This document shows positions 1-64,000 of a stretch of DNA of 64,000 nt, one piece after another. The notes under the pieces are model-generated. The model ran no database searches. It saw only the letters and a program-made list of their open reading frames with translations, and had not been told where the DNA came from. This stretch comes from Polaromonas sp. (lineage in GTDB: Bacteria > Pseudomonadota > Gammaproteobacteria > Burkholderiales > Burkholderiaceae_C), in contig JAURWY010000017.1 in assembly GCA_030654695.1 (NCBI GenBank), positions 1-64,000 of the forward strand, read 5' to 3'. Every line of letters begins with the position of its first letter. Within the stretch, counting starts at the first letter, position 1. A program made the position numbers and the translations under genes.

Positions 1-2085
1 TGCGGCACTCAATACCGCCCAGGTCGCGGCACTGGACAGCACCGACCTGGCTGTTTTGAGCTCGGCACAAGTGGCCGTCCTCAACAGCGCTCAGATCAAC
101 GCGATTGAGACCACAGACATCACCCAGCTCAATACGGCTGATGTGCGTGCCATTACGACCGCGGGCATCACAGGGCTGACAACAGCCCAGATCGCCATTC
201 TGACATCGGTGCAAATGGCCGCCTTGTCATCGACGCAAGCTGCAGTACTCGATACGGCACAAGCGGCGGCAATCGAGACAACAGACATCAGCCAACTCAG
301 CACCGCGGCCATCCGCGCCTTGAGCACCGCTGCTGTCAACGTCTTGGGTACCGACCAAATTACCGCCCTGACCACGGCTCAGACCACCGTCTTGTCTACA
401 ACACAAGTCGCTGCGCTGACAACTGCTCAAATCGCGGCTCTGGAAAGTACAGATCTGGTCTCACTCAACACGGCACAAGTCGCGGTACTGAGTACCTCGC
501 AAGCGGCCGCGATTGAAACGACGGACATCAGCCAACTCAACACGGCCAATATCCGCGCCCTGACCACAGCTGCTATCAACATACTGGGAACCGACCAGAT
601 TGCTGCGCTGACCACAGCTCAGACTTCTGTCTTGACCACCAGCCAGACTGCGGCGCTCAACACCGCCCAAGTTGCAGCACTGGAAAGCACCGATATCGCT
701 GCTTTGAGCTCTGCTCAGGTTGCAGTGTTCAACAGCGCTCAGATCAACGCGATTGAAACCACAGACATCACGCAACTCAATACTGCTGACGTCCGAGCCA
801 TCACCACGGCAGGCATCACCGGACTGACCACAGCCCAAGTTGCCATACTGACCTCTGTCCAAGTCGGGGCCCTTTCTTCAGCCCAGACGGCCGTGCTCAA
901 CTCAGCACAAGCAGCAGCCATCGAGACGACTGACATCAGTCAACTCACAACCACTGCTGTGCAAGCGATGTCCACGGCAGCCATCAACGCACTGGGTACC
1001 GACCAAGTTGCTGCACTGACAACCGCCCAGACGCTGGTGCTTTCTTCGACGCAAATCGGGGCACTGACCACCGCGCAGGTTGCTGCGCTGGACAGTACCG
1101 ATCTGGCGATCATGACCTCGACGCAGCTGTCTGCATTCAATACAGCTCAAGCCGCAGCGATAGAAACGACGGACATCAGCCAGCTCAGCACAACAGCCAT
1201 CCGTGCGCTGACAACAGCCTCAATCAATGTCCTTGGAACCGACCAAATCCAAGCCTTGACAACAGCACAGACTGCGGCGCTCACGACCACTCAGATGTCG
1301 GCGCTCACCACGACGCAGATCGCTGCGCTGGAAAGCACCGACCTGGCGGCACTCAGCACAGCACAAGTGAACGTACTCAACACGGCACAACTGATCGCAA
1401 TCGAAACCACGGATATCAGTGCGCTAAGCACCGCGGCGATCCGCGCCCTGACGACCGACAGCCTCCAAACGCTGACCACGGCTCAAACCAGTGTCTTCAC
1501 CACAAGCCAGATACAGGCGCTGACCACCACGCATATCAACGCACTGGAAACATCGGACTTCGACGCCTTCAACACCCAGCAGATCCTTGCGCTGACAACA
1601 AGCCAAGTTGCGGTACTGGGAAGCACCGATATCGCGGCCTTCCATACAGACCAGATTGATGCGCTCACAACGGCTCACTTTGCAGTGCTGAGCACCCATG
1701 CACTCGAAGCTCTGAACTCAGCAGACATCGTCGCGATGAGCACGGCAGACATCCAAGTGCTCACCAGCACCCAGCTGTCACACCTTGCAACGGATGCGAT
1801 ACATGCACTGAACACGGCTGATACGCTGGCCTTGACAACGACGCAAATACATGGTCTGACGACAACACAGATCGCATCGCTGTCAACAGACGACATTGCC
1901 GTCCTGACAACAGCTCAAATCCACGAGCTCACAACCACGCAGCTGCAGGCCTTCGGAACGGATCAAATCAGCAGCATCACAACGACCAACCTCGGGGCAC
2001 TCACCTGCACGCAAGCCATCACCTTCACGACAACACAGTTCGCTGCGATGACGACAGAGCAAACCAACGCACTGTCAATGGTCTC
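1..2085 (+). repeat. 24-bp (8-codon) tandem repeats with a 648-bp super-period
   Basis: The codons for the landmark IETTDI start at 103, 271, 511, 751, 919, 1159 and 1399. The spacings are 168, 240, 240, 168, 240 and 240 bp, which are 7, 10 and 10 octads. The pattern therefore repeats every 648 bp (27 octads, 216 residues). Bases 2-102 match the end of the same super-unit at 650-750, so the array continues upstream of the window. After about 1420 the landmark is lost but the octad register continues to about 2085. Confidence 0.9.
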
Positions 2086-2827
2086 TCCGATCGTGCTTGA
2101 CCTCGATGGTGACGGTGTCCAGACGCTGGGCTCAGCCCACGGTGTGCAGTTTGACTTGATGGCCACAGGCCACGCCAATACAACAGGATGGGTCAGCAAA
2201 ACAGACGGTCTATTGGTGAGGGACATCAACCACGATGGCCACATCAACAACGGCTTGGAGCTATTCGGATCAGCCACCAGATTGGAAAATGGAAATCAAG
2301 CGGGCAATGGTTACAACGCCTTGTCCACCATGGACACGAACCATGACGGCGTGATATCAGCAACGGACGGAAAATTCAATGAACTCATGGTGTGGGTTGA
2401 CGGCGATGGTGATGGCACGACCGACATGGGCGAATTGCGATCACTGGCCAGCTTGGGCATCATTGAATTGAACCTCGATGCACAAACAGGCACAGAGGTT
2501 AACAACGGCAATGTGCTCGGATTGGTATCAGACTACAAGACCGCAGATGGTGGCAAACACGACATGGCGGACGTTTGGTTTGCCCAGGATCGCGGGGCAC
2601 ATGCGGTCAGTGCAGGCATCGTACCGGAAGAGAAAACAGCGCTGCCCGTCAGTGCCAGCGATCTTTTGGCTGATCGCGGACACGACCTGCTTGGCGGGCA
2701 GGCCGACACCACACCAGCGCCAGAGGTACAGGCCAGTGCAGCGGTCATCCATTCGGATGTGGCACTGCTGCCGATCGACAGAACCCAGTTGATCGACGAG
2801 CAACAGCACAACAACCCGTTGATTTAA
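2..2827 (+). CDS. Ser/Thr-rich octapeptide-repeat type I secreted protein (5' partial)
   Basis: The reading frame is open from base 2, so the N terminus lies outside the window; a TTG at 56 is only an internal codon. About 690 residues are an unbroken run of 8-residue repeats (consensus roughly A-L-T-T-A-Q-I-A), very rich in Thr, Ser, Ala and Gln, with one Cys. From about base 2085 a different C-terminal domain begins. It carries several acidic calcium-loop motifs (DLDGDG, DINHDG, DTNHDG, DGDGDG) and the ELFG motif seen in C-terminal domains of RTX-like type I secreted proteins, followed by a tail of about 90 residues that could hold the secretion signal. No classical RTX nonapeptides are visible. 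A type I exporter is encoded convergently just downstream. The likely role is a surface adhesin or large secreted repeat protein; this is inference. Confidence 0.8.
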   Translation, partial: AALNTAQVAALDSTDLAVLSSAQVAVLNSAQINAIETTDITQLNTADVRAITTAGITGLTTAQIAILTSVQMAALSSTQAAVLDTAQAAAIETTDISQLSTAAIRALSTAAVNVLGTDQITALTTAQTTVLSTTQVAALTTAQIAALESTDLVSLNTAQVAVLSTSQAAAIETTDISQLNTANIRALTTAAINILGTDQIAALTTAQTSVLTTSQTAALNTAQVAALESTDIAALSSAQVAVFNSAQINAIETTDITQLNTADVRAITTAGITGLTTAQVAILTSVQVGALSSAQTAVLNSAQAAAIETTDISQLTTTAVQAMSTAAINALGTDQVAALTTAQTLVLSSTQIGALTTAQVAALDSTDLAIMTSTQLSAFNTAQAAAIETTDISQLSTTAIRALTTASINVLGTDQIQALTTAQTAALTTTQMSALTTTQIAALESTDLAALSTAQVNVLNTAQLIAIETTDISALSTAAIRALTTDSLQTLTTAQTSVFTTSQIQALTTTHINALETSDFDAFNTQQILALTTSQVAVLGSTDIAAFHTDQIDALTTAHFAVLSTHALEALNSADIVAMSTADIQVLTSTQLSHLATDAIHALNTADTLALTTTQIHGLTTTQIASLSTDDIAVLTTAQIHELTTTQLQAFGTDQISSITTTNLGALTCTQAITFTTTQFAAMTTEQTNALSMVSPIVLDLDGDGVQTLGSAHGVQFDLMATGHANTTGWVSKTDGLLVRDINHDGHINNGLELFGSATRLENGNQAGNGYNALSTMDTNHDGVISATDGKFNELMVWVDGDGDGTTDMGELRSLASLGIIELNLDAQTGTEVNNGNVLGLVSDYKTADGGKHDMADVWFAQDRGAHAVSAGIVPEEKTALPVSASDLLADRGHDLLGGQADTTPAPEVQASAAVIHSDVALLPIDRTQLIDEQQHNNPLI

Positions 2828-2831
2828 GAGA

Positions 2832-2862
2832 AGGTCTTGCGCGGGCATACCGCGCAAGACCT
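2832..2862 (+). terminator. Hairpin after the repeat-protein gene
   Basis: A perfect 13-bp stem (2832-2844 with 2850-2862) and a 5-base loop start 4 bases after the stop codon. No T-run follows, so it may be a weak or Rho-assisted terminator or an mRNA-stabilising hairpin. Confidence 0.5.
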
Positions 2863-2911
2863 AAACTACATCGATGCTCGTTGCAAAAAAATTCCTACAC
2901 GATCAAACAAA

Positions 2912-2936
2912 AAAGGGCACCTGATTGGTGCCCTTT
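2912..2936 (-). terminator. Rho-independent terminator of the exporter/glycosyltransferase unit
   Basis: A 10-bp stem (2912-2921 with 2927-2936) and 5-base loop are followed, on the minus strand, by a T-rich tract (complement of the A-run at 2906-2914). It sits 24 bases beyond the stop of the DUF5672 gene and can also stop plus-strand read-through from the repeat-protein gene. Confidence 0.8.
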
Positions 2937-2959
2937 ACTATTTAACTACAGACCAAGGA

Positions 2960-3793
2960 TCAGTGAACCACACTCGCATCTTGTTGATCACGCACAGGTG
3001 ATGGCGCGCTCAAAGATGGCGGCGTTTGCTCCAACAAAGCATTCCAAAATGCTTGGTTATACCGCCACCACGCGTGGCCGCCCATAGGTGGCTGGCCACC
3101 GTTGACTGCGTGATAAAACTCAGGCTTGAGCTCCAGCGCAAAACGCGAAGCCACTCGCTCATTGGGAATCAAGAAGTCCATCGACTGCGCGCCCATGATG
3201 GAAAAAAAGATATCCTCACTCGAACCTGTCTGCAAGAACATCTGTGTTGCCTGAGGGAACTCGGCCAGCAGTGACATGCACTTGGCATTGCGCCTCAAAC
3301 TTAAACCGCCATTGCCAACGTGGGTTTTGACCCGCTTGCCATTGGCACCATTGAATACGTCAAGGTTCACCAATATTTCGAGACCGTCTGGCCACGGTGC
3401 CCCAACGTAGGCATAAGGCTGATCGCACCACCAATCCAGATCATCTTTGAGGATGATGGCATCGGTCTGCAAAATCAGCATGAATTCATAAGCGATGAAC
3501 CGTTGATAGAAATCCGGATTCAACAGCAAGCGGTTGTAGCCCTTGATCGAAGCAAAATATGCGTCATCAAACCGGACCGCTGACACCGTCGGAAAGTGCC
3601 GATGGTAATAGGACAAGTCCAGCCCTTGCGGTGCGATGAAATACAAATCACGCCCCTGAAGGCGTGCCACAGAGTAGTCCAAAGAGAACCGCTCCATCGC
3701 ATCGAGATCGGGCTTGTAGATCGGTATAACGACAGCGCAACGCAGCAGATTGGGGTTTGGCATAGCTGGCACCATATAAGCTGGCTCAGGCAT
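2960..3793 (-). CDS. DUF5672-type glycosyltransferase-like protein
   Basis: The 277-residue protein has no signal peptide. It starts with a short strand (CAVVIPIYKP) typical of a GT-A nucleotide-binding fold. A central block around residues 104-133 contains LILQTDAIIL, a Trp-Trp-Cys and YVGAPW; this is the hallmark arrangement of DUF5672 proteins, where the Asp of QTDA takes the place of a DxD motif. A NGGLSLR motif follows near residue 160, with SEDIFF further on. The start overlaps the end of the GT41 gene by 8 bases, which implies translational coupling. It probably adds or extends sugars on the same target as the GT41 enzyme; the substrate is unknown. Confidence 0.7.
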   Translation of the reverse strand: MPEPAYMVPAMPNPNLLRCAVVIPIYKPDLDAMERFSLDYSVARLQGRDLYFIAPQGLDLSYYHRHFPTVSAVRFDDAYFASIKGYNRLLLNPDFYQRFIAYEFMLILQTDAIILKDDLDWWCDQPYAYVGAPWPDGLEILVNLDVFNGANGKRVKTHVGNGGLSLRRNAKCMSLLAEFPQATQMFLQTGSSEDIFFSIMGAQSMDFLIPNERVASRFALELKPEFYHAVNGGQPPMGGHAWWRYNQAFWNALLEQTPPSLSAPSPVRDQQDASVVH

Positions 3794-5780
3794 GACTCAA
3801 AGCATCGCGCGCATCGCCCAATTCCGCCTGGCGCCACATCGACACATAAACTGACTCCAAGTTTTGACAGAATCGATCCGTGTCAAACAAGGCATGCGTA
3901 TGACGGTGGCTGGCCAGCTTGGCTTTCAACGCCGACAACTCCTCGGGGTGGCGGGCCAAATGAAGCGCCAGCGCTTCGTAGCCAGCCGCCGAATCAGCTA
4001 CCAACTCAGGCATGCCAATCGCATGCAACAAGCTGGCCGCCACGCGCGCGGGGAATGCACCGCCCATATAGGTCACAACAGGCAGGCCAGCCATGAGCGC
4101 ATCTGCGGATGTCGTGTGCGCGTTATATGGGTGCGTATCCAAGAAAATATCCGCTTGGCGATAGCGCGCCAGATGATCCTCCACCCTCGGTACGCGGCCC
4201 GCAAAAATCAAACGGCTCGCATCGACACCACGCTTGGCAGCCTCCGCGCGCAAGTTACGCTGAGACCCTTCGCTGCGGGACATCAACCAAAGCACACTGC
4301 CTGGTACTTGTGCGAGCAAGCGCATCCAAATGTCAAACAGGGGTGGCGATATTTTGTAGTCATGACTGAAGGAACAGAAAACCACGCCCTCATCCGGCAG
4401 ACCGCACTCTTGGCGACTCGGTGTGTGGTCTGCAATTTGTAAGCCCGCATCGGTCGGCAGATACGCATCGGGCAGATAGACGACTTTCTCGTTGTAATAC
4501 TGCTGGTGCTCGGCTGGGATCACGTAGCGATCGGCAATGATGTAGTCCATAAAGGACGTCCCCAAGGTGCCTGGGTACCCCAAGAAGTTCACCTGAACCG
4601 GAACAGGCCGATGTGCAAAGACATCCGTACGCGAGTCAGCGGTATAGCCAGCCAAGTCAACGGCGATGTCGATCTCCATCTCTCTCATCAGCGTGGCGAT
4701 TTCTCGCGAGCTCATCATGCGTGCATCGATGAACTTGTCAAACGACACTAGCATGCGCCCACGCAAACGACTCCCGTCGTCAATACCCAATGAAATGGCG
4801 ATGGTCTCAAAACGAGACTTGTCATGGTGCTCAAAGATACCGGCCATCAAGTGACCAACTGGGTGCTCCCGCAAGTCGGGTGACACATAGGCCAAACGGA
4901 TTTTCTTATGCCGATAGCGTTGCCCTGTCCACAAAGGAGTCTTAGATGCCGGAAAGCGTGTCGCAAACAACTGCGCACTGATCTGATGCGCTGCCACATC
5001 ATCTGAAAAGGCCATCAGTGGCAGTGACTTGCAAGTGCGCTGACGAGCCTTGATGCCCTCTACCATTTGACTGGCGTTGGCCTCAAAGTCCGTCCAATCA
5101 CAAGCGTGCAGGCGCTCATAAGCCAACAAACCCAGTCCCCAGTCGTAACGTGGGTTGACTTTCAACAGGCGCTGGAACATGGCCACAGCCTCTTCACTGC
5201 GCTTGAACTCCGTCAAGATGATGCCGCAGTTGCCCAATGCGGTTTCATTGTCTGGCTTGAATGCCAATACGCGTTGAAAGCGATCCAGTGCTTCAATGTG
5301 CCTGTGCGCCTCGCGCAACAAGACACCACTGTTGATCAAAGCCTCTGGATATTGAGGATTCAGCATCAACGCGTTGCCGTATGCCGTCAAAGCATCAGCA
5401 GACCGCGCAGCACCTTGCAATACCGTGCCATAAGCCATCCACAAAGGCGCAAAGCCGGGGGTTTTGGCCACAGCTTCCGCCAACATCGCGGTGACCGCTG
5501 CGCCCTCACCTCGCTGCATCAGGATCACAGCCAGCGAATACGTCGCCACGCCATCGTACGGATACGCTTGTAGGTAGGCACGAAACAGCGCGGCCGCTTC
5601 ATCAACCTGTCCTGCATTTTGAAGCTCGATCCCGCGAATCAAGGTGGACTGGTCAAGCACAGGCTGCACCACAGCGTCAACCTGGCGGGTGACTTGCGCG
5701 AGTGCCGCTTGCCCAATCATGGCCGAAGCGGCTTGACTGGATGGACGCAAAGTGGCTTCTGGTGGACGTTGTCCCATCAT
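3786..5780 (-). CDS. TPR-GT41 (SPINDLY/O-GlcNAc-transferase-like) glycosyltransferase
   Basis: The 664-residue cytoplasmic protein has TPR-type helical repeats at about residues 45-215 and a GT41 catalytic region from about 290 to the end. Residues matching known OGT active-site positions are present: the HPVGHL motif near 306, DLAGYT near 375, VQVNFLGYPGT near 395, Lys476 in the YKISPP context (equivalent to the UDP-binding Lys of OGT), and DTHPYNAHTTSADAL near 548. Such enzymes usually transfer GlcNAc (or, for some bacterial relatives, other hexoses) to Ser/Thr or Asn of proteins. Its position in the exporter unit, opposite a Ser/Thr-rich secreted protein, suggests that protein as substrate. 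That link is inferred, not shown. Confidence 0.85.
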   Translation of the reverse strand: MMGQRPPEATLRPSSQAASAMIGQAALAQVTRQVDAVVQPVLDQSTLIRGIELQNAGQVDEAAALFRAYLQAYPYDGVATYSLAVILMQRGEGAAVTAMLAEAVAKTPGFAPLWMAYGTVLQGAARSADALTAYGNALMLNPQYPEALINSGVLLREAHRHIEALDRFQRVLAFKPDNETALGNCGIILTEFKRSEEAVAMFQRLLKVNPRYDWGLGLLAYERLHACDWTDFEANASQMVEGIKARQRTCKSLPLMAFSDDVAAHQISAQLFATRFPASKTPLWTGQRYRHKKIRLAYVSPDLREHPVGHLMAGIFEHHDKSRFETIAISLGIDDGSRLRGRMLVSFDKFIDARMMSSREIATLMREMEIDIAVDLAGYTADSRTDVFAHRPVPVQVNFLGYPGTLGTSFMDYIIADRYVIPAEHQQYYNEKVVYLPDAYLPTDAGLQIADHTPSRQECGLPDEGVVFCSFSHDYKISPPLFDIWMRLLAQVPGSVLWLMSRSEGSQRNLRAEAAKRGVDASRLIFAGRVPRVEDHLARYRQADIFLDTHPYNAHTTSADALMAGLPVVTYMGGAFPARVAASLLHAIGMPELVADSAAGYEALALHLARHPEELSALKAKLASHRHTHALFDTDRFCQNLESVYVSMWRQAELGDARDALSHA

Positions 5781-5901
5781 GGATACCCTGTCAAAACAAA
5801 ACGAACGATGATGGGGTTCAGATTAGATGAACCCCAGCAAGCCATTGAGTACAACAAGGCGCCAAATCAGGCACAAATCAAACGGCTACAGGGTGACCAA
5901 T

Positions 5902-7314
5902 TCACCGTTGCTGCTCTGGCAACAACCACGTGGTCAAGCCCGAACCCATCGAACGCAGCTGTGCCGATGCCTGGTAGCCGTCGTACAAAGCATTCACATA
6001 GGCAATGCGTATGTTGAAGTGATCACTTTCTGCTGACATCACATCAAACAAAGACCGCTTGCCAATTTGTGACCATTGCTGAAAGGTGAAATTGCGTACG
6101 CGTTCACTGTCACGCAAGACGTCGACATAACGTTTGGCACGCTCAAATGCACTGGTCGCCACGTCATACACCTCGGACGTACGGGCATATTTGGTATTGA
6201 GTAAATCGCTCAATTGGGCGCGTGCCGCCTGCGCCCTTTTGTTGGCTGCTTGGGATGCCGCCTCATCTGAAAAGCCATTGAACAAGCTGTAACTCACCGT
6301 CACACCCGCTTGCCACGATGACACGGGGGTGCTGCCTTGCCGCAACTGTGTCTTACCCACATTCCAGTTCAACTGAGGTCGCTGGCCAGCCACCACAGCT
6401 TTGGCATAGCTGTCCATCGCATCGGCCTGCACACGCAATTGCTGTGCATCGTTACCAAATTCAATTTGCCGGTTGATCTCACCGATTTCAGGCACCACAG
6501 CCAAGGGCAAAGTGATCCCCTCACCTGGCACTTGGAGGTCGCCCACGAACTTGCGCAGCTTGAACTCACTCTGTCGACTTTGGGACAGTGCTTGATCACG
6601 TTGTAGTTCAGTTTGCGCCTGCGTCTTGCGCACCTGAACCAACTCACTGCCACGCCCTTTATCCTCGGCAACGATGCTCTCAAGCGCCTCAACCAGACAC
6701 CCCATTTTGCGCATGTACTGCTGATAGACCTGAGCATGGAGCTTGTAACGGCTGCGCTCCAATGCCGCCGATATCGCCTCCAGCACAACCTGCTCATGTG
6801 TCACGGCAGCACCCCACTTGGCAGCGCCCCAGACCTCTTGGCGGTACTTCGTCAGCTGATTGAGCCGACCACCGTCATACAAAGACGCTTGCACGTTCAA
6901 GGACAAGCTGGCCTGCTTGAGCCTGTTAGCCGCTGCCGTATCAGCTTGTGTTGAGCTAGACATCAAACTGCCATTGACTGAAACCTGCGGCCACTGCCCC
7001 GCCTTGGTCTCAGCGACGTCATATTCAGCTGCCTCAGACAGCAAGCGTGCGGCACCCAGGGATGCGCTGCGGCTACCGGCTTCACGGGCGATCATCTGCA
7101 ACTGAGTGATGGGGTCTAAAGGCATCTCTGGCACGTCAACCTTGGGCGCCGTAGCCAACTTACTGAGCGCCTTACCCCCAGCTGATTTATCTGCCTTGTC
7201 CGCGAGAAGATCTTCACTGCAGCGTGCTGCATGGGCGAGATTCGCCACATGGCCCAGCCCTGCAGACAAGATCAAAACAGACAGCCACCGTGTCATTGGA
7301 TATGGTTTTTTCAT
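5902..7314 (-). CDS. TolC-family type I secretion outer-membrane protein
   Basis: The 470-residue protein has a signal peptide (positive start, hydrophobic stretch, then Ala-His-Ala near residue 29). It shows the long alpha-helical, Ala/Gln-rich repeats and the duplicated layout of OEP/TolC proteins, including the ASLYDGGRL and VSYSLFNGF motifs that begin the two equivalent strand-helix halves. It would form the trimeric outer-membrane channel for the ABC/HlyD pair directly upstream. Only 3 bases separate it from the HlyD gene, so it is co-transcribed. It is named LapE/AggA-like by context; no regulator is visible. Confidence 0.88.
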   Translation of the reverse strand: MKKPYPMTRWLSVLILSAGLGHVANLAHAARCSEDLLADKADKSAGGKALSKLATAPKVDVPEMPLDPITQLQMIAREAGSRSASLGAARLLSEAAEYDVAETKAGQWPQVSVNGSLMSSSTQADTAAANRLKQASLSLNVQASLYDGGRLNQLTKYRQEVWGAAKWGAAVTHEQVVLEAISAALERSRYKLHAQVYQQYMRKMGCLVEALESIVAEDKGRGSELVQVRKTQAQTELQRDQALSQSRQSEFKLRKFVGDLQVPGEGITLPLAVVPEIGEINRQIEFGNDAQQLRVQADAMDSYAKAVVAGQRPQLNWNVGKTQLRQGSTPVSSWQAGVTVSYSLFNGFSDEAASQAANKRAQAARAQLSDLLNTKYARTSEVYDVATSAFERAKRYVDVLRDSERVRNFTFQQWSQIGKRSLFDVMSAESDHFNIRIAYVNALYDGYQASAQLRSMGSGLTTWLLPEQQR

Positions 7315-7317
7315 GGC

Positions 7318-8553
7318 TCAACGCTCCCGAAAGGCTTCCTGAGACTTGGTCAATGGCATCAACAGGTACTGCATCACCGTGCGCTCACCGGTGAGAACTT
7401 CAACAGACGCGGTCATGCCGGGCATCACCGTCAAGGGCTTACCAGCCTGCCGCAAGGTCGACACATCTGAATGGATCATCGCGCGGTAGTAGGTCGAATC
7501 AGTAGAGGCCGCTTTGGCCTCTTCGCCCAAGGCATCAGGGCTGATGTAGTCAATGACACCTTCTAAACCGCCATAGATAAAGTAGTCGTAGGCCGACAAC
7601 TTGATCGTCACCTTCATGCCTGTTTTGACAAACCCGATATCGGCTGGCTTGATGCGTGCTTCGATCAGCACCCGAGGCCCAATTGGCAAAATTTCCATGA
7701 TGGGCGCACCACCCTGAACCACGCCACCGACCGTGCCCATGCGGATGTTTTTGACCAGCCCGCGCACAGGCGACCTCAAGGTTGTTCGACTCAGAACGTC
7801 CTGCTTAACCACCATTTGCTCTTCTAACTGAGCCAATTCGGTACGGGCTTTCACAAGCTCACCACTGGCATCTTGCCGAAAGCGGTTAACGCGCTCTTGA
7901 ATCTGCAGATTGGAGTCATTGACTTGACGCTGCAAGCGCATCACCTCCACATCCGACATCAGACCGCTGGCCGCCATGCGCTCAGACATGCGCAACTCAC
8001 GCTGCAGCAAGCCCAAGCTGCGATGGGTCACACCCACAGCCTCATTGAGGGCCTGACGACGTGCATCGTAGGATTCCGTCTCACCATGAACAATGCTGGC
8101 GTCCAGCATCACCTCAGGCGGGAATGACAAAGGCTTGCCGGTGGCTTCAGCCTGGAGCCGCGCCACCGTGGCCAACAGAGAGATGCGTTTGGCCTGACCT
8201 TCATTTTGCTGCGCCTCCACTCGGGTTGGGTCAAGGCGAAGCAAGTCCTGCCCCTTCTCAACCAACATGCCCTCGCGCACCAGCATTTGCCCCAGCAGCC
8301 CACCCTCCAAGCTGGCGATGACCTGCTCCCGGCCATCGGCCACCACACGGCCATCGGCCTTGGTGATCTGATCCACCTTGGCAAGGTAAGCCCACACAAA
8401 GGCCGACACCACAATGGTCAGCATGAGGTAGAGCGACCACGAGGCAGTCACCACGCTGTCGACAACTTGAGACTCCTTCAAGCCCGACAGGAACTGCTCG
8501 TCACCTTTGAAAAACTCCCCAGCCAGTTGGGGTCGACGGCGAAACCACAACAT
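7318..8553 (-). CDS. HlyD-family membrane fusion protein of type I secretion
   Basis: The adaptor is about 411 residues if translation begins at the ATG at 8553, 10 bases after the ABC gene stop. The frame is open further upstream but there overlaps the ABC gene with unlikely sequence. There is one N-terminal membrane span (about residues 45-65), then a lipoyl-like half-motif (DGRVVADGREQVIASLEGG), a long coiled coil, and a C-terminal barrel with the RSPVRGLVKNI and VMPGMTASVEVLTGERTV motifs of HlyD proteins. It bridges the inner-membrane ABC transporter and the TolC-type channel. Confidence 0.88.
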   Translation of the reverse strand: MLWFRRRPQLAGEFFKGDEQFLSGLKESQVVDSVVTASWSLYLMLTIVVSAFVWAYLAKVDQITKADGRVVADGREQVIASLEGGLLGQMLVREGMLVEKGQDLLRLDPTRVEAQQNEGQAKRISLLATVARLQAEATGKPLSFPPEVMLDASIVHGETESYDARRQALNEAVGVTHRSLGLLQRELRMSERMAASGLMSDVEVMRLQRQVNDSNLQIQERVNRFRQDASGELVKARTELAQLEEQMVVKQDVLSRTTLRSPVRGLVKNIRMGTVGGVVQGGAPIMEILPIGPRVLIEARIKPADIGFVKTGMKVTIKLSAYDYFIYGGLEGVIDYISPDALGEEAKAASTDSTYYRAMIHSDVSTLRQAGKPLTVMPGMTASVEVLTGERTVMQYLLMPLTKSQEAFRER

Positions 8554-8563
8554 CGATGCGACC

Positions 8564-10870
8564 CTATGCGGACATGGCCGCAAGTACGGGACGCTGAGAA
8601 GGCTGTGCAGCCTCAGATGCCGCCTGCTGTGGCTGTGGCTCTGCCGCTGCGGGCCTCTGGCCTGCCAACAAAGCCAGTACCTTGGCCTTAGGACCATCGG
8701 CAAGCAAACGCCCACCATCCACCACAATGATGCGGTCAACCACATCAAGCAAGGCCGGGCGATGCGTAACCACAACCAAGGTCTGGCCGTTCACTGCCGT
8801 GCGCAAATGATTGATGAAGCTGGCTTCAGACTGCGCGTCCATCGAGCTGGTTGGCTCGTCCATCAACAACACTTGTGATTGCGTCACCAAACAACGTGCA
8901 AGCGCAACCAACTGGCGTTGCCCACCAGAAAGCAAGCTGCCCATTTCGCCAACAGGCAGGTCATAACCCATGGGGTGTGCCGCAGCAATTTTATCCAGCC
9001 CGGTCTGCTTGGCCACCTCGATGAAGCGGTCCATATTGGCGTGCGCACGGCCCAACATCACGTTGTCCTTCAAGCTGCCTTGAAAGAGCCGTGGCTCCTG
9101 AGAAACAAAGCCCACATGACACCTAAAGTCCGTCGGATCAATCTGGCGCAAGTCAAGACCATCGACTTCCACAAAACCATCGGTCGGTTGATACAGGCCG
9201 GCCAACAGCCTCAAGATGGTGGATTTACCACTGCCAATTTTCCCCAAAATGGCGATGCGTTCGCCCGGCCTGATCTCCAAATTGATCCCTTTTAGCACCG
9301 TGGGTGAATGCTGACGCGTACCCTTTGGATACGCGAAATTCACATCCCTCAAAGCGAGTTGACCGTTGATCTCAGGGCGTGACAGGTATTGCTTTCCAGC
9401 GTCTCGCTCCGTGGGGATGGCCATCAGGTCATTGAGTGTCCTCAAGGCCGCACGTGCACCCTGAAACCGGCCTGCCAGCATCACTACGGACGTCAAAGGG
9501 GCGATCGCACGGCCAGCAAACATCACTGCACCGATCAAGGAGCCGCTCGATATGTGGCCATCCTGGATCAACACCACACCCCAAATCAACATCGTCACGG
9601 TCACCAAAGGCTGCATCACCATGGTCACGTTGTTAACGATACCGGCGATCGCCCTCGACTTTAATGACGAGGCAGCCGCAGCTGCATTGGCGGCTTCATA
9701 TCGACGCGCAAAGTAGCCTTGAGCACCTGCTGCACGCACATCCTCCAAGCCCTCAATGACGGCAACGAGCGTGCCTTGTAAGTCAGCATGCTGCGCCATA
9801 TTGGCCGTCATCTGACGACGCAAGACACTCTGAATGCCAAACGACATGGCCAACACAAGAGGCACGGCAATCAACAACACGATGCATAGCGGCCCGGCCA
9901 CCACATAGGTCATGAAAACAAACAAGAATATAAATGGCAAGTCCGTCAAAACTGCTGTACTGGCCGATGTCGAGAACTCCCGAACCACCTCGATCTGAGC
10001 CAGTTTGTGAGCAAACGAGCCAGCCGATTCGGGCTTGTGCTCCAGCCTGATATTGACCGCTTGATTGAATAAAATGTTGCCCATCGCCAGGTCAGCTTTC
10101 TTACCAGCGATGTCAATCAAATAGCTTCTGAGCTGGCGGGCGGTAAAGTCAAAAACCACACCCAATAGCGCCGCAATGCCCAAGGTCCACAAAGTGGCCA
10201 TGGCTTTATGCGGAATGATTTTGTCGTACACCACGGCCGTGAAAAAGCCGGTCACCATCATCAATATGTTGCTAAGCAACGCAGCGACCATGGCCCCCCG
10301 GTAATAGGGCAGGTAGTTGCGCATCGTCGACCACAGCCAATGCGAGTCAGAGTCAGACTCGACACCAGGCACGTGGTGACCGGCTTGACTGGTCCCAGAC
10401 TTCAAAGCCGCCAGCAAGGTATAGCCTGAATATTCAGGCAGCAACTCTTCTTCATTGGCCGTACAAATCTCGTTACCAGCACCCGGCATCACCACTTCGT
10501 AGCGTGCCCCGCCTGCGCGTTTTGAACGCGTGCTGATCCGTTTGGTGAGGATCACTGCATCGCCATTCTTGAGCAGCATGACCACAGGCATCAGCAAGCC
10601 AAGGATCTTGCTTGGGGATCTTTTGACCAAGGTTGAACTGAACCCGGCGCGCTTGAGCACCTCCACGGCAGCCACCCCAGTTAATGGCCCTGGCGGCCTT
10701 GCGCCATCCAGTAATGAGTTGGCGGTGCGATCTATCCCATGGTGTCTGCAAAGCCATAAAACGGCCTCAAGCAAGGGATCTGAGGCCAAGTCTTCCCCCT
10801 CACCTCCAGCCATGGCTGGCTCAGGCGTCCCGATCGGCTCGATCAAATCGGACTCATCAGGGGGGATCAA
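8564..10870 (-). CDS. LapB-type type I secretion ABC transporter (permease-ATPase)
   Basis: The 768-residue protein has three parts. Residues about 30-145 are a C39-like N-terminal domain without the DCG catalytic motif. Residues about 185-460 are an ABC transmembrane domain. The ATPase follows with Walker A GKIGSGKST at 543-551, signature LSGGQRQ at 647-653, Walker B ending in DEPTSSMD at 671-678, and the H-loop His703. The inactive C39-like domain points to transporters of large adhesins (LapB/LssB class), which bind but do not cleave their substrate. The start is a TTG; a good GAGGAG Shine-Dalgarno six bases upstream (complement of 10877-10882) supports it. Confidence 0.9.
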   Translation of the reverse strand: MIPPDESDLIEPIGTPEPAMAGGEGEDLASDPLLEAVLWLCRHHGIDRTANSLLDGARPPGPLTGVAAVEVLKRAGFSSTLVKRSPSKILGLLMPVVMLLKNGDAVILTKRISTRSKRAGGARYEVVMPGAGNEICTANEEELLPEYSGYTLLAALKSGTSQAGHHVPGVESDSDSHWLWSTMRNYLPYYRGAMVAALLSNILMMVTGFFTAVVYDKIIPHKAMATLWTLGIAALLGVVFDFTARQLRSYLIDIAGKKADLAMGNILFNQAVNIRLEHKPESAGSFAHKLAQIEVVREFSTSASTAVLTDLPFIFLFVFMTYVVAGPLCIVLLIAVPLVLAMSFGIQSVLRRQMTANMAQHADLQGTLVAVIEGLEDVRAAGAQGYFARRYEAANAAAAASSLKSRAIAGIVNNVTMVMQPLVTVTMLIWGVVLIQDGHISSGSLIGAVMFAGRAIAPLTSVVMLAGRFQGARAALRTLNDLMAIPTERDAGKQYLSRPEINGQLALRDVNFAYPKGTRQHSPTVLKGINLEIRPGERIAILGKIGSGKSTILRLLAGLYQPTDGFVEVDGLDLRQIDPTDFRCHVGFVSQEPRLFQGSLKDNVMLGRAHANMDRFIEVAKQTGLDKIAAAHPMGYDLPVGEMGSLLSGGQRQLVALARCLVTQSQVLLMDEPTSSMDAQSEASFINHLRTAVNGQTLVVVTHRPALLDVVDRIIVVDGGRLLADGPKAKVLALLAGQRPAAAEPQPQQAASEAAQPSQRPVLAAMSA

Positions 10871-11047
10871 CTAGGGCTCCTCGCAACAACGCAACATCAC
10901 GGCACAATTCGTGTCGTATACGTCGATGCTAGGCTGGCGCCTGATTTACTTAAGCTTCAATAACACCCGGTTCGCCCTGCAATTCGCGCCCCCAGACGGG
11001 CAACGAGCGCGTAGTTAAGGCAGTGCAACCGCGCCATGACTTGGCAT

Positions 11048-12166
11048 TCAAGGCCCCGGCTCAGGTACATAGCCTGACATTTCAAGATACCCCGATCCCA
11101 TCACTCGCCCATTGGTATCCAGCAGGTCGCTCAGCCCCTCCCAGAACACATCACCTACGCCATGGCTACCGTCCATCTCTTGCTCGTGCACCCGAGCGCG
11201 AACCATATAGACAGTCCCAGCCAACGCCATTCGCCAAGTCACAGGGTACTTGGCACCGGTTGCCGGACTGCGCCAAAAATCACCGGGTGTCAGGCTGATT
11301 TCTTCGTGCTTGAACACCCGATCTGGCTTGCCTGGCTGACGCAGGCTGGCACTCTCCCACACCGAGAGGCCATCCTCGCGCCGCATGCGAAAAACCATCA
11401 AGGCTGAGCCATCGTTAAGATGCATACCGATCCAGTCTGTGCCTGCCGCACCTAGCGCCAGTTGTGAGCGACCCCAGCCATGGTCCATCCACGCACGCCC
11501 GGTAGCGGCCAGCTTGCGCCCCTTATAGCCGACCTGGCCATCCAACTTCAAATAGGGTTGAGAGTAATAGCGCGATGAATCAAGCAGCGTCCGCTCGCGA
11601 CGGATAAAACCCTTCTCACCATGCAACATCATGTCCTGAGATTGGATAGCACGCAGATCCAGCGAGAAATCAGGCGCCACGATATGCGCCTTGAACACGC
11701 TCTGAGCCAGCGGGCCACTGCGCGAGAAAGTCCAGTCCAGCAACTTGATGTTCATGTCGTCTTCAGACACATCGACCAGACCAAATCCCACACGGGCCAT
11801 GCGCTGGTCATGCAGCAGCATGCCCTTGGCATCACTCAAGGATGCTCTCGCGCCAATCACATGCTTGGGTGCGAACTTGCTCGGGTTGTGCTCGGCCGAT
11901 GCCACTCTCGCCCTGAAGAAGGTCATGTGAAAACCCAACTCAGGCTCGCCGGCCTGATTGATCTCGCCCTTGAGGGACCACCATTCGGTCTCGTACGCCA
12001 GATGCGCACCATGCTCCTGTGGCATGCGCAAAGGCACAGGTGGCCCCAGATCAGGCTCGATCACCGACAAGGGCACCTGCGCTTGCGCCAGCCCTTGAGT
12101 CTGCATACAAGCCGCAGGCAACAACGGACTGGGCGCCCACTTCAATAAGGTCCGACGTGTCAACAT
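11048..12166 (-). CDS. AttH/CrtC-like lipocalin-domain protein
   Basis: The protein is about 372 residues from the ATG at 12166. The N terminus has a twin-arginine motif (TRRTLLKW) and a hydrophobic stretch, suggesting Tat export, with a possible Cys anchor in LPAAC. The mature part shows the tandem lipocalin-like AttH/CrtC pattern: YETEWWSLKG, GFHMTFFRAR, FSLDL, RAWMDHGWGRSQL and DWIGMHLNDG. It is the last gene of an ABC ATPase-permease-AttH set, only 4 bases after the permease gene, the same composition as the Agrobacterium attEFGH genes. The ligand or reaction is unknown; a role in handling a lipid or hydrophobic substrate extracted by the transporter is inference. Confidence 0.75.
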   Translation of the reverse strand: MLTRRTLLKWAPSPLLPAACMQTQGLAQAQVPLSVIEPDLGPPVPLRMPQEHGAHLAYETEWWSLKGEINQAGEPELGFHMTFFRARVASAEHNPSKFAPKHVIGARASLSDAKGMLLHDQRMARVGFGLVDVSEDDMNIKLLDWTFSRSGPLAQSVFKAHIVAPDFSLDLRAIQSQDMMLHGEKGFIRRERTLLDSSRYYSQPYLKLDGQVGYKGRKLAATGRAWMDHGWGRSQLALGAAGTDWIGMHLNDGSALMVFRMRREDGLSVWESASLRQPGKPDRVFKHEEISLTPGDFWRSPATGAKYPVTWRMALAGTVYMVRARVHEQEMDGSHGVGDVFWEGLSDLLDTNGRVMGSGYLEMSGYVPEPGP

Positions 12167-12170
12167 CTCA

Positions 12171-14765
12171 TCACCAGTCCTCCTTGACAGCCCGTACCAC
12201 ATCGCTGCCCACGGCGGCCCGTCCAGACATCCACGCTGTAACCGCGCCCGCCACGACGATGCCCATGCACAGCATGATCAGATGTGGCCAAGGCAACAGC
12301 ATGTCCATCGTCCAATGGAAGCTTTGCGGGTTCACCACATAGACCAAAATCACGCTCACAGCCAAGCCCAGCGCCAAGCCCATCAACGCACCCACAGCAG
12401 TCAGCGCGGCCCCCTCACCTGCCAGCACGCGCAGCATCTGCTCACGCGTGAAGCCTAAGTGACTCAGCAACCCAAACTCTTTGCGACGCGCCAATATCTG
12501 TGCAGAAAAACTCGCCGAGATACCAAACAAACCGATGCCAATCCCGACAGCCTGCAGCCAGTAGGTCACAGCAAAACTGCGGTCAAAGATCTTCATGGTT
12601 GACTGCCTGATCTCACCCGGCTCTTTGAATATCAACATACTGCCATCAAGCCCCTTGTCCGCCGCTGCTTGGCGGATGCCGCTCTGCACATCTGACGAGT
12701 GCGTATCGGCCCCCAACCAAAGCGCCAAATCGTTGACCTCCTTATCGCCAGTCAAGCGCTGGTAGTCAACGTCGGCCATGACGATAGCGCCTTGCTGATG
12801 CGCATAATCTCGCCACACACCCCGAACGAAAGCAGCCACAGGAGGCTGACCGGCACGCAAGGGCAGATTCAACATCGAGCCCGGCTTAGCGCCATACAAC
12901 TCCACAACGATCTCACTCACATAAATACCCAACTGCCCCACTGGTGTTGGCAAATCGGGACCGATCAACGGCAACTTGTTCTGCACGTCATCGGCTGACG
13001 CAGCCACAGGGCGAGAAATCAGCACCACAGACGACAAGCCCTGTCGCAAGTTAACCTTGCTGACACGCACGCCCATGGCCTGCTTGACGCCCGGTACACG
13101 CCTGACAGCATCCAACATACCTTGATCCAGATGCAGGGCATCACTGCCGTTGTTGGCCGAACCCGTGCGCACATACAGATCAGCAGGGAGCAAGGTATCC
13201 AGCCAAGTGGTGATCGAGCCTCTGAAGCTGGCGACCATCACCGTCAGCGCGATCGACAAGCCTAGGCTGACCACAATCCCCGCTATGGCTACGGTGGCCG
13301 ACTGCCGCATGTGCCGCACGCGCTCCAACGACAGCAACAACGGGGCGCGACGCGTCAGAAAGCTGCGCGGCAAGAGCTTCATCACGCCACTGAGCAACAG
13401 ACTCACCGTACCGGGCACACACTCTATGCCGCCCGTCATCAAACAAACCACGGCCACATAAGCCCAGACAGGCACGCCATCTATGGCGGGTAACTGCGTC
13501 AAGCCAGCGCCCAACAACAACAAGCCTGGCCCCATCCACATGGCCTTGCCAGACCTGTCCGCCACACTGGCGCCTTTGAGCGCCTGAGCTGGCGCCAAGC
13601 GCTGCACCATGCGTGCCGGTAAGGCCCCGCCCCATAGCGCCGCCAACAAGCCTAAGCCGCCGTACAGCAAAGCCGCCTGACCCGACCACTGCAGCGCAGG
13701 CGCACTGCCTGCGAAGTACTGACCACCCAAATCCCCGCCCAGTATGGACAAGGCCAGCGCGGCCAATGCAGTGCCCAGCCCAATGCCAAGCGCCGCCCCG
13801 ACCAGGCCCATCGCGCCCGACTCCAGCAACACCAAGGTCAAGCGCTCACGCCCGCTTAAACCCAGCACACCCAGCAAGGCAAACTGCCGCTGCCGCTTGC
13901 TCACAGACAAAGACAGCGTCGAAAATACCAAAAAGGCGCCAACGAACAAGGCAATCAGTGCCAACACGGTCAGATTGACACGGTATGCGCGGGACATGTT
14001 CGAAGCCTGCGAGGCCGTGTCCTGAGGCAAATCATGGAGCACGCCTTCGGGCAAGTGCAATGAATCGAGCAAAGCCTGAGCCTGCCTGCCATCCTTGAGC
14101 TTGATATCCAGTCGCGTGATATGGCCCAACATGCCGAATACCTCCTGGGCACCCGCAATATCCATCACGGCCAAGGCCTCGCCAGTAGCCGCCACAGTGC
14201 CAGCCACCCTCAGATTGACTGGCTGCAAGCCAGCCTGCACCGTGATGTCCGTACCCGGCACAAGCTCCAATGTGCGCTGAGCCTGCGCATTGAGGTACAG
14301 CACCTTGGAGTCGAACAGCGTCATCCGGTCATTGCCGATCACATCTCTCGATACCTGCGCAACCAGCGCAGGCGTCAACAAACGCGCAGCCAATGGGTCG
14401 ACGCCGAGGATACGCAAAGGCTTGCCACCCACCTGCGTCTGCAGATCGATGACCGGACTCACGGCACGCACATCCGGGTGCATGACCAGCATCGGGTAGA
14501 TCGATTCGTCCAGCCCACCACCCGCAGCACGCAAAGTCAGATCAGCCTGACCGTTAACCGATCGAACAGCCGAGCCAAACTCACTCAGGGCAGACTCGTT
14601 GATCAAATGGATAGAGAACGCCAGCGCCACACCCAGCATCACAGCCAGCATGGCCACGCTGTGACGCACACCATGCCTGCGCAACTCTTGCCATGAAAAC
14701 GTCCTCAAGAGTTGCCACACGGGAGACGGCACAGCCTCCTGGCGACTGCCCTCAGCGGACATCAC
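12171..14765 (-). CDS. FtsX-family ABC transporter permease (AttF/AttG-like)
   Basis: The 864-residue inner-membrane protein has an N-terminal span, a periplasmic domain (about residues 60-260), a block of FtsX-type spans (about 265-400), further central spans, a second periplasmic domain, and a last three-span FtsX block with the FGLLSHLGFTREQML segment. This two-module design is that of long MacB/LolC/YbbP-type permeases, which couple ATP hydrolysis to periplasmic events or lipoprotein/lipid extraction rather than importing small solutes. It overlaps the ATPase gene by 14 bases and is followed after 4 bases by the AttH-like gene. The substrate is not evident. Confidence 0.85.
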   Translation of the reverse strand: MMSAEGSRQEAVPSPVWQLLRTFSWQELRRHGVRHSVAMLAVMLGVALAFSIHLINESALSEFGSAVRSVNGQADLTLRAAGGGLDESIYPMLVMHPDVRAVSPVIDLQTQVGGKPLRILGVDPLAARLLTPALVAQVSRDVIGNDRMTLFDSKVLYLNAQAQRTLELVPGTDITVQAGLQPVNLRVAGTVAATGEALAVMDIAGAQEVFGMLGHITRLDIKLKDGRQAQALLDSLHLPEGVLHDLPQDTASQASNMSRAYRVNLTVLALIALFVGAFLVFSTLSLSVSKRQRQFALLGVLGLSGRERLTLVLLESGAMGLVGAALGIGLGTALAALALSILGGDLGGQYFAGSAPALQWSGQAALLYGGLGLLAALWGGALPARMVQRLAPAQALKGASVADRSGKAMWMGPGLLLLGAGLTQLPAIDGVPVWAYVAVVCLMTGGIECVPGTVSLLLSGVMKLLPRSFLTRRAPLLLSLERVRHMRQSATVAIAGIVVSLGLSIALTVMVASFRGSITTWLDTLLPADLYVRTGSANNGSDALHLDQGMLDAVRRVPGVKQAMGVRVSKVNLRQGLSSVVLISRPVAASADDVQNKLPLIGPDLPTPVGQLGIYVSEIVVELYGAKPGSMLNLPLRAGQPPVAAFVRGVWRDYAHQQGAIVMADVDYQRLTGDKEVNDLALWLGADTHSSDVQSGIRQAAADKGLDGSMLIFKEPGEIRQSTMKIFDRSFAVTYWLQAVGIGIGLFGISASFSAQILARRKEFGLLSHLGFTREQMLRVLAGEGAALTAVGALMGLALGLAVSVILVYVVNPQSFHWTMDMLLPWPHLIMLCMGIVVAGAVTAWMSGRAAVGSDVVRAVKEDW

Positions 14766-15402
14766 GCAGCCCCGTTCGGGTCAGGCACAAGACACGATCA
14801 GCTAAGCTGGCCACCGTCTGTGAATGCGTGACCATGACGCAAGCTGTGCCGTTATCGCGAATCTGATCGACCAGCGCCTTCATGACCTTCTCGGCCGTTT
14901 GAGGGTCCAAATTACCTGTAGGCTCATCTGCCAAGATCAAAGCCGGACGGTGGATCAAAGCACGTGCAATCGCCACACGTTGCAATTGCCCACCAGACAA
15001 CTGCTGCGGCAAACGCGCGCCCAAGCCATCTAACCCAACGGCCTTCAACACGGCCTCCAAACGTACATCATCTGGCGTGCCCAGCAGCATCAAAGGCAAA
15101 GCCACATTGCTGGCCACATCCAGATGCGGCAGGACATGAAAGGCTTGAAACACAAAGCCCAGATGTCGCCTTCGGAACAAAGCCTGAGCCTGATCGTCCA
15201 GCTTCGTGACGTCGGTATCCAACATCTTGACCGTGCCTTCAGATACGGTGTCCAACCCCGCCAAGCAATTCAACATGGTTGACTTGCCCACACCAGATTC
15301 GCCAACAATAGCCACGAACTCGCCCGCAGCAACGTCCAGCGTCACATCGGCAAAAACGGCCTCGGAGTCATAACGCTTAGTCAGATTGCGAACTTGCAGC
15401 AT
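14752..15402 (-). CDS. LolD/MacB-type ABC transporter ATPase (AttE-like)
   Basis: The ATP-binding subunit is about 216 residues. Walker A is GESGVGKST, the signature is [15 protein letters not shown], and Walker B ends in [10 protein letters not shown], a sequence typical of the LolD/FtsE/MacB group. I chose the ATG at 15402 ([12 protein letters not shown]) because family members start there. An in-frame ATG at 15441 overlaps the stop of the upstream gene and would add 13 unlikely residues. It energises the FtsX-type permease encoded downstream. Confidence 0.88.
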
Positions 15403-15434
15403 GGCGTACCCTGATCCTTGCAGAGTATGTCGGG

Positions 15435-16487
15435 TCACCATTCTTCGGTCTGTTCAGAGCACTCGGACGCCGCAGGGTTAATACTGCAACGGATCTTCTT
15501 GATCAGCTTGAGGCCCTTCTTGTCATAAAAGCCTTTTTCAGCCATCAACACACGCCCTTGGCGCAACAGCACCGCGTAGCGCTCAGTGTCACGGGTACTG
15601 AAGTCCACCCACATATTCTCTGGCACGTCCTTGTCAGCCAGCTTCAAACTGGCCATGTACAACTCGAAGTTGCGCGCCATGTATGTACGCGCTTTCTGCC
15701 CAAAACCCTTAGGGAATTTGGCGGGGCGAATCACCGTCTGATAGGTCGCGATGGTCATGGGCATGCGGATCACCGCCCCCTTGGTACCCAAGCCCCGATA
15801 CAGCTCAAAGGGCATGTAAACGATAGTAGGCAACACCACCATGTCCACGTTGTGATTGTTGAACATGGCCGCCACGTTACTGAAGTCAACGGAGACAGGA
15901 CGCGCACCGATGCGCTCAACCATATGAGCCTCAGCCTTGTCCAGATCAAAGGTACCAAAGCGCTTAGCCGTTTGGCCTTCTATCGATGCGAACTCCTTGT
16001 TGCTCACAAAAACATAAGCTGCACCAATAGGCAAAATGCCTGCTATTTCATAGGCGCCATCCACCATCATGTCTGCCGCCTTAGGCAAGCTGACCAGCTG
16101 AATGAATTTGCGAACCACGTCATAGCTGGCCGCCAAATCCACCTTGCCATTTCGGATGATCGTGGAGGCGCCGACTGAGTCAAGCGAGGCCGCCATGGCA
16201 TTGAACGCCTTGGTACGCAAGCCAGAGGCCATCAATGCATCGCATTGGCCTGTGCGGAAATCTTCAGCGGCCACACGCTCGTCCACATAAGACTTCGCGT
16301 CAATATCAACCCCGCCCTCCTCGAGCATCTCGTAACGGAAGTCTCTAGCAGCACGAAAGGCGTCTCCACTGGCCCCCTGAGGATCAAACACGCACATCTT
16401 GACTTGCGGCAATGGCGGCGCGGCGACAGCCACAGCAGAAGAGCCGATCAAAACGGCCACTGCACAGTATTTTTTGAAAAATGCCAT
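15435..16487 (-). CDS. AdeT-like periplasmic solute-binding-like protein, copy 2
   Basis: The protein is about 350 residues. A signal peptide ends at AVA-AP near residue 22, and a GAGGAG Shine-Dalgarno just before the ATG at 16487 fixes the start. It resembles the putative solute-binding family that includes Acinetobacter AdeT: a CVFDPQGASGD opening, then YVDERVAAEDFRTGQCDA, then LDSVGA. The overall plan recalls TRAP/PhnD-type binding proteins. The Cys-rich C terminus ends SECSEQTEEW. It is clearly paralogous to the next gene upstream. Adjacency to the ATPase gene (32 bases) suggests a shared transcript and perhaps a shared substrate; no ligand can be named. Confidence 0.7.
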   Translation of the reverse strand: MAFFKKYCAVAVLIGSSAVAVAAPPLPQVKMCVFDPQGASGDAFRAARDFRYEMLEEGGVDIDAKSYVDERVAAEDFRTGQCDALMASGLRTKAFNAMAASLDSVGASTIIRNGKVDLAASYDVVRKFIQLVSLPKAADMMVDGAYEIAGILPIGAAYVFVSNKEFASIEGQTAKRFGTFDLDKAEAHMVERIGARPVSVDFSNVAAMFNNHNVDMVVLPTIVYMPFELYRGLGTKGAVIRMPMTIATYQTVIRPAKFPKGFGQKARTYMARNFELYMASLKLADKDVPENMWVDFSTRDTERYAVLLRQGRVLMAEKGFYDKKGLKLIKKIRCSINPAASECSEQTEEW

Positions 16488-16506
16488 CACAACTCCTCTA
16501 TTTTTT

Positions 16507-17610
16507 TCACCAGTCTTCAGTCTGCTCAGAGCACTCAGATGCTTCAGGTTGAATGCTGCAGCGGATCTTCTTGAGAAGCCTGAGCCCCTTTTTGTCATAC
16601 AAACCCTTTTCTGCCATCAGCATGCGGCCTTGGCGCATCATCAGCACATATCGTTCGTTATCGCGAGGGGTCGAGTCAATCCACAGCTTCTCAGGGATTT
16701 GCTTATCTCCTTGAGCCACGATACCCATCGCTGTCTCGAATTGCGAAGCAAAATACTCGCGCGAATCCTGTCCATAACTTTTGCCAAACTTGGCGCTTCG
16801 GATGATGGCCTGCCCGGTCAAAATCAGCACAGGGAAACGGGAAACACCACCTTTGGTCCCAATGCCGCGAAACAACTCCAACGGTTTATAGACCATAGCG
16901 GGCGCCATGATCACGTCAACCAATCCATTATTGAACATGGTCGCGAAGTTGGTAATATTCGCCGCAACGGGCGTGGCCCCCGCACGCAAAATCAACTGCG
17001 CCTCGGCCTTATCGTAATCAAAGGCTGCCACACGCTTGCCGGCAGCTTTCTCTAAGGTATTAATGGCACGATCGTTCACGAAGGGATACACGGCACCCAA
17101 GGGCATGATACCGGCCAACTCATAGGTGCCCGACACAACGAGTTCCCTCGCCTTGGGCGAACTAACGATACGGACGAATTGGTTCACAACCTCGTATGAA
17201 GCCGGCAGATCGATCTTGCCCTTGCGCACAATGGACGACACACCAACCGAATCCAGCGCTGCAGAAAACGGCAAAAATGGGCGGGTACGCAATCCCGTAG
17301 CCAGCACACCATCACATTGCCCAGTGCGGAAATCCTCAACGGCAACACGCTCGTCAACATAACTCTTTATCTGGATCGTGTGGCCTTTTTTGAGCATCGC
17401 CAGTGAGTAATCCTGCATGGCCCGGCGCGTTTCACCGCTGCCAATCGGGTCAAACACACAGAACTGGATACCGCTGCTATCAGCCTTGACATCGGCTGCT
17501 GCGTGCGCCACATCCCCCATCATGATTGAGGCAATAGCGCAGCCCAGAAAAACAGATGAGAATTCAATTAAAAGCATTATAGAAATTGGTTTTTTAATAT
17601 ATTTATTCAT
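16507..17610 (-). CDS. AdeT-like periplasmic solute-binding-like protein, copy 1
   Basis: The protein is about 367 residues from the ATG at 17610. An in-frame start further upstream at 17655 is possible and no clear Shine-Dalgarno decides. A long hydrophobic signal segment ends near HAAAD. The mature part matches its downstream paralogue throughout: FCVFDPIGSGET, YVDERVAVEDFRTGQCDG, LDSVGVSSIVRKGKID, MFNNGLVDV, RQGRMLMAEKGLYDKKGL, and a C terminus ending SECSEQTEDW. The two genes are only 19 bases apart, so they look like a tandem duplication at the head of the ABC cluster. Confidence 0.7.
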   Translation of the reverse strand: MNKYIKKPISIMLLIEFSSVFLGCAIASIMMGDVAHAAADVKADSSGIQFCVFDPIGSGETRRAMQDYSLAMLKKGHTIQIKSYVDERVAVEDFRTGQCDGVLATGLRTRPFLPFSAALDSVGVSSIVRKGKIDLPASYEVVNQFVRIVSSPKARELVVSGTYELAGIMPLGAVYPFVNDRAINTLEKAAGKRVAAFDYDKAEAQLILRAGATPVAANITNFATMFNNGLVDVIMAPAMVYKPLELFRGIGTKGGVSRFPVLILTGQAIIRSAKFGKSYGQDSREYFASQFETAMGIVAQGDKQIPEKLWIDSTPRDNERYVLMMRQGRMLMAEKGLYDKKGLRLLKKIRCSIQPEASECSEQTEDW

Positions 17611-17990
17611 AACCAAATATACCATTTTAAATAACAAGCAACTCAACTCAACCAAGTTAGAACCACACCTTACAAATCCAGATTAACAGCCAACCAAGGC
17701 CACATCTACTCGGGTAACCCCGTACAGAAAAAAACAAATCCAACGCTTGGAACAAAATACGAAAAGCATGGAACAACACATGACAAGTTAGATTTAACGC
17801 ATTAAATTATGGAAGGAACCAATTGACTAGATATAAACAATTGACAAAAAATATACATGCGCCGATTTGGTGGTCGCACGACGTGGCTACCGAATGAACA
17901 ATTCATGCCGAATACGCCACGAACACAGGCGCATCAAGCATGAATTATTCAGATCACCCCGACCAACCTGCATGAAAGATAGAGGAACTT
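17611..17990. other. AT-rich divergent intergenic region
   Basis: About 380 bases separate the minus-strand AdeT-like gene from the plus-strand PEP-CTERM gene. The stretch 17700-17870 is visibly more AT-rich than its surroundings. A TTGACA at 17841-17846 could be a -35 element for the plus-strand gene, but no good -10 lies 16-18 bases later. No gene, tRNA or strong hairpin was seen. It presumably holds promoters for both directions. Confidence 0.5.
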
Positions 17991-18743
17991 ATGAAATTGA
18001 CCCCGAAACGCATCGTTGCTGCCCTGGCACTCGTCGCCACTGGCGCAGCTCACGCCGACCCCTTGACCGTGATCAAGGGTGGCGCCACATTCCAAGGATC
18101 CGGCACACTGAGTTTCAGTGCCGAACTGCTGGGCGCCCTAGATACCGGCAAGATCGTCACGACCAACTATGGCGCCGTCACATCGTCCATCACAAAGGAC
18201 TCTGAGGGCTACTACAGTGAAATCTCCGTTTCTGCTCCGATGCAAACGCTGACCCTCGACGACACCAGCCTTGCCGTATTAGGTGTTGGCACCAAAGGCG
18301 GCATGACCCTGACGGCCCCAGTGTTGAGGAGCGTCTCCAGCGGCGGCTCTCTGACTGTGACTGACATCAATGCTGACCTGACATCAAAGACCATTTACGC
18401 CACAATCATCGGAGGCAATGGCGTAGGCACCATCAACAACTTTGCTCTGTGGAACTTCGCCACCATCACTGGCACAACCAGCTACACCGGCCCAGGCACA
18501 TACGTGAATGACATGAGCGGGCTGACCCTAACGGCTGACGGCTTCGCCAAGTTCTCGCAATCACTGGGCTTGCTAAGCTTGGGTAAGAGCGCCATGAGCG
18601 GCATCACCGACTACGGCACGATCCACTCGGTGCTGCACACCACATTGGTTTTAACGCCCGACGTCCCAGAACCGACCACATACGCTTTAATGAGTTTGGG
18701 CTTGCTTGGTATCGCATTCACGGCTCGCCGCAAAGCTGCGTGA
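17991..18743 (+). CDS. PEP-CTERM sorting-signal exported protein
   Basis: The 250-residue protein has a strong Shine-Dalgarno (AGAGGAA) before the ATG. It has a signal peptide (cleavage near AHA-DP, residue 22), a Gly/Ser/Thr-rich body likely to be beta-structured, and at the C terminus the VPEP motif, a hydrophobic span and an ARRK basic end. This is the tripartite PEP-CTERM signal recognised by exosortase, usual for proteins destined for the surface or for exopolysaccharide-linked matrix in Gram-negative bacteria. No exosortase or EPS cluster is visible in the window, so the processing machinery must be elsewhere. The function of the body is not recognised. Confidence 0.8.
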   Translation: MKLTPKRIVAALALVATGAAHADPLTVIKGGATFQGSGTLSFSAELLGALDTGKIVTTNYGAVTSSITKDSEGYYSEISVSAPMQTLTLDDTSLAVLGVGTKGGMTLTAPVLRSVSSGGSLTVTDINADLTSKTIYATIIGGNGVGTINNFALWNFATITGTTSYTGPGTYVNDMSGLTLTADGFAKFSQSLGLLSLGKSAMSGITDYGTIHSVLHTTLVLTPDVPEPTTYALMSLGLLGIAFTARRKAA

Positions 18744-18790
18744 CACCCAGCTAAAGCCCGAGCAAAACGCACTTTTGTTTCGGAAATAAA

Positions 18791-18817
18791 AAAAGGTAAG
18801 CGTGAAGCTTACCTTTT
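18791..18817. terminator. Bidirectional Rho-independent terminator
   Basis: An 11-bp stem (18791-18801 with 18807-18817) and a 5-base loop have an A-run before and a T-run after. It can terminate the PEP-CTERM gene on the plus strand and the tRNA-Gly transcript on the minus strand. Confidence 0.8.
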
Positions 18818-18822
18818 GAATT

Positions 18823-18898
<76 letters not shown>

Positions 18899-19068
18899 AT
18901 ATCGCTTGCTTAACTTCAGCTTGCGCTGGCGTCTTGATCGCATTGGTGTGTCGCGATCAGCGAAGACCGCTACTATACCGCACTTTCATCATCAAGCAAA
19001 ACTTGTTGCAGCTTTTCGTCATGAACAGGCCATCCTTCGTGAGGCTTGCCCGTACACTTACGCCCTAG

Positions 19069-19157
19069 GCCCCGATGGTGAAATCGGTAGACACAGCGGA
19101 CTTAAAATCCGCCGCCACTAAAATGGCATGCCGGTTCAAGTCCGGCTCGGGGCACCA
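19069..19157 (+). tRNA. tRNA-Leu(TAA)
   Basis: The 89-base class II tRNA has an encoded CCA. The acceptor is GCCCCGA/TCGGGGC, the anticodon arm GCGGA-CTTAAAA-TCCGC gives anticodon TAA, there is a long variable arm, and the T arm has GTTCAAGTC. Confidence 0.95.
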
Positions 19158-19361
19158 TGATGGGACAGGCAACTGGCCTGAAGCGCGCGTGACGCCGCTG
19201 ACATGAACCCGTCAACAGCACCAGAAAACGAAGACTTTTCTGGCATTGCTGAGTGATGACGATCTACGAACATACCCAGTCAGAGCCAAATGATCCGGTC
19301 AGCATGCCCGGACAACATGGGCTCAGACCGACTTCAACGTAAATCGAACAGGCATTTCGTC

Positions 19362-19844
19362 ATGACAAAAACTCTGGATCTCGGATGCGGCCTCACGCCC
19401 AAAAACCCATTCAATGCCATAGAAACATACGGCATTGATGTGCGTGACGATGCAGATGCGAACATCGTCAAGGCAGATTTGGTTGTTGACCCCATCCCTT
19501 TCCCAGACAACTCATTTGAGTTTGTCACCGCCTTTGATTTCCTCGAGCACATCCCCCGGCTGATATACGTTCCGCAAAGACGCAATGCGTTTGTGGAGAT
19601 CATGAGCGAGGTCTGGCGCGTTCTCAAACCAGGCGGCCACTTCTTATCCAACACACCGGCCTACCCCCACTCCGCCGCTTTTTGTGATCCGACCCACGTC
19701 AACTTCATCACAGAAGAGACCTTCCCCAACTACTTTGACGACGTCCGAACCTGGGCCACGATTTATGGCTTCAAAGGCAAGTTTCACATCGTCAGCCAAG
19801 AGTGGCGCGGCCCACACCTCATGACCATCATGCGCAAGGCGTGA
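19362..19844 (+). CDS. Small class I SAM-dependent methyltransferase
   Basis: The protein is about 160 residues from the ATG at 19362; an in-frame start at 19290 would add 24 residues and no clear Shine-Dalgarno decides. Motif I is LDLGCGLTPKNPF near the N terminus. It continues with YGIDVRDD, an acidic PFPDNSFEFV segment, then FDFLEHI and the VWRVLKPGGHFL motif, all typical of Methyltransf_11/UbiE-type enzymes. It is short for the family, with little beyond the Rossmann core. It is the first gene of a sugar-locus-like operon, so a sugar or small molecule is the likely acceptor, but the target is unknown. Confidence 0.75.
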   Translation: MTKTLDLGCGLTPKNPFNAIETYGIDVRDDADANIVKADLVVDPIPFPDNSFEFVTAFDFLEHIPRLIYVPQRRNAFVEIMSEVWRVLKPGGHFLSNTPAYPHSAAFCDPTHVNFITEETFPNYFDDVRTWATIYGFKGKFHIVSQEWRGPHLMTIMRKA

Positions 19845-19940
19845 ACAAGCTGTGGTTTCGTGCTTTATTGCCGATAACAGCCACGAGCAGCTCCGATAAC
19901 CTGACGCGTCAGAACCAGATTTTGGGCGAACGAGGCTGCG

Positions 19941-20711
19941 ATGAACGACACACCTAGGAAGCTGCATATCCTCTACCGTCACGTCCACGTGAAGGCCGAT
20001 GTACGCAGCCGTGACCCCAACAAATCGCGTCCAGAGTGGTTCTCTCACGAAATATGTTTCCGCAACCTGATCAAAACCATCTCCGCTGACCCGCTAGGTC
20101 ATCAGGTGACGCTTACAGTGATGTACGACAGCTCGCTTGAGGATCTGCAAACCGACTTCTTGGCACCCTACATCGCCAACGAGCAATCCGGCGTCAAGCT
20201 GCAATTCATCAAGGGCGGGTCGGACATCAACTCCTTCTTGATCACCCTGGCCTATGCCAAAGCAGCCGATCTGCCCGACACAGATCTGATCTACTTCCTT
20301 GAGAACGACTACCTGCACCAAGACGGCTGGGTCAGCAAGGTCTTCGAGCTCTACAACAGCGGTCATCAGTTCGATGTGGTCTCGCTCTATGACCACAAGG
20401 ACAAATATTTCCTGCAGATGTACCAGCATCTCACGGCCCGTTTGTGCCTGAGCGCATCGCATCACTGGCGCACCACGCCATCGACCTGCGCCTCGTTTTT
20501 GCTGGCCAAAGCCGCATTCGACCGTGACTACGACGCCTTCAGCAGCGGCAAGAACGACTTCTTCTTCTTCTCCGAGCTGATCGAAGGCCGTGGGCGTGTG
20601 CTCCTGTCCCCCATCCCTGGCCTGTCCACCCACTCCATGGAGGGCTATCTCAGCCCCAATGTGGACTGGGCCAAGTTCGCGCAACCCACTGCAAAGGGCT
20701 TTTCGATATGA
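19941..20711 (+). CDS. Glycosyltransferase-like protein of unrecognised family
   Basis: The 256-residue soluble protein begins KLHILYRHVHVKAD. A central LIYFLENDYLHQDGW (near residue 115) looks like the acidic metal-binding motif of a GT-A glycosyltransferase, and later segments contain SLYDHKDKY and ASFLLAKAAF. I could not place it in a named family. It overlaps the start of the DegT aminotransferase gene by 4 bases (ATGA), so it belongs to the operon, and transfer of the aminosugar made there is a reasonable guess. Confidence 0.6.
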   Translation: MNDTPRKLHILYRHVHVKADVRSRDPNKSRPEWFSHEICFRNLIKTISADPLGHQVTLTVMYDSSLEDLQTDFLAPYIANEQSGVKLQFIKGGSDINSFLITLAYAKAADLPDTDLIYFLENDYLHQDGWVSKVFELYNSGHQFDVVSLYDHKDKYFLQMYQHLTARLCLSASHHWRTTPSTCASFLLAKAAFDRDYDAFSSGKNDFFFFSELIEGRGRVLLSPIPGLSTHSMEGYLSPNVDWAKFAQPTAKGFSI

Positions 20712-21877
20712 GCGACAAGCAAATTTTCGTCACCCAACCCTTCCTTCCTCCACTGGCCGAGTTCTCGACCTACCTAGAGGAAATATGGGACAGCAAAGTG
20801 CTGACCAATGGCGGGCCCTTCCATCAAAAATTGGAAAAAGCCCTGTGCGACTACCTTGGCGTTGAGCACATTGCGCTCTTCACCAATGGCACGCTCGCCT
20901 TGGTGACCGCATTGCAAGCGCTGCGCATCACCGGCGAGGTGATCACCACGCCCTACTCGTTTGTGGCCACCGCCCACTCTCTACTGTGGAATGGCATCAA
21001 GCCTGTGTTTGTGGACATCGACCCCAACACGCTCAACTTGGATCCGAAAAAAATCGAGGCCGCCATAACGCCGCAAACAACCGCCATCATGCCGGTTCAT
21101 TGCTACGGCCACCCTTGTGATGTTGACGCCATCCAGAAGATCGCGGACAACTACAACCTGCGTGTGATCTACGACGCTGCACACGCCTTTGGCGTTCAAA
21201 ACAAACAAGGCAGTGTCTTACGTGCCGGTGACCTGTCTGTCCTCAGTTTTCATGCCACCAAGGTGTTCAACACCTTTGAGGGCGGGGCCATCGTCTGCCC
21301 GGATGCCAAAACAAAGCAGCGCATTGATCATCTCAAAAATTTTGGCTTCGTTGACGAGGTCACCGTGGTAGCCCCCGGCATCAACGGCAAGATGAGCGAG
21401 TTCAATGCCGCTTTGGGTGTGCTCCAATTGAAGTACATCGACGCTGCCATTGCCAGACGCCAAGAGATCGACACCATCTACCGAACACAACTCAGCGGCA
21501 TCAAAGGCCTGCGCTGCCTCGATGATTCGGGCGAAACGTGCCAGAACTACTCGTACTTCCCTATCCTGATTGACCAAGACTTCCCCATCACGCGCGACGA
21601 CCTCTACGACATGATGAAGGAGAACAAAGTTTACGCGCGGAGGTACTTCTACCCGCTGATCTCAGAGTTCCCTATGTACCGAGGTTTACCAACGGCCCAG
21701 AGCAACAACCTGCCCGTCGCCACCGAAGCCTCACGCAAAGTATTGTGCCTACCCATCTACCCAGACCTCACTGCAAGCGATCAAGCCCGTGTGATCAAAC
21801 TCATCAAGTCCGTGGTGAGAAATACAGCGCAGGCCCATACCAGCGTGGCCAAAAAAGAAACAGCCAAAGCAGTCTGA
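20708..21877 (+). CDS. DegT/DnrJ/EryC1/StrS-family sugar aminotransferase
   Basis: This 389-residue PLP enzyme of the type that converts a keto-sugar nucleotide to an amino-sugar nucleotide shows FTNGTLALVTALQAL (phosphate-binding region, near residue 58), PYSFVATAH, VYDAAHAFG-like IYDAAHAFG, and the catalytic Lys185 in SFHATKVFNTFEGGAI. Its presence implies that the operon makes or modifies a 3- or 4-amino sugar or a related compound. The amine would be a natural acceptor for the acyltransferase encoded two genes later. Confidence 0.9.
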   Translation: MSDKQIFVTQPFLPPLAEFSTYLEEIWDSKVLTNGGPFHQKLEKALCDYLGVEHIALFTNGTLALVTALQALRITGEVITTPYSFVATAHSLLWNGIKPVFVDIDPNTLNLDPKKIEAAITPQTTAIMPVHCYGHPCDVDAIQKIADNYNLRVIYDAAHAFGVQNKQGSVLRAGDLSVLSFHATKVFNTFEGGAIVCPDAKTKQRIDHLKNFGFVDEVTVVAPGINGKMSEFNAALGVLQLKYIDAAIARRQEIDTIYRTQLSGIKGLRCLDDSGETCQNYSYFPILIDQDFPITRDDLYDMMKENKVYARRYFYPLISEFPMYRGLPTAQSNNLPVATEASRKVLCLPIYPDLTASDQARVIKLIKSVVRNTAQAHTSVAKKETAKAV

Positions 21878-21907
21878 CATCAGTCAACTGATCAAAAAAG
21901 GACCTGC

Positions 21908-23854
21908 ATGAAAACGCCCGAAGTCGGAGATGACAAGCTGCGCACGGCCTACCTCATTCGCGCGTTCGAGGAGAAACTGCTCGCCCTCTACAGCCAAGGC
22001 AAAATCCGCGGCACCGTACACACCTGCATTGGTCAGGAGATGATCGGCTTGGCCGCCACATCACAGCACAAGCAAGGCGATTGGTATTGCTCCAACCACC
22101 GAGGCCATGGCCACTACTTGGCTTTGACCGGCGACTACGTAGGTCTATTTCGCGAAATCATGGGCCTCAAAGGTGGCGTATCTGGCGGGCACGGCGGCAG
22201 CCAGCACCTCTACACAGACGGTTTTATTTCCAACGGCATTCAAGGCGGGATGATGCCCATTGCCTTGGGCCAAGCACTTGCGCACAAACTTCGCGGCACA
22301 GATAACCTGGCGTGCATCTACATGGGCGACGGCACATTGGGCGAAGGCAACGTCTACGAAGGCCTGAACATCGCGTCCAAATGGAGCCTGCCACTGCTTG
22401 TTGTCCTTGAGAACAACGGCATCGCCCAATCGACGCCCTCAAGCCAAACCATCGCCGGCGAGATCGCAGACAGACCCAAAGCCTTCGGCGTGCCATACCT
22501 GGGCTGCGACACATGGGACATCGACGGCCTCATGCAAACGTTTGAGCAAGCCATCCACACCATCCGGACAACACAACGGCCCGTCTTTGTGGAGGTCAAA
22601 ACAGGTCGCTTGCGTTCTCACTCAAAAGGTGATGACACCCGAACAACTGAAGAAATTGATGCACTTTGGGCCAGAGACCCGCTAACCCAACTGCAAGCTC
22701 AAATCAAAGCACAAGATCCGGAATACTTTGATCGGATCGATCTTGAAATCAATCACCACGTTGAACAAGCCTTGCGTCAGACAGGTGTGGCTGTTGAAGA
22801 TCAAGTCCTTGCGTCATCAGGTGCACTCAACTGGACACCGCTACCTCGCTATGCCGCCTACGACCGCATAGCTACCTTGCTCAACCAAAGCTTCAAAACC
22901 CTCATGGCAGAGCAGCCCGACATCGTCTTCATTGGCGAAGACGTGCTGTCACCTTATGGCGGCGCATTCAAAATTGCCAAAGACTTGTCAGATCGCCACC
23001 CTGAGCGCGTGCTGTCCACCCCCATCAGCGAAGCCAGCATTGTCGGCATCGGCACAGGTCTCGCGTTGTCTGGCTACAAGCCACAGGTCGAGATCATGTT
23101 TGGCGACTTCCTGACGCTGGGCTTTGACCAGCTACTCAACCACGCCACCAAATTTCGCACCATGTATGGCCGCGACTTGCCCGTGCCACTGGTTGTTCGC
23201 ACGCCAATGGGTGGGTACCGTGGCTACGGGCCAACCCACAGCCAGTCCATCGAAAAATACTTCATGGGCATCCCCTTCTTGGACGTCCTTGCGCTCAACC
23301 ACCGCATCTGCCCTCAAAGCCTTTACAAGGCCATCTATACAGATTTGAAACAACCGACATTGGTCATTGAGAACAAAGTGCTCTACACAGAGCAACTGAA
23401 AGAGGCGCCCATACTGGGCTATGACTTGCAGCTCAGTGACGAGAAGTACCCATGCCTTCGCATCAAGCCGCAGGACGAACAGGCGCAACTGTCCATCGTC
23501 TGCTATGGCTACATGCTGACCTTGGTTGAGTCCGCTCTAGAGCAAGTTTTTGACGAGCACGAAATCGTCTGCGAAGTCATCTGCCCGACCCAAATTGCAC
23601 CACTGCGCATGGACGCTGTGATCGAGTCAGTGACCAAGACCAAGCGTTTACTCACCATTGAAGAAGGCGTGCTCACGCACGGTTTTGGCTCCGAGTTGAT
23701 CTCACGTTGTATAGAGGCTGGCGCGAGCATTCAGCGCTGCAAAAAAATAGGCATCACCGGTATCATCCCCTCTTCAGCTGAAGCGGAGCTTCAAGTTCTT
23801 CCCAGCGTCGCCAGCATCGTGAACGCCATACTTGAGGTAGCAAGCAGTGACTGA
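21908..23854 (+). CDS. Fused E1 alpha-beta 2-oxoacid dehydrogenase (TPP-dependent)
   Basis: One 648-residue chain carries both E1 halves. Residues about 10-260 are the alpha part with the thiamine-diphosphate motif GDGTLGEG...NN at 140-170 and the GGSQH and SHSKGDDTR segments. After a linker, residues about 315-645 are the beta part with FIGEDV, ISEASIVGIGTGLAL near 373, and GPTHSQSIE with His444. Subunit fusion of this kind occurs in some acetoin/pyruvate-type E1 enzymes. The reaction would be decarboxylation of a 2-oxoacid with acyl transfer to a lipoyl group. No ordinary E2 or E3 gene follows; the next gene overlaps by 8 bases and supplies a lipoyl domain fused to a sugar acyltransferase. 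Confidence 0.88.
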   Translation: MKTPEVGDDKLRTAYLIRAFEEKLLALYSQGKIRGTVHTCIGQEMIGLAATSQHKQGDWYCSNHRGHGHYLALTGDYVGLFREIMGLKGGVSGGHGGSQHLYTDGFISNGIQGGMMPIALGQALAHKLRGTDNLACIYMGDGTLGEGNVYEGLNIASKWSLPLLVVLENNGIAQSTPSSQTIAGEIADRPKAFGVPYLGCDTWDIDGLMQTFEQAIHTIRTTQRPVFVEVKTGRLRSHSKGDDTRTTEEIDALWARDPLTQLQAQIKAQDPEYFDRIDLEINHHVEQALRQTGVAVEDQVLASSGALNWTPLPRYAAYDRIATLLNQSFKTLMAEQPDIVFIGEDVLSPYGGAFKIAKDLSDRHPERVLSTPISEASIVGIGTGLALSGYKPQVEIMFGDFLTLGFDQLLNHATKFRTMYGRDLPVPLVVRTPMGGYRGYGPTHSQSIEKYFMGIPFLDVLALNHRICPQSLYKAIYTDLKQPTLVIENKVLYTEQLKEAPILGYDLQLSDEKYPCLRIKPQDEQAQLSIVCYGYMLTLVESALEQVFDEHEIVCEVICPTQIAPLRMDAVIESVTKTKRLLTIEEGVLTHGFGSELISRCIEAGASIQRCKKIGITGIIPSSAEAELQVLPSVASIVNAILEVASSD

Positions 23855-24953
23855 TCAATCGCCACAAAAAATCCTGATCCCCCGTGAAGGTGCCAGCGAC
23901 GATTATGTGACCCTGATTGAGATCAACGCCCCCGAAGGCAGCGCCGTTCAGGCGGATCAAATTCTGTGTGTGTGCGAGACATCCAAGACCGCATTTGAGG
24001 TCATCTCTCCCGCTGCGGGCTACATCCATTGGGCCCACAACGTAGGCGACCGCATCGCCGTTGGTGCAGCATGTGGCTTTGTGTCCCAACAGGCCATGAG
24101 CCCAGCTCAAGTTCAACACTGGCTTGAACTGGACAAACCTAAAGAAGCCTCGCAGCAACCTGCAGCGAACACCCCAACAGGTGCTGGCCGAGTATCAAAA
24201 GCAGCGCTAGACTTGGCCCAACGGCTTGGTGTTGACCTGAGCGAGCTAGCTCATCTGCCACTGGTTAAAACAAAAGACGTCCAAGACCACAGCGATCTTC
24301 AAAAATCGGCTGAGACACCAAGCAAGGCTATTACACATGGACAGCGCCTCGTCATTTACGGCGGAGGTGGTCATGCCAAGATGTGCATCGACATACTCAA
24401 ACGTCAAATTGGGTTTCAGATTGAAGGCATCGTTGACTCTACGCTGACACCTGGTGCCACCGTGCTCGGCGTACCTGTATTAGGCGGAGAGGACATGCTC
24501 CCTCAGCTGCGCGACGCTGGCGTTCGCTATGCCGTGCTGGGTGTTGGCGCAGCCACCAACCACACGATTCGATCCAAGCTGTTCAACAAGCTCAAGTCCC
24601 ATGGATTTGAGATGCCCAACATCATCCATCCCACCGCCGTGATTGAGCCCTCTGCGCAACTAGGCGAAGGCAACCAAGTGATGGCGCAAGCCTATATTGG
24701 CAGCGATGCGCGGATAGCAGACAACTGCATCATCAACGTACAAAGTATCGTCTCGCACGACGCCCAACTTGCCGACAACGTGCACCTTGCACCCGCCAGT
24801 GTCTTAGCTGGGGGCGTACAAATTGGGACAGACACCTTGATCGGGATGAATACATCGATCTACATGAAAATCAAAGTGGGCGCACGCGTGACAGTGGCCA
24901 ACCAAACATCCGTGGTGGCCAACGTCAAAGACGACAGCTTCGTTCGCCCTTGA
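23847..24953 (+). CDS. Lipoyl domain-E3-binding-like domain-NeuD/PglD-type acyltransferase fusion
   Basis: The 368-residue protein has three parts. Residues about 8-80 form a biotinyl/lipoyl domain with the attachment Lys47 in CETSKTAFEV. Residues about 115-146 (RVSKAALDLAQRLGVDLSEL...VKTKDV) resemble the peripheral-subunit (E3)-binding domain of E2 proteins. Residues about 165-368 are a NeuD/PglD-type sugar N-acyltransferase, with LVIYGGGGHAK at the start, hexapeptide-repeat beta-helix turns, and the probable catalytic His304 in SIVSHDAQL. The usual E2 catalytic domain (HxxxDG) is absent. Together with the E1 gene it suggests that a lipoyl-bound acyl group is passed to an amino sugar; the mechanism is inferred. 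Confidence 0.85.
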   Translation: MTDQSPQKILIPREGASDDYVTLIEINAPEGSAVQADQILCVCETSKTAFEVISPAAGYIHWAHNVGDRIAVGAACGFVSQQAMSPAQVQHWLELDKPKEASQQPAANTPTGAGRVSKAALDLAQRLGVDLSELAHLPLVKTKDVQDHSDLQKSAETPSKAITHGQRLVIYGGGGHAKMCIDILKRQIGFQIEGIVDSTLTPGATVLGVPVLGGEDMLPQLRDAGVRYAVLGVGAATNHTIRSKLFNKLKSHGFEMPNIIHPTAVIEPSAQLGEGNQVMAQAYIGSDARIADNCIINVQSIVSHDAQLADNVHLAPASVLAGGVQIGTDTLIGMNTSIYMKIKVGARVTVANQTSVVANVKDDSFVRP

Positions 24954-25079
24954 TGCCATCAACCGCCTTCAAGTGCCATTTAGGCACGAGAACGCCAAAG
25001 ACTGCACCAATTCTCGACGCATGCACCTAGTCGCCAAGGACTGATACGCCTAAACTGAGCGTGAAGCTGTGAGGGTGTC

Positions 25080-26414
25080 ATGCGTGTACTCGTCCTTGGT
25101 AGCGGTGTCATTGGTGTGACCAGTGCGTATTGCCTGGCCCGAGCTGGCGCCAGCGTCACCGTCATAGACCGCCAACCTGGCCCTGGCATGGAAACCAGTT
25201 TTGCCAACGCGGGCCAAATCTCCCCCGGCTACGCCTCACCTTGGGCTGCTCCTGGTCTGCCCATCAAAGCATTGAGTTGGATGCTGCAGCGCCATGCGCC
25301 TCTGTCATGGCGACTAGATGGCAGCTTGTGGCAATGGCAGTGGATGGCCAGAATGCTCCGCGAGTGCACCACCGAGCGCTACGCGACCAACAAAGAACGC
25401 ATGCTCCGCGTGGCCGAATACAGTCTTAACTGCCTGCGTCAATGGCGTGCGGAGATGGGCACCGAACTGAGCTACGAAGGCCGCTCACTCGGTACTTTGC
25501 AAGTATTCAGAACCGCAGCGCAGCTACGCCATGCTCAAGCAGACATGGCTGTGCTGACGCATTGCGCTGTGCCATTCCAACTCATGACGCCCGACATGTG
25601 TATCCAACAGGAGCCGGCCTTGGGCTCCAGCAAGGGCCTGCTAACAGGCGGCTTGCATCTCCCGCACGACGAAACCGGAGACTGCCATCTCTTCACGCAG
25701 CAGATGGCCACCAAGGCTCGCGATCTGGGTGTGCAATTCATCAACGACGTCCAAGTAGAGCAACTGCAGCACGACGGCGCACGCATCACCGGCGTGCGCT
25801 TGATCACTCCCCACGGGGCCGAAGTGCGCGTGGCCGATGCCTATGTGGTGGCACTGGCCAGTTACGCGAGAACACTGCTGCTAGAACTGGGCGTGAATCT
25901 CCCCGTCTACCCCGTCAAGGGCTACTCACTGACCTTGCCCATCACCAATGAATGCCAAGCGCCACGGTCCACCGTACTAGACGAAAGCTACAAGGTCGCC
26001 ATGACACGGTTTGATGGCCGTATCCGTGTAGGAGGCATGGCCGAACTGGCTGGATTCGACTTGGCTCTGCGCCAGCGACGGCGCCAAACACTGGAGAAGG
26101 TCGTGCAAGACCTCTTTCCTGGCTCCGGCGCGCTAGATCAAGGCACATTCTGGACAGGACTGCGCCCGATGACGCCAGACGGTACACCCATCATCGGCCC
26201 CACCAGCATAGACAAGCTGTGGCTCAACACGGGGCACGGGACATTAGGCTGGACCATGGCTTGCGGCAGCGGTCAAATCCTCGCGGACCTGATCCAAGGT
26301 CGCCAAACAGCCATTCGCACGGATGACCTGTCATTAAAACGCTACGGCGCATCAGGCGTCAGCCACAGCCCAAAGAGAAAAGCCCCGCCAGGTTCACTGG
26401 AAGGGCTTGTCTGA
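25080..26414 (+). CDS. dadA: D-amino acid dehydrogenase small subunit
   Basis: This 444-residue FAD enzyme oxidises D-amino acids (classically D-alanine) to 2-oxoacids and feeds electrons to the membrane. It has the N-terminal dinucleotide motif [12 protein letters not shown], then [20 protein letters not shown], a DadA hallmark, an internal [11 protein letters not shown], and a C-terminal [16 protein letters not shown] with [18 protein letters not shown] Shine-Dalgarno (GAGGGTG) precedes the ATG. It is separated from the acyltransferase gene by about 125 bases, so it is probably its own unit rather than part of the sugar operon, though it also makes a 2-oxoacid. Confidence 0.9.
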
Positions 26415-26419
26415 GCATC

Positions 26420-26493
26420 TGGAGGCGCGGGCCGGAGTCGAACCGACCTACACGGATTTGCAATCCGGTGCATAACCGCTTTGCTACCGCGCC
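26420..26493 (-). tRNA. tRNA-Cys(GCA)
   Basis: The 74-base sequence includes CCA. The acceptor is GGCGCGG/CCGCGCC, the D arm contains AGCAAAGCGGTTATGC, the anticodon loop TTGCAAA gives GCA, and the T arm has GGTTCGACTCC. It lies 6 bases past the dadA stop on the opposite strand. Confidence 0.95.
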
Positions 26494-26543
26494 ATGATTT
26501 GCAGTATCCAACAAATCCGCATAACGTGCAGACTTGCTAGCGA

Positions 26544-26581
26544 AAAGGGAAGCCACGTACTGGTATACAGAGCTTCCCTTT
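26544..26581 (-). terminator. Terminator after tRNA-Gly copy 2
   Basis: A 10-bp stem (26544-26553 with 26572-26581) encloses an 18-base loop. On the minus strand the stem ends in a short T-run. It lies directly downstream of the tRNA-Gly gene. Confidence 0.6.
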
Positions 26582-26586
26582 GAATT

Positions 26587-26662
<76 letters not shown>

Positions 26663-26834
26663 ATAGGGCCTGCTACAAGTAGCAGTCTTCGCTTTACAGA
26701 TGCTCTAGAGTTGCCTCTTGCTTTGCTGCGTAGATCACCGTTTGGCCACTTGCATCTTGCGATGCCTGTGCAGTGATCAGCGAAGAGTCGAACTATACAC
26801 CATTTTCAGGCGATCGATCGACACCGTGATTATT

Positions 26835-29264
<2,430 letters not shown>

Positions 29265-29386
29265 GTTTGGGCTCACTTTCTCTGATACCCACTTGGGGCC
29301 TCATCGATGAAACACAAGGGCGCAGCGACAACCGGTCATGCTTGGTTCTCAACGGCGCCCATCAGAGCAGACCTGTTAAAGCCTGC

Positions 29387-30664
29387 TCAGGCACTGGCCT
29401 TAGCCTGTTCCCGATATACCAACAAAGGCTTGGTGTTGTCGTCGATAGTAGATTCATCGACCACCACTTTCTGCACTCCTTCCTGAGTAGGTAATTCAAA
29501 CATCGTATCGAGCAAGGACTGCTCCAAAATGGATCGCAAACCACGCGCACCTGTCTTGCGAGCCAAAGCTTTGCGAGCGATCGCAGCCAGCGCAGGCGGG
29601 CGAATCTCCAACTCAACGCCATCCATCCCCAACAGTTGCTGGTATTGCTTGAGGAGCGCGTTCTTGGGTTCCGTCAGGATACGCACCAGCGCGTCCTCGG
29701 TCAATTCACCCAAAGTAGCGACCACAGGCAAGCGACCGACCAACTCAGGAATGATGCCGAATTTGATCAAATCTTCTGGCTCCACCTCGCGGAAGACATC
29801 AGAGAGTTTTTTCTCTTCCTTGCTCATGATCGAAGCACCGAAACCAATGCCAGACTTAACCGAACGGCTCTGAATGACCTTTTCAAGGCCATCAAAAGCC
29901 CCGCCGCAGATAAACAGAATGTTGGTCGTGTCGATCTGAAGGAAGTCTTGATTCGGGTGCTTGCGCCCACCTTGTGGCGGCACCGAGGCCATCGTGCCCT
30001 CAATCAGCTTGAGAAGCGCTTGCTGCACACCCTCACCCGACACGTCACGCGTGATGGATGGGTTGTCAGATTTGCGCGAAATCTTGTCGATTTCATCGAT
30101 ATAAACAATGCCGCGCTGTGCTTTTTCTACTTCGTAATTGCAATTCTGAAGCAGCTTTTGAATGATGTTTTCGACGTCTTCACCCACATAACCGGCTTCA
30201 GTCAAGGTGGTGGCATCGGCGATCACGAAGGGCACGTTCAGCAAGCGAGCCAAGGTCTGAGCCAGCAGCGTCTTACCTGAGCCCGTAGGCCCAATCAGCA
30301 AAATGTTGCTCTTGGACAGCTCAATGTCGGGCTTTTTACCCTCACCCGAGCCCATGTGCTTAAGTCGCTTGTAGTGGTTGTACACCGCCACCGACAACGT
30401 ACGCTTGGCAGGATCTTGTCCAATCACGTATTGATCAAGGCTTGCTTTGATCTCGCCTGGGGTTGGCAAATCGCTGCGCGCTGGGCGGGATTGCTCCGTC
30501 TCTGCGGCGACCTCATCACGGATGATGTCGTTGCACAGTTCGATGCATTCGTCGCAGATAAAAACCGACGGGCCGGCGATGAGCTTTTTAACCTCGTGCT
30601 GGCTCTTTCCGCAGAAGGAGCAGTACAAGATTTTCTCGCTGGAAGAGCCTTTTTTCTCGGGCAT
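29387..30664 (-). CDS. clpX: ClpXP unfoldase subunit ClpX
   Basis: This 425-residue AAA+ unfoldase feeds substrates to ClpP. The N-terminal zinc-binding domain has four Cys (CSFCGKS and CDECIELC). Walker A is GPTGSGKT, Walker B is VYIDEIDK, and the IGFG loop that docks on ClpP is present in KSGIGFGA. Length and motifs are standard. It lies between clpP and lon in the conserved proteostasis block. Confidence 0.97.
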
Positions 30665-30810
30665 GGTGCGGGCCTGTCAATGTGTCAGCAAGGTGGATAG
30701 AGCCATGATAAGACAAATGCCCAGCCGTTGATCCCGACGAATTACCGCGCTGCAGTGGGGCTTTTCAGCCAAACGCAACGGTATCCGCCTAGGCGCTGGG
30801 CCACTGGTCA

Positions 30811-31419
30811 TCACGCGCGCTTATCCAAAACCTTGTCAATAAGTCCGTAGGTGGCGGCCTCTTCGGCCGACATGTAGTAATCGCGCTCGGTGTCGTTTTG
30901 GATCTTCTCAATCGGTTGACCGGAGCGTTCGGCCAAAATGCGATTGAGTTGCTCACGCGTTTTAAGGATTTCGCGAGCATGGATCTCGATGTCTGTAGCC
31001 TGACCTTGCGTGCCGCCCAAGGGCTGGTGAATCATGATCTTGCTGTTGGGCAAAGAAAACCGTTTACCTTTGGCACCAGCGGCCAGCAAAAATGCGCCCA
31101 TGCTCGCCGCCATACCGATACACAGCGTCGATACATCCGGCTTGATGAACTGCATCGTGTCAAAAATCGACATCCCCGCGCTGACGCTACCGCCAGGTGA
31201 ATTGATGTAGAAAAAGATGTCCTTGTCAGGGTTTTCACTCTCAAGGAACAGCAATTGCGCCACAACCAAATTAGCGGTGGAGTCGTTGACCGGCCCTACC
31301 AGAAAAATAATGCGCTCGCGCAGCAGGCGGCTGTAAATGTCATAGGCGCGTTCGCCCCGACCCGATTGCTCAATGACCATGGGCACCATGCCCAGGTTTT
31401 GAATGTCCAGTGCGCTCAT
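30811..31419 (-). CDS. clpP: ATP-dependent Clp protease proteolytic subunit
   Basis: The 202-residue serine protease has the family motifs INSPGGSV, the catalytic Ser106 in [11 protein letters not shown], and His131 in MIHQPLGG. An Asp in the C-terminal ERDYYM segment completes the triad. It forms the chamber that works with ClpX (next gene, gap about 146 bases). It is preceded by tig, with a terminator-like hairpin between them. Confidence 0.97.
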
Positions 31420-31580
31420 GTGCGTCCTTCAAATAGTGGCACCCGACATCAGGTGACACAAATGTGTGTGTGAATTGATTATGACGCGCGAAAAGCCCCG
31501 GCCGAACGCCGGAAAAAGACCATGACTACCTTGATCGTCTTTCCGTTGTTTGCACGCAAAGCATCCAACGCAAAAGCAAA

Positions 31581-31614
31581 AGGCACCTGCATCCGCTAAG
31601 GATGGCAGGTGCCT
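31581..31614 (-). terminator. Terminator-like hairpin between tig and clpP
   Basis: A 10-bp stem (31581-31590 with 31605-31614) is extended by an inner ATCC/GGAT pairing. On the minus strand it is followed by a T-rich stretch. It probably ends or attenuates the tig transcript. Confidence 0.65.
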
Positions 31615-31678
31615 CGACAGCAAGCTCAGTCAAAAAGAACCAAGCACTGTCAAATAGACCCAAAAGCCAACAAAGACA

Positions 31679-33001
31679 TCAAGCCTGTTGCTGCTGACCC
31701 ATCAGCTCTTCGAAGCTCAATGGCTTGTCAGACACCTTAGCCTTGGCCAAAACGAAATCAGCCACATTACCTTCGATCACAACCGCTTCAACTTCAGCCA
31801 TGCGCTGACGGTCGCTCAAGTACCAAGCCACGACTTGGGCTGGCTGCTCGTAGCTCTGCGACAACTCTTGGATATGGGCTTGCAGTTGCTCAGGCTTGGC
31901 TTGCAGGTTGTTCGTCTTCACGATTTCTGCCACAGTCAAACCCAAACGCACACGGCGCTCAGCTTGCGGCTTGAACAACTCAGCAGGAATAGGCGCTTTA
32001 TCAGCGTCGGCGATGCCACGTGACTTCAAGTCGGCACGAGCACCCTCAACCAAACGGTCGGTTTCAGCAGCAATCAAAGACTGAGGCAGATCAAACTCAA
32101 CCAGCTTGAGCAAGGATTCCATTGCAGCGGCCTTATTGCGAGCAGCCACGCGGAACTTGACTTCACGCTCCAGATTGCGCTTGATGTCAGCGCGCAAGGC
32201 GTCGATCGAGCCGTCTTCCAAACCCAGTGTCTTGATGAACTCTTCGTTCAATTCAGGCAGGTTTTGGCACTCGAGCTTGTTCAAGGTCACCAAGAAGTCA
32301 GCTTCTTTGCCAGCCACGTCTTTACCTTGATAGTCTTCGGGGAAGGTCAAGGGGAAAGTCTTGGACTCGCCTGTCTTCATGCCACGAACGGCCTTCTCGA
32401 AAGCCTCCAGCATCTGACCTTCGCCGACCAAGAACTGAAAGCCTTCAGCCTTGCCGCCGTCGAAAGGGACGCCGTCGATCTTGCCTTCAAAATCGATGGT
32501 CACACGATCGCCATCAACCGCTGCTTCAGCAGCCGGGCGCTGGGCGAACGTACGACGCTGCTTGCGCAGAATCTCAATGGTGCGGTCGATGGCTGCATCG
32601 TTGACATCAGCCGTCACGCGCTCAACTTCAGCCGTGCTCAGGTCGCCAATGCTCACTTCAGGGTAAACCTCAAAGGTGGCATCAAATTGCAACTGACCTT
32701 CAACCGCGCCGCCTTCTTTTTCAGCGATGCGGGGCTGGCCGGCCACGTGCAGCTTGGCTTCTTGCGCAGCCTGCGAAAAGGCTTCGCCGAGCTTGTCGTT
32801 GACCACTTCGTATTGCACGGAGTAGCCGTAGCGCTGCGACACAACGCTCATTGGCACCTTGCCTGGGCGGAAGCCGTCAGCCTTGGTGGTGCGCGCCAGT
32901 TTTTTCAGGCGTGCATCGACTTCGTTCTTGAGGACGTCAGCTGCCAGCGACAGCGTGATGCGGCGCTCCAGCTTGTCGAGGGTCTCCACGGTGATCGCCA
33001 T
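31679..33001 (-). CDS. tig: Trigger factor (ribosome-associated chaperone, peptidyl-prolyl isomerase)
   Basis: The 440-residue protein has the N-terminal ribosome-binding domain with the GFRPGKVP signature (residues about 44-51), a central FKBP-type PPIase domain (GDRVTIDFEGKIDGVPFDGG), and a C-terminal helical chaperone domain. It binds nascent chains at the ribosome exit. It heads the tig-clpP-clpX-lon block and lies just downstream of a tRNA-Leu gene in the same direction. Confidence 0.97.
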   Translation of the reverse strand: MAITVETLDKLERRITLSLAADVLKNEVDARLKKLARTTKADGFRPGKVPMSVVSQRYGYSVQYEVVNDKLGEAFSQAAQEAKLHVAGQPRIAEKEGGAVEGQLQFDATFEVYPEVSIGDLSTAEVERVTADVNDAAIDRTIEILRKQRRTFAQRPAAEAAVDGDRVTIDFEGKIDGVPFDGGKAEGFQFLVGEGQMLEAFEKAVRGMKTGESKTFPLTFPEDYQGKDVAGKEADFLVTLNKLECQNLPELNEEFIKTLGLEDGSIDALRADIKRNLEREVKFRVAARNKAAAMESLLKLVEFDLPQSLIAAETDRLVEGARADLKSRGIADADKAPIPAELFKPQAERRVRLGLTVAEIVKTNNLQAKPEQLQAHIQELSQSYEQPAQVVAWYLSDRQRMAEVEAVVIEGNVADFVLAKAKVSDKPLSFEELMGQQQQA

Positions 33002-33039
33002 GATATGAGCTCTCAGTATGTGTAAATTGAAATGAAGTG

Positions 33040-33126
33040 TGGTGCGCGGGGGGGGACTCGAACCCCCACACCATTGCTGGCGTCAGGACCTAAACCTGGT
33101 GCGTCTACCAATTTCGCCACCCGCGC
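33040..33126 (-). tRNA. tRNA-Leu(TAG)
   Basis: The 87-base class II tRNA has an encoded CCA. The acceptor is GCGCGGG/CCCGCGC, the anticodon loop TTTAGGT gives TAG, there is a long variable arm, and the T arm has GGTTCGAGTCC. It is located 38 bases before tig on the same strand. Confidence 0.95.
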
Positions 33127-33272
33127 ATCAACATAAAAAGTCCGGCTACTGATCGAGCCTGTTTGCATTGGGTTCACGAGGAGCCCTTTGCAATCAGCCC
33201 CACCCGGCATCCGGACAGGCAAATTTTTCGCAACCTCTGATTCTAGCTCGGCTCTGGCCTTGTTTTCAAAAC

Positions 33273-36200
33273 TCAGACAACCGATGCATCCGGACGACGA
33301 ACTCTGAACCAGGCCGCATACATGGCCGGCAAGGCCAGCAGCGTCAAAAAGGTCGCCACGATCAGCCCACCCATGATCGCCACAGCCATAGGGCCCCAAA
33401 AGGCGCTTCGACTCAAGGGGATCATGGCCAAGACGGCAGCGGCCGCAGTCAGCACGATAGGACGAAAGCGCCTCACCGAAGCACCGACGATAGCATCCCA
33501 AGCAGGCACACCTCGCCCACGATCTTGTTCGATTTGGTCGATCAAGATCACCGAGTTACGCATGATCATGCCCATCAGGGCGATGACACCCAACAAGGCC
33601 ACAAAACCGAAGGGGCGGTCGAGCGCCAACAAAGACATGGCCACGCCTGCGATCCCCATGGGCCCGGTCAGGAAAACCAGCATCGCCCTTGAGAAGCTTT
33701 GCAACTGAAGCATCAACAGTGTGAAGATGATGAACAGCATCGTGGGTACGTTGGCAAAAATAGAACCCTGCCCTTTGCTTGACTCTTCTGCCGTACCGGC
33801 CAATTGCACCTGATAGCCTAGGGGCATTTTGGCTTGCAACGCCTGCATTTGAGGCCACAGAGCACCACTGACAGTCGTCCCCTGAACGCCATCGCGCACG
33901 TCGCCCTGCACGGTTATCGCAAAGTGCCGGCCTTCACGCCACAGCACACCGGGCTCCCAGACCATCTGAGGCTTGGCCACTTGCGCAACGGGAATCATGC
34001 GTCCAGATGCGGTTGGCACATAGGTGTTACCCAATGCAGCCAAAGTCAGCCGTTCCGATTGCGGCGAGCGCAAGCTGATGTCGATCAAACGATCGCCTTC
34101 TCGGTACTGCCCTATGGTGGTGCCCGACGTCATGAATCGCGTCGCTTGCGCAATGGACTGGGTTGTGACGCCCAACGCACGCGCTTTGTCTTGATCAATG
34201 CTGAGTCGAATCGCTTTGATGGATTCGTTCCAGTTGTCGTTGACACCACGCATATCAGCGTTGGCACGCAAGATCGCCTTGCCCTCTTCAGCCCAATGGC
34301 GCAAGGTGGCCACGTCGTCACCCACGATACGGAACTGGACGGGGTAAGGCACAGGCGGCCCGTTTGGCAACACCTTGACACGTGAGCGAATTTCGGGGAA
34401 TTCAGCTGCGAGCAGTTCAGGTAATTTGCGACGCAGCTTTTCGCGCATGGCCGAATCTTCAGGCAAGACAATGACCTGACTCACATTGCTTTGTGGGAAG
34501 ATTTGATCCATCGGCAGGTAAAAGCGCGGCAAGCCCGAACCGATCCAAGTGCTGACGGTGCGCACACCAGGCTCCCTCATCATGCGCGACTCAAAGCGCT
34601 TGGCGACGGCTTCGGTGACGTCAAAGCTGCTGCCCTCAGGCAACCACAAATCCACAATGATTTCAGGTCGACTCGAGTCTGGGAAAAATTGTTGCTGCAC
34701 CTTACCCATGCCAACAAAACCCAAGACCAGCGCCATGATCGTGATGGCAATGGTCACCCATCGGTGGGCCACGCACCAATGCACCAAGGCCTTGAAGCGC
34801 GAGTAAAAAGGCGTAGCGTACAAGTCCACATGCTCGCCTTGGCTGCTAAGCGCCTTGGGGCGGGTACGCAATAGCCATTGACCAAGGTAAGGCACAAAAT
34901 ACACCGAGACCACCCACGAAATCAACAAGGCAGCGGCCGTCACCGCGAATATGGCGAAGGTGTATTCACCAACAGATGAATTGGCCATGCCTATGGGCAA
35001 AAAGCCTGCCGCCGTGATCAGCGTGCCTGTGAGCATCGGCATGGCGGTGATGTCATACGCGGCCGTGGCTGCGCTGACTTTGTCATAGCCCTCTTCGAGC
35101 TTGTGAACCATCATTTCCACAGCAATGATGGCATCGTCTACCAACAAGCCCAGCGCAATGATCAGTGCCCCGAGTGAGATTTTATGAAGCCCTACCCCCC
35201 AGATCGCCATGACCAAGAACGTCATAGCCAAAACCAAGGGAATGGTGATGGCCACGACCATGCCCGGCCAGATGTCCAAGCGCAGAGGCTTGGTATGCAG
35301 TCCCAGGCTGATGAAGCTGACGGCCATCACAACCGCCACGGCCTCAATCAGCGCATGAACAAATTCACCGACTGAAGTTGACACGGCTTGGGGCTGATCC
35401 TGCAACTGCGTCATCTCGATACCCACGGGCAGATCGGCCTTGATGCGCGCGGTAGCGGCACTCAGGCTTTTGCCTAGCTCAATGATGTCGCCACCTTTGG
35501 CCATCGAAATACCCAAGGCAATCACGCTTTGGCCTTGATGCCTGACTTTGGTCACGGGGGGGTCGTCATAGCCTCGGCGAATGTGTGCGATGTCACCCAG
35601 ACGGAAGCTGCGCGCTTGCCCTGTAGCTGGATTGACCACTCGAATCGGCATTTGCCGCAGTTGCTCAACGGATTCGAATGCGCCATTCACCCGCATCTGG
35701 ATGTTGGCTTGGTCGCCAGCGTATACGCCTGCACCCTCAACGCCATTTTGCGCATTGAGTTGGCTGATCACCTGACCTAGATCCAAGCCAAGTTGCGCTA
35801 ATTTGAGCTGAGACAGTTCGACGAAAATCTTCTCTGGCTGAACCCCAAATAGCTCGACTTTGGCCACGCCTGGCACATGCAGCATCTCAGATCGTGCTTT
35901 GTCGGCAAACCGACGCAACTCTTCTGGAGAAAAGCCGTCAGCAGACAGGGCGTAAATCGATCCGTAGACATCGCCAAATTCGTCGTTGAAAAACGGCCCG
36001 ATCACACCTTGAGGCAGGGTGTGGCGGATATCGCCGACCTTCTTGCGAACCTGGTACCAAAGGTTGGGGATTTCGTTGGAATGCGTGGTGTCCTTAACCA
36101 AGATCAGTGTGAAAGACTCGCCCGGCTTGGTATATGACCGGATCTTGTCAGCCGAGGGAACTTCTTGTAGCGTGCGTTCAATTTTGTCAGTAACCTGATC

Positions 36201-36440
36201 GGCCACTTGCTGTGCGGTGGCGCCCGGCCAGTACGCCCTGACAACCATGATCCGAAAGGCAAATGGGGGGTCTTCGTCCTGGCCTAACTGGAAATAGGCC
36301 ATCATGCCCAACAACATGAGGACCACCATCAGGTAGCGCGTCAAGGCGGGGTGATCTAGTGCCCAACGAGAAATATTAAAACGCTGCGTTGAAGGCGCAG
36401 CAGCAGGCGCATCGCACGAGGCATCTGGCTTGTGGTTCAA
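33273..36440 (-). CDS. RND-family efflux transporter permease
   Basis: The 1055-residue inner-membrane pump has the RND architecture: an N-terminal span, a large periplasmic porter domain, a span block with GLLVDDAIIAVEMMVHKLEEG, a second periplasmic domain, and a C-terminal span block ending in LALPAMYAAWF. The charged Asp pair in the LLVDDAI segment (TM4) is the proton-relay signature. The sequence style (QDEDPPFAFRIMVV near the start) resembles TriC/VexF-type hydrophobe/multidrug exporters rather than CusA metal pumps. It forms an operon with the membrane fusion protein gene upstream (17-base gap). No TolC-type gene is adjacent, so it must use one encoded elsewhere. Confidence 0.9.
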   Translation of the reverse strand: MNHKPDASCDAPAAAPSTQRFNISRWALDHPALTRYLMVVLMLLGMMAYFQLGQDEDPPFAFRIMVVRAYWPGATAQQVADQVTDKIERTLQEVPSADKIRSYTKPGESFTLILVKDTTHSNEIPNLWYQVRKKVGDIRHTLPQGVIGPFFNDEFGDVYGSIYALSADGFSPEELRRFADKARSEMLHVPGVAKVELFGVQPEKIFVELSQLKLAQLGLDLGQVISQLNAQNGVEGAGVYAGDQANIQMRVNGAFESVEQLRQMPIRVVNPATGQARSFRLGDIAHIRRGYDDPPVTKVRHQGQSVIALGISMAKGGDIIELGKSLSAATARIKADLPVGIEMTQLQDQPQAVSTSVGEFVHALIEAVAVVMAVSFISLGLHTKPLRLDIWPGMVVAITIPLVLAMTFLVMAIWGVGLHKISLGALIIALGLLVDDAIIAVEMMVHKLEEGYDKVSAATAAYDITAMPMLTGTLITAAGFLPIGMANSSVGEYTFAIFAVTAAALLISWVVSVYFVPYLGQWLLRTRPKALSSQGEHVDLYATPFYSRFKALVHWCVAHRWVTIAITIMALVLGFVGMGKVQQQFFPDSSRPEIIVDLWLPEGSSFDVTEAVAKRFESRMMREPGVRTVSTWIGSGLPRFYLPMDQIFPQSNVSQVIVLPEDSAMREKLRRKLPELLAAEFPEIRSRVKVLPNGPPVPYPVQFRIVGDDVATLRHWAEEGKAILRANADMRGVNDNWNESIKAIRLSIDQDKARALGVTTQSIAQATRFMTSGTTIGQYREGDRLIDISLRSPQSERLTLAALGNTYVPTASGRMIPVAQVAKPQMVWEPGVLWREGRHFAITVQGDVRDGVQGTTVSGALWPQMQALQAKMPLGYQVQLAGTAEESSKGQGSIFANVPTMLFIIFTLLMLQLQSFSRAMLVFLTGPMGIAGVAMSLLALDRPFGFVALLGVIALMGMIMRNSVILIDQIEQDRGRGVPAWDAIVGASVRRFRPIVLTAAAAVLAMIPLSRSAFWGPMAVAIMGGLIVATFLTLLALPAMYAAWFRVRRPDASVV

Positions 36441-36457
36441 AGCATGCTCCTTGGCGA

Positions 36458-37588
36458 TCAGAACTTGGTGGCCAACGTGCCATCAGCTACAGCGGGCTGA
36501 TAGCGACGCACTTTTTGGCCCGGACTCAGGGTGTGTGCCCCTGCGGTCACGATCTCCTGACCCACTTGAAGTCCCCGTGCGATGAGCACCACGTTACCGG
36601 TGATATCACCAGTTATCACCTGCTGTGGGCTGACGGTCAAGGATGCTGCATCGAGCACCCATACGACCGACTTGCCCTCGCGTTCAGCCAGCGCGTACAA
36701 GGGAATGCGCACTCCGCCTGCGACGTGCACAGGCGTGGTGAAAACAACGCTGCCGGATTGCCCCAACTCAAACCCCGCTTTACCCACATCAGCCTTAACC
36801 AAGAAGGTGCGTGTGATGGGGTCGGCCGAAGCTGCGATCTCTCGTATCGTGGCAGCAACCCAGTCGGCACTGGCCCATCGGCGCACTTTGATTGCGCCCT
36901 TTTTACCCAACAAGGCACGCACCACCGGGGCCATGTCCTCCGGAATGGCAAAAACGGCGTCTCTTGGGCCGTCGTGAGCCAAGGTCAACACAGGCAGACC
37001 TGCACTGACCACTTGCCCCGGCTCTAAATCAACCGAGGTGATGACGCCCGATGCATCTGCCACCAAAGCCGCATAGCTGGCTTGGTTGCTTTGCACCCCC
37101 GTTTGCGCACGTGCTTGGCGCAAAGCTGCCTCAGCGGTGCGTTGCACTGTCACGTGTCGATCCAACTCGGCTTCACTGATGAAGCCCTGCGTCTTCAATT
37201 CAGTAAAGCGTTTGAGGTCAGCAGACGCTTGGCTTGCATTCGCTTCAGCGGCCACGAGTCCCGCACGGGCGGCATCCTGACCAAGCTTGAAGTCTTGTGG
37301 ATCGAGTTGAGCCAAAACCTGCCCGAGCCGCACAACTTGCCCCGATTCCACCAGGCGCCGCGTCACTTTACCTAGCACCTGGAAACCAAGACGTGTCTCA
37401 GTGCGGGCGCGAATGTCAGCGGCGAATTCGCGCTCCAGCACGCCGCCCGTCTCAGACAGCAGCAAAGTACGCACTGCACGCACAGGCGTTGGAGCAGGTG
37501 GCTCTTTGCTGCAAGCGGTCAGTAAGGTCAGCACGATGGATGCCAGCATCCAAACAGATATCGATGATCGGTTCGCGTTCAATTTCAT
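36458..37588 (-). CDS. RND efflux periplasmic adaptor (membrane fusion) lipoprotein
   Basis: The protein is about 376 residues from the ATG at 37588; the open frame extends upstream but the signal peptide fits this start. The lipobox LTAC-S gives a lipid-anchored adaptor. The mature part shows the MFP pattern: LGFQVLGKVTRRLVESGQVVRLGQVLAQLDPQDF (lipoyl half), an alpha hairpin, DGVITSVDLEPGQVVSAG-like second lipoyl half, and a barrel with VRIPLYALAEREG. It works with the RND pump encoded next. No dedicated regulator gene is adjacent. Confidence 0.88.
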   Translation of the reverse strand: MKLNANRSSISVWMLASIVLTLLTACSKEPPAPTPVRAVRTLLLSETGGVLEREFAADIRARTETRLGFQVLGKVTRRLVESGQVVRLGQVLAQLDPQDFKLGQDAARAGLVAAEANASQASADLKRFTELKTQGFISEAELDRHVTVQRTAEAALRQARAQTGVQSNQASYAALVADASGVITSVDLEPGQVVSAGLPVLTLAHDGPRDAVFAIPEDMAPVVRALLGKKGAIKVRRWASADWVAATIREIAASADPITRTFLVKADVGKAGFELGQSGSVVFTTPVHVAGGVRIPLYALAEREGKSVVWVLDAASLTVSPQQVITGDITGNVVLIARGLQVGQEIVTAGAHTLSPGQKVRRYQPAVADGTLATKF

Positions 37589-37716
37589 GACTTGATAATA
37601 GTTCGGTATGAGGCTTTTTGCGACCACAAGAATAACTGACCCGCAAGTCAGTAGTGTAAGCAAGGTCTTCAAGACCAGTCAATCGATCTCTTGAGACAAT
37701 ACGGCCTGAATCTGCC

Positions 37717-38601
37717 TTGTCTCACATGAAACCACCCTCACCAACGCTTGTTAGCGAAGCCTTTCCCCGTACGGGCAGCAGCCTTTATTACGCCTTGGCT
37801 GCTGCGCCCACCGCCCACCGCCGCGTACTGTCGCTGTGGTTACAGTGGTGGCACCAAACAGCCCAAATCCCCCTGATCATCAGTGACCCGGGCGTCGCAG
37901 AAACGAAACTGCGCTGGTGGCAGCAAGAGGTCAACAAGGCTTCTCAAGGGCAAGCGAGCCACCCTGTCCTCAAAGAATTGATGGAGGCTAGCGCAGCGTC
38001 CCAGGCGTGCCAGCTGCCAGCTTGGTCAAATTGGCAATCTCAACTGGATGAATTGATCGCACTGATCCACCAGACGCGCTGGCTGGAAGAGGCCAGCTTG
38101 ATTCGCCATGCACAGCGCTCGACCGGCTTAGCGTGTGAAGGCGCTGCGGTCATTCTGGGACTCGATGACGAGGCGGCGCTGTCTGTGGCGCGGCAAATTG
38201 GATGCGGCTTGAGGCAGGCACATTTTTTAGCCCGACTAGGGCAAGATGCACGAGCAGGTTGGGTGAACGTCGGCATTGATGTCCTGCAGCAACACGATGT
38301 GCGCGCACATCAGTTGAGCAAGCCTGTGGCCGGGCAAACGCCAAGCGGTTGGGCTGGTTTACTGCTGCACTTACAAAACCGAGCGAGCAGCACACTGACA
38401 GAGGCCTGCCACGCCGCCCGAGCGCTACCTCGTCCTCAGCGTCAAGCGCTCAAGCCCCTGCTGGTCTTGGCTCAGATCCAATTGCGTCAAGTTGCTGAAA
38501 TCGCCCGTCACGGTGATCTTGTCTTGCACGAGCGCATTGTTTTGACGCCGATCCGCAAATGGTGGATCGGCCAGAGGGTGATCTGGGGTCTGCTGCATTA
38601 A
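37717..38601 (+). CDS. Squalene/phytoene synthase-like protein
   Basis: This 294-residue protein of the all-alpha isoprenoid synthase fold has the SLYYA start, the KLRWWQQEV segment typical of the family, and a helix with RQIGCGLRQAHFLARLGQDARAG. The first Asp-rich motif is not evident and the second (normally followed by R-[VIL]-Y-[LM]-P) is altered to DARAGWVNVGIDVL, so it may not condense prenyl diphosphates. Similar divergent members exist, including the NDUFAF6-like group. It is a lone gene, divergent from the RND operon and convergent with the TIGR03790 gene. Confidence 0.7.
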   Translation: MSHMKPPSPTLVSEAFPRTGSSLYYALAAAPTAHRRVLSLWLQWWHQTAQIPLIISDPGVAETKLRWWQQEVNKASQGQASHPVLKELMEASAASQACQLPAWSNWQSQLDELIALIHQTRWLEEASLIRHAQRSTGLACEGAAVILGLDDEAALSVARQIGCGLRQAHFLARLGQDARAGWVNVGIDVLQQHDVRAHQLSKPVAGQTPSGWAGLLLHLQNRASSTLTEACHAARALPRPQRQALKPLLVLAQIQLRQVAEIARHGDLVLHERIVLTPIRKWWIGQRVIWGLLH

Positions 38602-38625
38602 GTGCACGCGGCAGCCCATTAACCA

Positions 38626-39819
38626 CTACCTAGAGAACGGTGCCGCCAAGGGTTCACCAACAAACAAGCCTTGCTGAGGCCAGGCCACACTCTTCCAATA
38701 AGCCTCTAGTGCCGTTGCACCTTGAACATAGAACAGCAACAAGGCCTGAGGATTTGGAAATTTCTGCAAATGGGCGCAAGGCTCGCTCGTCGTGCCGTAA
38801 CTGGCGGTTGCACCTGCATCGAGCCACGACAAGACGGTCATCTGACCATGAGGCTGGTCCAGCACGCCGCCAAATGATGTCAGGTGATCAGCCAAGGCGC
38901 CAGGTACAAAGTTGACGGTATCGAGCCCGTCAACCGTGGTACGACCTGTGAGGTACATCAAGACGCGATCCACGTTCTTGGGGCCTTCAGACTGATCTAA
39001 AACCACATTAAGCCCAAACCGGCCAACTGGGCCCGCGGGCGGGAAAAAGACCTGCCTTTGGCTGCGCACCGCGTCTGTCGTTGTCACAAAATGAGCGTTC
39101 ACGGGCAAGGCACCACGCAGACCCAAGGTGTGATCCGAGCCCACGCCACGGTCTATCAGGGTCTTGGCTGAATCGACGTCCTTAGCGGCCAACATCATGC
39201 TCAAGCGCATGCGGTGGTCTTGGAACGGCTTGGTCGAGGCCGAGCCGAAATAACTGGATATTTTGGTTGTGGCGCAGCTGTTAGAGCACAGTTTGGCATC
39301 AAACCCCATCGCCAAGGCACCCGTTATCGAGTTGCAGTCCACGCCGTACGGTATGCGCCAAGCCAAAGCCAAACCTTGCACGCGCTGCCCATAGAACGCG
39401 TCAATGCGCTTAGCCAGTGCGGTAAATTCTGGCGGCGTCAACGTCGACCTGATCGGCAGGCTCACATGCAAGACTTGCGACGCTGGAATCTGCCTGGCTT
39501 TTGCGTAATAAGCCCCCACTTGCACGGAGTAGGGATCGTCATCATTGATGACCAAACCTAAATCCTTGCTGGTGAGGTGCCCAAATACACGCGGCGCCTT
39601 GGCCCATTTGCGCTCACGAACGAGTGCCATAGGCGCAGATGGAGGCGGAGGCGGTGCCGCCGAGGCCGCACTGCCCGATGCCGATGCCGATGTGACAGAA
39701 GGATTTCCTGCATTTTTGTCTGGCGGCGTGGTTTGGGCCACCACAGCACCAGCCATCAGCACCGCCAAAACACCCACAAACACACGCTGAGCCGGCATAA
39801 AAACTCTGATATTTGTCAT
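38626..39819 (-). CDS. TIGR03790-family exported protein
   Basis: The protein is about 397 residues from the ATG at 39819; another ATG at 39798 is possible. A signal peptide (ending near VVAQ) is followed by a Ser/Ala/Pro-rich linker. The globular part has the TIGR03790 pattern: LGLVINDDDPYSVQVGAYYA and ASQVLHVSLP near its start, then GLALAWRIPYGVD and LQKFPNPQALLLFY. The family function is not known. It is divergent from an IclR-type regulator gene with about 120 bases between the chosen starts. Confidence 0.75.
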   Translation of the reverse strand: MTNIRVFMPAQRVFVGVLAVLMAGAVVAQTTPPDKNAGNPSVTSASASGSAASAAPPPPPSAPMALVRERKWAKAPRVFGHLTSKDLGLVINDDDPYSVQVGAYYAKARQIPASQVLHVSLPIRSTLTPPEFTALAKRIDAFYGQRVQGLALAWRIPYGVDCNSITGALAMGFDAKLCSNSCATTKISSYFGSASTKPFQDHRMRLSMMLAAKDVDSAKTLIDRGVGSDHTLGLRGALPVNAHFVTTTDAVRSQRQVFFPPAGPVGRFGLNVVLDQSEGPKNVDRVLMYLTGRTTVDGLDTVNFVPGALADHLTSFGGVLDQPHGQMTVLSWLDAGATASYGTTSEPCAHLQKFPNPQALLLFYVQGATALEAYWKSVAWPQQGLFVGEPLAAPFSR

Positions 39820-39942
39820 AGGCGTAATGAAATACCGAAAACAAGGGGTGTGAGCACCGGAAATGCGCTCAAGGCACGGATTATTTCGCCGATTGATTGG
39901 GTATCTCACATTTCAAAAAACCTTCTCACGGAGGAAAACCCG

Positions 39943-40686
39943 ATGAGCGAACCTAAAGCCGCATCCACTTCGATCCAAGTCATCAGCAGAATGTTCTCAC
40001 TGCTCGATGCGCTGGCCCAAGAGGGGGGCGCTGTCTCCCTTAAATTTGCAAGCGAGCAAACGGGTTTACATCCGTCGACTGCCCACCGCATTCTCAACGA
40101 CTTGGCCGTTGGCGGATTGGTTGAACGATCAGGCCCAGGGAGCTACAAATTAGGTCTGCGCCTGATGGGCCTAGGGAACCTGGTACGTGCACGACTGGAT
40201 GTCCGAGAGTTGGCCATGCGGCCGATGCAAGACCTCCATCGACTGACGGGGCACTCTGCATCCTTGTTTATCAGACAAGAGGACGATGCCCTGTGCATCG
40301 AACGCACAGTATCTGAACGCAATGGCGTCCAAGTTACACGCGTCATGGGTTTGCGCATGCCACTGACCAGCAGTGCAGCAGGCAAAATTCTACTGGTTCA
40401 AGAGGCCGGGACGGTGCTCAATGCGCTGTCTGAGGCACAAGGTGGGAGGGCTGGCAGTCTGCATACCGAACTGACCCAAATCCGTCAGGCCGGCATCGCC
40501 CAAGATGGCGAAGACAAAGACGCTAATTTGCAATTGCTTGCCGCGCCAGTATGGGACGATCAAGGGCGTGTAACGGCAAGCCTAGCGTTGAATATACCGG
40601 CCGCGCGAGTCAGTACAGAATGGTCTGAGGCGCTCAAGAGCACCGCACAGCGTATCTCGGTCAGCTTAGGCTGGTCACAAACCTGA
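39943..40686 (+). CDS. IclR-family transcriptional regulator
   Basis: The 247-residue protein starts at the ATG at 39943, which has a GGAGG Shine-Dalgarno. The N-terminal winged helix-turn-helix (about residues 10-75, with SEQTGLHPSTAHRILNDL as recognition region) is followed by the IclR effector domain (about 85-245, with LTGHSASLFIRQ, MPLTSSAAGKILL and LLAAPVWDD). It binds DNA and senses a small molecule. The target is not clear; the divergent TIGR03790 gene is the closest candidate. Confidence 0.9.
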   Translation: MSEPKAASTSIQVISRMFSLLDALAQEGGAVSLKFASEQTGLHPSTAHRILNDLAVGGLVERSGPGSYKLGLRLMGLGNLVRARLDVRELAMRPMQDLHRLTGHSASLFIRQEDDALCIERTVSERNGVQVTRVMGLRMPLTSSAAGKILLVQEAGTVLNALSEAQGGRAGSLHTELTQIRQAGIAQDGEDKDANLQLLAAPVWDDQGRVTASLALNIPAARVSTEWSEALKSTAQRISVSLGWSQT

Positions 40687-40712
40687 GCCAGATCAGCCGC
40701 AAATCTAGCCCA

Positions 40713-41885
40713 TCAAGAGGTGACTTTGACGTGCGGCAAACCGCTCAAAGCACCTTTTTGTGGTGCCGTTTGAATCCAACGACGCACACGTTCGGCATCT
40801 GCCTGTCGTGAGTATTTGCCAGTCGAATCCAAAAACACCATGATGAATTTGCGACCAGACATCTGGGCCTGCATGACCAAGCAACGCCCTGCTTCGACGA
40901 TATAGCCCGTTTTTTGCAGCCCGATATCCCACGCTGGGTTACGCACCAAACTGTTGGTGTTGCGGAACTGCACTTGGCGTGTGCCGAGACGGACTGCGTG
41001 CTCATGCGATGTCGATAACTCGCGGATCAATGGCTGCTGGTAAGCTGCCTTGACCAGCGACACCAAATCACGTGCACTTGATTGATTGCTGCTGTTGAGG
41101 CCTGTCGGATCAACGTAGCGGGTATCGGCCATGCCCAAGCTGCGCGCTTTGGTGTTCATGGCTGAAACAAAAGCGGCAAGCCCTCCAGGAAAAGTGCGAC
41201 CCAAGGCATGCGCCGCACGGTTTTCTGACGACATCAAGGCCAAGTGCAGCAACTCACCTCGCGTCAGCGTGGCGCCAACGGTTAAGCGAGATGTGCTGTT
41301 TTTTTCTGTATCAACATCTTCCGTGGCCACGGTCACAGTGTCGTTCATCGGCAACTTCGCCTCAACCATGACCATGGCAGTCATCAGTTTCGTCAAAGAA
41401 GCGATGGGCAAAACCGCGTCGGAATTTTTAGAGAAAACTACTTCATTGGTGTCTTGATCAATCACCAGTGCCACACTAGATTTCAAATCAAGTGGGTCTT
41501 GCGTGTGGTGCAGGCCGTAGAGCTGACCATAAGACACGCCTGATGCGCCTGATGCGGCAGCCATATTGGCGATGACTTGACCTGAAGCAAAGGGGGCTGC
41601 ACTGACAGAGACATGCGCCAGTTTGGGCACGCTCACCATCTCCTTCGTTAACGACAAAGTGGTGCGCGAAACCGCTCTAGCAGCCACAGGGCGTGTGCTT
41701 GAGCGATGAAGGGTGCGCTTCCTAGGTTTTTTAACAGCAGATAGCTTAGGCTTGACGACAGAAACTTTGCTTGATTTGACTGATTTGACTGATGACGAAT
41801 GGGTCTTTTTTGCAGCTTGAGCTGTGGCTGTTACGCCAAAAGCCAATGCAGAAATCAACACCAAAGTCAGCCAGTTTTTATTCAT
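40713..41885 (-). CDS. pbpG: D-alanyl-D-alanine endopeptidase (PBP7/S11 family)
   Basis: The 390-residue protein starts at the ATG at 41885 with a signal peptide ending in AQA-A. A long Lys/Ser-rich low-complexity linker (residues about 27-75) precedes the S11 peptidase domain, which has the three active-site motifs: SxxK (Ser163, Lys166), SxN (Ser220-Glu-Asn222) and KTG (325-327). It cuts D-Ala cross-links in periplasmic murein. The long basic linker is unusual in length and could bind the wall or DNA-like polyanions. Confidence 0.88.
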   Translation of the reverse strand: MNKNWLTLVLISALAFGVTATAQAAKKTHSSSVKSVKSSKVSVVKPKLSAVKKPRKRTLHRSSTRPVAARAVSRTTLSLTKEMVSVPKLAHVSVSAAPFASGQVIANMAAASGASGVSYGQLYGLHHTQDPLDLKSSVALVIDQDTNEVVFSKNSDAVLPIASLTKLMTAMVMVEAKLPMNDTVTVATEDVDTEKNSTSRLTVGATLTRGELLHLALMSSENRAAHALGRTFPGGLAAFVSAMNTKARSLGMADTRYVDPTGLNSSNQSSARDLVSLVKAAYQQPLIRELSTSHEHAVRLGTRQVQFRNTNSLVRNPAWDIGLQKTGYIVEAGRCLVMQAQMSGRKFIMVFLDSTGKYSRQADAERVRRWIQTAPQKGALSGLPHVKVTS

Positions 41886-42007
41886 TTTCAAGCACAGCAC
41901 GGTACAGCCCTTTCGTCTTCACTCAAGTGTAATAAAAAAACACGCAATATCAAAGACTTACGCGTCTTTTATCAAGCGGTCTCTTGAACCAGACCCCATC
42001 GAGCTGA

Positions 42008-43549
42008 TCAACCTTGCGCAGCCACCCTTTCCGCCTTGCTTTGCAGCTTATTCAAAGCGGAGAGATAGGCCTTGGCCGATGCCACGACGATATCTGGATC
42101 TGAACCGACCCCGTTGACAACACGGCCACTATGCTGAAGCCGAACTGTCACCTCTCCTTGTGATTCTGTGCTTCCTGAGGTAATGGCATTCACCGAGTAC
42201 AGGACGATTTCCGCGCCACTTTTCACGACAAGCTCAATTGCCTTGAGGCTGGCGTCCACCGGGCCATTGCCATCGCTGGCTGAACTGTGCTCATGCGTGC
42301 CTGCTGCAAAGACGATACTGGCGTGAGGACGCTCACCCGTTTCGGAGTGCTGAGACAAGGCCACAAACCGATAGTGATCCTGTTCTTGGGTTGCACCGTC
42401 GTTGCCAACCAAGGCAATGATGTCCTCATCAAAAATATCGCTCTTGCGATCAGCTAACTCTTTGAATTTGGCAAATGCGGCGTTGACCTCGGCCTCAGAG
42501 GCCAAGTCAATGCCCAAATCCTCCAGCCGCTGCTTGAAAGCGTTGCGCCCAGACAGCTTGCCCAGCACAATTTTATTGGCCGCCCAACCGACGTCTTCAG
42601 CACGCATGATTTCATAAGTATCACGGGCCTTGAGCACACCATCTTGGTGAATACCGGAGGCGTGCGCAAACGCATTGGCGCCGACAACAGCTTTATTGGG
42701 CTGAACAACAAAACCCGTTGTTTGCGACACCAAGCGTGAAGCCGGCATGATTTGCGTCGCATCAATACCCACATCCAGCCCAAAATAATCGCGCCGGGTG
42801 CGAACCGCCATTACAACTTCTTCGAGCGCTGCATTGCCTGCACGCTCGCCCAGCCCATTGATCGTGCACTCGACCTGACGTGCGCCGCCAATTTTGACAC
42901 CCGCCAACGAGTTCGCCACAGCCATGCCCAAGTCATTGTGGCAATGGACAGACCAGATGGCCTTGTCTGAATTGGGCACCTTCTCGCGCAAGGTCTTGAT
43001 GAAGTGGCCATACAGGTCAGGAATGCCGTAACCCACCGTATCAGGGATGTTGATGGTGGTCGCACCCTCTGCAATAACCGCCTCAATCACGCGGCTGAGG
43101 TAGTCGATATCTGAGCGGTAGCCATCTTCTGCGGAGAACTCAACATCGCTGGTCAGGTTGCGTGCAAACCGAACAGACTGCTTGGCTTGCTCAATGACTT
43201 GCTCCGGTGTCATGCGCAGTTTTTTCTCCATGTGCAACGCGCTGGTTGCAATGAAGGTATGGATGCGCCATGCATTTGCGGCGTTCAAGGCTTCTGCTGC
43301 ACGGCTGATATCGCGGTCATTGGCTCGTGCCAAGGAGCAAACAATAGAATCTTTGATGACGCTGGCAATGGACTTGATGGCTTCAAAATCACCATTGGAC
43401 GATGCGGCAAAACCGGCCTCAATGACATCAACCTTCATGCGCTCAAGCTGGCGCGCAATGCGCAGTTTTTCTTCACGAGTCATGGAGGCACCAGGCGACT
43501 GTTCACCGTCACGCAAGGTGGTATCAAAAATGATGAGTTTGTCGGTCAT
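42008..43549 (-). CDS. leuA: 2-isopropylmalate synthase
   Basis: This 513-residue enzyme performs the first committed step of leucine synthesis (acetyl-CoA plus 2-oxoisovalerate). It has the N-terminal HMGL-like barrel with [16 protein letters not shown], the [14 protein letters not shown] metal motif, and the [10 protein letters not shown] linker. The C-terminal LeuA dimer (leucine feedback) domain covers about residues 390-510. A GGAGAA Shine-Dalgarno precedes the ATG. It lies downstream of pssA with about 70 bases between. Confidence 0.97.
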
Positions 43550-43618
43550 GAGGTTCTCCGTGAGACTGCCGTCTTCAATGTGCTTGCTTTGAACGAGGTG
43601 TGTTTGGTGCCGCGTACT

Positions 43619-44470
43619 TCAGCGGTGTAGCCCGGATTCTTCAGGCTCATCCGTCGAGGTTGAAATCACGCTAACCGGCTTGCCTTTCACGCGCCTCCAG
43701 ATATAGACGCCATACCCCGACAGACCATACAAAACAAATACCCCAAACAAAACGATGGGTGGGTGAATGGTTATCACGGCCATCGCCAGCGCAATCGCCA
43801 CAATGACAATGAAGGGCACGGTGCGCTTGAAGTTGACTTCCTTGAAGCTATAAAAAGGAATGTTGGTGACCATGGTTAAACCTGCATACAAAGTAAAACC
43901 ACATGCCAAAAAAATCATGCCCGGCACACTGCGAGCTGTTTCACCTTGGTCAGTCACAACCCAAATCAGCCCCATGACCAATGCAGCGGCAGCCGGACTG
44001 GGCAGGCCTTGGAAAAATCGTTTATCCACAACCGCAATATTGGTGTTGAAGCGTGCCAAACGAAGTGCCGCACCTGAGCAGTAGACAAACGCAGCGATCC
44101 AGCCTAGCTTGCCCATATCTTTGAGCGCCCATTCATAGACGATCAAAGCGGGTGCCGCGCCGAAGGACACCATGTCGGACAAACTGTCCATTTGCTCGCC
44201 AAACGCGCTTTGCGTGTTGGTCATGCGGGCAACGCGGCCATCTAGGCTGTCAAGCACCATGGCACAAAAAACGCCGATAGCGGCTTGTTCAAAGTGCCCA
44301 TTCATGGCCATGACGATGGCGTAAAAACCACCGAACAAACCAGCCAGAGTGAACAAATTAGGCAGGATGTAGATGCCTTTTCGACGAGGGCGAACAAGCT
44401 CTGGCGCATCGTCTAAGGTCAGATCCAAGGCAGCAGCAGCCTTTTTGGAAGGGTCAGTTTGCACAGTCAT
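43619..44470 (-). CDS. pssA: CDP-diacylglycerol-serine O-phosphatidyltransferase
   Basis: The 283-residue inner-membrane enzyme makes phosphatidylserine, the precursor of phosphatidylethanolamine. The CDP-alcohol phosphatidyltransferase signature DG(x2)AR(x8)G(x3)D(x3)D is complete in DGRVARMTNTQSAFGEQMD followed by SLSD. There are multiple spans. In many betaproteobacteria pssA precedes leuA as seen here. Confidence 0.95.
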   Translation of the reverse strand: MTVQTDPSKKAAAALDLTLDDAPELVRPRRKGIYILPNLFTLAGLFGGFYAIVMAMNGHFEQAAIGVFCAMVLDSLDGRVARMTNTQSAFGEQMDSLSDMVSFGAAPALIVYEWALKDMGKLGWIAAFVYCSGAALRLARFNTNIAVVDKRFFQGLPSPAAAALVMGLIWVVTDQGETARSVPGMIFLACGFTLYAGLTMVTNIPFYSFKEVNFKRTVPFIVIVAIALAMAVITIHPPIVLFGVFVLYGLSGYGVYIWRRVKGKPVSVISTSTDEPEESGLHR

Positions 44471-44600
44471 GCTTTATTCAGTGGGGCAAAAAACGAAGCT
44501 GACACACAGACGGTCAGCTCTCTAAAAATAGTTCTCTTAGAGCCACCCCCTAAGAGGGGTGCAGGCCGAGGATAACGCATGGCAAGGCGAGGCGAGCCAC

Positions 44601-45884
44601 TTAAGCGGTCGCAGCAGCATGCAACACCCTTTGGGGATAAGGAATTTCAACAGCCAAACGGTTGAGTGTGGCCAAAATAGCCAGATTGACCGCCGAGCGT
44701 GCACCAAGCTGACCATTTTCAGGGTCAGATATCCAGAACGTGATGGTCAACTCCAAACCATCAGCAGCAAAAGCGGACAGCAATACCAACGGAGATGGAG
44801 CTGGCAAAACCCTGTCTACGATCGCGACTGCATCCTGAAGCTGAGGCAGCAGCCAGGGTAGATCGGTGCTGTAGGCGACTTGGACAACAGTGGACAACAA
44901 CAATTTATCGTCAGCCAAGGTCGCATTTTCGACGCGTTGGGTGATCAACATTTCATTGGGTACGATGGATTCGCGTCCGGTGGCAGAGCGCAGCACCGTA
45001 TAACGGGTATTGATGTCAGTGATGCGTCCCTCAAAATTATCGACCTTGACAAGATCCCCTATCCGCAAGCTGTGCTCAGCGAGGATCACAAAGCCGCTGA
45101 CGTAGTTGGCAGCTAATTTTTGCAAGCCAAAACCAAGCCCCACACCAATCGCACCGCCCAACACGGACAACGCTGTCAGATCGATGCCAGCAGCGGACAA
45201 AGCCATGAACCCGCCCAACGTCAGCAAAATAGCCCGGATGGCGTTGGCGGCGATTTTGCGTATGGATAGGTTTTCAGTTGCCCCTTGGAGCAACTTAGCC
45301 TCTATAGCCGAGGACAGCGATAAGGACAGAATCAACACCAAGATGGCGCTGATTGCGCCTTCTATGAGGCTGCGCAAGCTGACCTGGGTGGCCCCAATTT
45401 TCCAAGTGATCTCTTCTAACTCTGCCATCACCATGGGCATCACACCCGTCACCCACAGAACAGTAATCACCCACGCCAACCATGACACTGTGCGCTCGAC
45501 CACACGCACGGCTTGCGAGTTAGGGAAGGCTACTTTCAGCACTTTGACCGTCAACCGGATGACCGCCAACGACACCAAAATGGGTATAACCAAGCGAAAC
45601 ACGGCCAAGGGAAGCAACCCCATCAACAAACGACGTGCTCCGAGCGCCAGCAACAGGGCAAGAACCGGGAACAAAACACCATCAACGATGCTGCGCCCAA
45701 ACCAGACAGAGCTGGGGTCACGTGCCCGACCACGCCACAAATAAACCAGCAACCAAGACAGCCCCAAGCAAGCAAGCAGTGCCGCAACTTCGGCCAATGC
45801 CGTTGGCTTCACCAGCTGGCTCCAGAGCTGGAGCAACTCATCTGCACTGACGGGGTGGGTGGATTGAATAGAACTGACTGACAT
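44601..45884 (-). CDS. MscS-family mechanosensitive ion channel
   Basis: The 427-residue protein has five or more N-terminal spans (about residues 30-220). The pore helix region GGAIGVGLGFGLQKLAANYV is followed by SGFVILAEHSLRIGDLV, the MscS signature. A beta domain with GRITDINTRYTVLRSATGRESIVPNEMLI and a C-terminal alpha/beta domain follow. It acts as an osmotic safety valve. It resembles the KefA/YbdG-like group with extra spans. It starts 30 bases after the HDAC-family gene. Confidence 0.92.
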   Translation of the reverse strand: MSVSSIQSTHPVSADELLQLWSQLVKPTALAEVAALLACLGLSWLLVYLWRGRARDPSSVWFGRSIVDGVLFPVLALLLALGARRLLMGLLPLAVFRLVIPILVSLAVIRLTVKVLKVAFPNSQAVRVVERTVSWLAWVITVLWVTGVMPMVMAELEEITWKIGATQVSLRSLIEGAISAILVLILSLSLSSAIEAKLLQGATENLSIRKIAANAIRAILLTLGGFMALSAAGIDLTALSVLGGAIGVGLGFGLQKLAANYVSGFVILAEHSLRIGDLVKVDNFEGRITDINTRYTVLRSATGRESIVPNEMLITQRVENATLADDKLLLSTVVQVAYSTDLPWLLPQLQDAVAIVDRVLPAPSPLVLLSAFAADGLELTITFWISDPENGQLGARSAVNLAILATLNRLAVEIPYPQRVLHAAATA

Positions 45885-45914
45885 GAGTGATGTGATGCCT
45901 AAGCGTTGTGGGCT

Positions 45915-46850
45915 TCAGGCGTCCATGAGTGTGCGAACGTGCGCAGCCACACTGCGGCCTAGCGCGCTGAGGTTGTAGCCACCTTCTAGGCAAGAAACGA
46001 TTCGCCCTTTTGAAAACTGCGTGGCCACGGTCATGATTTTGGCAGTGATCCATGCGTAATCAGCCTCAACCAAGCCCAAACCACCCAAATCATCTTCACG
46101 GTGTGCGTCAAACCCAGCTGAGATGAAAATCATCTCAGGCTTAAAGTCAGCCAAACGTGGCATCCAGTAACTATCAACCACGTCGCGGATCAGCTTGCCA
46201 TCGCTGCGTGCAGGTATAGGCACATTGACCATGTTGCCAGCGCGGCAGTCGGCACCACTGAAGGGGTAAAAGGGATGTTGAAACAGACCGACCATCAAAA
46301 CCCGATCGTCATTTTCTAAAATATCCTCTGTGCCGTTGCCATGGTGCACGTCAAAGTCCACCACCGCAACACGTTTGAGGCCCCGCACGTCCAAGGCATG
46401 CCGGGCTGCCACCGCCACATTGTTGAAAAAACAAAAACCCATGGTCTGCCCGCGTGGTGCGTGATGCCCTGGCGGTCTGATGGCGCAAAAAGCATTGTCC
46501 AACTCGCCATCGATGACCGCATCCGTCGCTCGCACAGCGGCGCCAGCAGCACGCCATGCTGCAGCCCTTGTGCCTGGACAAGCCCATGTATCGGGATCCA
46601 ACGCACGCGTCTCGCCAGTAGCTTCGAGTTGCTGAAGGAACTCATCGAGCTCTAAGACGTAGTTCAAATGATGGGCAAGCGCCAAATCGGCGTTGCTGGC
46701 CAAAGGCACCTCCGGCGTCAACATCAGGGCATCTAAACCCAGAGCCCGCAACTGGTCTTCAATGGCCAAAATACGCTGAGGGCATTCCGGGTGTCCCGGG
46801 CCCATGTCGTGAGCCAAACAATCTGGATGTGAAAAATAGCCGGTAGCCAT
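45915..46850 (-). CDS. Histone deacetylase-family amidohydrolase
   Basis: The 311-residue zinc-dependent class II HDAC-like hydrolase has all the main motifs: HPECPQR near the start, RPPGHHA, the FNNVAVAARHAL segment, DFDVHHGNGTEDI (metal ligands), and SAGFDAHRED. Bacterial members act on acetylpolyamines, acetoin-related compounds or other acetylated amines; the substrate here is unknown. It is divergent from the MoxR gene with a 49-base gap. Confidence 0.92.
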   Translation of the reverse strand: MATGYFSHPDCLAHDMGPGHPECPQRILAIEDQLRALGLDALMLTPEVPLASNADLALAHHLNYVLELDEFLQQLEATGETRALDPDTWACPGTRAAAWRAAGAAVRATDAVIDGELDNAFCAIRPPGHHAPRGQTMGFCFFNNVAVAARHALDVRGLKRVAVVDFDVHHGNGTEDILENDDRVLMVGLFQHPFYPFSGADCRAGNMVNVPIPARSDGKLIRDVVDSYWMPRLADFKPEMIFISAGFDAHREDDLGGLGLVEADYAWITAKIMTVATQFSKGRIVSCLEGGYNLSALGRSVAAHVRTLMDA

Positions 46851-46899
46851 GGGTCAGCTTTGATCCGCATGAAGCGCGGGTTTGGGTTAATGTCACGTC

Positions 46900-47868
46900 A
46901 TGCTCCGAAACGACTTGAACCAAGCCATGCAGACAGGCACCGCCACAGCCAATAAGGGGTCTCAGATCAATCAGCTCATTGATCAGGTTAGCACGATCAT
47001 TGTAGGCAAACGAGAGCAGGTCACACTCAGTGTGATTTGCCTGCTTGCGTCGGGCCATCTATTGATTGAGGATGTGCCTGGCGTGGGTAAAACAACGCTG
47101 TCTCAAGCACTCTCTCGCTCCTTGGGTTTGAGCTTTTCGCGTATCCAATTCACCTCAGACCTGCTGCCCTCCGACCTGATCGGTGTGAGCGTATATGAGC
47201 GCCAAAAAGAGGCTTTTGTTTTCCACCCTGGACCTGTGTTTGCACATGTTCTGTTAGCCGATGAAATCAACCGAGCAGGGCCCCGCACACAAAGTGCGCT
47301 GCTAGAGGCCATGGAAGAGCGCCAAGTATCCGCCGATGGTGAGACGCGTCCACTGCCCAATCCGTTTTTCGTTATCGCAACGCAGAACCCCTCCGATCAG
47401 TTGGGCACGCATCCCTTACCGGAGTCACAACTGGACCGATTCGCCATGCGCCTATCCTTGGGCTACCCTGCCCCTGCGGCCGAACGGGCCTTGCTGATTG
47501 GGGAAGACCGTCGTGAGGCGCTGCTGGCGCTACATCCCGTGATCAGTCCAGCACAATGGCAGCAATGGCAGCAGCGTGTTGACGAGATACATGTCGCCGA
47601 TAGCCTGCTGGACTACCTCCAAGCCCTCCTGACGGCCACACGCGATGGCCGCTGGTTTGCGCAAGGTTTGAGCCCACGCGCGGGCTTATCGTTACTGAAA
47701 CTCGCTAGGGCACGGGCGCTGGTGTTGGGGCGCAACCATGTGTCACCCGAGGACATTCAAGTATTGTGGCTACCGGCTGCGGCACACCGCCTGATGCCCC
47801 TGCCTCAATCGGGCAGAAGCGCCAACGCACAAGCGCGTGCACTGCTGGAGGCAACGCCCGTTCCATGA
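46900..47868 (+). CDS. MoxR-family AAA+ ATPase
   Basis: The 322-residue protein has Walker A DVPGVGKTT, Walker B LLADEINRAGPRTQSALLEAMEE, and the FVIATQNPSDQLGTHPLPESQLDRF segment typical of MoxR. It acts as a chaperone-like ATPase that activates partner proteins. It heads a three-gene operon with DUF58 and transglutaminase-like proteins; the stop overlaps the next start (ATGA). An ATG nine codons downstream is an alternative start, and neither has a clear Shine-Dalgarno. Confidence 0.93.
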   Translation: MLRNDLNQAMQTGTATANKGSQINQLIDQVSTIIVGKREQVTLSVICLLASGHLLIEDVPGVGKTTLSQALSRSLGLSFSRIQFTSDLLPSDLIGVSVYERQKEAFVFHPGPVFAHVLLADEINRAGPRTQSALLEAMEERQVSADGETRPLPNPFFVIATQNPSDQLGTHPLPESQLDRFAMRLSLGYPAPAAERALLIGEDRREALLALHPVISPAQWQQWQQRVDEIHVADSLLDYLQALLTATRDGRWFAQGLSPRAGLSLLKLARARALVLGRNHVSPEDIQVLWLPAAAHRLMPLPQSGRSANAQARALLEATPVP

Positions 47869-48917
47869 GCAGATGGGCAGGCATCCAAGGCCAATGGTCG
47901 GCATGGTGGGAGGCTCGCCTGCCACGGCGCGACCACATCACGCTCAACCAACGCAACCTCTACATCCTGCCAACCAAAGCAGGCTGGGGGTTTGCTGCGG
48001 TGTTCATGCTGCTGCTGCTGGCCTCCATCAACGAACAAATCAATCTAGGCTATGCCTTGAGTTTCCTGTTGGGCGGCACCGCCATGACAGCGATTTACCA
48101 GACGCACGGCAACTTGCAGGGCGTGAGCATGCGTTTGTTGACGCTGAGAAGCGTGCACGCAGGTGATGTGCTGAGTGTGGGCCTCACCATCACCAATAAA
48201 CACCGAAAACTGGGTCGATACGGACTGCAAATAACAGCGGGGGACAAAGCACCAGAAGGCACCATGTCGGGCCCCGGCTGTCCACAGGACGTGGAGCTCA
48301 ACCCCGGCAGCGATTGTCACATCGAAGTCGATGTGGCCACCTACACAAGAGGCCGCTTAACCCTACCCCGCATCACCATCGATACGCGCTTCCCTTTGGG
48401 CCTGTTTCGCGCGTGGGCTTACTGGCGTCCTGAAGGGCAGGTATTGATCTGGCCATCTCTAGATACACAAGCCCCGCCACTGCCTTCTTGGCAAGGCGAC
48501 AAGGTCGATGCGAACACCCTTCATGCGGCAACCAGCAACACCGAGATGCACGAGGGATTAAGGGCCTACAGACGTGGTGATCCACAAAGACTGATCGCCT
48601 GGAAAAAATCCAGCCATGCATTGGCATCAGGCACCGGACTGATCAGCAGAGAACCCGCTCAAGGTCATTCACCAGACCTCTGGCTAGATTATGAACACAG
48701 CCCAGGTTTGCGAGGCATGGACACAGAGGCCCGATTAAGCAGGCTGGCTTCTTGGCTGCTGCAAGCAGAACAACAAGCGGCAGCAACAGGCACCCTTTAC
48801 GGACTGCGCTTGCCCGGCATGGATGTCACACGTGGTGCCGGCAGCCAGCACCTTAGGCATTGCTTAGACACACTGTCGACTTGGTCACCATCAGGCCACG
48901 ATCGAGGCGCGACTTGA
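47865..48917 (+). CDS. DUF58-domain membrane protein
   Basis: The 350-residue protein starts at the ATG at 47865, which overlaps the moxR stop. Two spans lie at about residues 35-80, followed by a beta-rich part and the DUF58 core with LRAYRRGDPQRLIAWKKSSH (residues about 235-260) and a distant vWA-like tail. DUF58 proteins regularly pair with MoxR and transglutaminase-like membrane proteins, as here. Confidence 0.9.
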   Translation: MSRWAGIQGQWSAWWEARLPRRDHITLNQRNLYILPTKAGWGFAAVFMLLLLASINEQINLGYALSFLLGGTAMTAIYQTHGNLQGVSMRLLTLRSVHAGDVLSVGLTITNKHRKLGRYGLQITAGDKAPEGTMSGPGCPQDVELNPGSDCHIEVDVATYTRGRLTLPRITIDTRFPLGLFRAWAYWRPEGQVLIWPSLDTQAPPLPSWQGDKVDANTLHAATSNTEMHEGLRAYRRGDPQRLIAWKKSSHALASGTGLISREPAQGHSPDLWLDYEHSPGLRGMDTEARLSRLASWLLQAEQQAAATGTLYGLRLPGMDVTRGAGSQHLRHCLDTLSTWSPSGHDRGAT

Positions 48918-51007
48918 TGCGTCTGCCTGACACCTCACTGAGCCGCGAAGGCAGAGACACGCTCTGGCTATTGTGTGTACTCACCTTGAGCATCTTGCCC
49001 CACATGACGCGCCTGCCACTGTGGTGTGCAGCAGGCGCAGCAGGCGCTATCGTCTGGCGCGCACAAATTGCTTGGAAAGATGGTGCACTGCCGCCACGAT
49101 GGGTGTTGATCACAAGCCTTATTGTGAGCGTGGCCTTGACGCTGTGGACATTTAACTCTTTGTTTGGCAGAGAGGCAGGCATCACACTGGTCACCCTGTT
49201 GGCTGGCCTTAAAACGTTGGAGCTGCGTGCGCGACGTGACGCCTTTGTGATCACCTCCCTCGGCTTCTTCTTGATCCTCACGCAGTTTCTATACTCACAG
49301 AGTCTGCCTATTGCCGCCTTGATGCTGGTGGTATTGATGGGTTGGCTCACCGCTCTGGTGCTGGCACAACGCCCCACAGGTCGCCCATCTATCTGGTCGG
49401 CCGCAAAGGTCGCTGGCAGAAGCGTATTGATGGGGCTGCCCGTGATGCTGGCCCTGTATGTCTTGTTCCCACGGCTTGGCCCTCTATGGAGCGTACCGAG
49501 TGATGCCGGACAGCACACTGGCTTATCAGACAAGATCACACTGGGCAATGTGGCTAACTTGGCTCAGGACGACAGTGTGGCCATGCGCATCCGGTTTTGG
49601 GGGGCCGTCCCTAAGGCGCGTGACATGTACTTCAGAGGCCCCGTTTTGGATGTATTTGACGGCAGCACATGGCAAACACGCGCATCCCTACCCGGCCTGA
49701 TGAGCATTGATGACAGCACCCCTTTGCGCGCCAGCGGGTCGGCGCTGAAGTACCAACTGACCCTTGAGCCCAACAAGATCGCAGCGATACCCTTGCTGGA
49801 GGGCACCTTAGCCGCATCCCCCACACCACCGGCAACGGAGCCCCAAATACGCCGAGACGGGCTGAACTGGGTCGCCAATCACCCACTGACTGAGCGATCA
49901 CAACTGGATGCCCAAGCATGGCAAGGCGTCAAACACGGCCCCACGCAAGCCAATGGCACACTGAACCTGTGGCTTCAATTACCAATGGGCTTCACCCCGC
50001 GCACCCGTCAATGGGCACACGATTTCAGACTACAGCCTTACCTGCAAAATGCAGATGAGTCGACCTTGTCCAATGCTGTTTTGCAGCACATCAGGCAATC
50101 ATCCTACCGCTACACCTTGTCACCGGGCGGCGGCGACAAGGATGACAAAGACAAGCCTCAACGCGATGCCATTGACCACTTCTGGGTAGACAGCAAAGCG
50201 GGATTTTGCGAACACTTTGCGACAGCCTACGTGGTGATCATGCGCGCCATGGGCGTCCCCGCCCGCGTGGTCACGGGCTTCCAAGGCGCGGAGTTAAACC
50301 CCGTTGATGGCCTGTACGTTGTGCGCAATAGCGATGCCCATGCTTGGGCTGAGTATTGGCAAGCCGGCGAAGGCTGGACACGCGTCGACCCGACCGCTGC
50401 CGTCGCACCCGAGCGGATCGACCACCCACGTCAAATTTTCCGCAACCTCGATGCGAGCAAGAATGTGGCATCCCAAATCAACGCCACACTCTGGGGCCCC
50501 TTGCGAGCCTATATGAATGCAGGCGACCACCGCTGGAACGTGTGGGTGCTTCAGTACTCACGGAACAAGCAAATGGCTTTATTAAAGGACTGGGGCGTCG
50601 CCTCGCCTGACTGGGTGGACCTGATTCGACTGTGTGGTGGGGTTCTCGTTGGCGTCAGCATGATGGGCCTCGTTTGGCTATGGTGGACACGTCCACGCTC
50701 ACCCAAAACGCCGTGGCACAAGCCACTCATGAGCGTACACAAGGCACTTGCCTCTGCAGGCATACCGGCCCCTGATAGCAGCCCGGCACCAGCAGCTGCA
50801 CTGAGTTGGATCAGCGCCATAAACCGCACAAAAAGAACGCTCGCACAAGACGCCATACAAGCCCGTTTGATCGCATCGTTGCAGCAACTCGATGCACTGC
50901 GATACGCACCACAATCAAGCAACCCACGCCAGATCAAACGTGATCGCATACAAATCGTCAGCAGCATTTCGCAGCTAGCCAAACAGTGGCGAACTACACT
51001 AAGCTGA
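48917..51007 (+). CDS. TgpA-like membrane transglutaminase (DUF3488/DUF4129)
   Basis: The 696-residue protein starts at the ATG at 48917, overlapping the DUF58 stop by one base (TGATG). There are about five N-terminal spans (residues 15-190, DUF3488), a periplasmic transglutaminase core with catalytic Cys431 (GFCEHFA), His475 (DAHAWAEY) and Asp491 (RVDPT), a late span near residue 590, and a cytoplasmic DUF4129-like tail. The full triad is present. It resembles TgpA of Pseudomonas aeruginosa; the substrate is unknown. Confidence 0.92.
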   Translation: MRLPDTSLSREGRDTLWLLCVLTLSILPHMTRLPLWCAAGAAGAIVWRAQIAWKDGALPPRWVLITSLIVSVALTLWTFNSLFGREAGITLVTLLAGLKTLELRARRDAFVITSLGFFLILTQFLYSQSLPIAALMLVVLMGWLTALVLAQRPTGRPSIWSAAKVAGRSVLMGLPVMLALYVLFPRLGPLWSVPSDAGQHTGLSDKITLGNVANLAQDDSVAMRIRFWGAVPKARDMYFRGPVLDVFDGSTWQTRASLPGLMSIDDSTPLRASGSALKYQLTLEPNKIAAIPLLEGTLAASPTPPATEPQIRRDGLNWVANHPLTERSQLDAQAWQGVKHGPTQANGTLNLWLQLPMGFTPRTRQWAHDFRLQPYLQNADESTLSNAVLQHIRQSSYRYTLSPGGGDKDDKDKPQRDAIDHFWVDSKAGFCEHFATAYVVIMRAMGVPARVVTGFQGAELNPVDGLYVVRNSDAHAWAEYWQAGEGWTRVDPTAAVAPERIDHPRQIFRNLDASKNVASQINATLWGPLRAYMNAGDHRWNVWVLQYSRNKQMALLKDWGVASPDWVDLIRLCGGVLVGVSMMGLVWLWWTRPRSPKTPWHKPLMSVHKALASAGIPAPDSSPAPAAALSWISAINRTKRTLAQDAIQARLIASLQQLDALRYAPQSSNPRQIKRDRIQIVSSISQLAKQWRTTLS

Positions 51008-51028
51008 GACAGACTCCTTCTCATTCGC

Positions 51029-52234
51029 TTGATCATGATCACCTTGCAGCCGGCCCCACGCGTACTCAACAGGTCGATGCTGATCAGCATAGCGACTGTC
51101 ATGCTGATCAGTGCTTGCGCCACAAGGCCCCCTGCTGCGTCTGTTGCAGTTGACAGCAGAGCACAGCAACCAAACATGGATACAGGCCTATCAACAGCAG
51201 CCCAGACCAAGCCCATCCCCAATGACCCGATCGTCGCCGGACGCGACCTGAGTGGCAACCCAGACCCCAACAGCTACGCTTACCGCGAAGACGCGAAACA
51301 ACTTGCTGCCGAATTAGCGCAATCCCAGGATCTGGATCCCAAATGGGTATGGGCCGCGCTGTCAAAAGCCAAAGTCAAAGACAGCGTCGCCAAACTGATG
51401 ATGCCAGCCCCTTCAGGCACGGCCAAAAATTGGGCGTTATACCGCAGCCGGTTCATAGAACCCATTCGGATTCGGGCAGGCGTGGCATTCTGGCGCGACC
51501 ACGAATCAGATTTAAAGCGAGCAGAAAAAACCTACGGCGTACCGGCCAACATCATTGCCGGCATATTGGGTGTTGAAACCATTTATGGTCGCCAGACTGG
51601 TACCTTCCGGGTACTGGATGTATTGACCACTTTGTCGCTCGACTTCCCAAAGGGACGAAGTGACCGCAGTTCATTTTTTAAAAATGAACTCGGACAGTTT
51701 CTCAAGCTCTGTCAAGAGCGCCAAATCACACCCGACACCATGCTGGGCTCATACGCAGGGGCCGTAGGTCTGCCCCAATTCATGCCGTCATCTATCAGGC
51801 GTTTTGGGGTTGACTTTGATGGTGATGGCCAGATCGACCTGATAAACAGCCCGGCTGACGCCATTGGTAGCGTGGCGCACTATTTGGTTGAGCACGGCTG
51901 GCAAGCCGCTTGGCCATCCTATTTCGACATCACACCGCCCAATAACGAATCTGCGTTAGCGACCTTACTGACCCCTGATATCGTGCCTAGTTTTTCTGCC
52001 ATGGCCATGCAGGACTTAGGTGCAAGCCTTTCAGAAGCTGGGCAAAAACATCCGGGACAACTGGCGCTGGTTCAACTTGAAAATGGCAACAATGCACCCA
52101 CCTTGGTGGCTGGCACCTCTAATTTCTATGCAATAACACGCTACAACCAATCAAGCTATTACGCATTGGCTGTTGTGCAGTTGGGAGAAGCCGTTGCCCG
52201 CGAAGTTACCCGTCAAAGCAACAAAAACCCCTGA
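51029..52234 (+). CDS. mltB: Lytic murein transglycosylase B family lipoprotein
   Basis: The 401-residue protein has a signal sequence with the lipobox LISAC (Cys30), giving an outer-membrane lipoprotein. The catalytic Glu183 lies in GVETIYGRQTG. Other family features are the GVPANIIAGILG lead-in, the SYAGAVGLPQFMPSS segment, and an EF-hand-like FDGDGQIDL. It cleaves the MurNAc-GlcNAc bond forming an anhydro product. Start choice among nearby Mets is uncertain. It lies close after the transglutaminase gene (21 bases) and may be co-transcribed. Confidence 0.93.
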   Translation: MIMITLQPAPRVLNRSMLISIATVMLISACATRPPAASVAVDSRAQQPNMDTGLSTAAQTKPIPNDPIVAGRDLSGNPDPNSYAYREDAKQLAAELAQSQDLDPKWVWAALSKAKVKDSVAKLMMPAPSGTAKNWALYRSRFIEPIRIRAGVAFWRDHESDLKRAEKTYGVPANIIAGILGVETIYGRQTGTFRVLDVLTTLSLDFPKGRSDRSSFFKNELGQFLKLCQERQITPDTMLGSYAGAVGLPQFMPSSIRRFGVDFDGDGQIDLINSPADAIGSVAHYLVEHGWQAAWPSYFDITPPNNESALATLLTPDIVPSFSAMAMQDLGASLSEAGQKHPGQLALVQLENGNNAPTLVAGTSNFYAITRYNQSSYYALAVVQLGEAVAREVTRQSNKNP

Positions 52235-52308
52235 CCGAATTACCCAAGCACGTGACGCCCAAGCCCACCCTTGAGCACACATAACTTTGATATAAAGTGT
52301 ATATTCCA

Positions 52309-52336
52309 TTGCAATTTTATATATTTCGTGTATAAA
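52309..52336 (+). promoter_or_regulatory. Possible sigma-70 promoter of the H-NS-like gene
   Basis: TTGCAA (52309-52314) and TATAAA (52331-52336) are separated by 16 bases inside a notably AT-rich gap. This would give a leader of about 60 bases before the ATG at 52405. The AT-rich tract could also bind H-NS-like protein for autoregulation. Confidence 0.45.
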
Positions 52337-52404
52337 ATCCCCACGCATTGATATCTATACGCAAGTATTCCCCGCCCGACTCGCAGGGCAGCAAAGGACA
52401 CCGC

Positions 52405-52740
52405 ATGAGCAACTACCAAGACCTTCTCGCACAAAAAGCAGCCCTTGAAAAGCAGGCTGCAGATCTAGACAAACAATTGAACGATGCACGCCGCGCAGAA
52501 CGCGCTGGCGTGATTGCTCAAATCAAATCGCTGCTGGTTGAGCACGGTTTGACCATTGCTGATCTGGGTGTGAAGGCAAGCGGCAAGGTTTCTACAGGCA
52601 GCGCATCGGCTGGTCGCAAAGTTGCGCCAAAGTATCGCAACAAAGAAACAGGTGAAACTTGGACAGGTCGTGGCCTGCAACCTAAGTGGATTAAAGCGGC
52701 CGTAGCCACTGGCAAGAAACTCGAAGAATTCATCATCTGA
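52405..52740 (+). CDS. H-NS-family nucleoid protein
   Basis: The 111-residue protein starts at the ATG at 52405 with an AAAGGA Shine-Dalgarno. The N-terminal half is a coiled-coil oligomerisation region (residues 1-45). A flexible linker precedes the C-terminal DNA-binding motif TWTGRGLQPKWI (near residue 85), the betaproteobacterial H-NS/BphC-like form of the QGR hook. It binds AT-rich DNA and silences transcription. It is a single gene ending at a clear terminator. Confidence 0.92.
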   Translation: MSNYQDLLAQKAALEKQAADLDKQLNDARRAERAGVIAQIKSLLVEHGLTIADLGVKASGKVSTGSASAGRKVAPKYRNKETGETWTGRGLQPKWIKAAVATGKKLEEFII

Positions 52741-52756
52741 AATAACTGATTCAGAC

Positions 52757-52788
52757 AAAAAGGCCAGTGCATATGCGCTGGCCTTTTT
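52757..52788 (+). terminator. Rho-independent terminator of the H-NS-like gene
   Basis: An 11-bp stem (52757-52767 with 52778-52788), extended inward by GCA/TGC, is followed by a T-run. It can also serve the convergent M16 peptidase gene because of the A-run on the other side. Confidence 0.85.
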
Positions 52789-52806
52789 TTATACCCGAGT
52801 CTTGTA

Positions 52807-55566
52807 TCAATGCTTCGCTTGCTTGAAGTCTCCTGCCAGCCCCATCACAAACTGTTCAGGCTTGAGATAGCGTCGCAAGGCCTGATTAACTTGATCTAAG
52901 GTCAGCGCCTCCAAGGCTGCATCGACTTGTGCCGCGACAGCAAATGTGCGGTTCAGATACAAGTTACTTCCCAGAACTGCAGCAAGACGCCCATCCTGCG
53001 CACGCCCCAAGCGCCTGAAGTTCAACAACCCACGCCGACCTGATTCAAACTCAGCCTGAGTGAAGCCCTGAGTCACGGCCCTGCTGATCTCTTCACGAAA
53101 AGCAACCTCGACCTTGTCCCGGTTCTGAGGCGCAAAGTTGATTGCGGCTACCCAGTGTGAATTAGCCTCAAGCTGACTCCATTGCACCGTGCTGTATACG
53201 CTGTAAGACAGGCCTTCTTTTTCGCGGATACGGTTCCACAAGCGCGAGTCACCTCCGGCACCAAGCAGGTGATTGGCCAATGTGAATGCCGCGTAATCGG
53301 GATCCCGATCACTCAGGGCCATCGGCAATACAACCGACATCGCCGCATTTTGCTTATCTGGCGTCTGCAAAACCAATCGAATAGGCTGCAAGGGCACCAA
53401 AGGGTTGGCAATACGCGCATAAACCTGCTCATTGCGCCAAGCACCAAAACCCGAGCTCAAAGCCTGCCGGGTAGCTGCTTCATCCAAATCACCCACGGCT
53501 GCAAATTCGGCGTTTTGCGCCGACAAAAATGTACGGTGAAATTGTTGCGCGCGATCAATTTGAACCGCGGCCCAGTCAGCACGGATTTGATCAAAGGTGC
53601 GCGCATACCTGACATCCCCGACGGGATACGGGTTGCCATGCCGAGAGAGGGCTTCATCCAAAACGGCCTCAGGCTCCTTGCTCTGCTCGTCAAGTGCCGA
53701 CAGCGCTTGCTGCTTGACCTCCTCCAGTGCGGCGGCCGGCAAGGCGGGGTGGCGCAAGATGTCAGAGACCAACGCAATCAGCGCTGGCAAATGCGCACGA
53801 CGTGTGGACATGACGACGTTCAATTGCCCTGGTGCCGCAGAGAACCTCACTTCAGCTTGCAGGGCATCGAGCTTGTCCTCCACCTGCTGACGGCTCAAAG
53901 TCAAGGTACCCTTGTCCAATAAGGCGGCCAATGCCGTTGGCGTTTCACCCCAATTGGCGAGCGACTTCTCATCACCGTAACGCAAAGTCAATGTCGCCTT
54001 GACGGCCTGCCCTCGTGTTGATTTAGGCAGCAAAGCCACCTTCATACCCGATGGCAGCTGAAGCCTCTGAGTACGGGCCTCAATATTAGCGGGGCTGGCA
54101 TCGAAGCTTTCCGCCTGAGCTTGCGCACCTTGTGCTTTGAAATCCTTCAAGGCAGCAGCGACATCAACGCGCTCCGGTTGCTGCGCTCGCTCAGGCGATG
54201 CGGTTGGAATATATTCACCCAAAGTGCGATTGGACTTAACAAACACTTGCTGCGCCACCCGCTGCACATCCGGCAAGGTCACGTTCTTGACCCTGTCTCG
54301 ACTCAAGAAAAACAAGCGCCAATCACCCAGCGCAACAGACTCGGATAGCGCGACGCCCACACGTTGCGGGTCAGAAAACCCCATGTCCCATGATTTAAGC
54401 CATTTGGACTTGGCCCTGTCCAACTCTGCCTGCGTCACAGGCTGGCTTTTGAAGGACTCAACTACATCCAATAAAGCATGCCTGGATACGGCCAAATCTT
54501 GCTGCGCAGAGAGCTGTGCGCCGAGCAAGATATAACCCGGATCAGCCAATCCTTGTGAGAAGCCAAACACCCCCGCAGCCAATTGCTTCTCGGTCATCGC
54601 CTTGTGCAGCCGCCCGGAGGGCTCATCGCCCAAAATGACGGATAACAGTTGGACAGCCGCGTAATCAGCATGCGAGCCTGGCACAACATGGTAGCCCGCA
54701 TAAAGCAGCGGTGTCCCACCAGTCCGGCGTAAAGTCACCGCACGCTCACCGTCCTGCACAGGGTCCAGCGTATACAAGGTCGGCAACATCCGCTTTGGTT
54801 TGGGTATGTCACCGAATGCCTGCGCCACCCAAGCCAATACCTTGGTCTGATTAAACTTACCAGACACGATCAATGTGGCGTTATCTGGCTGGTAGTAACG
54901 GCGATAAAAAGCCTGCAAACGGCTGATGTCCACACCCTCAACGTCGGTACGTGCGCCAATCGTCGCCTTGCCGTAGTTGTGCCACTGGAACATGGCTGCA
55001 ACTGTTTTCTCAAGCAAGACGCGGCCAGCGTCATTCTCACCCATCTCCATCTCGTTGCGAACCACGGTCATTTCACTGTCCAGGTCCCGCCTAGCGATGA
55101 AACTGTGGGTCATCGCATCGGCTTGCCATTGCAAGTACCAATGCAAGTTATCGTCGTTGGCCGCAAAACTGGCGAAGTAATTGGTGCGGTCGTACCAAGT
55201 ACTGCCGTTGGCATTGAAGCCCCGTTTATTGAAGTCCGACCAAACTTTCGGATAACGCGGGGAACCCTTGAACATGAGGTGCTCAAGCAAATGCGCCATC
55301 CCCGTTTCGCCATAACTTTCATGCCGCGAACCGACCCGATAAGTGACGTTGACCGTCGTGGTCGGTTTGGAATCATCGGGGATCAACAAGACCTGCAGGC
55401 CGTTGGCCATTTTGTACTCAGTGATGCCCTCTACCGACGTCACCGCAACAGCTTGCCTAGCGCTAGCCGCATAGGACGGATCCAGCCAAGCTGAGGCCAG
55501 CAACGCAGTCCACACCCCTAAGGCGAAACGCAGGGATTTACCGGAAACAATCACACGAACAGACAT
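52807..55566 (-). CDS. M16 family zinc metallopeptidase, two-domain
   Basis: The 919-residue exported protein has a signal peptide at its N terminus (to about residue 34). The first M16 half carries the inverted zinc motif HLLEH (His92, Glu95, His96) and a downstream Glu in NEMEMGEN. The second half (from about residue 480) keeps the fold but lacks HxxEH, as in pitrilysin-type fused proteases. It degrades peptides in the periplasm or at the envelope. It is a single gene convergent with the H-NS gene. Confidence 0.93.
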   Translation of the reverse strand: MSVRVIVSGKSLRFALGVWTALLASAWLDPSYAASARQAVAVTSVEGITEYKMANGLQVLLIPDDSKPTTTVNVTYRVGSRHESYGETGMAHLLEHLMFKGSPRYPKVWSDFNKRGFNANGSTWYDRTNYFASFAANDDNLHWYLQWQADAMTHSFIARRDLDSEMTVVRNEMEMGENDAGRVLLEKTVAAMFQWHNYGKATIGARTDVEGVDISRLQAFYRRYYQPDNATLIVSGKFNQTKVLAWVAQAFGDIPKPKRMLPTLYTLDPVQDGERAVTLRRTGGTPLLYAGYHVVPGSHADYAAVQLLSVILGDEPSGRLHKAMTEKQLAAGVFGFSQGLADPGYILLGAQLSAQQDLAVSRHALLDVVESFKSQPVTQAELDRAKSKWLKSWDMGFSDPQRVGVALSESVALGDWRLFFLSRDRVKNVTLPDVQRVAQQVFVKSNRTLGEYIPTASPERAQQPERVDVAAALKDFKAQGAQAQAESFDASPANIEARTQRLQLPSGMKVALLPKSTRGQAVKATLTLRYGDEKSLANWGETPTALAALLDKGTLTLSRQQVEDKLDALQAEVRFSAAPGQLNVVMSTRRAHLPALIALVSDILRHPALPAAALEEVKQQALSALDEQSKEPEAVLDEALSRHGNPYPVGDVRYARTFDQIRADWAAVQIDRAQQFHRTFLSAQNAEFAAVGDLDEAATRQALSSGFGAWRNEQVYARIANPLVPLQPIRLVLQTPDKQNAAMSVVLPMALSDRDPDYAAFTLANHLLGAGGDSRLWNRIREKEGLSYSVYSTVQWSQLEANSHWVAAINFAPQNRDKVEVAFREEISRAVTQGFTQAEFESGRRGLLNFRRLGRAQDGRLAAVLGSNLYLNRTFAVAAQVDAALEALTLDQVNQALRRYLKPEQFVMGLAGDFKQAKH

Positions 55567-55637
55567 GGGCGCAGACCAAGTTATGTCGACGTTAATCAGC
55601 AGGCAGCTGATGTAGCTGCGCTTGCGTATTTTGGCTA

Positions 55638-56135
55638 TTACGGGGCAGCAGGCGCGGTGACCTTAGGGGCCAACATCACGCGCGTCTTGCCAGCCGTCGT
55701 CACCAAAATAACAGCGTCACCTGGTTTGAAGTTTTCACTGCCCTTGGCCTGAACTATGGCCCTTCGCTGACCGTTGGCCATCTGCAGCAGGATCTCCAGC
55801 GCATCCTCACGGGTACCCATACGCTCAACGGCGTTACCGGCGACAGCACCAACCACGGCACCGACCACGCCAATCATGGCCGAACTGCGGTTGTTACTGG
55901 AGCCACCCATACCAGCGACACCCCCGAGTACAGCACCCGTCGCACCACCGATACCACTTTGATTGCCATCAACCACGACGACTCGGGTGCTCAACACCAC
56001 AGCATCATCAATTTGAGACAAGCGTTGCGCATCGCCAGGCTTGATCACATCCGGGCTGGTTGTCGAACAAGCCGCCAAGACGCAAAGGGACAAGGCCGCG
56101 GCAGTTTTTGCGCAGATCGTTAACGTGTGTTTCAT
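55638..56135 (-). CDS. Glycine-zipper outer-membrane lipoprotein (SlyB/Pcp-like)
   Basis: The 165-residue protein starts at the ATG at 56135; an upstream in-frame ATG at 56156 is less likely. The lipobox LAAC gives Cys22. The middle holds a Gly-rich hydrophobic zipper (GIGGATGAVLGGVAGMGG and GVVGAVVGAVAGNAVE), the 2TM glycine-zipper domain. A small C-terminal beta domain follows. Such lipoproteins sit in the outer membrane and respond to envelope stress. It is a single gene after the M16 peptidase gene's start region. Confidence 0.85.
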   Translation of the reverse strand: MKHTLTICAKTAAALSLCVLAACSTTSPDVIKPGDAQRLSQIDDAVVLSTRVVVVDGNQSGIGGATGAVLGGVAGMGGSSNNRSSAMIGVVGAVVGAVAGNAVERMGTREDALEILLQMANGQRRAIVQAKGSENFKPGDAVILVTTAGKTRVMLAPKVTAPAAP

Positions 56136-56228
56136 CTCAGTCTCGCTCAAGTTCACAAGCCAAGCACACTGTTGTGCCTGTACCCTGCCACTTTAGCGCA
56201 GACAGCATCCCCACAATGTAAAGTAAAG

Positions 56229-57785
56229 CTAATCGGCAATGCCCAGCTCTTGGATTTTGCGGGTGATCGTATTGCGTCCAATGCCTAGCTTTTGGGCTGC
56301 CTCAATGCGGCGCCCTCGGGTCAAATCCAACGCAGTGTGAATCAGGGCAGCCTCAAACTGTCTGGTGAGTGCATCCCACACATCTGTTTGACCAGCCTCA
56401 AGACGCACATGGGCATCCCGTTCAAGGTCTTTCACCCAAGACGGTACAAGACCAAGATCCCCCCCGATTGCAGCAGGGCCATCAACCGCAAGGTCAACGC
56501 TAGCAATTGCCGCTAACAAGGGCTTAGCATCCTCAACAGTTAGAGCAGGCGCAGTCAAATCCCGCGCGATAACTGTGCCCACCTGCACCTCATCCACAGC
56601 GGTCGGCTCTGGCAAACGTGCAACATGTGTGCGCACATCAAGCAATTCAGGTGGCAAATCCTTGGTCTCGATGACCTGAGCCGGCGCCATCACGGTTAAC
56701 CAGTGACAAATGTTTTCCAGCTGACGCACGTTGCCGGGGAAGTCGAAACCAGTCAGCTTGGCAAGTGCCAGGTCAGAAATACGCTTAGCCTCGACACCCA
56801 GCTCCTTGGCGCTTTTTTGCAAAAAGAAACGCGTCAAGGTTGCGATGTCTTCACGACGCTCACGCAATGCGGGCAAGCGCAGGCGAATCACATTCAGCCG
56901 ATGGAACAAGTCCTCTCGGAAACCACCTTGGCGAACGCGCTCCTCTAGATTTTGGTGCGTGGCGGCAATCACGCGCACATTGCTTTTGAGTGGATGGTGG
57001 CCCCCGACACGGTAAAACTGACCATCGCTCAACACCCGCAGCAGGCGTGTTTGCAGATCAAAAGGCATGTCGCCGATTTCATCCAAAAACAAGGTGCCGC
57101 CATCTGCTTGCTCAAAGCGGCCCCGGCGCATAGTTTGGGCACCCGTGAATGCGCCACGCTCGTGACCAAACAACTCCGACTCAAGCAAGTCTTTGGGAAT
57201 GGCCGCTGCGTTGATGGCCACAAAAGGCCCACTCCCGCGTGAGCTGTGCTTATGCAAGGCATGCGCCACGAGCTCTTTACCTGAACCAGATTCACCCGTG
57301 ATGAGAACCGTCACGTTACTTTGACTCAAGCGCCCGATCGCACGAAAGACGTCTTGCATTGCAGGAGCCTGACCCAGCATCTCAGGCATTTGCGAGACAC
57401 GCTCGTCAATCACCTCTTCTCGCACACTCTCATCGACAGCGCGGCGAATCAACTCCACCGCTTTGGGCAAGTCAAACGGTTTGGGCAGGTACTCAAAAGC
57501 GCCGCCTTGGAAAGCCGACACGGCGCTGTCCAAATCTGAGTAGGCGGTCATGATGATGACGGGCAAGCCAGGCAGCCTGTCCTTGACTTTGGCCAGCAAA
57601 TCGATACCCGAACCACCAGGCATCCTGATATCTGACACCAGCACCTGTGGCTCGTCGTCGTCCAGCGCCGCCAACACATCGCGTGGATTGGTGAAAACAC
57701 GAACGGGTAGATTTTCTCGCGTCAGTGCTTTTTCAAGCACAAAACGAATGGATTGGTCGTCGTCAACGATCCAGATGGGTTTCAT
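56229..57785 (-). CDS. ntrC: Nitrogen regulation response regulator NtrC
   Basis: The 518-residue protein has a receiver domain with the phosphorylated Asp52 ([11 protein letters not shown]), a sigma-54 AAA+ domain with GESGSGKE, the GAFTGA loop (in [10 protein letters not shown]) and [11 protein letters not shown], and a C-terminal Fis-type helix-turn-helix ([17 protein letters not shown]). Phosphorylated by NtrB, it activates sigma-54 promoters such as glnA. It is encoded after ntrB with a gap of about 50 bases. Confidence 0.97.
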
Positions 57786-57837
57786 GCTGGCCTAAGGTGG
57801 TTGACATCCCGAACCGGATACGTTGTAGCGGCCGACT

Positions 57838-58974
57838 TCACGGTAAAGGTATCAGTATTTTGAATACCGTGTGTCCCGGTTCGCTCTCGCATTCGATGGT
57901 GCCTTGATGCTGTTGAACAAAGGTTTGAGCCAAAGTCAGGCCCAAGCCGGATCCCCCCTCACGCCCCGACACCAATGGGTAAAAAATGCGTTCGCGGATG
58001 GACTCCGGAATCCCCGGGCCGTTGTCTCCAATATGCAAGACCAGTGCCAGCCTGTACAAATGCCGATTGATGGTCACACGGCGTGCCACTCTTGTGCGCA
58101 AGGTAATCAGCGCATCACCCGTTGCGATGCGCTCGGACAAGACCTGAGCGGCGTTGTGCGCGATGTTCAAAACCGCCTGAATCAACTGTTCACGGTCGCC
58201 ACGGAACTCCGGAATGGAGGTGTCGTAATCGCGCCAGACCTTCAACCCTCTCGGGAACTCGGCCAGAATGAGTGTCCGCACACGCTCACACACATCATGG
58301 ATGTTCACGTCCCCAACAAGATGCGGGCTGCGGTGAGGCGCCAACAAGCGGTCCACTAACGCTTGCAGCCGATCTGCCTCGTGGATGATGACTTGCGTGT
58401 ACTCGGTCAGCGACTTGGATTCCAACTCCATCTGCAGCAATTGGGCGGAGCCACGGATGCCGCCAAGCGGGTTTTTAATCTCGTGTGCCAGATTGCGAAT
58501 CAGCTCTTTGTTGGCCTGAACCTGATCGAGCGCGCGCTCTTCACGCTCTTGCTTGGTCTGCTGCTCAACCTCAACCAACTCAATCAAGACCAAATCCTTG
58601 TAATCCAAGCGAGTAACGATCACTTGGATAGGCAACGGATCACCGGTGGCAATGTGCGTGTGACGCTTCAACTCAGCTTGCAGCCGACTCGTTGCGAACT
58701 CATTGTTGGCAACATCAAGAACGACCCCTTTGAGCAAAATAGGATCAACAAACCAATCGAAAATGGACTCGCGCAACAAACTGCGACGAGACAGGCCGAG
58801 GACCTCCTCAAAAGCAGCATTGGCAAAAAGGCATTGCCCTTGGGGATCAACGACAGCGACCATCGTCGCCAAGTAGTCAAAGGCATCCAAGCCAGAGGGC
58901 ATGGGCACATCGGGCATCACACCCTGCGAGGCGAGCTTGCCTGTGTCTGCTGCTTTGCGCATGCCCAACCTCAC
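57838..58974 (-). CDS. ntrB: Nitrogen regulation sensor histidine kinase NtrB
   Basis: The 378-residue cytoplasmic kinase has an N-terminal PAS domain (about residues 28-130) and the HisKA motif LAHEIKNPLGGIRGSAQLL with its phosphorylated His. The ATP lid has the usual N box (VLNIAHNAAQ), GDNGPGIP and GREGGSGLGLTLAQ. It has no transmembrane segment, as expected for NtrB controlled by PII. The start overlaps the preceding DUF4124 gene by 4 bases (ATGA), so it is translationally coupled. Confidence 0.96.
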   Translation of the reverse strand: MRLGMRKAADTGKLASQGVMPDVPMPSGLDAFDYLATMVAVVDPQGQCLFANAAFEEVLGLSRRSLLRESIFDWFVDPILLKGVVLDVANNEFATSRLQAELKRHTHIATGDPLPIQVIVTRLDYKDLVLIELVEVEQQTKQEREERALDQVQANKELIRNLAHEIKNPLGGIRGSAQLLQMELESKSLTEYTQVIIHEADRLQALVDRLLAPHRSPHLVGDVNIHDVCERVRTLILAEFPRGLKVWRDYDTSIPEFRGDREQLIQAVLNIAHNAAQVLSERIATGDALITLRTRVARRVTINRHLYRLALVLHIGDNGPGIPESIRERIFYPLVSGREGGSGLGLTLAQTFVQQHQGTIECESEPGHTVFKILIPLP

Positions 58975-59516
58975 TTGCTACCAGTGAATTTAGCCAACTC
59001 GCGCTTGAGCGAGGTCACATCGGACTCCTTGCGTGTCAATGCGGCCTTCATCTCACTCACGCGTGTTTGGTATTTTTGGTAGTTCCGCTCATCGCCTTTG
59101 CGTTCAGGCTGACCATTGTTGAACTCCTTTTGTAGGATAGCCAAAGCATCCTCTTCCTTCTTCAACTCAGCCTCTAGGATGCGCCTTGCATCCGCATCGC
59201 GTGCCTTTTGATCATCGGCACCAACCCTGTCGCCACCACCGCTTGCGCTTGGGCTAGGTCGATATCCTGCACTGCTGCGTGGTGCGATCGACTGGAACAC
59301 GGTGATCGGCGCGCCTTCCATGGTCTTGCATCCCTTGTCTTGCGCCTCTTTGATGGACAAGGTGTCTGTGTACAGGTTGCCTGGGCAACGGTAGACGGGC
59401 TTGTCATCGGCGCGAGCGGCACCAGACAGCACTACAAAAAGAGCAGCTGCCCAACATAGTGCCTGTAACGACCGCGCATGGAGTGAGTAAGGTGCCATAT
59501 CCGTCATGGTGATCAT
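58971..59516 (-). CDS. DUF4124-type exported protein with coiled coil
   Basis: The 181-residue protein has a signal peptide ending near ARA-DD and a short globular part with the DUF4124-like KPVYRCPGNLYTD and KGCKTMEGAPIT (two Cys, likely a disulphide). A charged coiled coil covers residues about 105-175. Several start Mets are possible (59516, 59507, 59498). The location between glnA and ntrB is curious for an exported protein; the function is unknown. Confidence 0.75.
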   Translation of the reverse strand: MITMTDMAPYSLHARSLQALCWAAALFVVLSGAARADDKPVYRCPGNLYTDTLSIKEAQDKGCKTMEGAPITVFQSIAPRSSAGYRPSPSASGGGDRVGADDQKARDADARRILEAELKKEEDALAILQKEFNNGQPERKGDERNYQKYQTRVSEMKAALTRKESDVTSLKRELAKFTGSK

Positions 59517-59600
59517 CTAGTTGATGCGTTTCGGGCGCCCCCCGAACTGTCTCAGACAGTATGCCTTCAAGGCGATGAGGTAGAAAACAACAGGCCCATG

Positions 59601-59628
59601 AAAAAGGGCGACTTGCGTCGCCCTTTTT
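59601..59628. terminator. Rho-independent terminator downstream of glnA
   Basis: A 12-bp stem (59601-59612 with 59617-59628) and a 4-base loop are flanked by an A-run and a T-run. It lies between glnA and the DUF4124 gene, so much glnA transcription should stop here, with ntrBC expressed by read-through or another promoter. Confidence 0.85.
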
Positions 59629-59667
59629 GCTGACACCGAGGTGCCATGACTGCGATCCCGGGGGGGA

Positions 59668-61083
59668 TTACAGTGCGTAGTACATGTCAAATTCGACCGG
59701 GTGCGTGGCCATGCGGAAACGGGTCACTTCTTGCATCTTCAACTCAATGTAAGCGTCGATGTAAGCGTCGGTGAACACGCCACCCTTGGTCAGGAAGGCA
59801 CGGTCCTTGTCCAGATAGTCCAAAGCTTGATCCAAGCTGTGGCAAACGGTCGGGATCAGCGCGTCTTCTTCTGGCGGCAGGTGATACAGGTCCTTCGTGG
59901 CAGCTTCGCCCGGATGGATCTTGTTTTCCACGCCGTCCAGACCGGCCATCATCAGGGCTGAGAAGCCGAGGTATGGGTTCATCAGTGGATCAGGGAAACG
60001 TGCCTCGATGCGGCGACCTTTCGGGTTCGACACGTGCGGAATACGGATCGAAGCCGAGCGGTTTTTGGCTGAGTAAGCCAGCTTGACCGGTGCCTCATAA
60101 CCTGGGACCAAACGCTTGTAGCTGTTGGTGCCTGGATTGGTGATCGCGTTCAGGGCACGTGCGTGCTTGATGATGCCGCCGATGTAGTACAGGGCGAAAT
60201 CAGACAGGCCTGCATAGCCGTCACCGGCGAACAAGTTTTTGCCGTCTTTCCAGATCGACTGATGAACGTGCATGCCGGAACCGTTGTCACCAACGATAGG
60301 CTTTGGCATGAAGGTCGCGGTCTTGCCGTAGGCATTGGCGACGTTGTGAACCACGTACTTCAGGACCTGCGTCCAGTCGGCGCGCTCAACCAGCGTGCTG
60401 AACTTGGTGCCCAGTTCGTTCTGGCCAGGGCCAGCGACTTCGTGGTGATGCACTTCGACAGGGATGCCCAGCGATTCGAGAATCAGGGACATTTCCGAGC
60501 GCATGTCGTGCATGCTGTCGACCGGTGGCACGGGGAAGTAACCGCCTTTGATCGTTGGACGGTGGCCGCGGTTGCCGCCATCGAGCTTCTTGCCCGAATT
60601 CCACGGTGCTTCGTACTCGTCGATCTTGAAGAAGGTGCCCGACATGTCGGTGTTCCAGCGAACGTCGTCGAAGACGAAGAATTCTGGCTCTGGTCCGAAG
60701 AAGGCTGTGTCGCCCAAGCCGGAGGCCTTGAGGTAAGCCTCAGCGCGCTTGGCGATCGAACGTGGGTCGCGGTCGTAGGCCTTGCCGTCGGCAGGCTCGA
60801 CGACGTCGCAGCTCATGAAAACGGTGGTTTCTTCAAAGAAAGGGTCGATGTTGGCCGTGTTCGGGTCAGGCATCAGTTGCATGTCGGAGGCTTCAATGCC
60901 TTTCCAACCGGCGATAGATGAGCCGTCAAAAGCGTGGCCCGAAGTGAACTTGTCTTCGTCAAAGTGAGACACAGGCACGGTAACGTGCTGCTCTTTACCA
61001 CGGGTGTCAGTGAAGCGGAAGTCAACAAACTTGACTTCGTTTTCCTTGACCATTTTCATGACGTCTGCGACGGTCTTTGCCAT
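59668..61083 (-). CDS. glnA: Glutamine synthetase type I
   Basis: The 471-residue enzyme adds ammonia to glutamate. It has the beta-Grasp N domain ([15 protein letters not shown]), the active-site [11 protein letters not shown], the [15 protein letters not shown] nucleotide-binding segment, and the NRSASIRIP motif. The adenylylation Tyr lies in DLYHLPPEE, so GlnE control is expected. An AGGAGA Shine-Dalgarno precedes the ATG. Confidence 0.98.
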
Positions 61084-61136
61084 CAGAATCTCCTGTTGCT
61101 GGATGGTGGTTAAAAAATCTGCTCAGTGCCATCGAA

Positions 61137-61152
61137 TGCACTTTTTGTGCCA
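61137..61152 (-). promoter_or_regulatory. Sigma-54-type promoter of glnA
   Basis: On the minus strand the 16-base sequence TGGCACAAAAAGTGCA matches the sigma-54 consensus, with GG (-24) and GC (-12) at the canonical spacing and one weak position in the -12 box (GTGC for TTGC). It lies about 53 bases upstream of the glnA ATG, giving a leader of about 43 bases. It agrees with control by NtrB/NtrC encoded in the same block. No clear GCAC-N7-GTGC NtrC site was found upstream. Confidence 0.7.
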
Positions 61153-61286
61153 CTCGGGTGTGCCTTTGCCAAGCCCAACCTGATATTGTGCCGTCAACTG
61201 CCGCGGTTTTGGCCACAGACTGGGCAGAAATCGTAAAAAGGCAGGGCTAAAAGCCTGTTTGCCCTTGACCTGAATGCTTTTGATGT

Positions 61287-61325
61287 GCACTTATTTGGGG
61301 CGTATTGGCCGCCCCAAATAAGTGC
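61287..61325 (-). repeat. Perfect 16-bp inverted repeat upstream of glnA
   Basis: Arms 61287-61302 and 61310-61325 are exact reverse complements with a 7-base loop. It lies 5 bases past the stop of the CinA-like gene. No T-run follows on the minus strand, so it may be a non-canonical terminator or a protein-binding or mRNA-stabilising element. Confidence 0.7.
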
Positions 61326-61330
61326 GTCCA

Positions 61331-62179
61331 TCAGCGCACCAATTCAGGGCCTAATTTGACGTTGAAAACATGCAAACCGGCCAACAACGCCGGGTAGGCC
61401 GCATTGACCTCGGCCGGTGCGCCCTTGACGCCCAACTCGATGTGGCGGCCGTATTGCGGGTGGTCCACGCTGGGCAGGCTGAAAACCTTGACACCGGGGT
61501 GACGCGCCTCAAGCTCGATCATCAGCGGCGTCAGCATGGCCTCCATCGAGCCCATGACAATCACTGATTTTTCGCTGTACGCCTGCAGTTGGTGCAAGTG
61601 GCCGTAGTGGGTGTCCAGCACCCACTCGATCATGGGCCAAGCCATGACCGGAAAGCCGGGCACAAAGTAAACGCCGCCAGCTTGGCTGCCCATGGCTTGA
61701 GCTGGCCCGGCCGAACAAAAGAAACCCGGAATCTTGTTGTACGGGTTGGGGATGATGCTGGCGCCCACCGGGAACGTGCCCATGTTGAGGCGGTGGATGT
61801 TGTCTTCGCGGTCGGGCTCGTAGGGCAAACCCTGCTCGCGGGCGACGTCGTGCATGCGGTCCCGGATCAGGGCCTTGGCCTCGGGGTGCAGCGCCAACTC
61901 GACGCCCAGCGCCTGCGCAGCGCACTGGCGCGTGTAGTCGTCGGGTGTGGCGCCAATGCCGCCGCAGGAAAAGACCACGTCACCGTGGTCGCGGGCCGCC
62001 GCAAAGGCCCGCGCCAGCGTGGCCGTGATGCGCTCCGGGTCGTCGCCCACGTAGTCGGCATAACTCAGTTGCAGGCCGCGTGCGCCTAACAGTTCGATGG
62101 TTTTGGGCAAGTGCTTGTCGGCACGTTTGCCGGAAAGAATTTCGTCACCAATGATGATGACGCCGAATTTTTGAGACAT
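61331..62179 (-). CDS. CinA-like/MoaB-type molybdopterin-binding domain protein
   Basis: The 282-residue protein starts at the ATG at 62179 (FGVIIIGDEILSGKR). The N-terminal half is a MoaB/Mog-like domain with FSCGGIGATPDDYTRQC, the signature of CinA N-terminal (COG1058) proteins. The C-terminal deamidase domain of full CinA is absent, as in many stand-alone members. Members act on nucleotides such as ADP-ribose or NMN; the role here is unproved. It follows the EI24 gene by 22 bases. Confidence 0.88.
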   Translation of the reverse strand: MSQKFGVIIIGDEILSGKRADKHLPKTIELLGARGLQLSYADYVGDDPERITATLARAFAAARDHGDVVFSCGGIGATPDDYTRQCAAQALGVELALHPEAKALIRDRMHDVAREQGLPYEPDREDNIHRLNMGTFPVGASIIPNPYNKIPGFFCSAGPAQAMGSQAGGVYFVPGFPVMAWPMIEWVLDTHYGHLHQLQAYSEKSVIVMGSMEAMLTPLMIELEARHPGVKVFSLPSVDHPQYGRHIELGVKGAPAEVNAAYPALLAGLHVFNVKLGPELVR

Positions 62180-62201
62180 GGTGTGGGATCGCGCTGAACG
62201 C

Positions 62202-63041
62202 TCAGGTGGAAGGACGATTGAAAATTTCGGCTGCTGCGGTGGTGGCATTTTGTGCTCTCAACTGCTGCAAGGCCGACAAGGCGTAATGCGTGAACCAGAG
62301 CGACGAAAAGGCAAATACGAGGGTGTAGATCCAAATAGCGATCGGCACGAGGATCGGCGCCATCGCGACAAACATGGCGCCAGAGGCCCAGATGATGCTC
62401 GGCGCCGCGCCCAGATAACCGCTCAAGATGCCAATGCACAGCAAGGGCATGCGGTGCGTCTTGAAAACCTGCTCCCGCTCTTCAGCGCTGGCGTGCTCGG
62501 CCAAGGCGTCATAGGCCATGACACGGTAAGTCAGCCAGCCCCAGATCAGCGGCGGCACCACCAACACCAGAGGCGGAATCAACCACAGCGGCAGCGACAA
62601 CAACAAGGCCAAGCAGGCCATCAAGGTCGACGCCAGACTCCACATCAAGCTGGCCCAAAACGAAGCCCCTTTTCTGCGTTCAAGCAAGGGGAAACGCCGC
62701 TCAGCCACCAGCCCAACCATCGTCGGCGTCATCAGTAAGGCCACAAACAGCAGCGACACAATGACGATGACCGGGATCGCCATGAACAGCAGCAGCGCGG
62801 GCGCCATCACCAGCCGCAAATCACTCAGCCCCAAGCCTTGCAGCCACTCCGACATGCTGGCCACCAACTGGTAGCTGTCGAGCTGCGCGCGCAGCAGGTC
62901 GATCGCATCATTCCAATAAAAATAACCCAACCCCAGCGCGACAGCCGCCATGATGATCAGTGGCAAAAAGGACAAGGCGATGACCCGTGGGTGCAGGCAA
63001 TACAACGTGGCGCGCCAAAAAGAGTCGATCAGCCGGTTCAT
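62202..63041 (-). CDS. EI24-domain membrane protein
   Basis: The 279-residue inner-membrane protein has about six spans and the EI24/CysZ-like layout: ATLYCLHPRVIALSFLPL at the start, then two central hydrophobic pairs, and WGWLTYRVMAYDALAEHAS in the loop. CysZ relatives import sulfate, but this branch is uncharacterised. It overlaps the sterol-desaturase-like gene by 4 bases. Confidence 0.82.
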   Translation of the reverse strand: MNRLIDSFWRATLYCLHPRVIALSFLPLIIMAAVALGLGYFYWNDAIDLLRAQLDSYQLVASMSEWLQGLGLSDLRLVMAPALLLFMAIPVIVIVSLLFVALLMTPTMVGLVAERRFPLLERRKGASFWASLMWSLASTLMACLALLLSLPLWLIPPLVLVVPPLIWGWLTYRVMAYDALAEHASAEEREQVFKTHRMPLLCIGILSGYLGAAPSIIWASGAMFVAMAPILVPIAIWIYTLVFAFSSLWFTHYALSALQQLRAQNATTAAAEIFNRPST

Positions 63042-63958
63042 GCGCGCCCTAAGAGTCGTTTAAAACCCCGCCACTGCTGGGACCACAGGCCGATGCCATC
63101 ATCCAGCAACATCTGCGCATCTTTGACGCCGGTCGGGTCGTAGTGCGCCTGGAAATTAGCCGTGCCAAAGAGCTGGTCCCACCACGGCAACAACACGCCG
63201 TAATTGCTCTCGCCAGACTGAATGCTGTGGTGAACGCGATGAAACAGCGGACTGACCCACAGCCTTTCGCCGATGCGGCCAAAACTCAAACGCAGATTGG
63301 CGTGCTGCAGGCTTTCGCTGAGCTGCGTCAAGGCGACGATGACAATGAATTGCTCGGGGGCCACACCCATCAGCTGCGCCAATACCACCAGCAACACACT
63401 CACCAATACGTCGTCAAGCAGGTGGTTGCGGTTGTCGCTCCACATGGTCATCTGCCGCTGTGAATGGTGCAGCGAATGCAGCCGCCACCAAAAGCTGATG
63501 CGGTGTTGGCCACGGTGCAGCCAGTAGGCGGCCAAGTCCATAGCAAGCAGGTAAATCAAAAAGCTGGCGATGGCGCCGTCCGTCACGCCAGGCCACACTT
63601 GGTCGAGATGAAAAGTGCCCACACCAGCGGTACGCAAGACACCAATGCTGCTGTTGAAGATCGGCTCCAACGTGAAAAAAAGTGCCACCCGAAACAGACC
63701 CAAACGATGGACCAAGGTGTAAATCACGTCGGTGCGAATGGTCGCGTGGTCTGTCACCGGCTCGGCGGGTCGCCAGCGTTGCAGCGGCCCAATCACCAGC
63801 AGCAACACCGCAATTTGAATGATCCCAACCAACAACCAAGTGCTGGCCGCGTAGGCGTCTTCCAGCAAGTTGCCCATGCCCAGCTGGTACAACCAAGGCG
63901 CGACCAATTCAAACAACTGCTGCTGAAAGGCGGCGAAGACGTCACTGAACCAGTTCAT
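63038..63958 (-). CDS. Sterol desaturase/fatty acid hydroxylase-family protein
   Basis: The 306-residue membrane di-iron oxygenase has three His clusters: HRGQH (near residue 150), LHSLHHS (near 164), and HRVHHS (near 245), with spans around residues 40-60 and 115-150. It should hydroxylate or desaturate a lipid in the inner membrane. It heads an operon with the EI24 and CinA-like genes; only 42 bases of upstream sequence are in the window. Confidence 0.9.
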   Translation of the reverse strand: MNWFSDVFAAFQQQLFELVAPWLYQLGMGNLLEDAYAASTWLLVGIIQIAVLLLVIGPLQRWRPAEPVTDHATIRTDVIYTLVHRLGLFRVALFFTLEPIFNSSIGVLRTAGVGTFHLDQVWPGVTDGAIASFLIYLLAMDLAAYWLHRGQHRISFWWRLHSLHHSQRQMTMWSDNRNHLLDDVLVSVLLVVLAQLMGVAPEQFIVIVALTQLSESLQHANLRLSFGRIGERLWVSPLFHRVHHSIQSGESNYGVLLPWWDQLFGTANFQAHYDPTGVKDAQMLLDDGIGLWSQQWRGFKRLLGRA

Positions 63959-64000
63959 GACCGTCCTCCGGAAACCTGGCGATCAGCCGCGCCAGAAGGT

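Follow-up and report, generated by a model that had tools for sequence, protein, structure and literature searches.

In 2-oxoacid dehydrogenases, the acyl groups bound to lipoate are transferred to CoA, as described in textbooks. LpxD and LpxA are beta-helix acyltransferases in which a protein-borne thioester arm, that of the acyl carrier protein, feeds the acylation of a nucleotide sugar. For the LbpA lipoate-binding proteins of sulfur oxidation, we know of neither acyl transfer nor a sugar. These proteins show that protein-bound lipoate also occurs outside central metabolism, as described in an excerpt of PMC6067878. The locus analysed here seems to bring such elements together, since an E1 dehydrogenase is paired in it with a protein, called Lip-NeuD below, that joins a lipoyl domain to a NeuD-type sugar N-acyltransferase. 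A full-text literature search gave no earlier description of a coupling between E1 and a lipoyl-NeuD protein, and the earlier annotation likewise knew of no characterised enzyme of this architecture. The flagellin-glycosylation paper PMC4875605 was considered and discarded, as the "lipoylation" in the excerpt concerned refers to fatty-acid genes and is unrelated to Lip-NeuD.

The window, that is, the whole stretch of DNA analysed, comprises 64,000 nucleotides from Polaromonas sp. and includes the following features:

19290-19844, + strand: methyltransferase-domain protein, possible sugar-tailoring gene
19941-20711, + strand: possible family-2 glycosyltransferase (weak match, E 0.019), overlapping the DegT gene by 4 bases
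20708-21877, + strand: DegT-family sugar aminotransferase; best NCBIfam model DesI, 313.9 bits (under the cut-off of 650); best solved relative 2po3
21908-23854, + strand: E1 2-oxoacid dehydrogenase with fused alpha and beta subunits, 648 aa (Pfam and NCBIfam profiles)
23847-24953, + strand: Lip-NeuD, with lipoyl, peripheral-subunit-binding-like and NeuD/PerB-type sugar N-acyltransferase domains, 368 aa, GTG start
23865-24086, + strand: lipoyl domain, residues 7-80; predicted attachment lysine K47 at 23985-23987
24195-24296, + strand: peripheral-subunit-binding-like domain, about residues 117-150; predicted helices 118-127, 131-134 and 142-155
24342-24950, + strand: NeuD/PerB-type acyltransferase domain, residues 166-368; catalytic-type H304 at 24756-24758; tail without a G-x-P turn

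The first-pass annotation had claimed a fused E1 alpha-beta overlapping the next gene by 8 bases, a lipoyl domain (Lys47) joined to a NeuD/PglD-type acyltransferase (His304) without the E2 catalytic domain, and a DegT sugar aminotransferase preceding the pair, and this layout is borne out by the coordinates and profiles. The DegT gene ends 30 bases before E1, and the 3' end of E1 overlaps the start of Lip-NeuD by 8 bases. In the profile search, a single chain of the E1 frame matches E1_dh (4e-49), Transket_pyr (1.9e-24) and Transketolase_C (8.4e-14), and its alpha half resembles pyruvate dehydrogenase most. A TPP-type motif spans G140 (GDGT) to ENN168-170 and His444, within HSQS, is of the E1-beta active-site type, with roles that we take to be those of known E1 enzymes.

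Searches that kept matches at E 1e-50 or better, scored 5-8 candidates per genome and may miss divergent members gave seven full-length fusions besides that of the window, from at least three phyla. The lipoyl domain is matched by Pfam Biotin_lipoyl at residues 9-73 in the window protein (28.6 bits) and exceeds the cut-off of 22.1 bits in all eight members, narrowly in L011 (22.6). In the window protein, residue 47 is the lysine of ETSKT. An alignment of the eight proteins shows no change at K47 or H304, and the ETxK motif around K47 is kept throughout as ETSK or ETTK. Such invariance, together with the passing of the Biotin_lipoyl cut-off by every member, indicates that the fusion is not due to chance. 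As the Pfam model spans biotinyl and lipoyl domains alike, the domain might carry biotin instead of lipoate and perform carboxyl transfer, although this is very improbable, given that models of E2 (acetoin E2 and 2-oxoglutarate E2) match all eight members, that no biotin carrier is found among the 25 listed of the 68 families matching them, that the lysine does not lie in the MKM motif of biotin carriers, and that the protein is accompanied by an E1 and, in one locus, also by an E3. The C-terminal CoA acyltransferase core of E2 gave no Pfam match in the window protein (E 0.1) or in the other seven (E 0.001). Judged by its sequence, Lip-NeuD is an E2-like protein with its catalytic core exchanged for NeuD. 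Genome-wide, LipA is found over its cut-off in six of the eight genomes and LipB/LplA in seven. In the 1.0 Mb of G453 covered, no LipA reached the cut-off and LipB/LplA was likewise missing.

The earlier reading of the sequence alone had missed a region between both domains, residues 116-155 approximately, which is predicted to fold like a peripheral-subunit-binding domain (PSBD) in a structure model that also contains a lipoyl and a PerB-like part. For a 49-residue model, the best three of 16 Foldseek matches are PSBDs, with probabilities of 0.92, 0.92 and 0.89 but E values of 0.5-1.1. Pfam E3_binding weakly matches two of the eight members (best E 0.0028) and gives no match in the window protein, in which one E2 model covers residues 9-160.

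The NeuD half of the window protein is recognised by PglD_N (Pfam, residues 167-249), by Hexapep and by TIGR03570 (NCBIfam NeuD/PglB/VioB, 184.5 bits over a cut-off of 160.8). TIGR03570 matches all eight members at E 0.01, Hexapep is likewise present in all of them, and PglD_N in all except L024. Moreover, the Lip-NeuD model matches PerB in Foldseek (E 1.3e-17, 40% identity, TM 0.91 by target), and H304, within SHD, aligns with the PerB residue changed in the H141N and H141A mutant chains. In relatives, CoA binding is reported, in an excerpt of PMC8040287, to be switched on by the proline of the C-terminal G-x-P turn. When residues were compared with those of 13 of the 15 NeuD-only control loci (L041 and L047 were left out because ORF calling did not yield their full NeuD frame), this turn was found in none of the eight fusions and in six of the controls, the tails being counted by eye. 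By itself, its absence says little, since the turn is present in just these six of 13 controls, which are CoA users by assumption. In addition, position 351 is G in none of the fusions and in 11 of the 13 controls, and position 352 is N in seven fusions and S in one, versus A or M in every control.

These residues bear on the possibility that acyl-CoA is produced locally, in such a way that E1 would load the lipoyl domain, the acyl group would pass to CoA through NeuD or a housekeeping E2, and NeuD would acylate the sugar from acyl-CoA. Solved NeuD relatives do bind CoA or acetyl-CoA, according to their PDB titles, and eight other lipoyl/biotin-type matches exist in the genome of the window, which presumably include a housekeeping E2. 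Nevertheless, we consider this route unlikely, as the fusion of lipoyl and NeuD domains would be of little benefit if CoA were the carrier. The use of acyl-CoA only by Lip-NeuD appears disfavoured at the sequence level, because the CoA-associated residues are lost in all eight members and no E2 catalytic domain is matched in any of them.

The association with E1 is constant. E1 lies directly upstream of the fusion in all eight loci, window included, with only the beta half in one of them, and next to none of the 15 NeuD-only controls; the recurrence of E1 and DegT neighbours, proposed earlier as a check, was found, with DegT in five of the seven informative fusion loci, window included (it is absent from L024 and L025). 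The count excludes a weak E1 match in the control L047 (27.7% over 112 aa, E 3.7e-6), since it sits in what was judged by eye to be a split transketolase-like gene pair. Both genes overlap by 1-8 bases in six other loci and are separated by about 17 bases, measured by eye, in L025. The alpha and beta subunits are fused in five of the seven loci having both halves. In the Polaribacter locus (L011), Lip-NeuD is intact and E1 is represented by its beta half, and the rest of that genome gave a single match to E1 alpha, a distant protein of housekeeping type (C17, E 2.8e-51). In a tree that omits L011 and four other E1-type matches (two of G340, one of G454 and one of G657), the seven partner E1s included group in a single clade (100/100) that excludes nine other E1-type proteins of the same genomes.

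The full fusion was found only in the window's own genome among 61 genomes of its genus and order, a rarity that could favour chance neighbours or a functionally meaningless accident of assembly or horizontal transfer. This explanation seems extremely improbable, since eight genomes, from at least three phyla, share the fusion and its gene order, since E1 adjoins NeuD in none of the 15 controls, and since the pairwise identity of 22-41% among seven members excludes a single recent transfer. The G+C content of the segment gives no clear island signal. Among 72,556 plasmid records, 57 matched Lip-NeuD, none over 80% of the query, and the 20 matches listed align from residue 139 onward, that is, with the NeuD part. 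In the NeuD tree, seven of the eight Lip-NeuD proteins group together (96/97), and the most divergent one, L040, is placed elsewhere with a long branch. The tree thus does not unite all members in one clade, and a single origin of the NeuD half is not established.

A mirror test of seven members, L011 being omitted, gave no signal of co-divergence between E1 and Lip-NeuD (Mantel r 0.24, a value reached or exceeded in 558 of 5040 permutations). This lack of correlated divergence agrees with the idea of a relic lipoyl domain with a role in docking or regulation, with NeuD working alone on acetyl-CoA and E1 performing another reaction, e.g., a TPP-dependent carboligation leading to a branched sugar or a hydroxyacid; E1 enzymes are indeed capable of carboligation. 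However, K47 and its motif are invariant in distant groups, E1 adjoins every fusion, and the dihydrolipoyl dehydrogenase (E3) encoded in the L024 cluster is most sensible with a working dithiol, so that a relic seems quite improbable. This E3, spotted by eye among the ORFs and then profiled, exceeds the TIGR01350 cut-off and is the one seen among the eight fusion loci.

The surroundings of the fusion point to amino sugars, as neighbours of 4-amino-sugar or legionaminic/pseudaminic type occur in six of the eight loci (L025 was unprofiled and the contig of L040 is too short to reveal such genes). Thus, L009 and L011 contain a LegC-type aminotransferase and a polyprenyl glycosylphosphotransferase-type protein, L010 contains NeuB, NeuC and a PseC-like aminotransferase, L024 a NeuB-type protein and NeuC, and L039 PseB, PseC and a PseG-like protein. 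In L039, an N-acetyltransferase was recognised in none of 13 of its 16 other listed ORFs. DadA, encoded 126 bases downstream in the window, was rejected as a supplier of the 2-oxoacid, with no match in six other fusion loci (L009, L010, L011, L024, L025 and L039). The window's remaining neighbours had no counterpart at two same-genus copies, L082 and L083, the second of which lies on a contig of 4.9 kb.

It appears probable that these genes form a 2-oxoacid dehydrogenase module in which the acyl group held on lipoyl-lysine is passed to a nucleotide sugar at its 4-amine and E3 re-oxidises the lipoate. The TPP-dependent fused E1 would decarboxylate a 2-oxoacid and reductively acylate the lipoyl group on Lys47, while the PSBD-like domain could hold E1 and/or E3 on a NeuD trimer. 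The NeuD-type domain, with His304 as base, would then use S-acyl-dihydrolipoyl as the donor of the acyl group, which is presumably small. The acceptor would be the 4-amine of a nucleotide-activated 4-amino-4,6-dideoxy sugar provided by the neighbouring DegT, in the window probably dTDP-4-amino-4,6-dideoxyglucose. Lipoate would be re-oxidised by E3, mostly the housekeeping enzyme, and the acylated amino sugar would be destined for a surface glycan. Lipoate-to-sugar acylation is supported by anatomy and comparison, which are not proof, and from them we infer the reaction steps, the lipoylation of Lys47, the trimer, the acyl group and the sugar.

More tentatively, we favour an acylation independent of CoA, in which the lipoyl arm delivers the acyl group directly to the nucleotide-sugar amine, as a portable module used in about four kinds of 4-amino-sugar pathway. 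Since free acyl-CoA would not be needed, acyl groups without a cellular CoA-thioester pool could be installed. If true, a swinging-arm machine could be re-aimed at a biosynthetic amine by the swap of a single domain, and surface-sugar clusters without the expected acetyltransferase would be explained. The 2-oxoacid used would, moreover, predict unusual N-acyl groups on bacterial glycans, and a self-contained route to put chosen acyl groups on amino sugars would be available. As the window protein passes TIGR03570, such proteins are likely named plain sugar acetyltransferases and the coupling may be hidden in annotation.

Compared with 2-oxo acid dehydrogenase complexes of the pyruvate, branched-chain and acetoin type, the system shares a TPP-type E1 alpha-beta, a lipoyl domain with the predicted acceptor lysine, a putative subunit-binding-like domain and, once, an E3 in the cluster, but Lip-NeuD carries a sugar N-acyltransferase where the E2 CoA acyltransferase core would stand, and the partner E1, often fused, belongs to a separate clade. 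With the nucleotide-sugar N-acetyltransferases NeuD, PglD, PerB and VioB (4ea7, 3bsy, 4m99, 7txp), it shares PglD_N, a left-handed beta-helix, a catalytic-type His and nearby 4-aminotransferases, whereas the N-terminal lipoyl and PSBD-like domains and the dedicated E1 are additions, and the C-terminal G-x-P turn and the last-coil G-A/M are absent. LpxD and LpxA, with weaker matches, resemble Lip-NeuD as carrier-fed beta-helix acyltransferases; their N-terminal domains differ, and Lip-NeuD would instead have its carrier, the lipoyl domain, within its own chain and receive the acyl group through decarboxylation.

The genome that contains the window measures 3.4 Mb. The first-pass annotation had described a fused E1 dehydrogenase followed, with an 8-base overlap, by a protein joining a lipoyl domain to a NeuD-type sugar N-acyltransferase (Lip-NeuD), and this layout is borne out by the ORF coordinates and Pfam domains. 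The DegT aminotransferase said to precede them is also in place, its gene ending 30 bases upstream of E1.

21908-23854, E1 dehydrogenase, alpha-beta, single chain with all three Pfam E1 domains
23847-24953, Lip-NeuD, 368 residues, with Pfam Biotin_lipoyl, PglD_N and hexapeptide repeats
25080-26414, DadA, D-amino acid dehydrogenase, 126 bases downstream of Lip-NeuD

Lip-NeuD is recognised by the NCBIfam NeuD/PglB/VioB model (184.5 bits, cut-off 160.8), and its residues 9-160 are matched by a model of E2, the acyltransferase component of 2-oxoacid dehydrogenase complexes. In the AlphaFold model, built from an alignment of eight members (mean pLDDT 82.4), a lipoyl-type beta domain is followed by helices 118-127, 131-134, and 142-155 and then by the NeuD part. 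Searched whole with Foldseek, the model places its C-terminal part on PerB (4eaa; E 1.3e-17, TM 0.91 by target length), with the E2-containing models 9a4v and 9a5h at ranks 20 and 24. When the middle piece was modelled separately, the top three of 16 matches were peripheral-subunit-binding domains (1w4i, 2eq9 chain C, and 1w4j; probabilities 0.92, 0.92, and 0.89) though at E values of 0.5 to 1.1, one of them solved together with lipoamide dehydrogenase; Pfam E3_binding was matched in two of the eight members, the window's not among them (best E 0.0028). The modelled chain would read as lipoyl, subunit-binding-like, and sugar acyltransferase, and thus, from the E2-model match, the helices, and these fold matches, Lip-NeuD reads as an E2 whose catalytic core was exchanged. 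The co-occurrence in one protein of a lipoyl Lys47 and a NeuD-type His304, proposed from the window, extends to all eight fusions, where both residues are invariant together with Glu44 and Thr45 of the ETxK motif.

A scan of genome contigs yielded three full-length relatives, L009 from an Akkermansiaceae MAG, L010 from a gammaproteobacterial MAG, and L011 from a Polaribacter, and whole-genome searches added fusions in genomes G310 (locus L024), G340 (L025), G657 (L039), and G741 (L040). Full-length fusions were found in one of 61 genomes of the window's genus and order (its own; five more matches were NeuD-only), in three of 398 of its phylum, its own counted, and in three of 395 of the Polaribacter phylum, Polaribacter counted (eight other matches NeuD-only). 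The phylum of L009's genome (1/337), the order of G310 (1/295, with one other match NeuD-only), and the class of G340 (1/230) each returned the already known member. The fusion is uncommon and patchily distributed, as might be expected of a horizontally moved sugar module.

The surroundings of the window genes contain the following features.

18812-18910 and 26576-26674, 99-nt direct repeat, 96% identical, containing tRNA-Gly(gcc)
15435-17655, minus strand, two tandem AdeT1/2-type solute-binding proteins
17991-18743, PEP-CTERM protein, near the sugar genes

The 7.7 kb between the repeats, with tRNA-Leu(taa), the sugar genes, E1, Lip-NeuD, dadA, and tRNA-Cys, looks as if it arose at a tRNA cluster by insertion or duplication. 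Since, within the genus, a DadA match at E 1e-100 occurs in only four of 37 genomes, that of the window counted, dadA may be part of the variable segment.

The gene immediately upstream of the fusion encodes an E1 in all eight loci, and no such E1 occurs in the 15 NeuD-only control loci, which comprised all reported NeuD-only matches (19.0 kb each, except two at contig ends with 14.5 and 12.1 kb); the suggestion that the E1 neighbour would recur is thus upheld. The sole weak E1-type match among these controls is a split transketolase-like pair in L047 (4568-6309), a few kb upstream in a locus where a NeuB-like gene was recognised by eye, possibly another TPP enzyme within a nonulosonic-acid cluster. 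E1 is fused in the window, L009, L010, L024, and L039, is split into an alpha and a beta gene in L025 and L040, and is a beta half only in L011 (8600-9990), where sequence without an E1 match precedes it and Lip-NeuD is intact, through rearrangement or assembly error. The 8-base overlap of the window is paralleled by overlaps of 1-8 bases in six other loci; in L025 the two genes, judged by eye, stand about 17 bases apart. TPP-type and HSQS motifs are present, and the nearest solved structures of the alpha half are pyruvate dehydrogenase. In a tree with nine other E1-type proteins from the fusion genomes, seven of the partner E1s cluster separately on a long branch (100/100). No correlation was seen between the pairwise identities of E1 and those of Lip-NeuD, which counts against the proposed reading.

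DegT recurs in five of seven informative loci and was not found in L024 or L025; the L040 contig carries E1 and the fusion only.

Sugar genes near the fusion, relative to family cut-offs
L009: LegC-type aminotransferase over; polyprenyl glycosylphosphotransferase-type protein under
L011: LegC-type aminotransferase just under; polyprenyl glycosylphosphotransferase-type protein under
L010: NeuB and NeuC over; PseC-like aminotransferase and dehydratase under
L024: NeuC over; NeuB just under
L039: PseB and PseC over; NeuB/PseI-type synthase and PseG-like protein under; a cytidylyltransferase

In established pathways, clusters of these 4-amino-sugar and nonulosonic kinds rely on an enzyme such as PglD, LegH, or PseH to N-acetylate the 4-amine, and the fusion stands where this enzyme is expected. 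In L039 (38.7 kb contig), no N-acetyltransferase was recognised in the 13 ORFs scanned of 16 others listed, three of the 13 being without a Pfam match. For the DegT of the window, the top NCBIfam model is DesI, with a score below the cut-off, and the best match among solved structures is 2po3, a DesI structure; these matches would make dTDP-4-amino-4,6-dideoxyglucose the likeliest acceptor.

Regarding the acyl donor, PMC8040287 describes, in solved relatives, a conserved last-turn proline that switches from trans to cis on CoA binding (Asn212-Pro213 of Pcryo_0637), and the G-x-P of the NeuD tail, judged by position, would be the same turn. This turn occurs in none of the eight fusions versus six of 13 NeuD-only controls (by eye). 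Moreover, position 351 (numbering of the window's Lip-NeuD) is Gly in 11 of 13 controls and no fusion, and position 352 is Ala or Met in all 13 controls, as in aligned PerB, VioB, and PglB, and Asn (7/8) or Ser (1/8) in the fusions. The pattern would fit an active site that keeps its base and no longer needs CoA, an indirect indication of the donor, with CoA use by the controls presumed.

Lipoyl synthase (LipA) exceeds its family cut-off in six of the eight fusion genomes, and a LipB/LplA-type enzyme is found in seven; G741, with a ligase-type enzyme and no LipA, could possibly obtain lipoate by salvage. In the 1.0 Mb of sequence of G453 neither was found, which is either evidence against the lipoyl reading or an incomplete MAG. 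The strongest single hint of lipoyl turnover comes from L024, where E1, the fusion, and a gene for a dihydrolipoyl dehydrogenase (E3; 447.1 bits, cut-off 408.8) belong to one gene run.

In the proposed working, E1 would decarboxylate a 2-oxoacid, the acyl group would pass onto the lipoyl-lysine, the NeuD domain would move it to the 4-amine, and E3 would re-oxidise the lipoyl group. The acyl group could be plain acetyl from pyruvate; one without a CoA-ester pool would better account for the module's existence. Among the papers listed by full-text searches of an open-access library, none was found to describe this architecture, and a description may exist in subscription journals or bioRxiv preprints. 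E1 and Lip-NeuD resemble a 2-oxoacid dehydrogenase complex in this proposed working, but Lip-NeuD lacks the E2 core, and it resembles NeuD but lacks the CoA-associated features; the module is therefore placed neither with the 2-oxoacid dehydrogenase complexes nor with NeuD.
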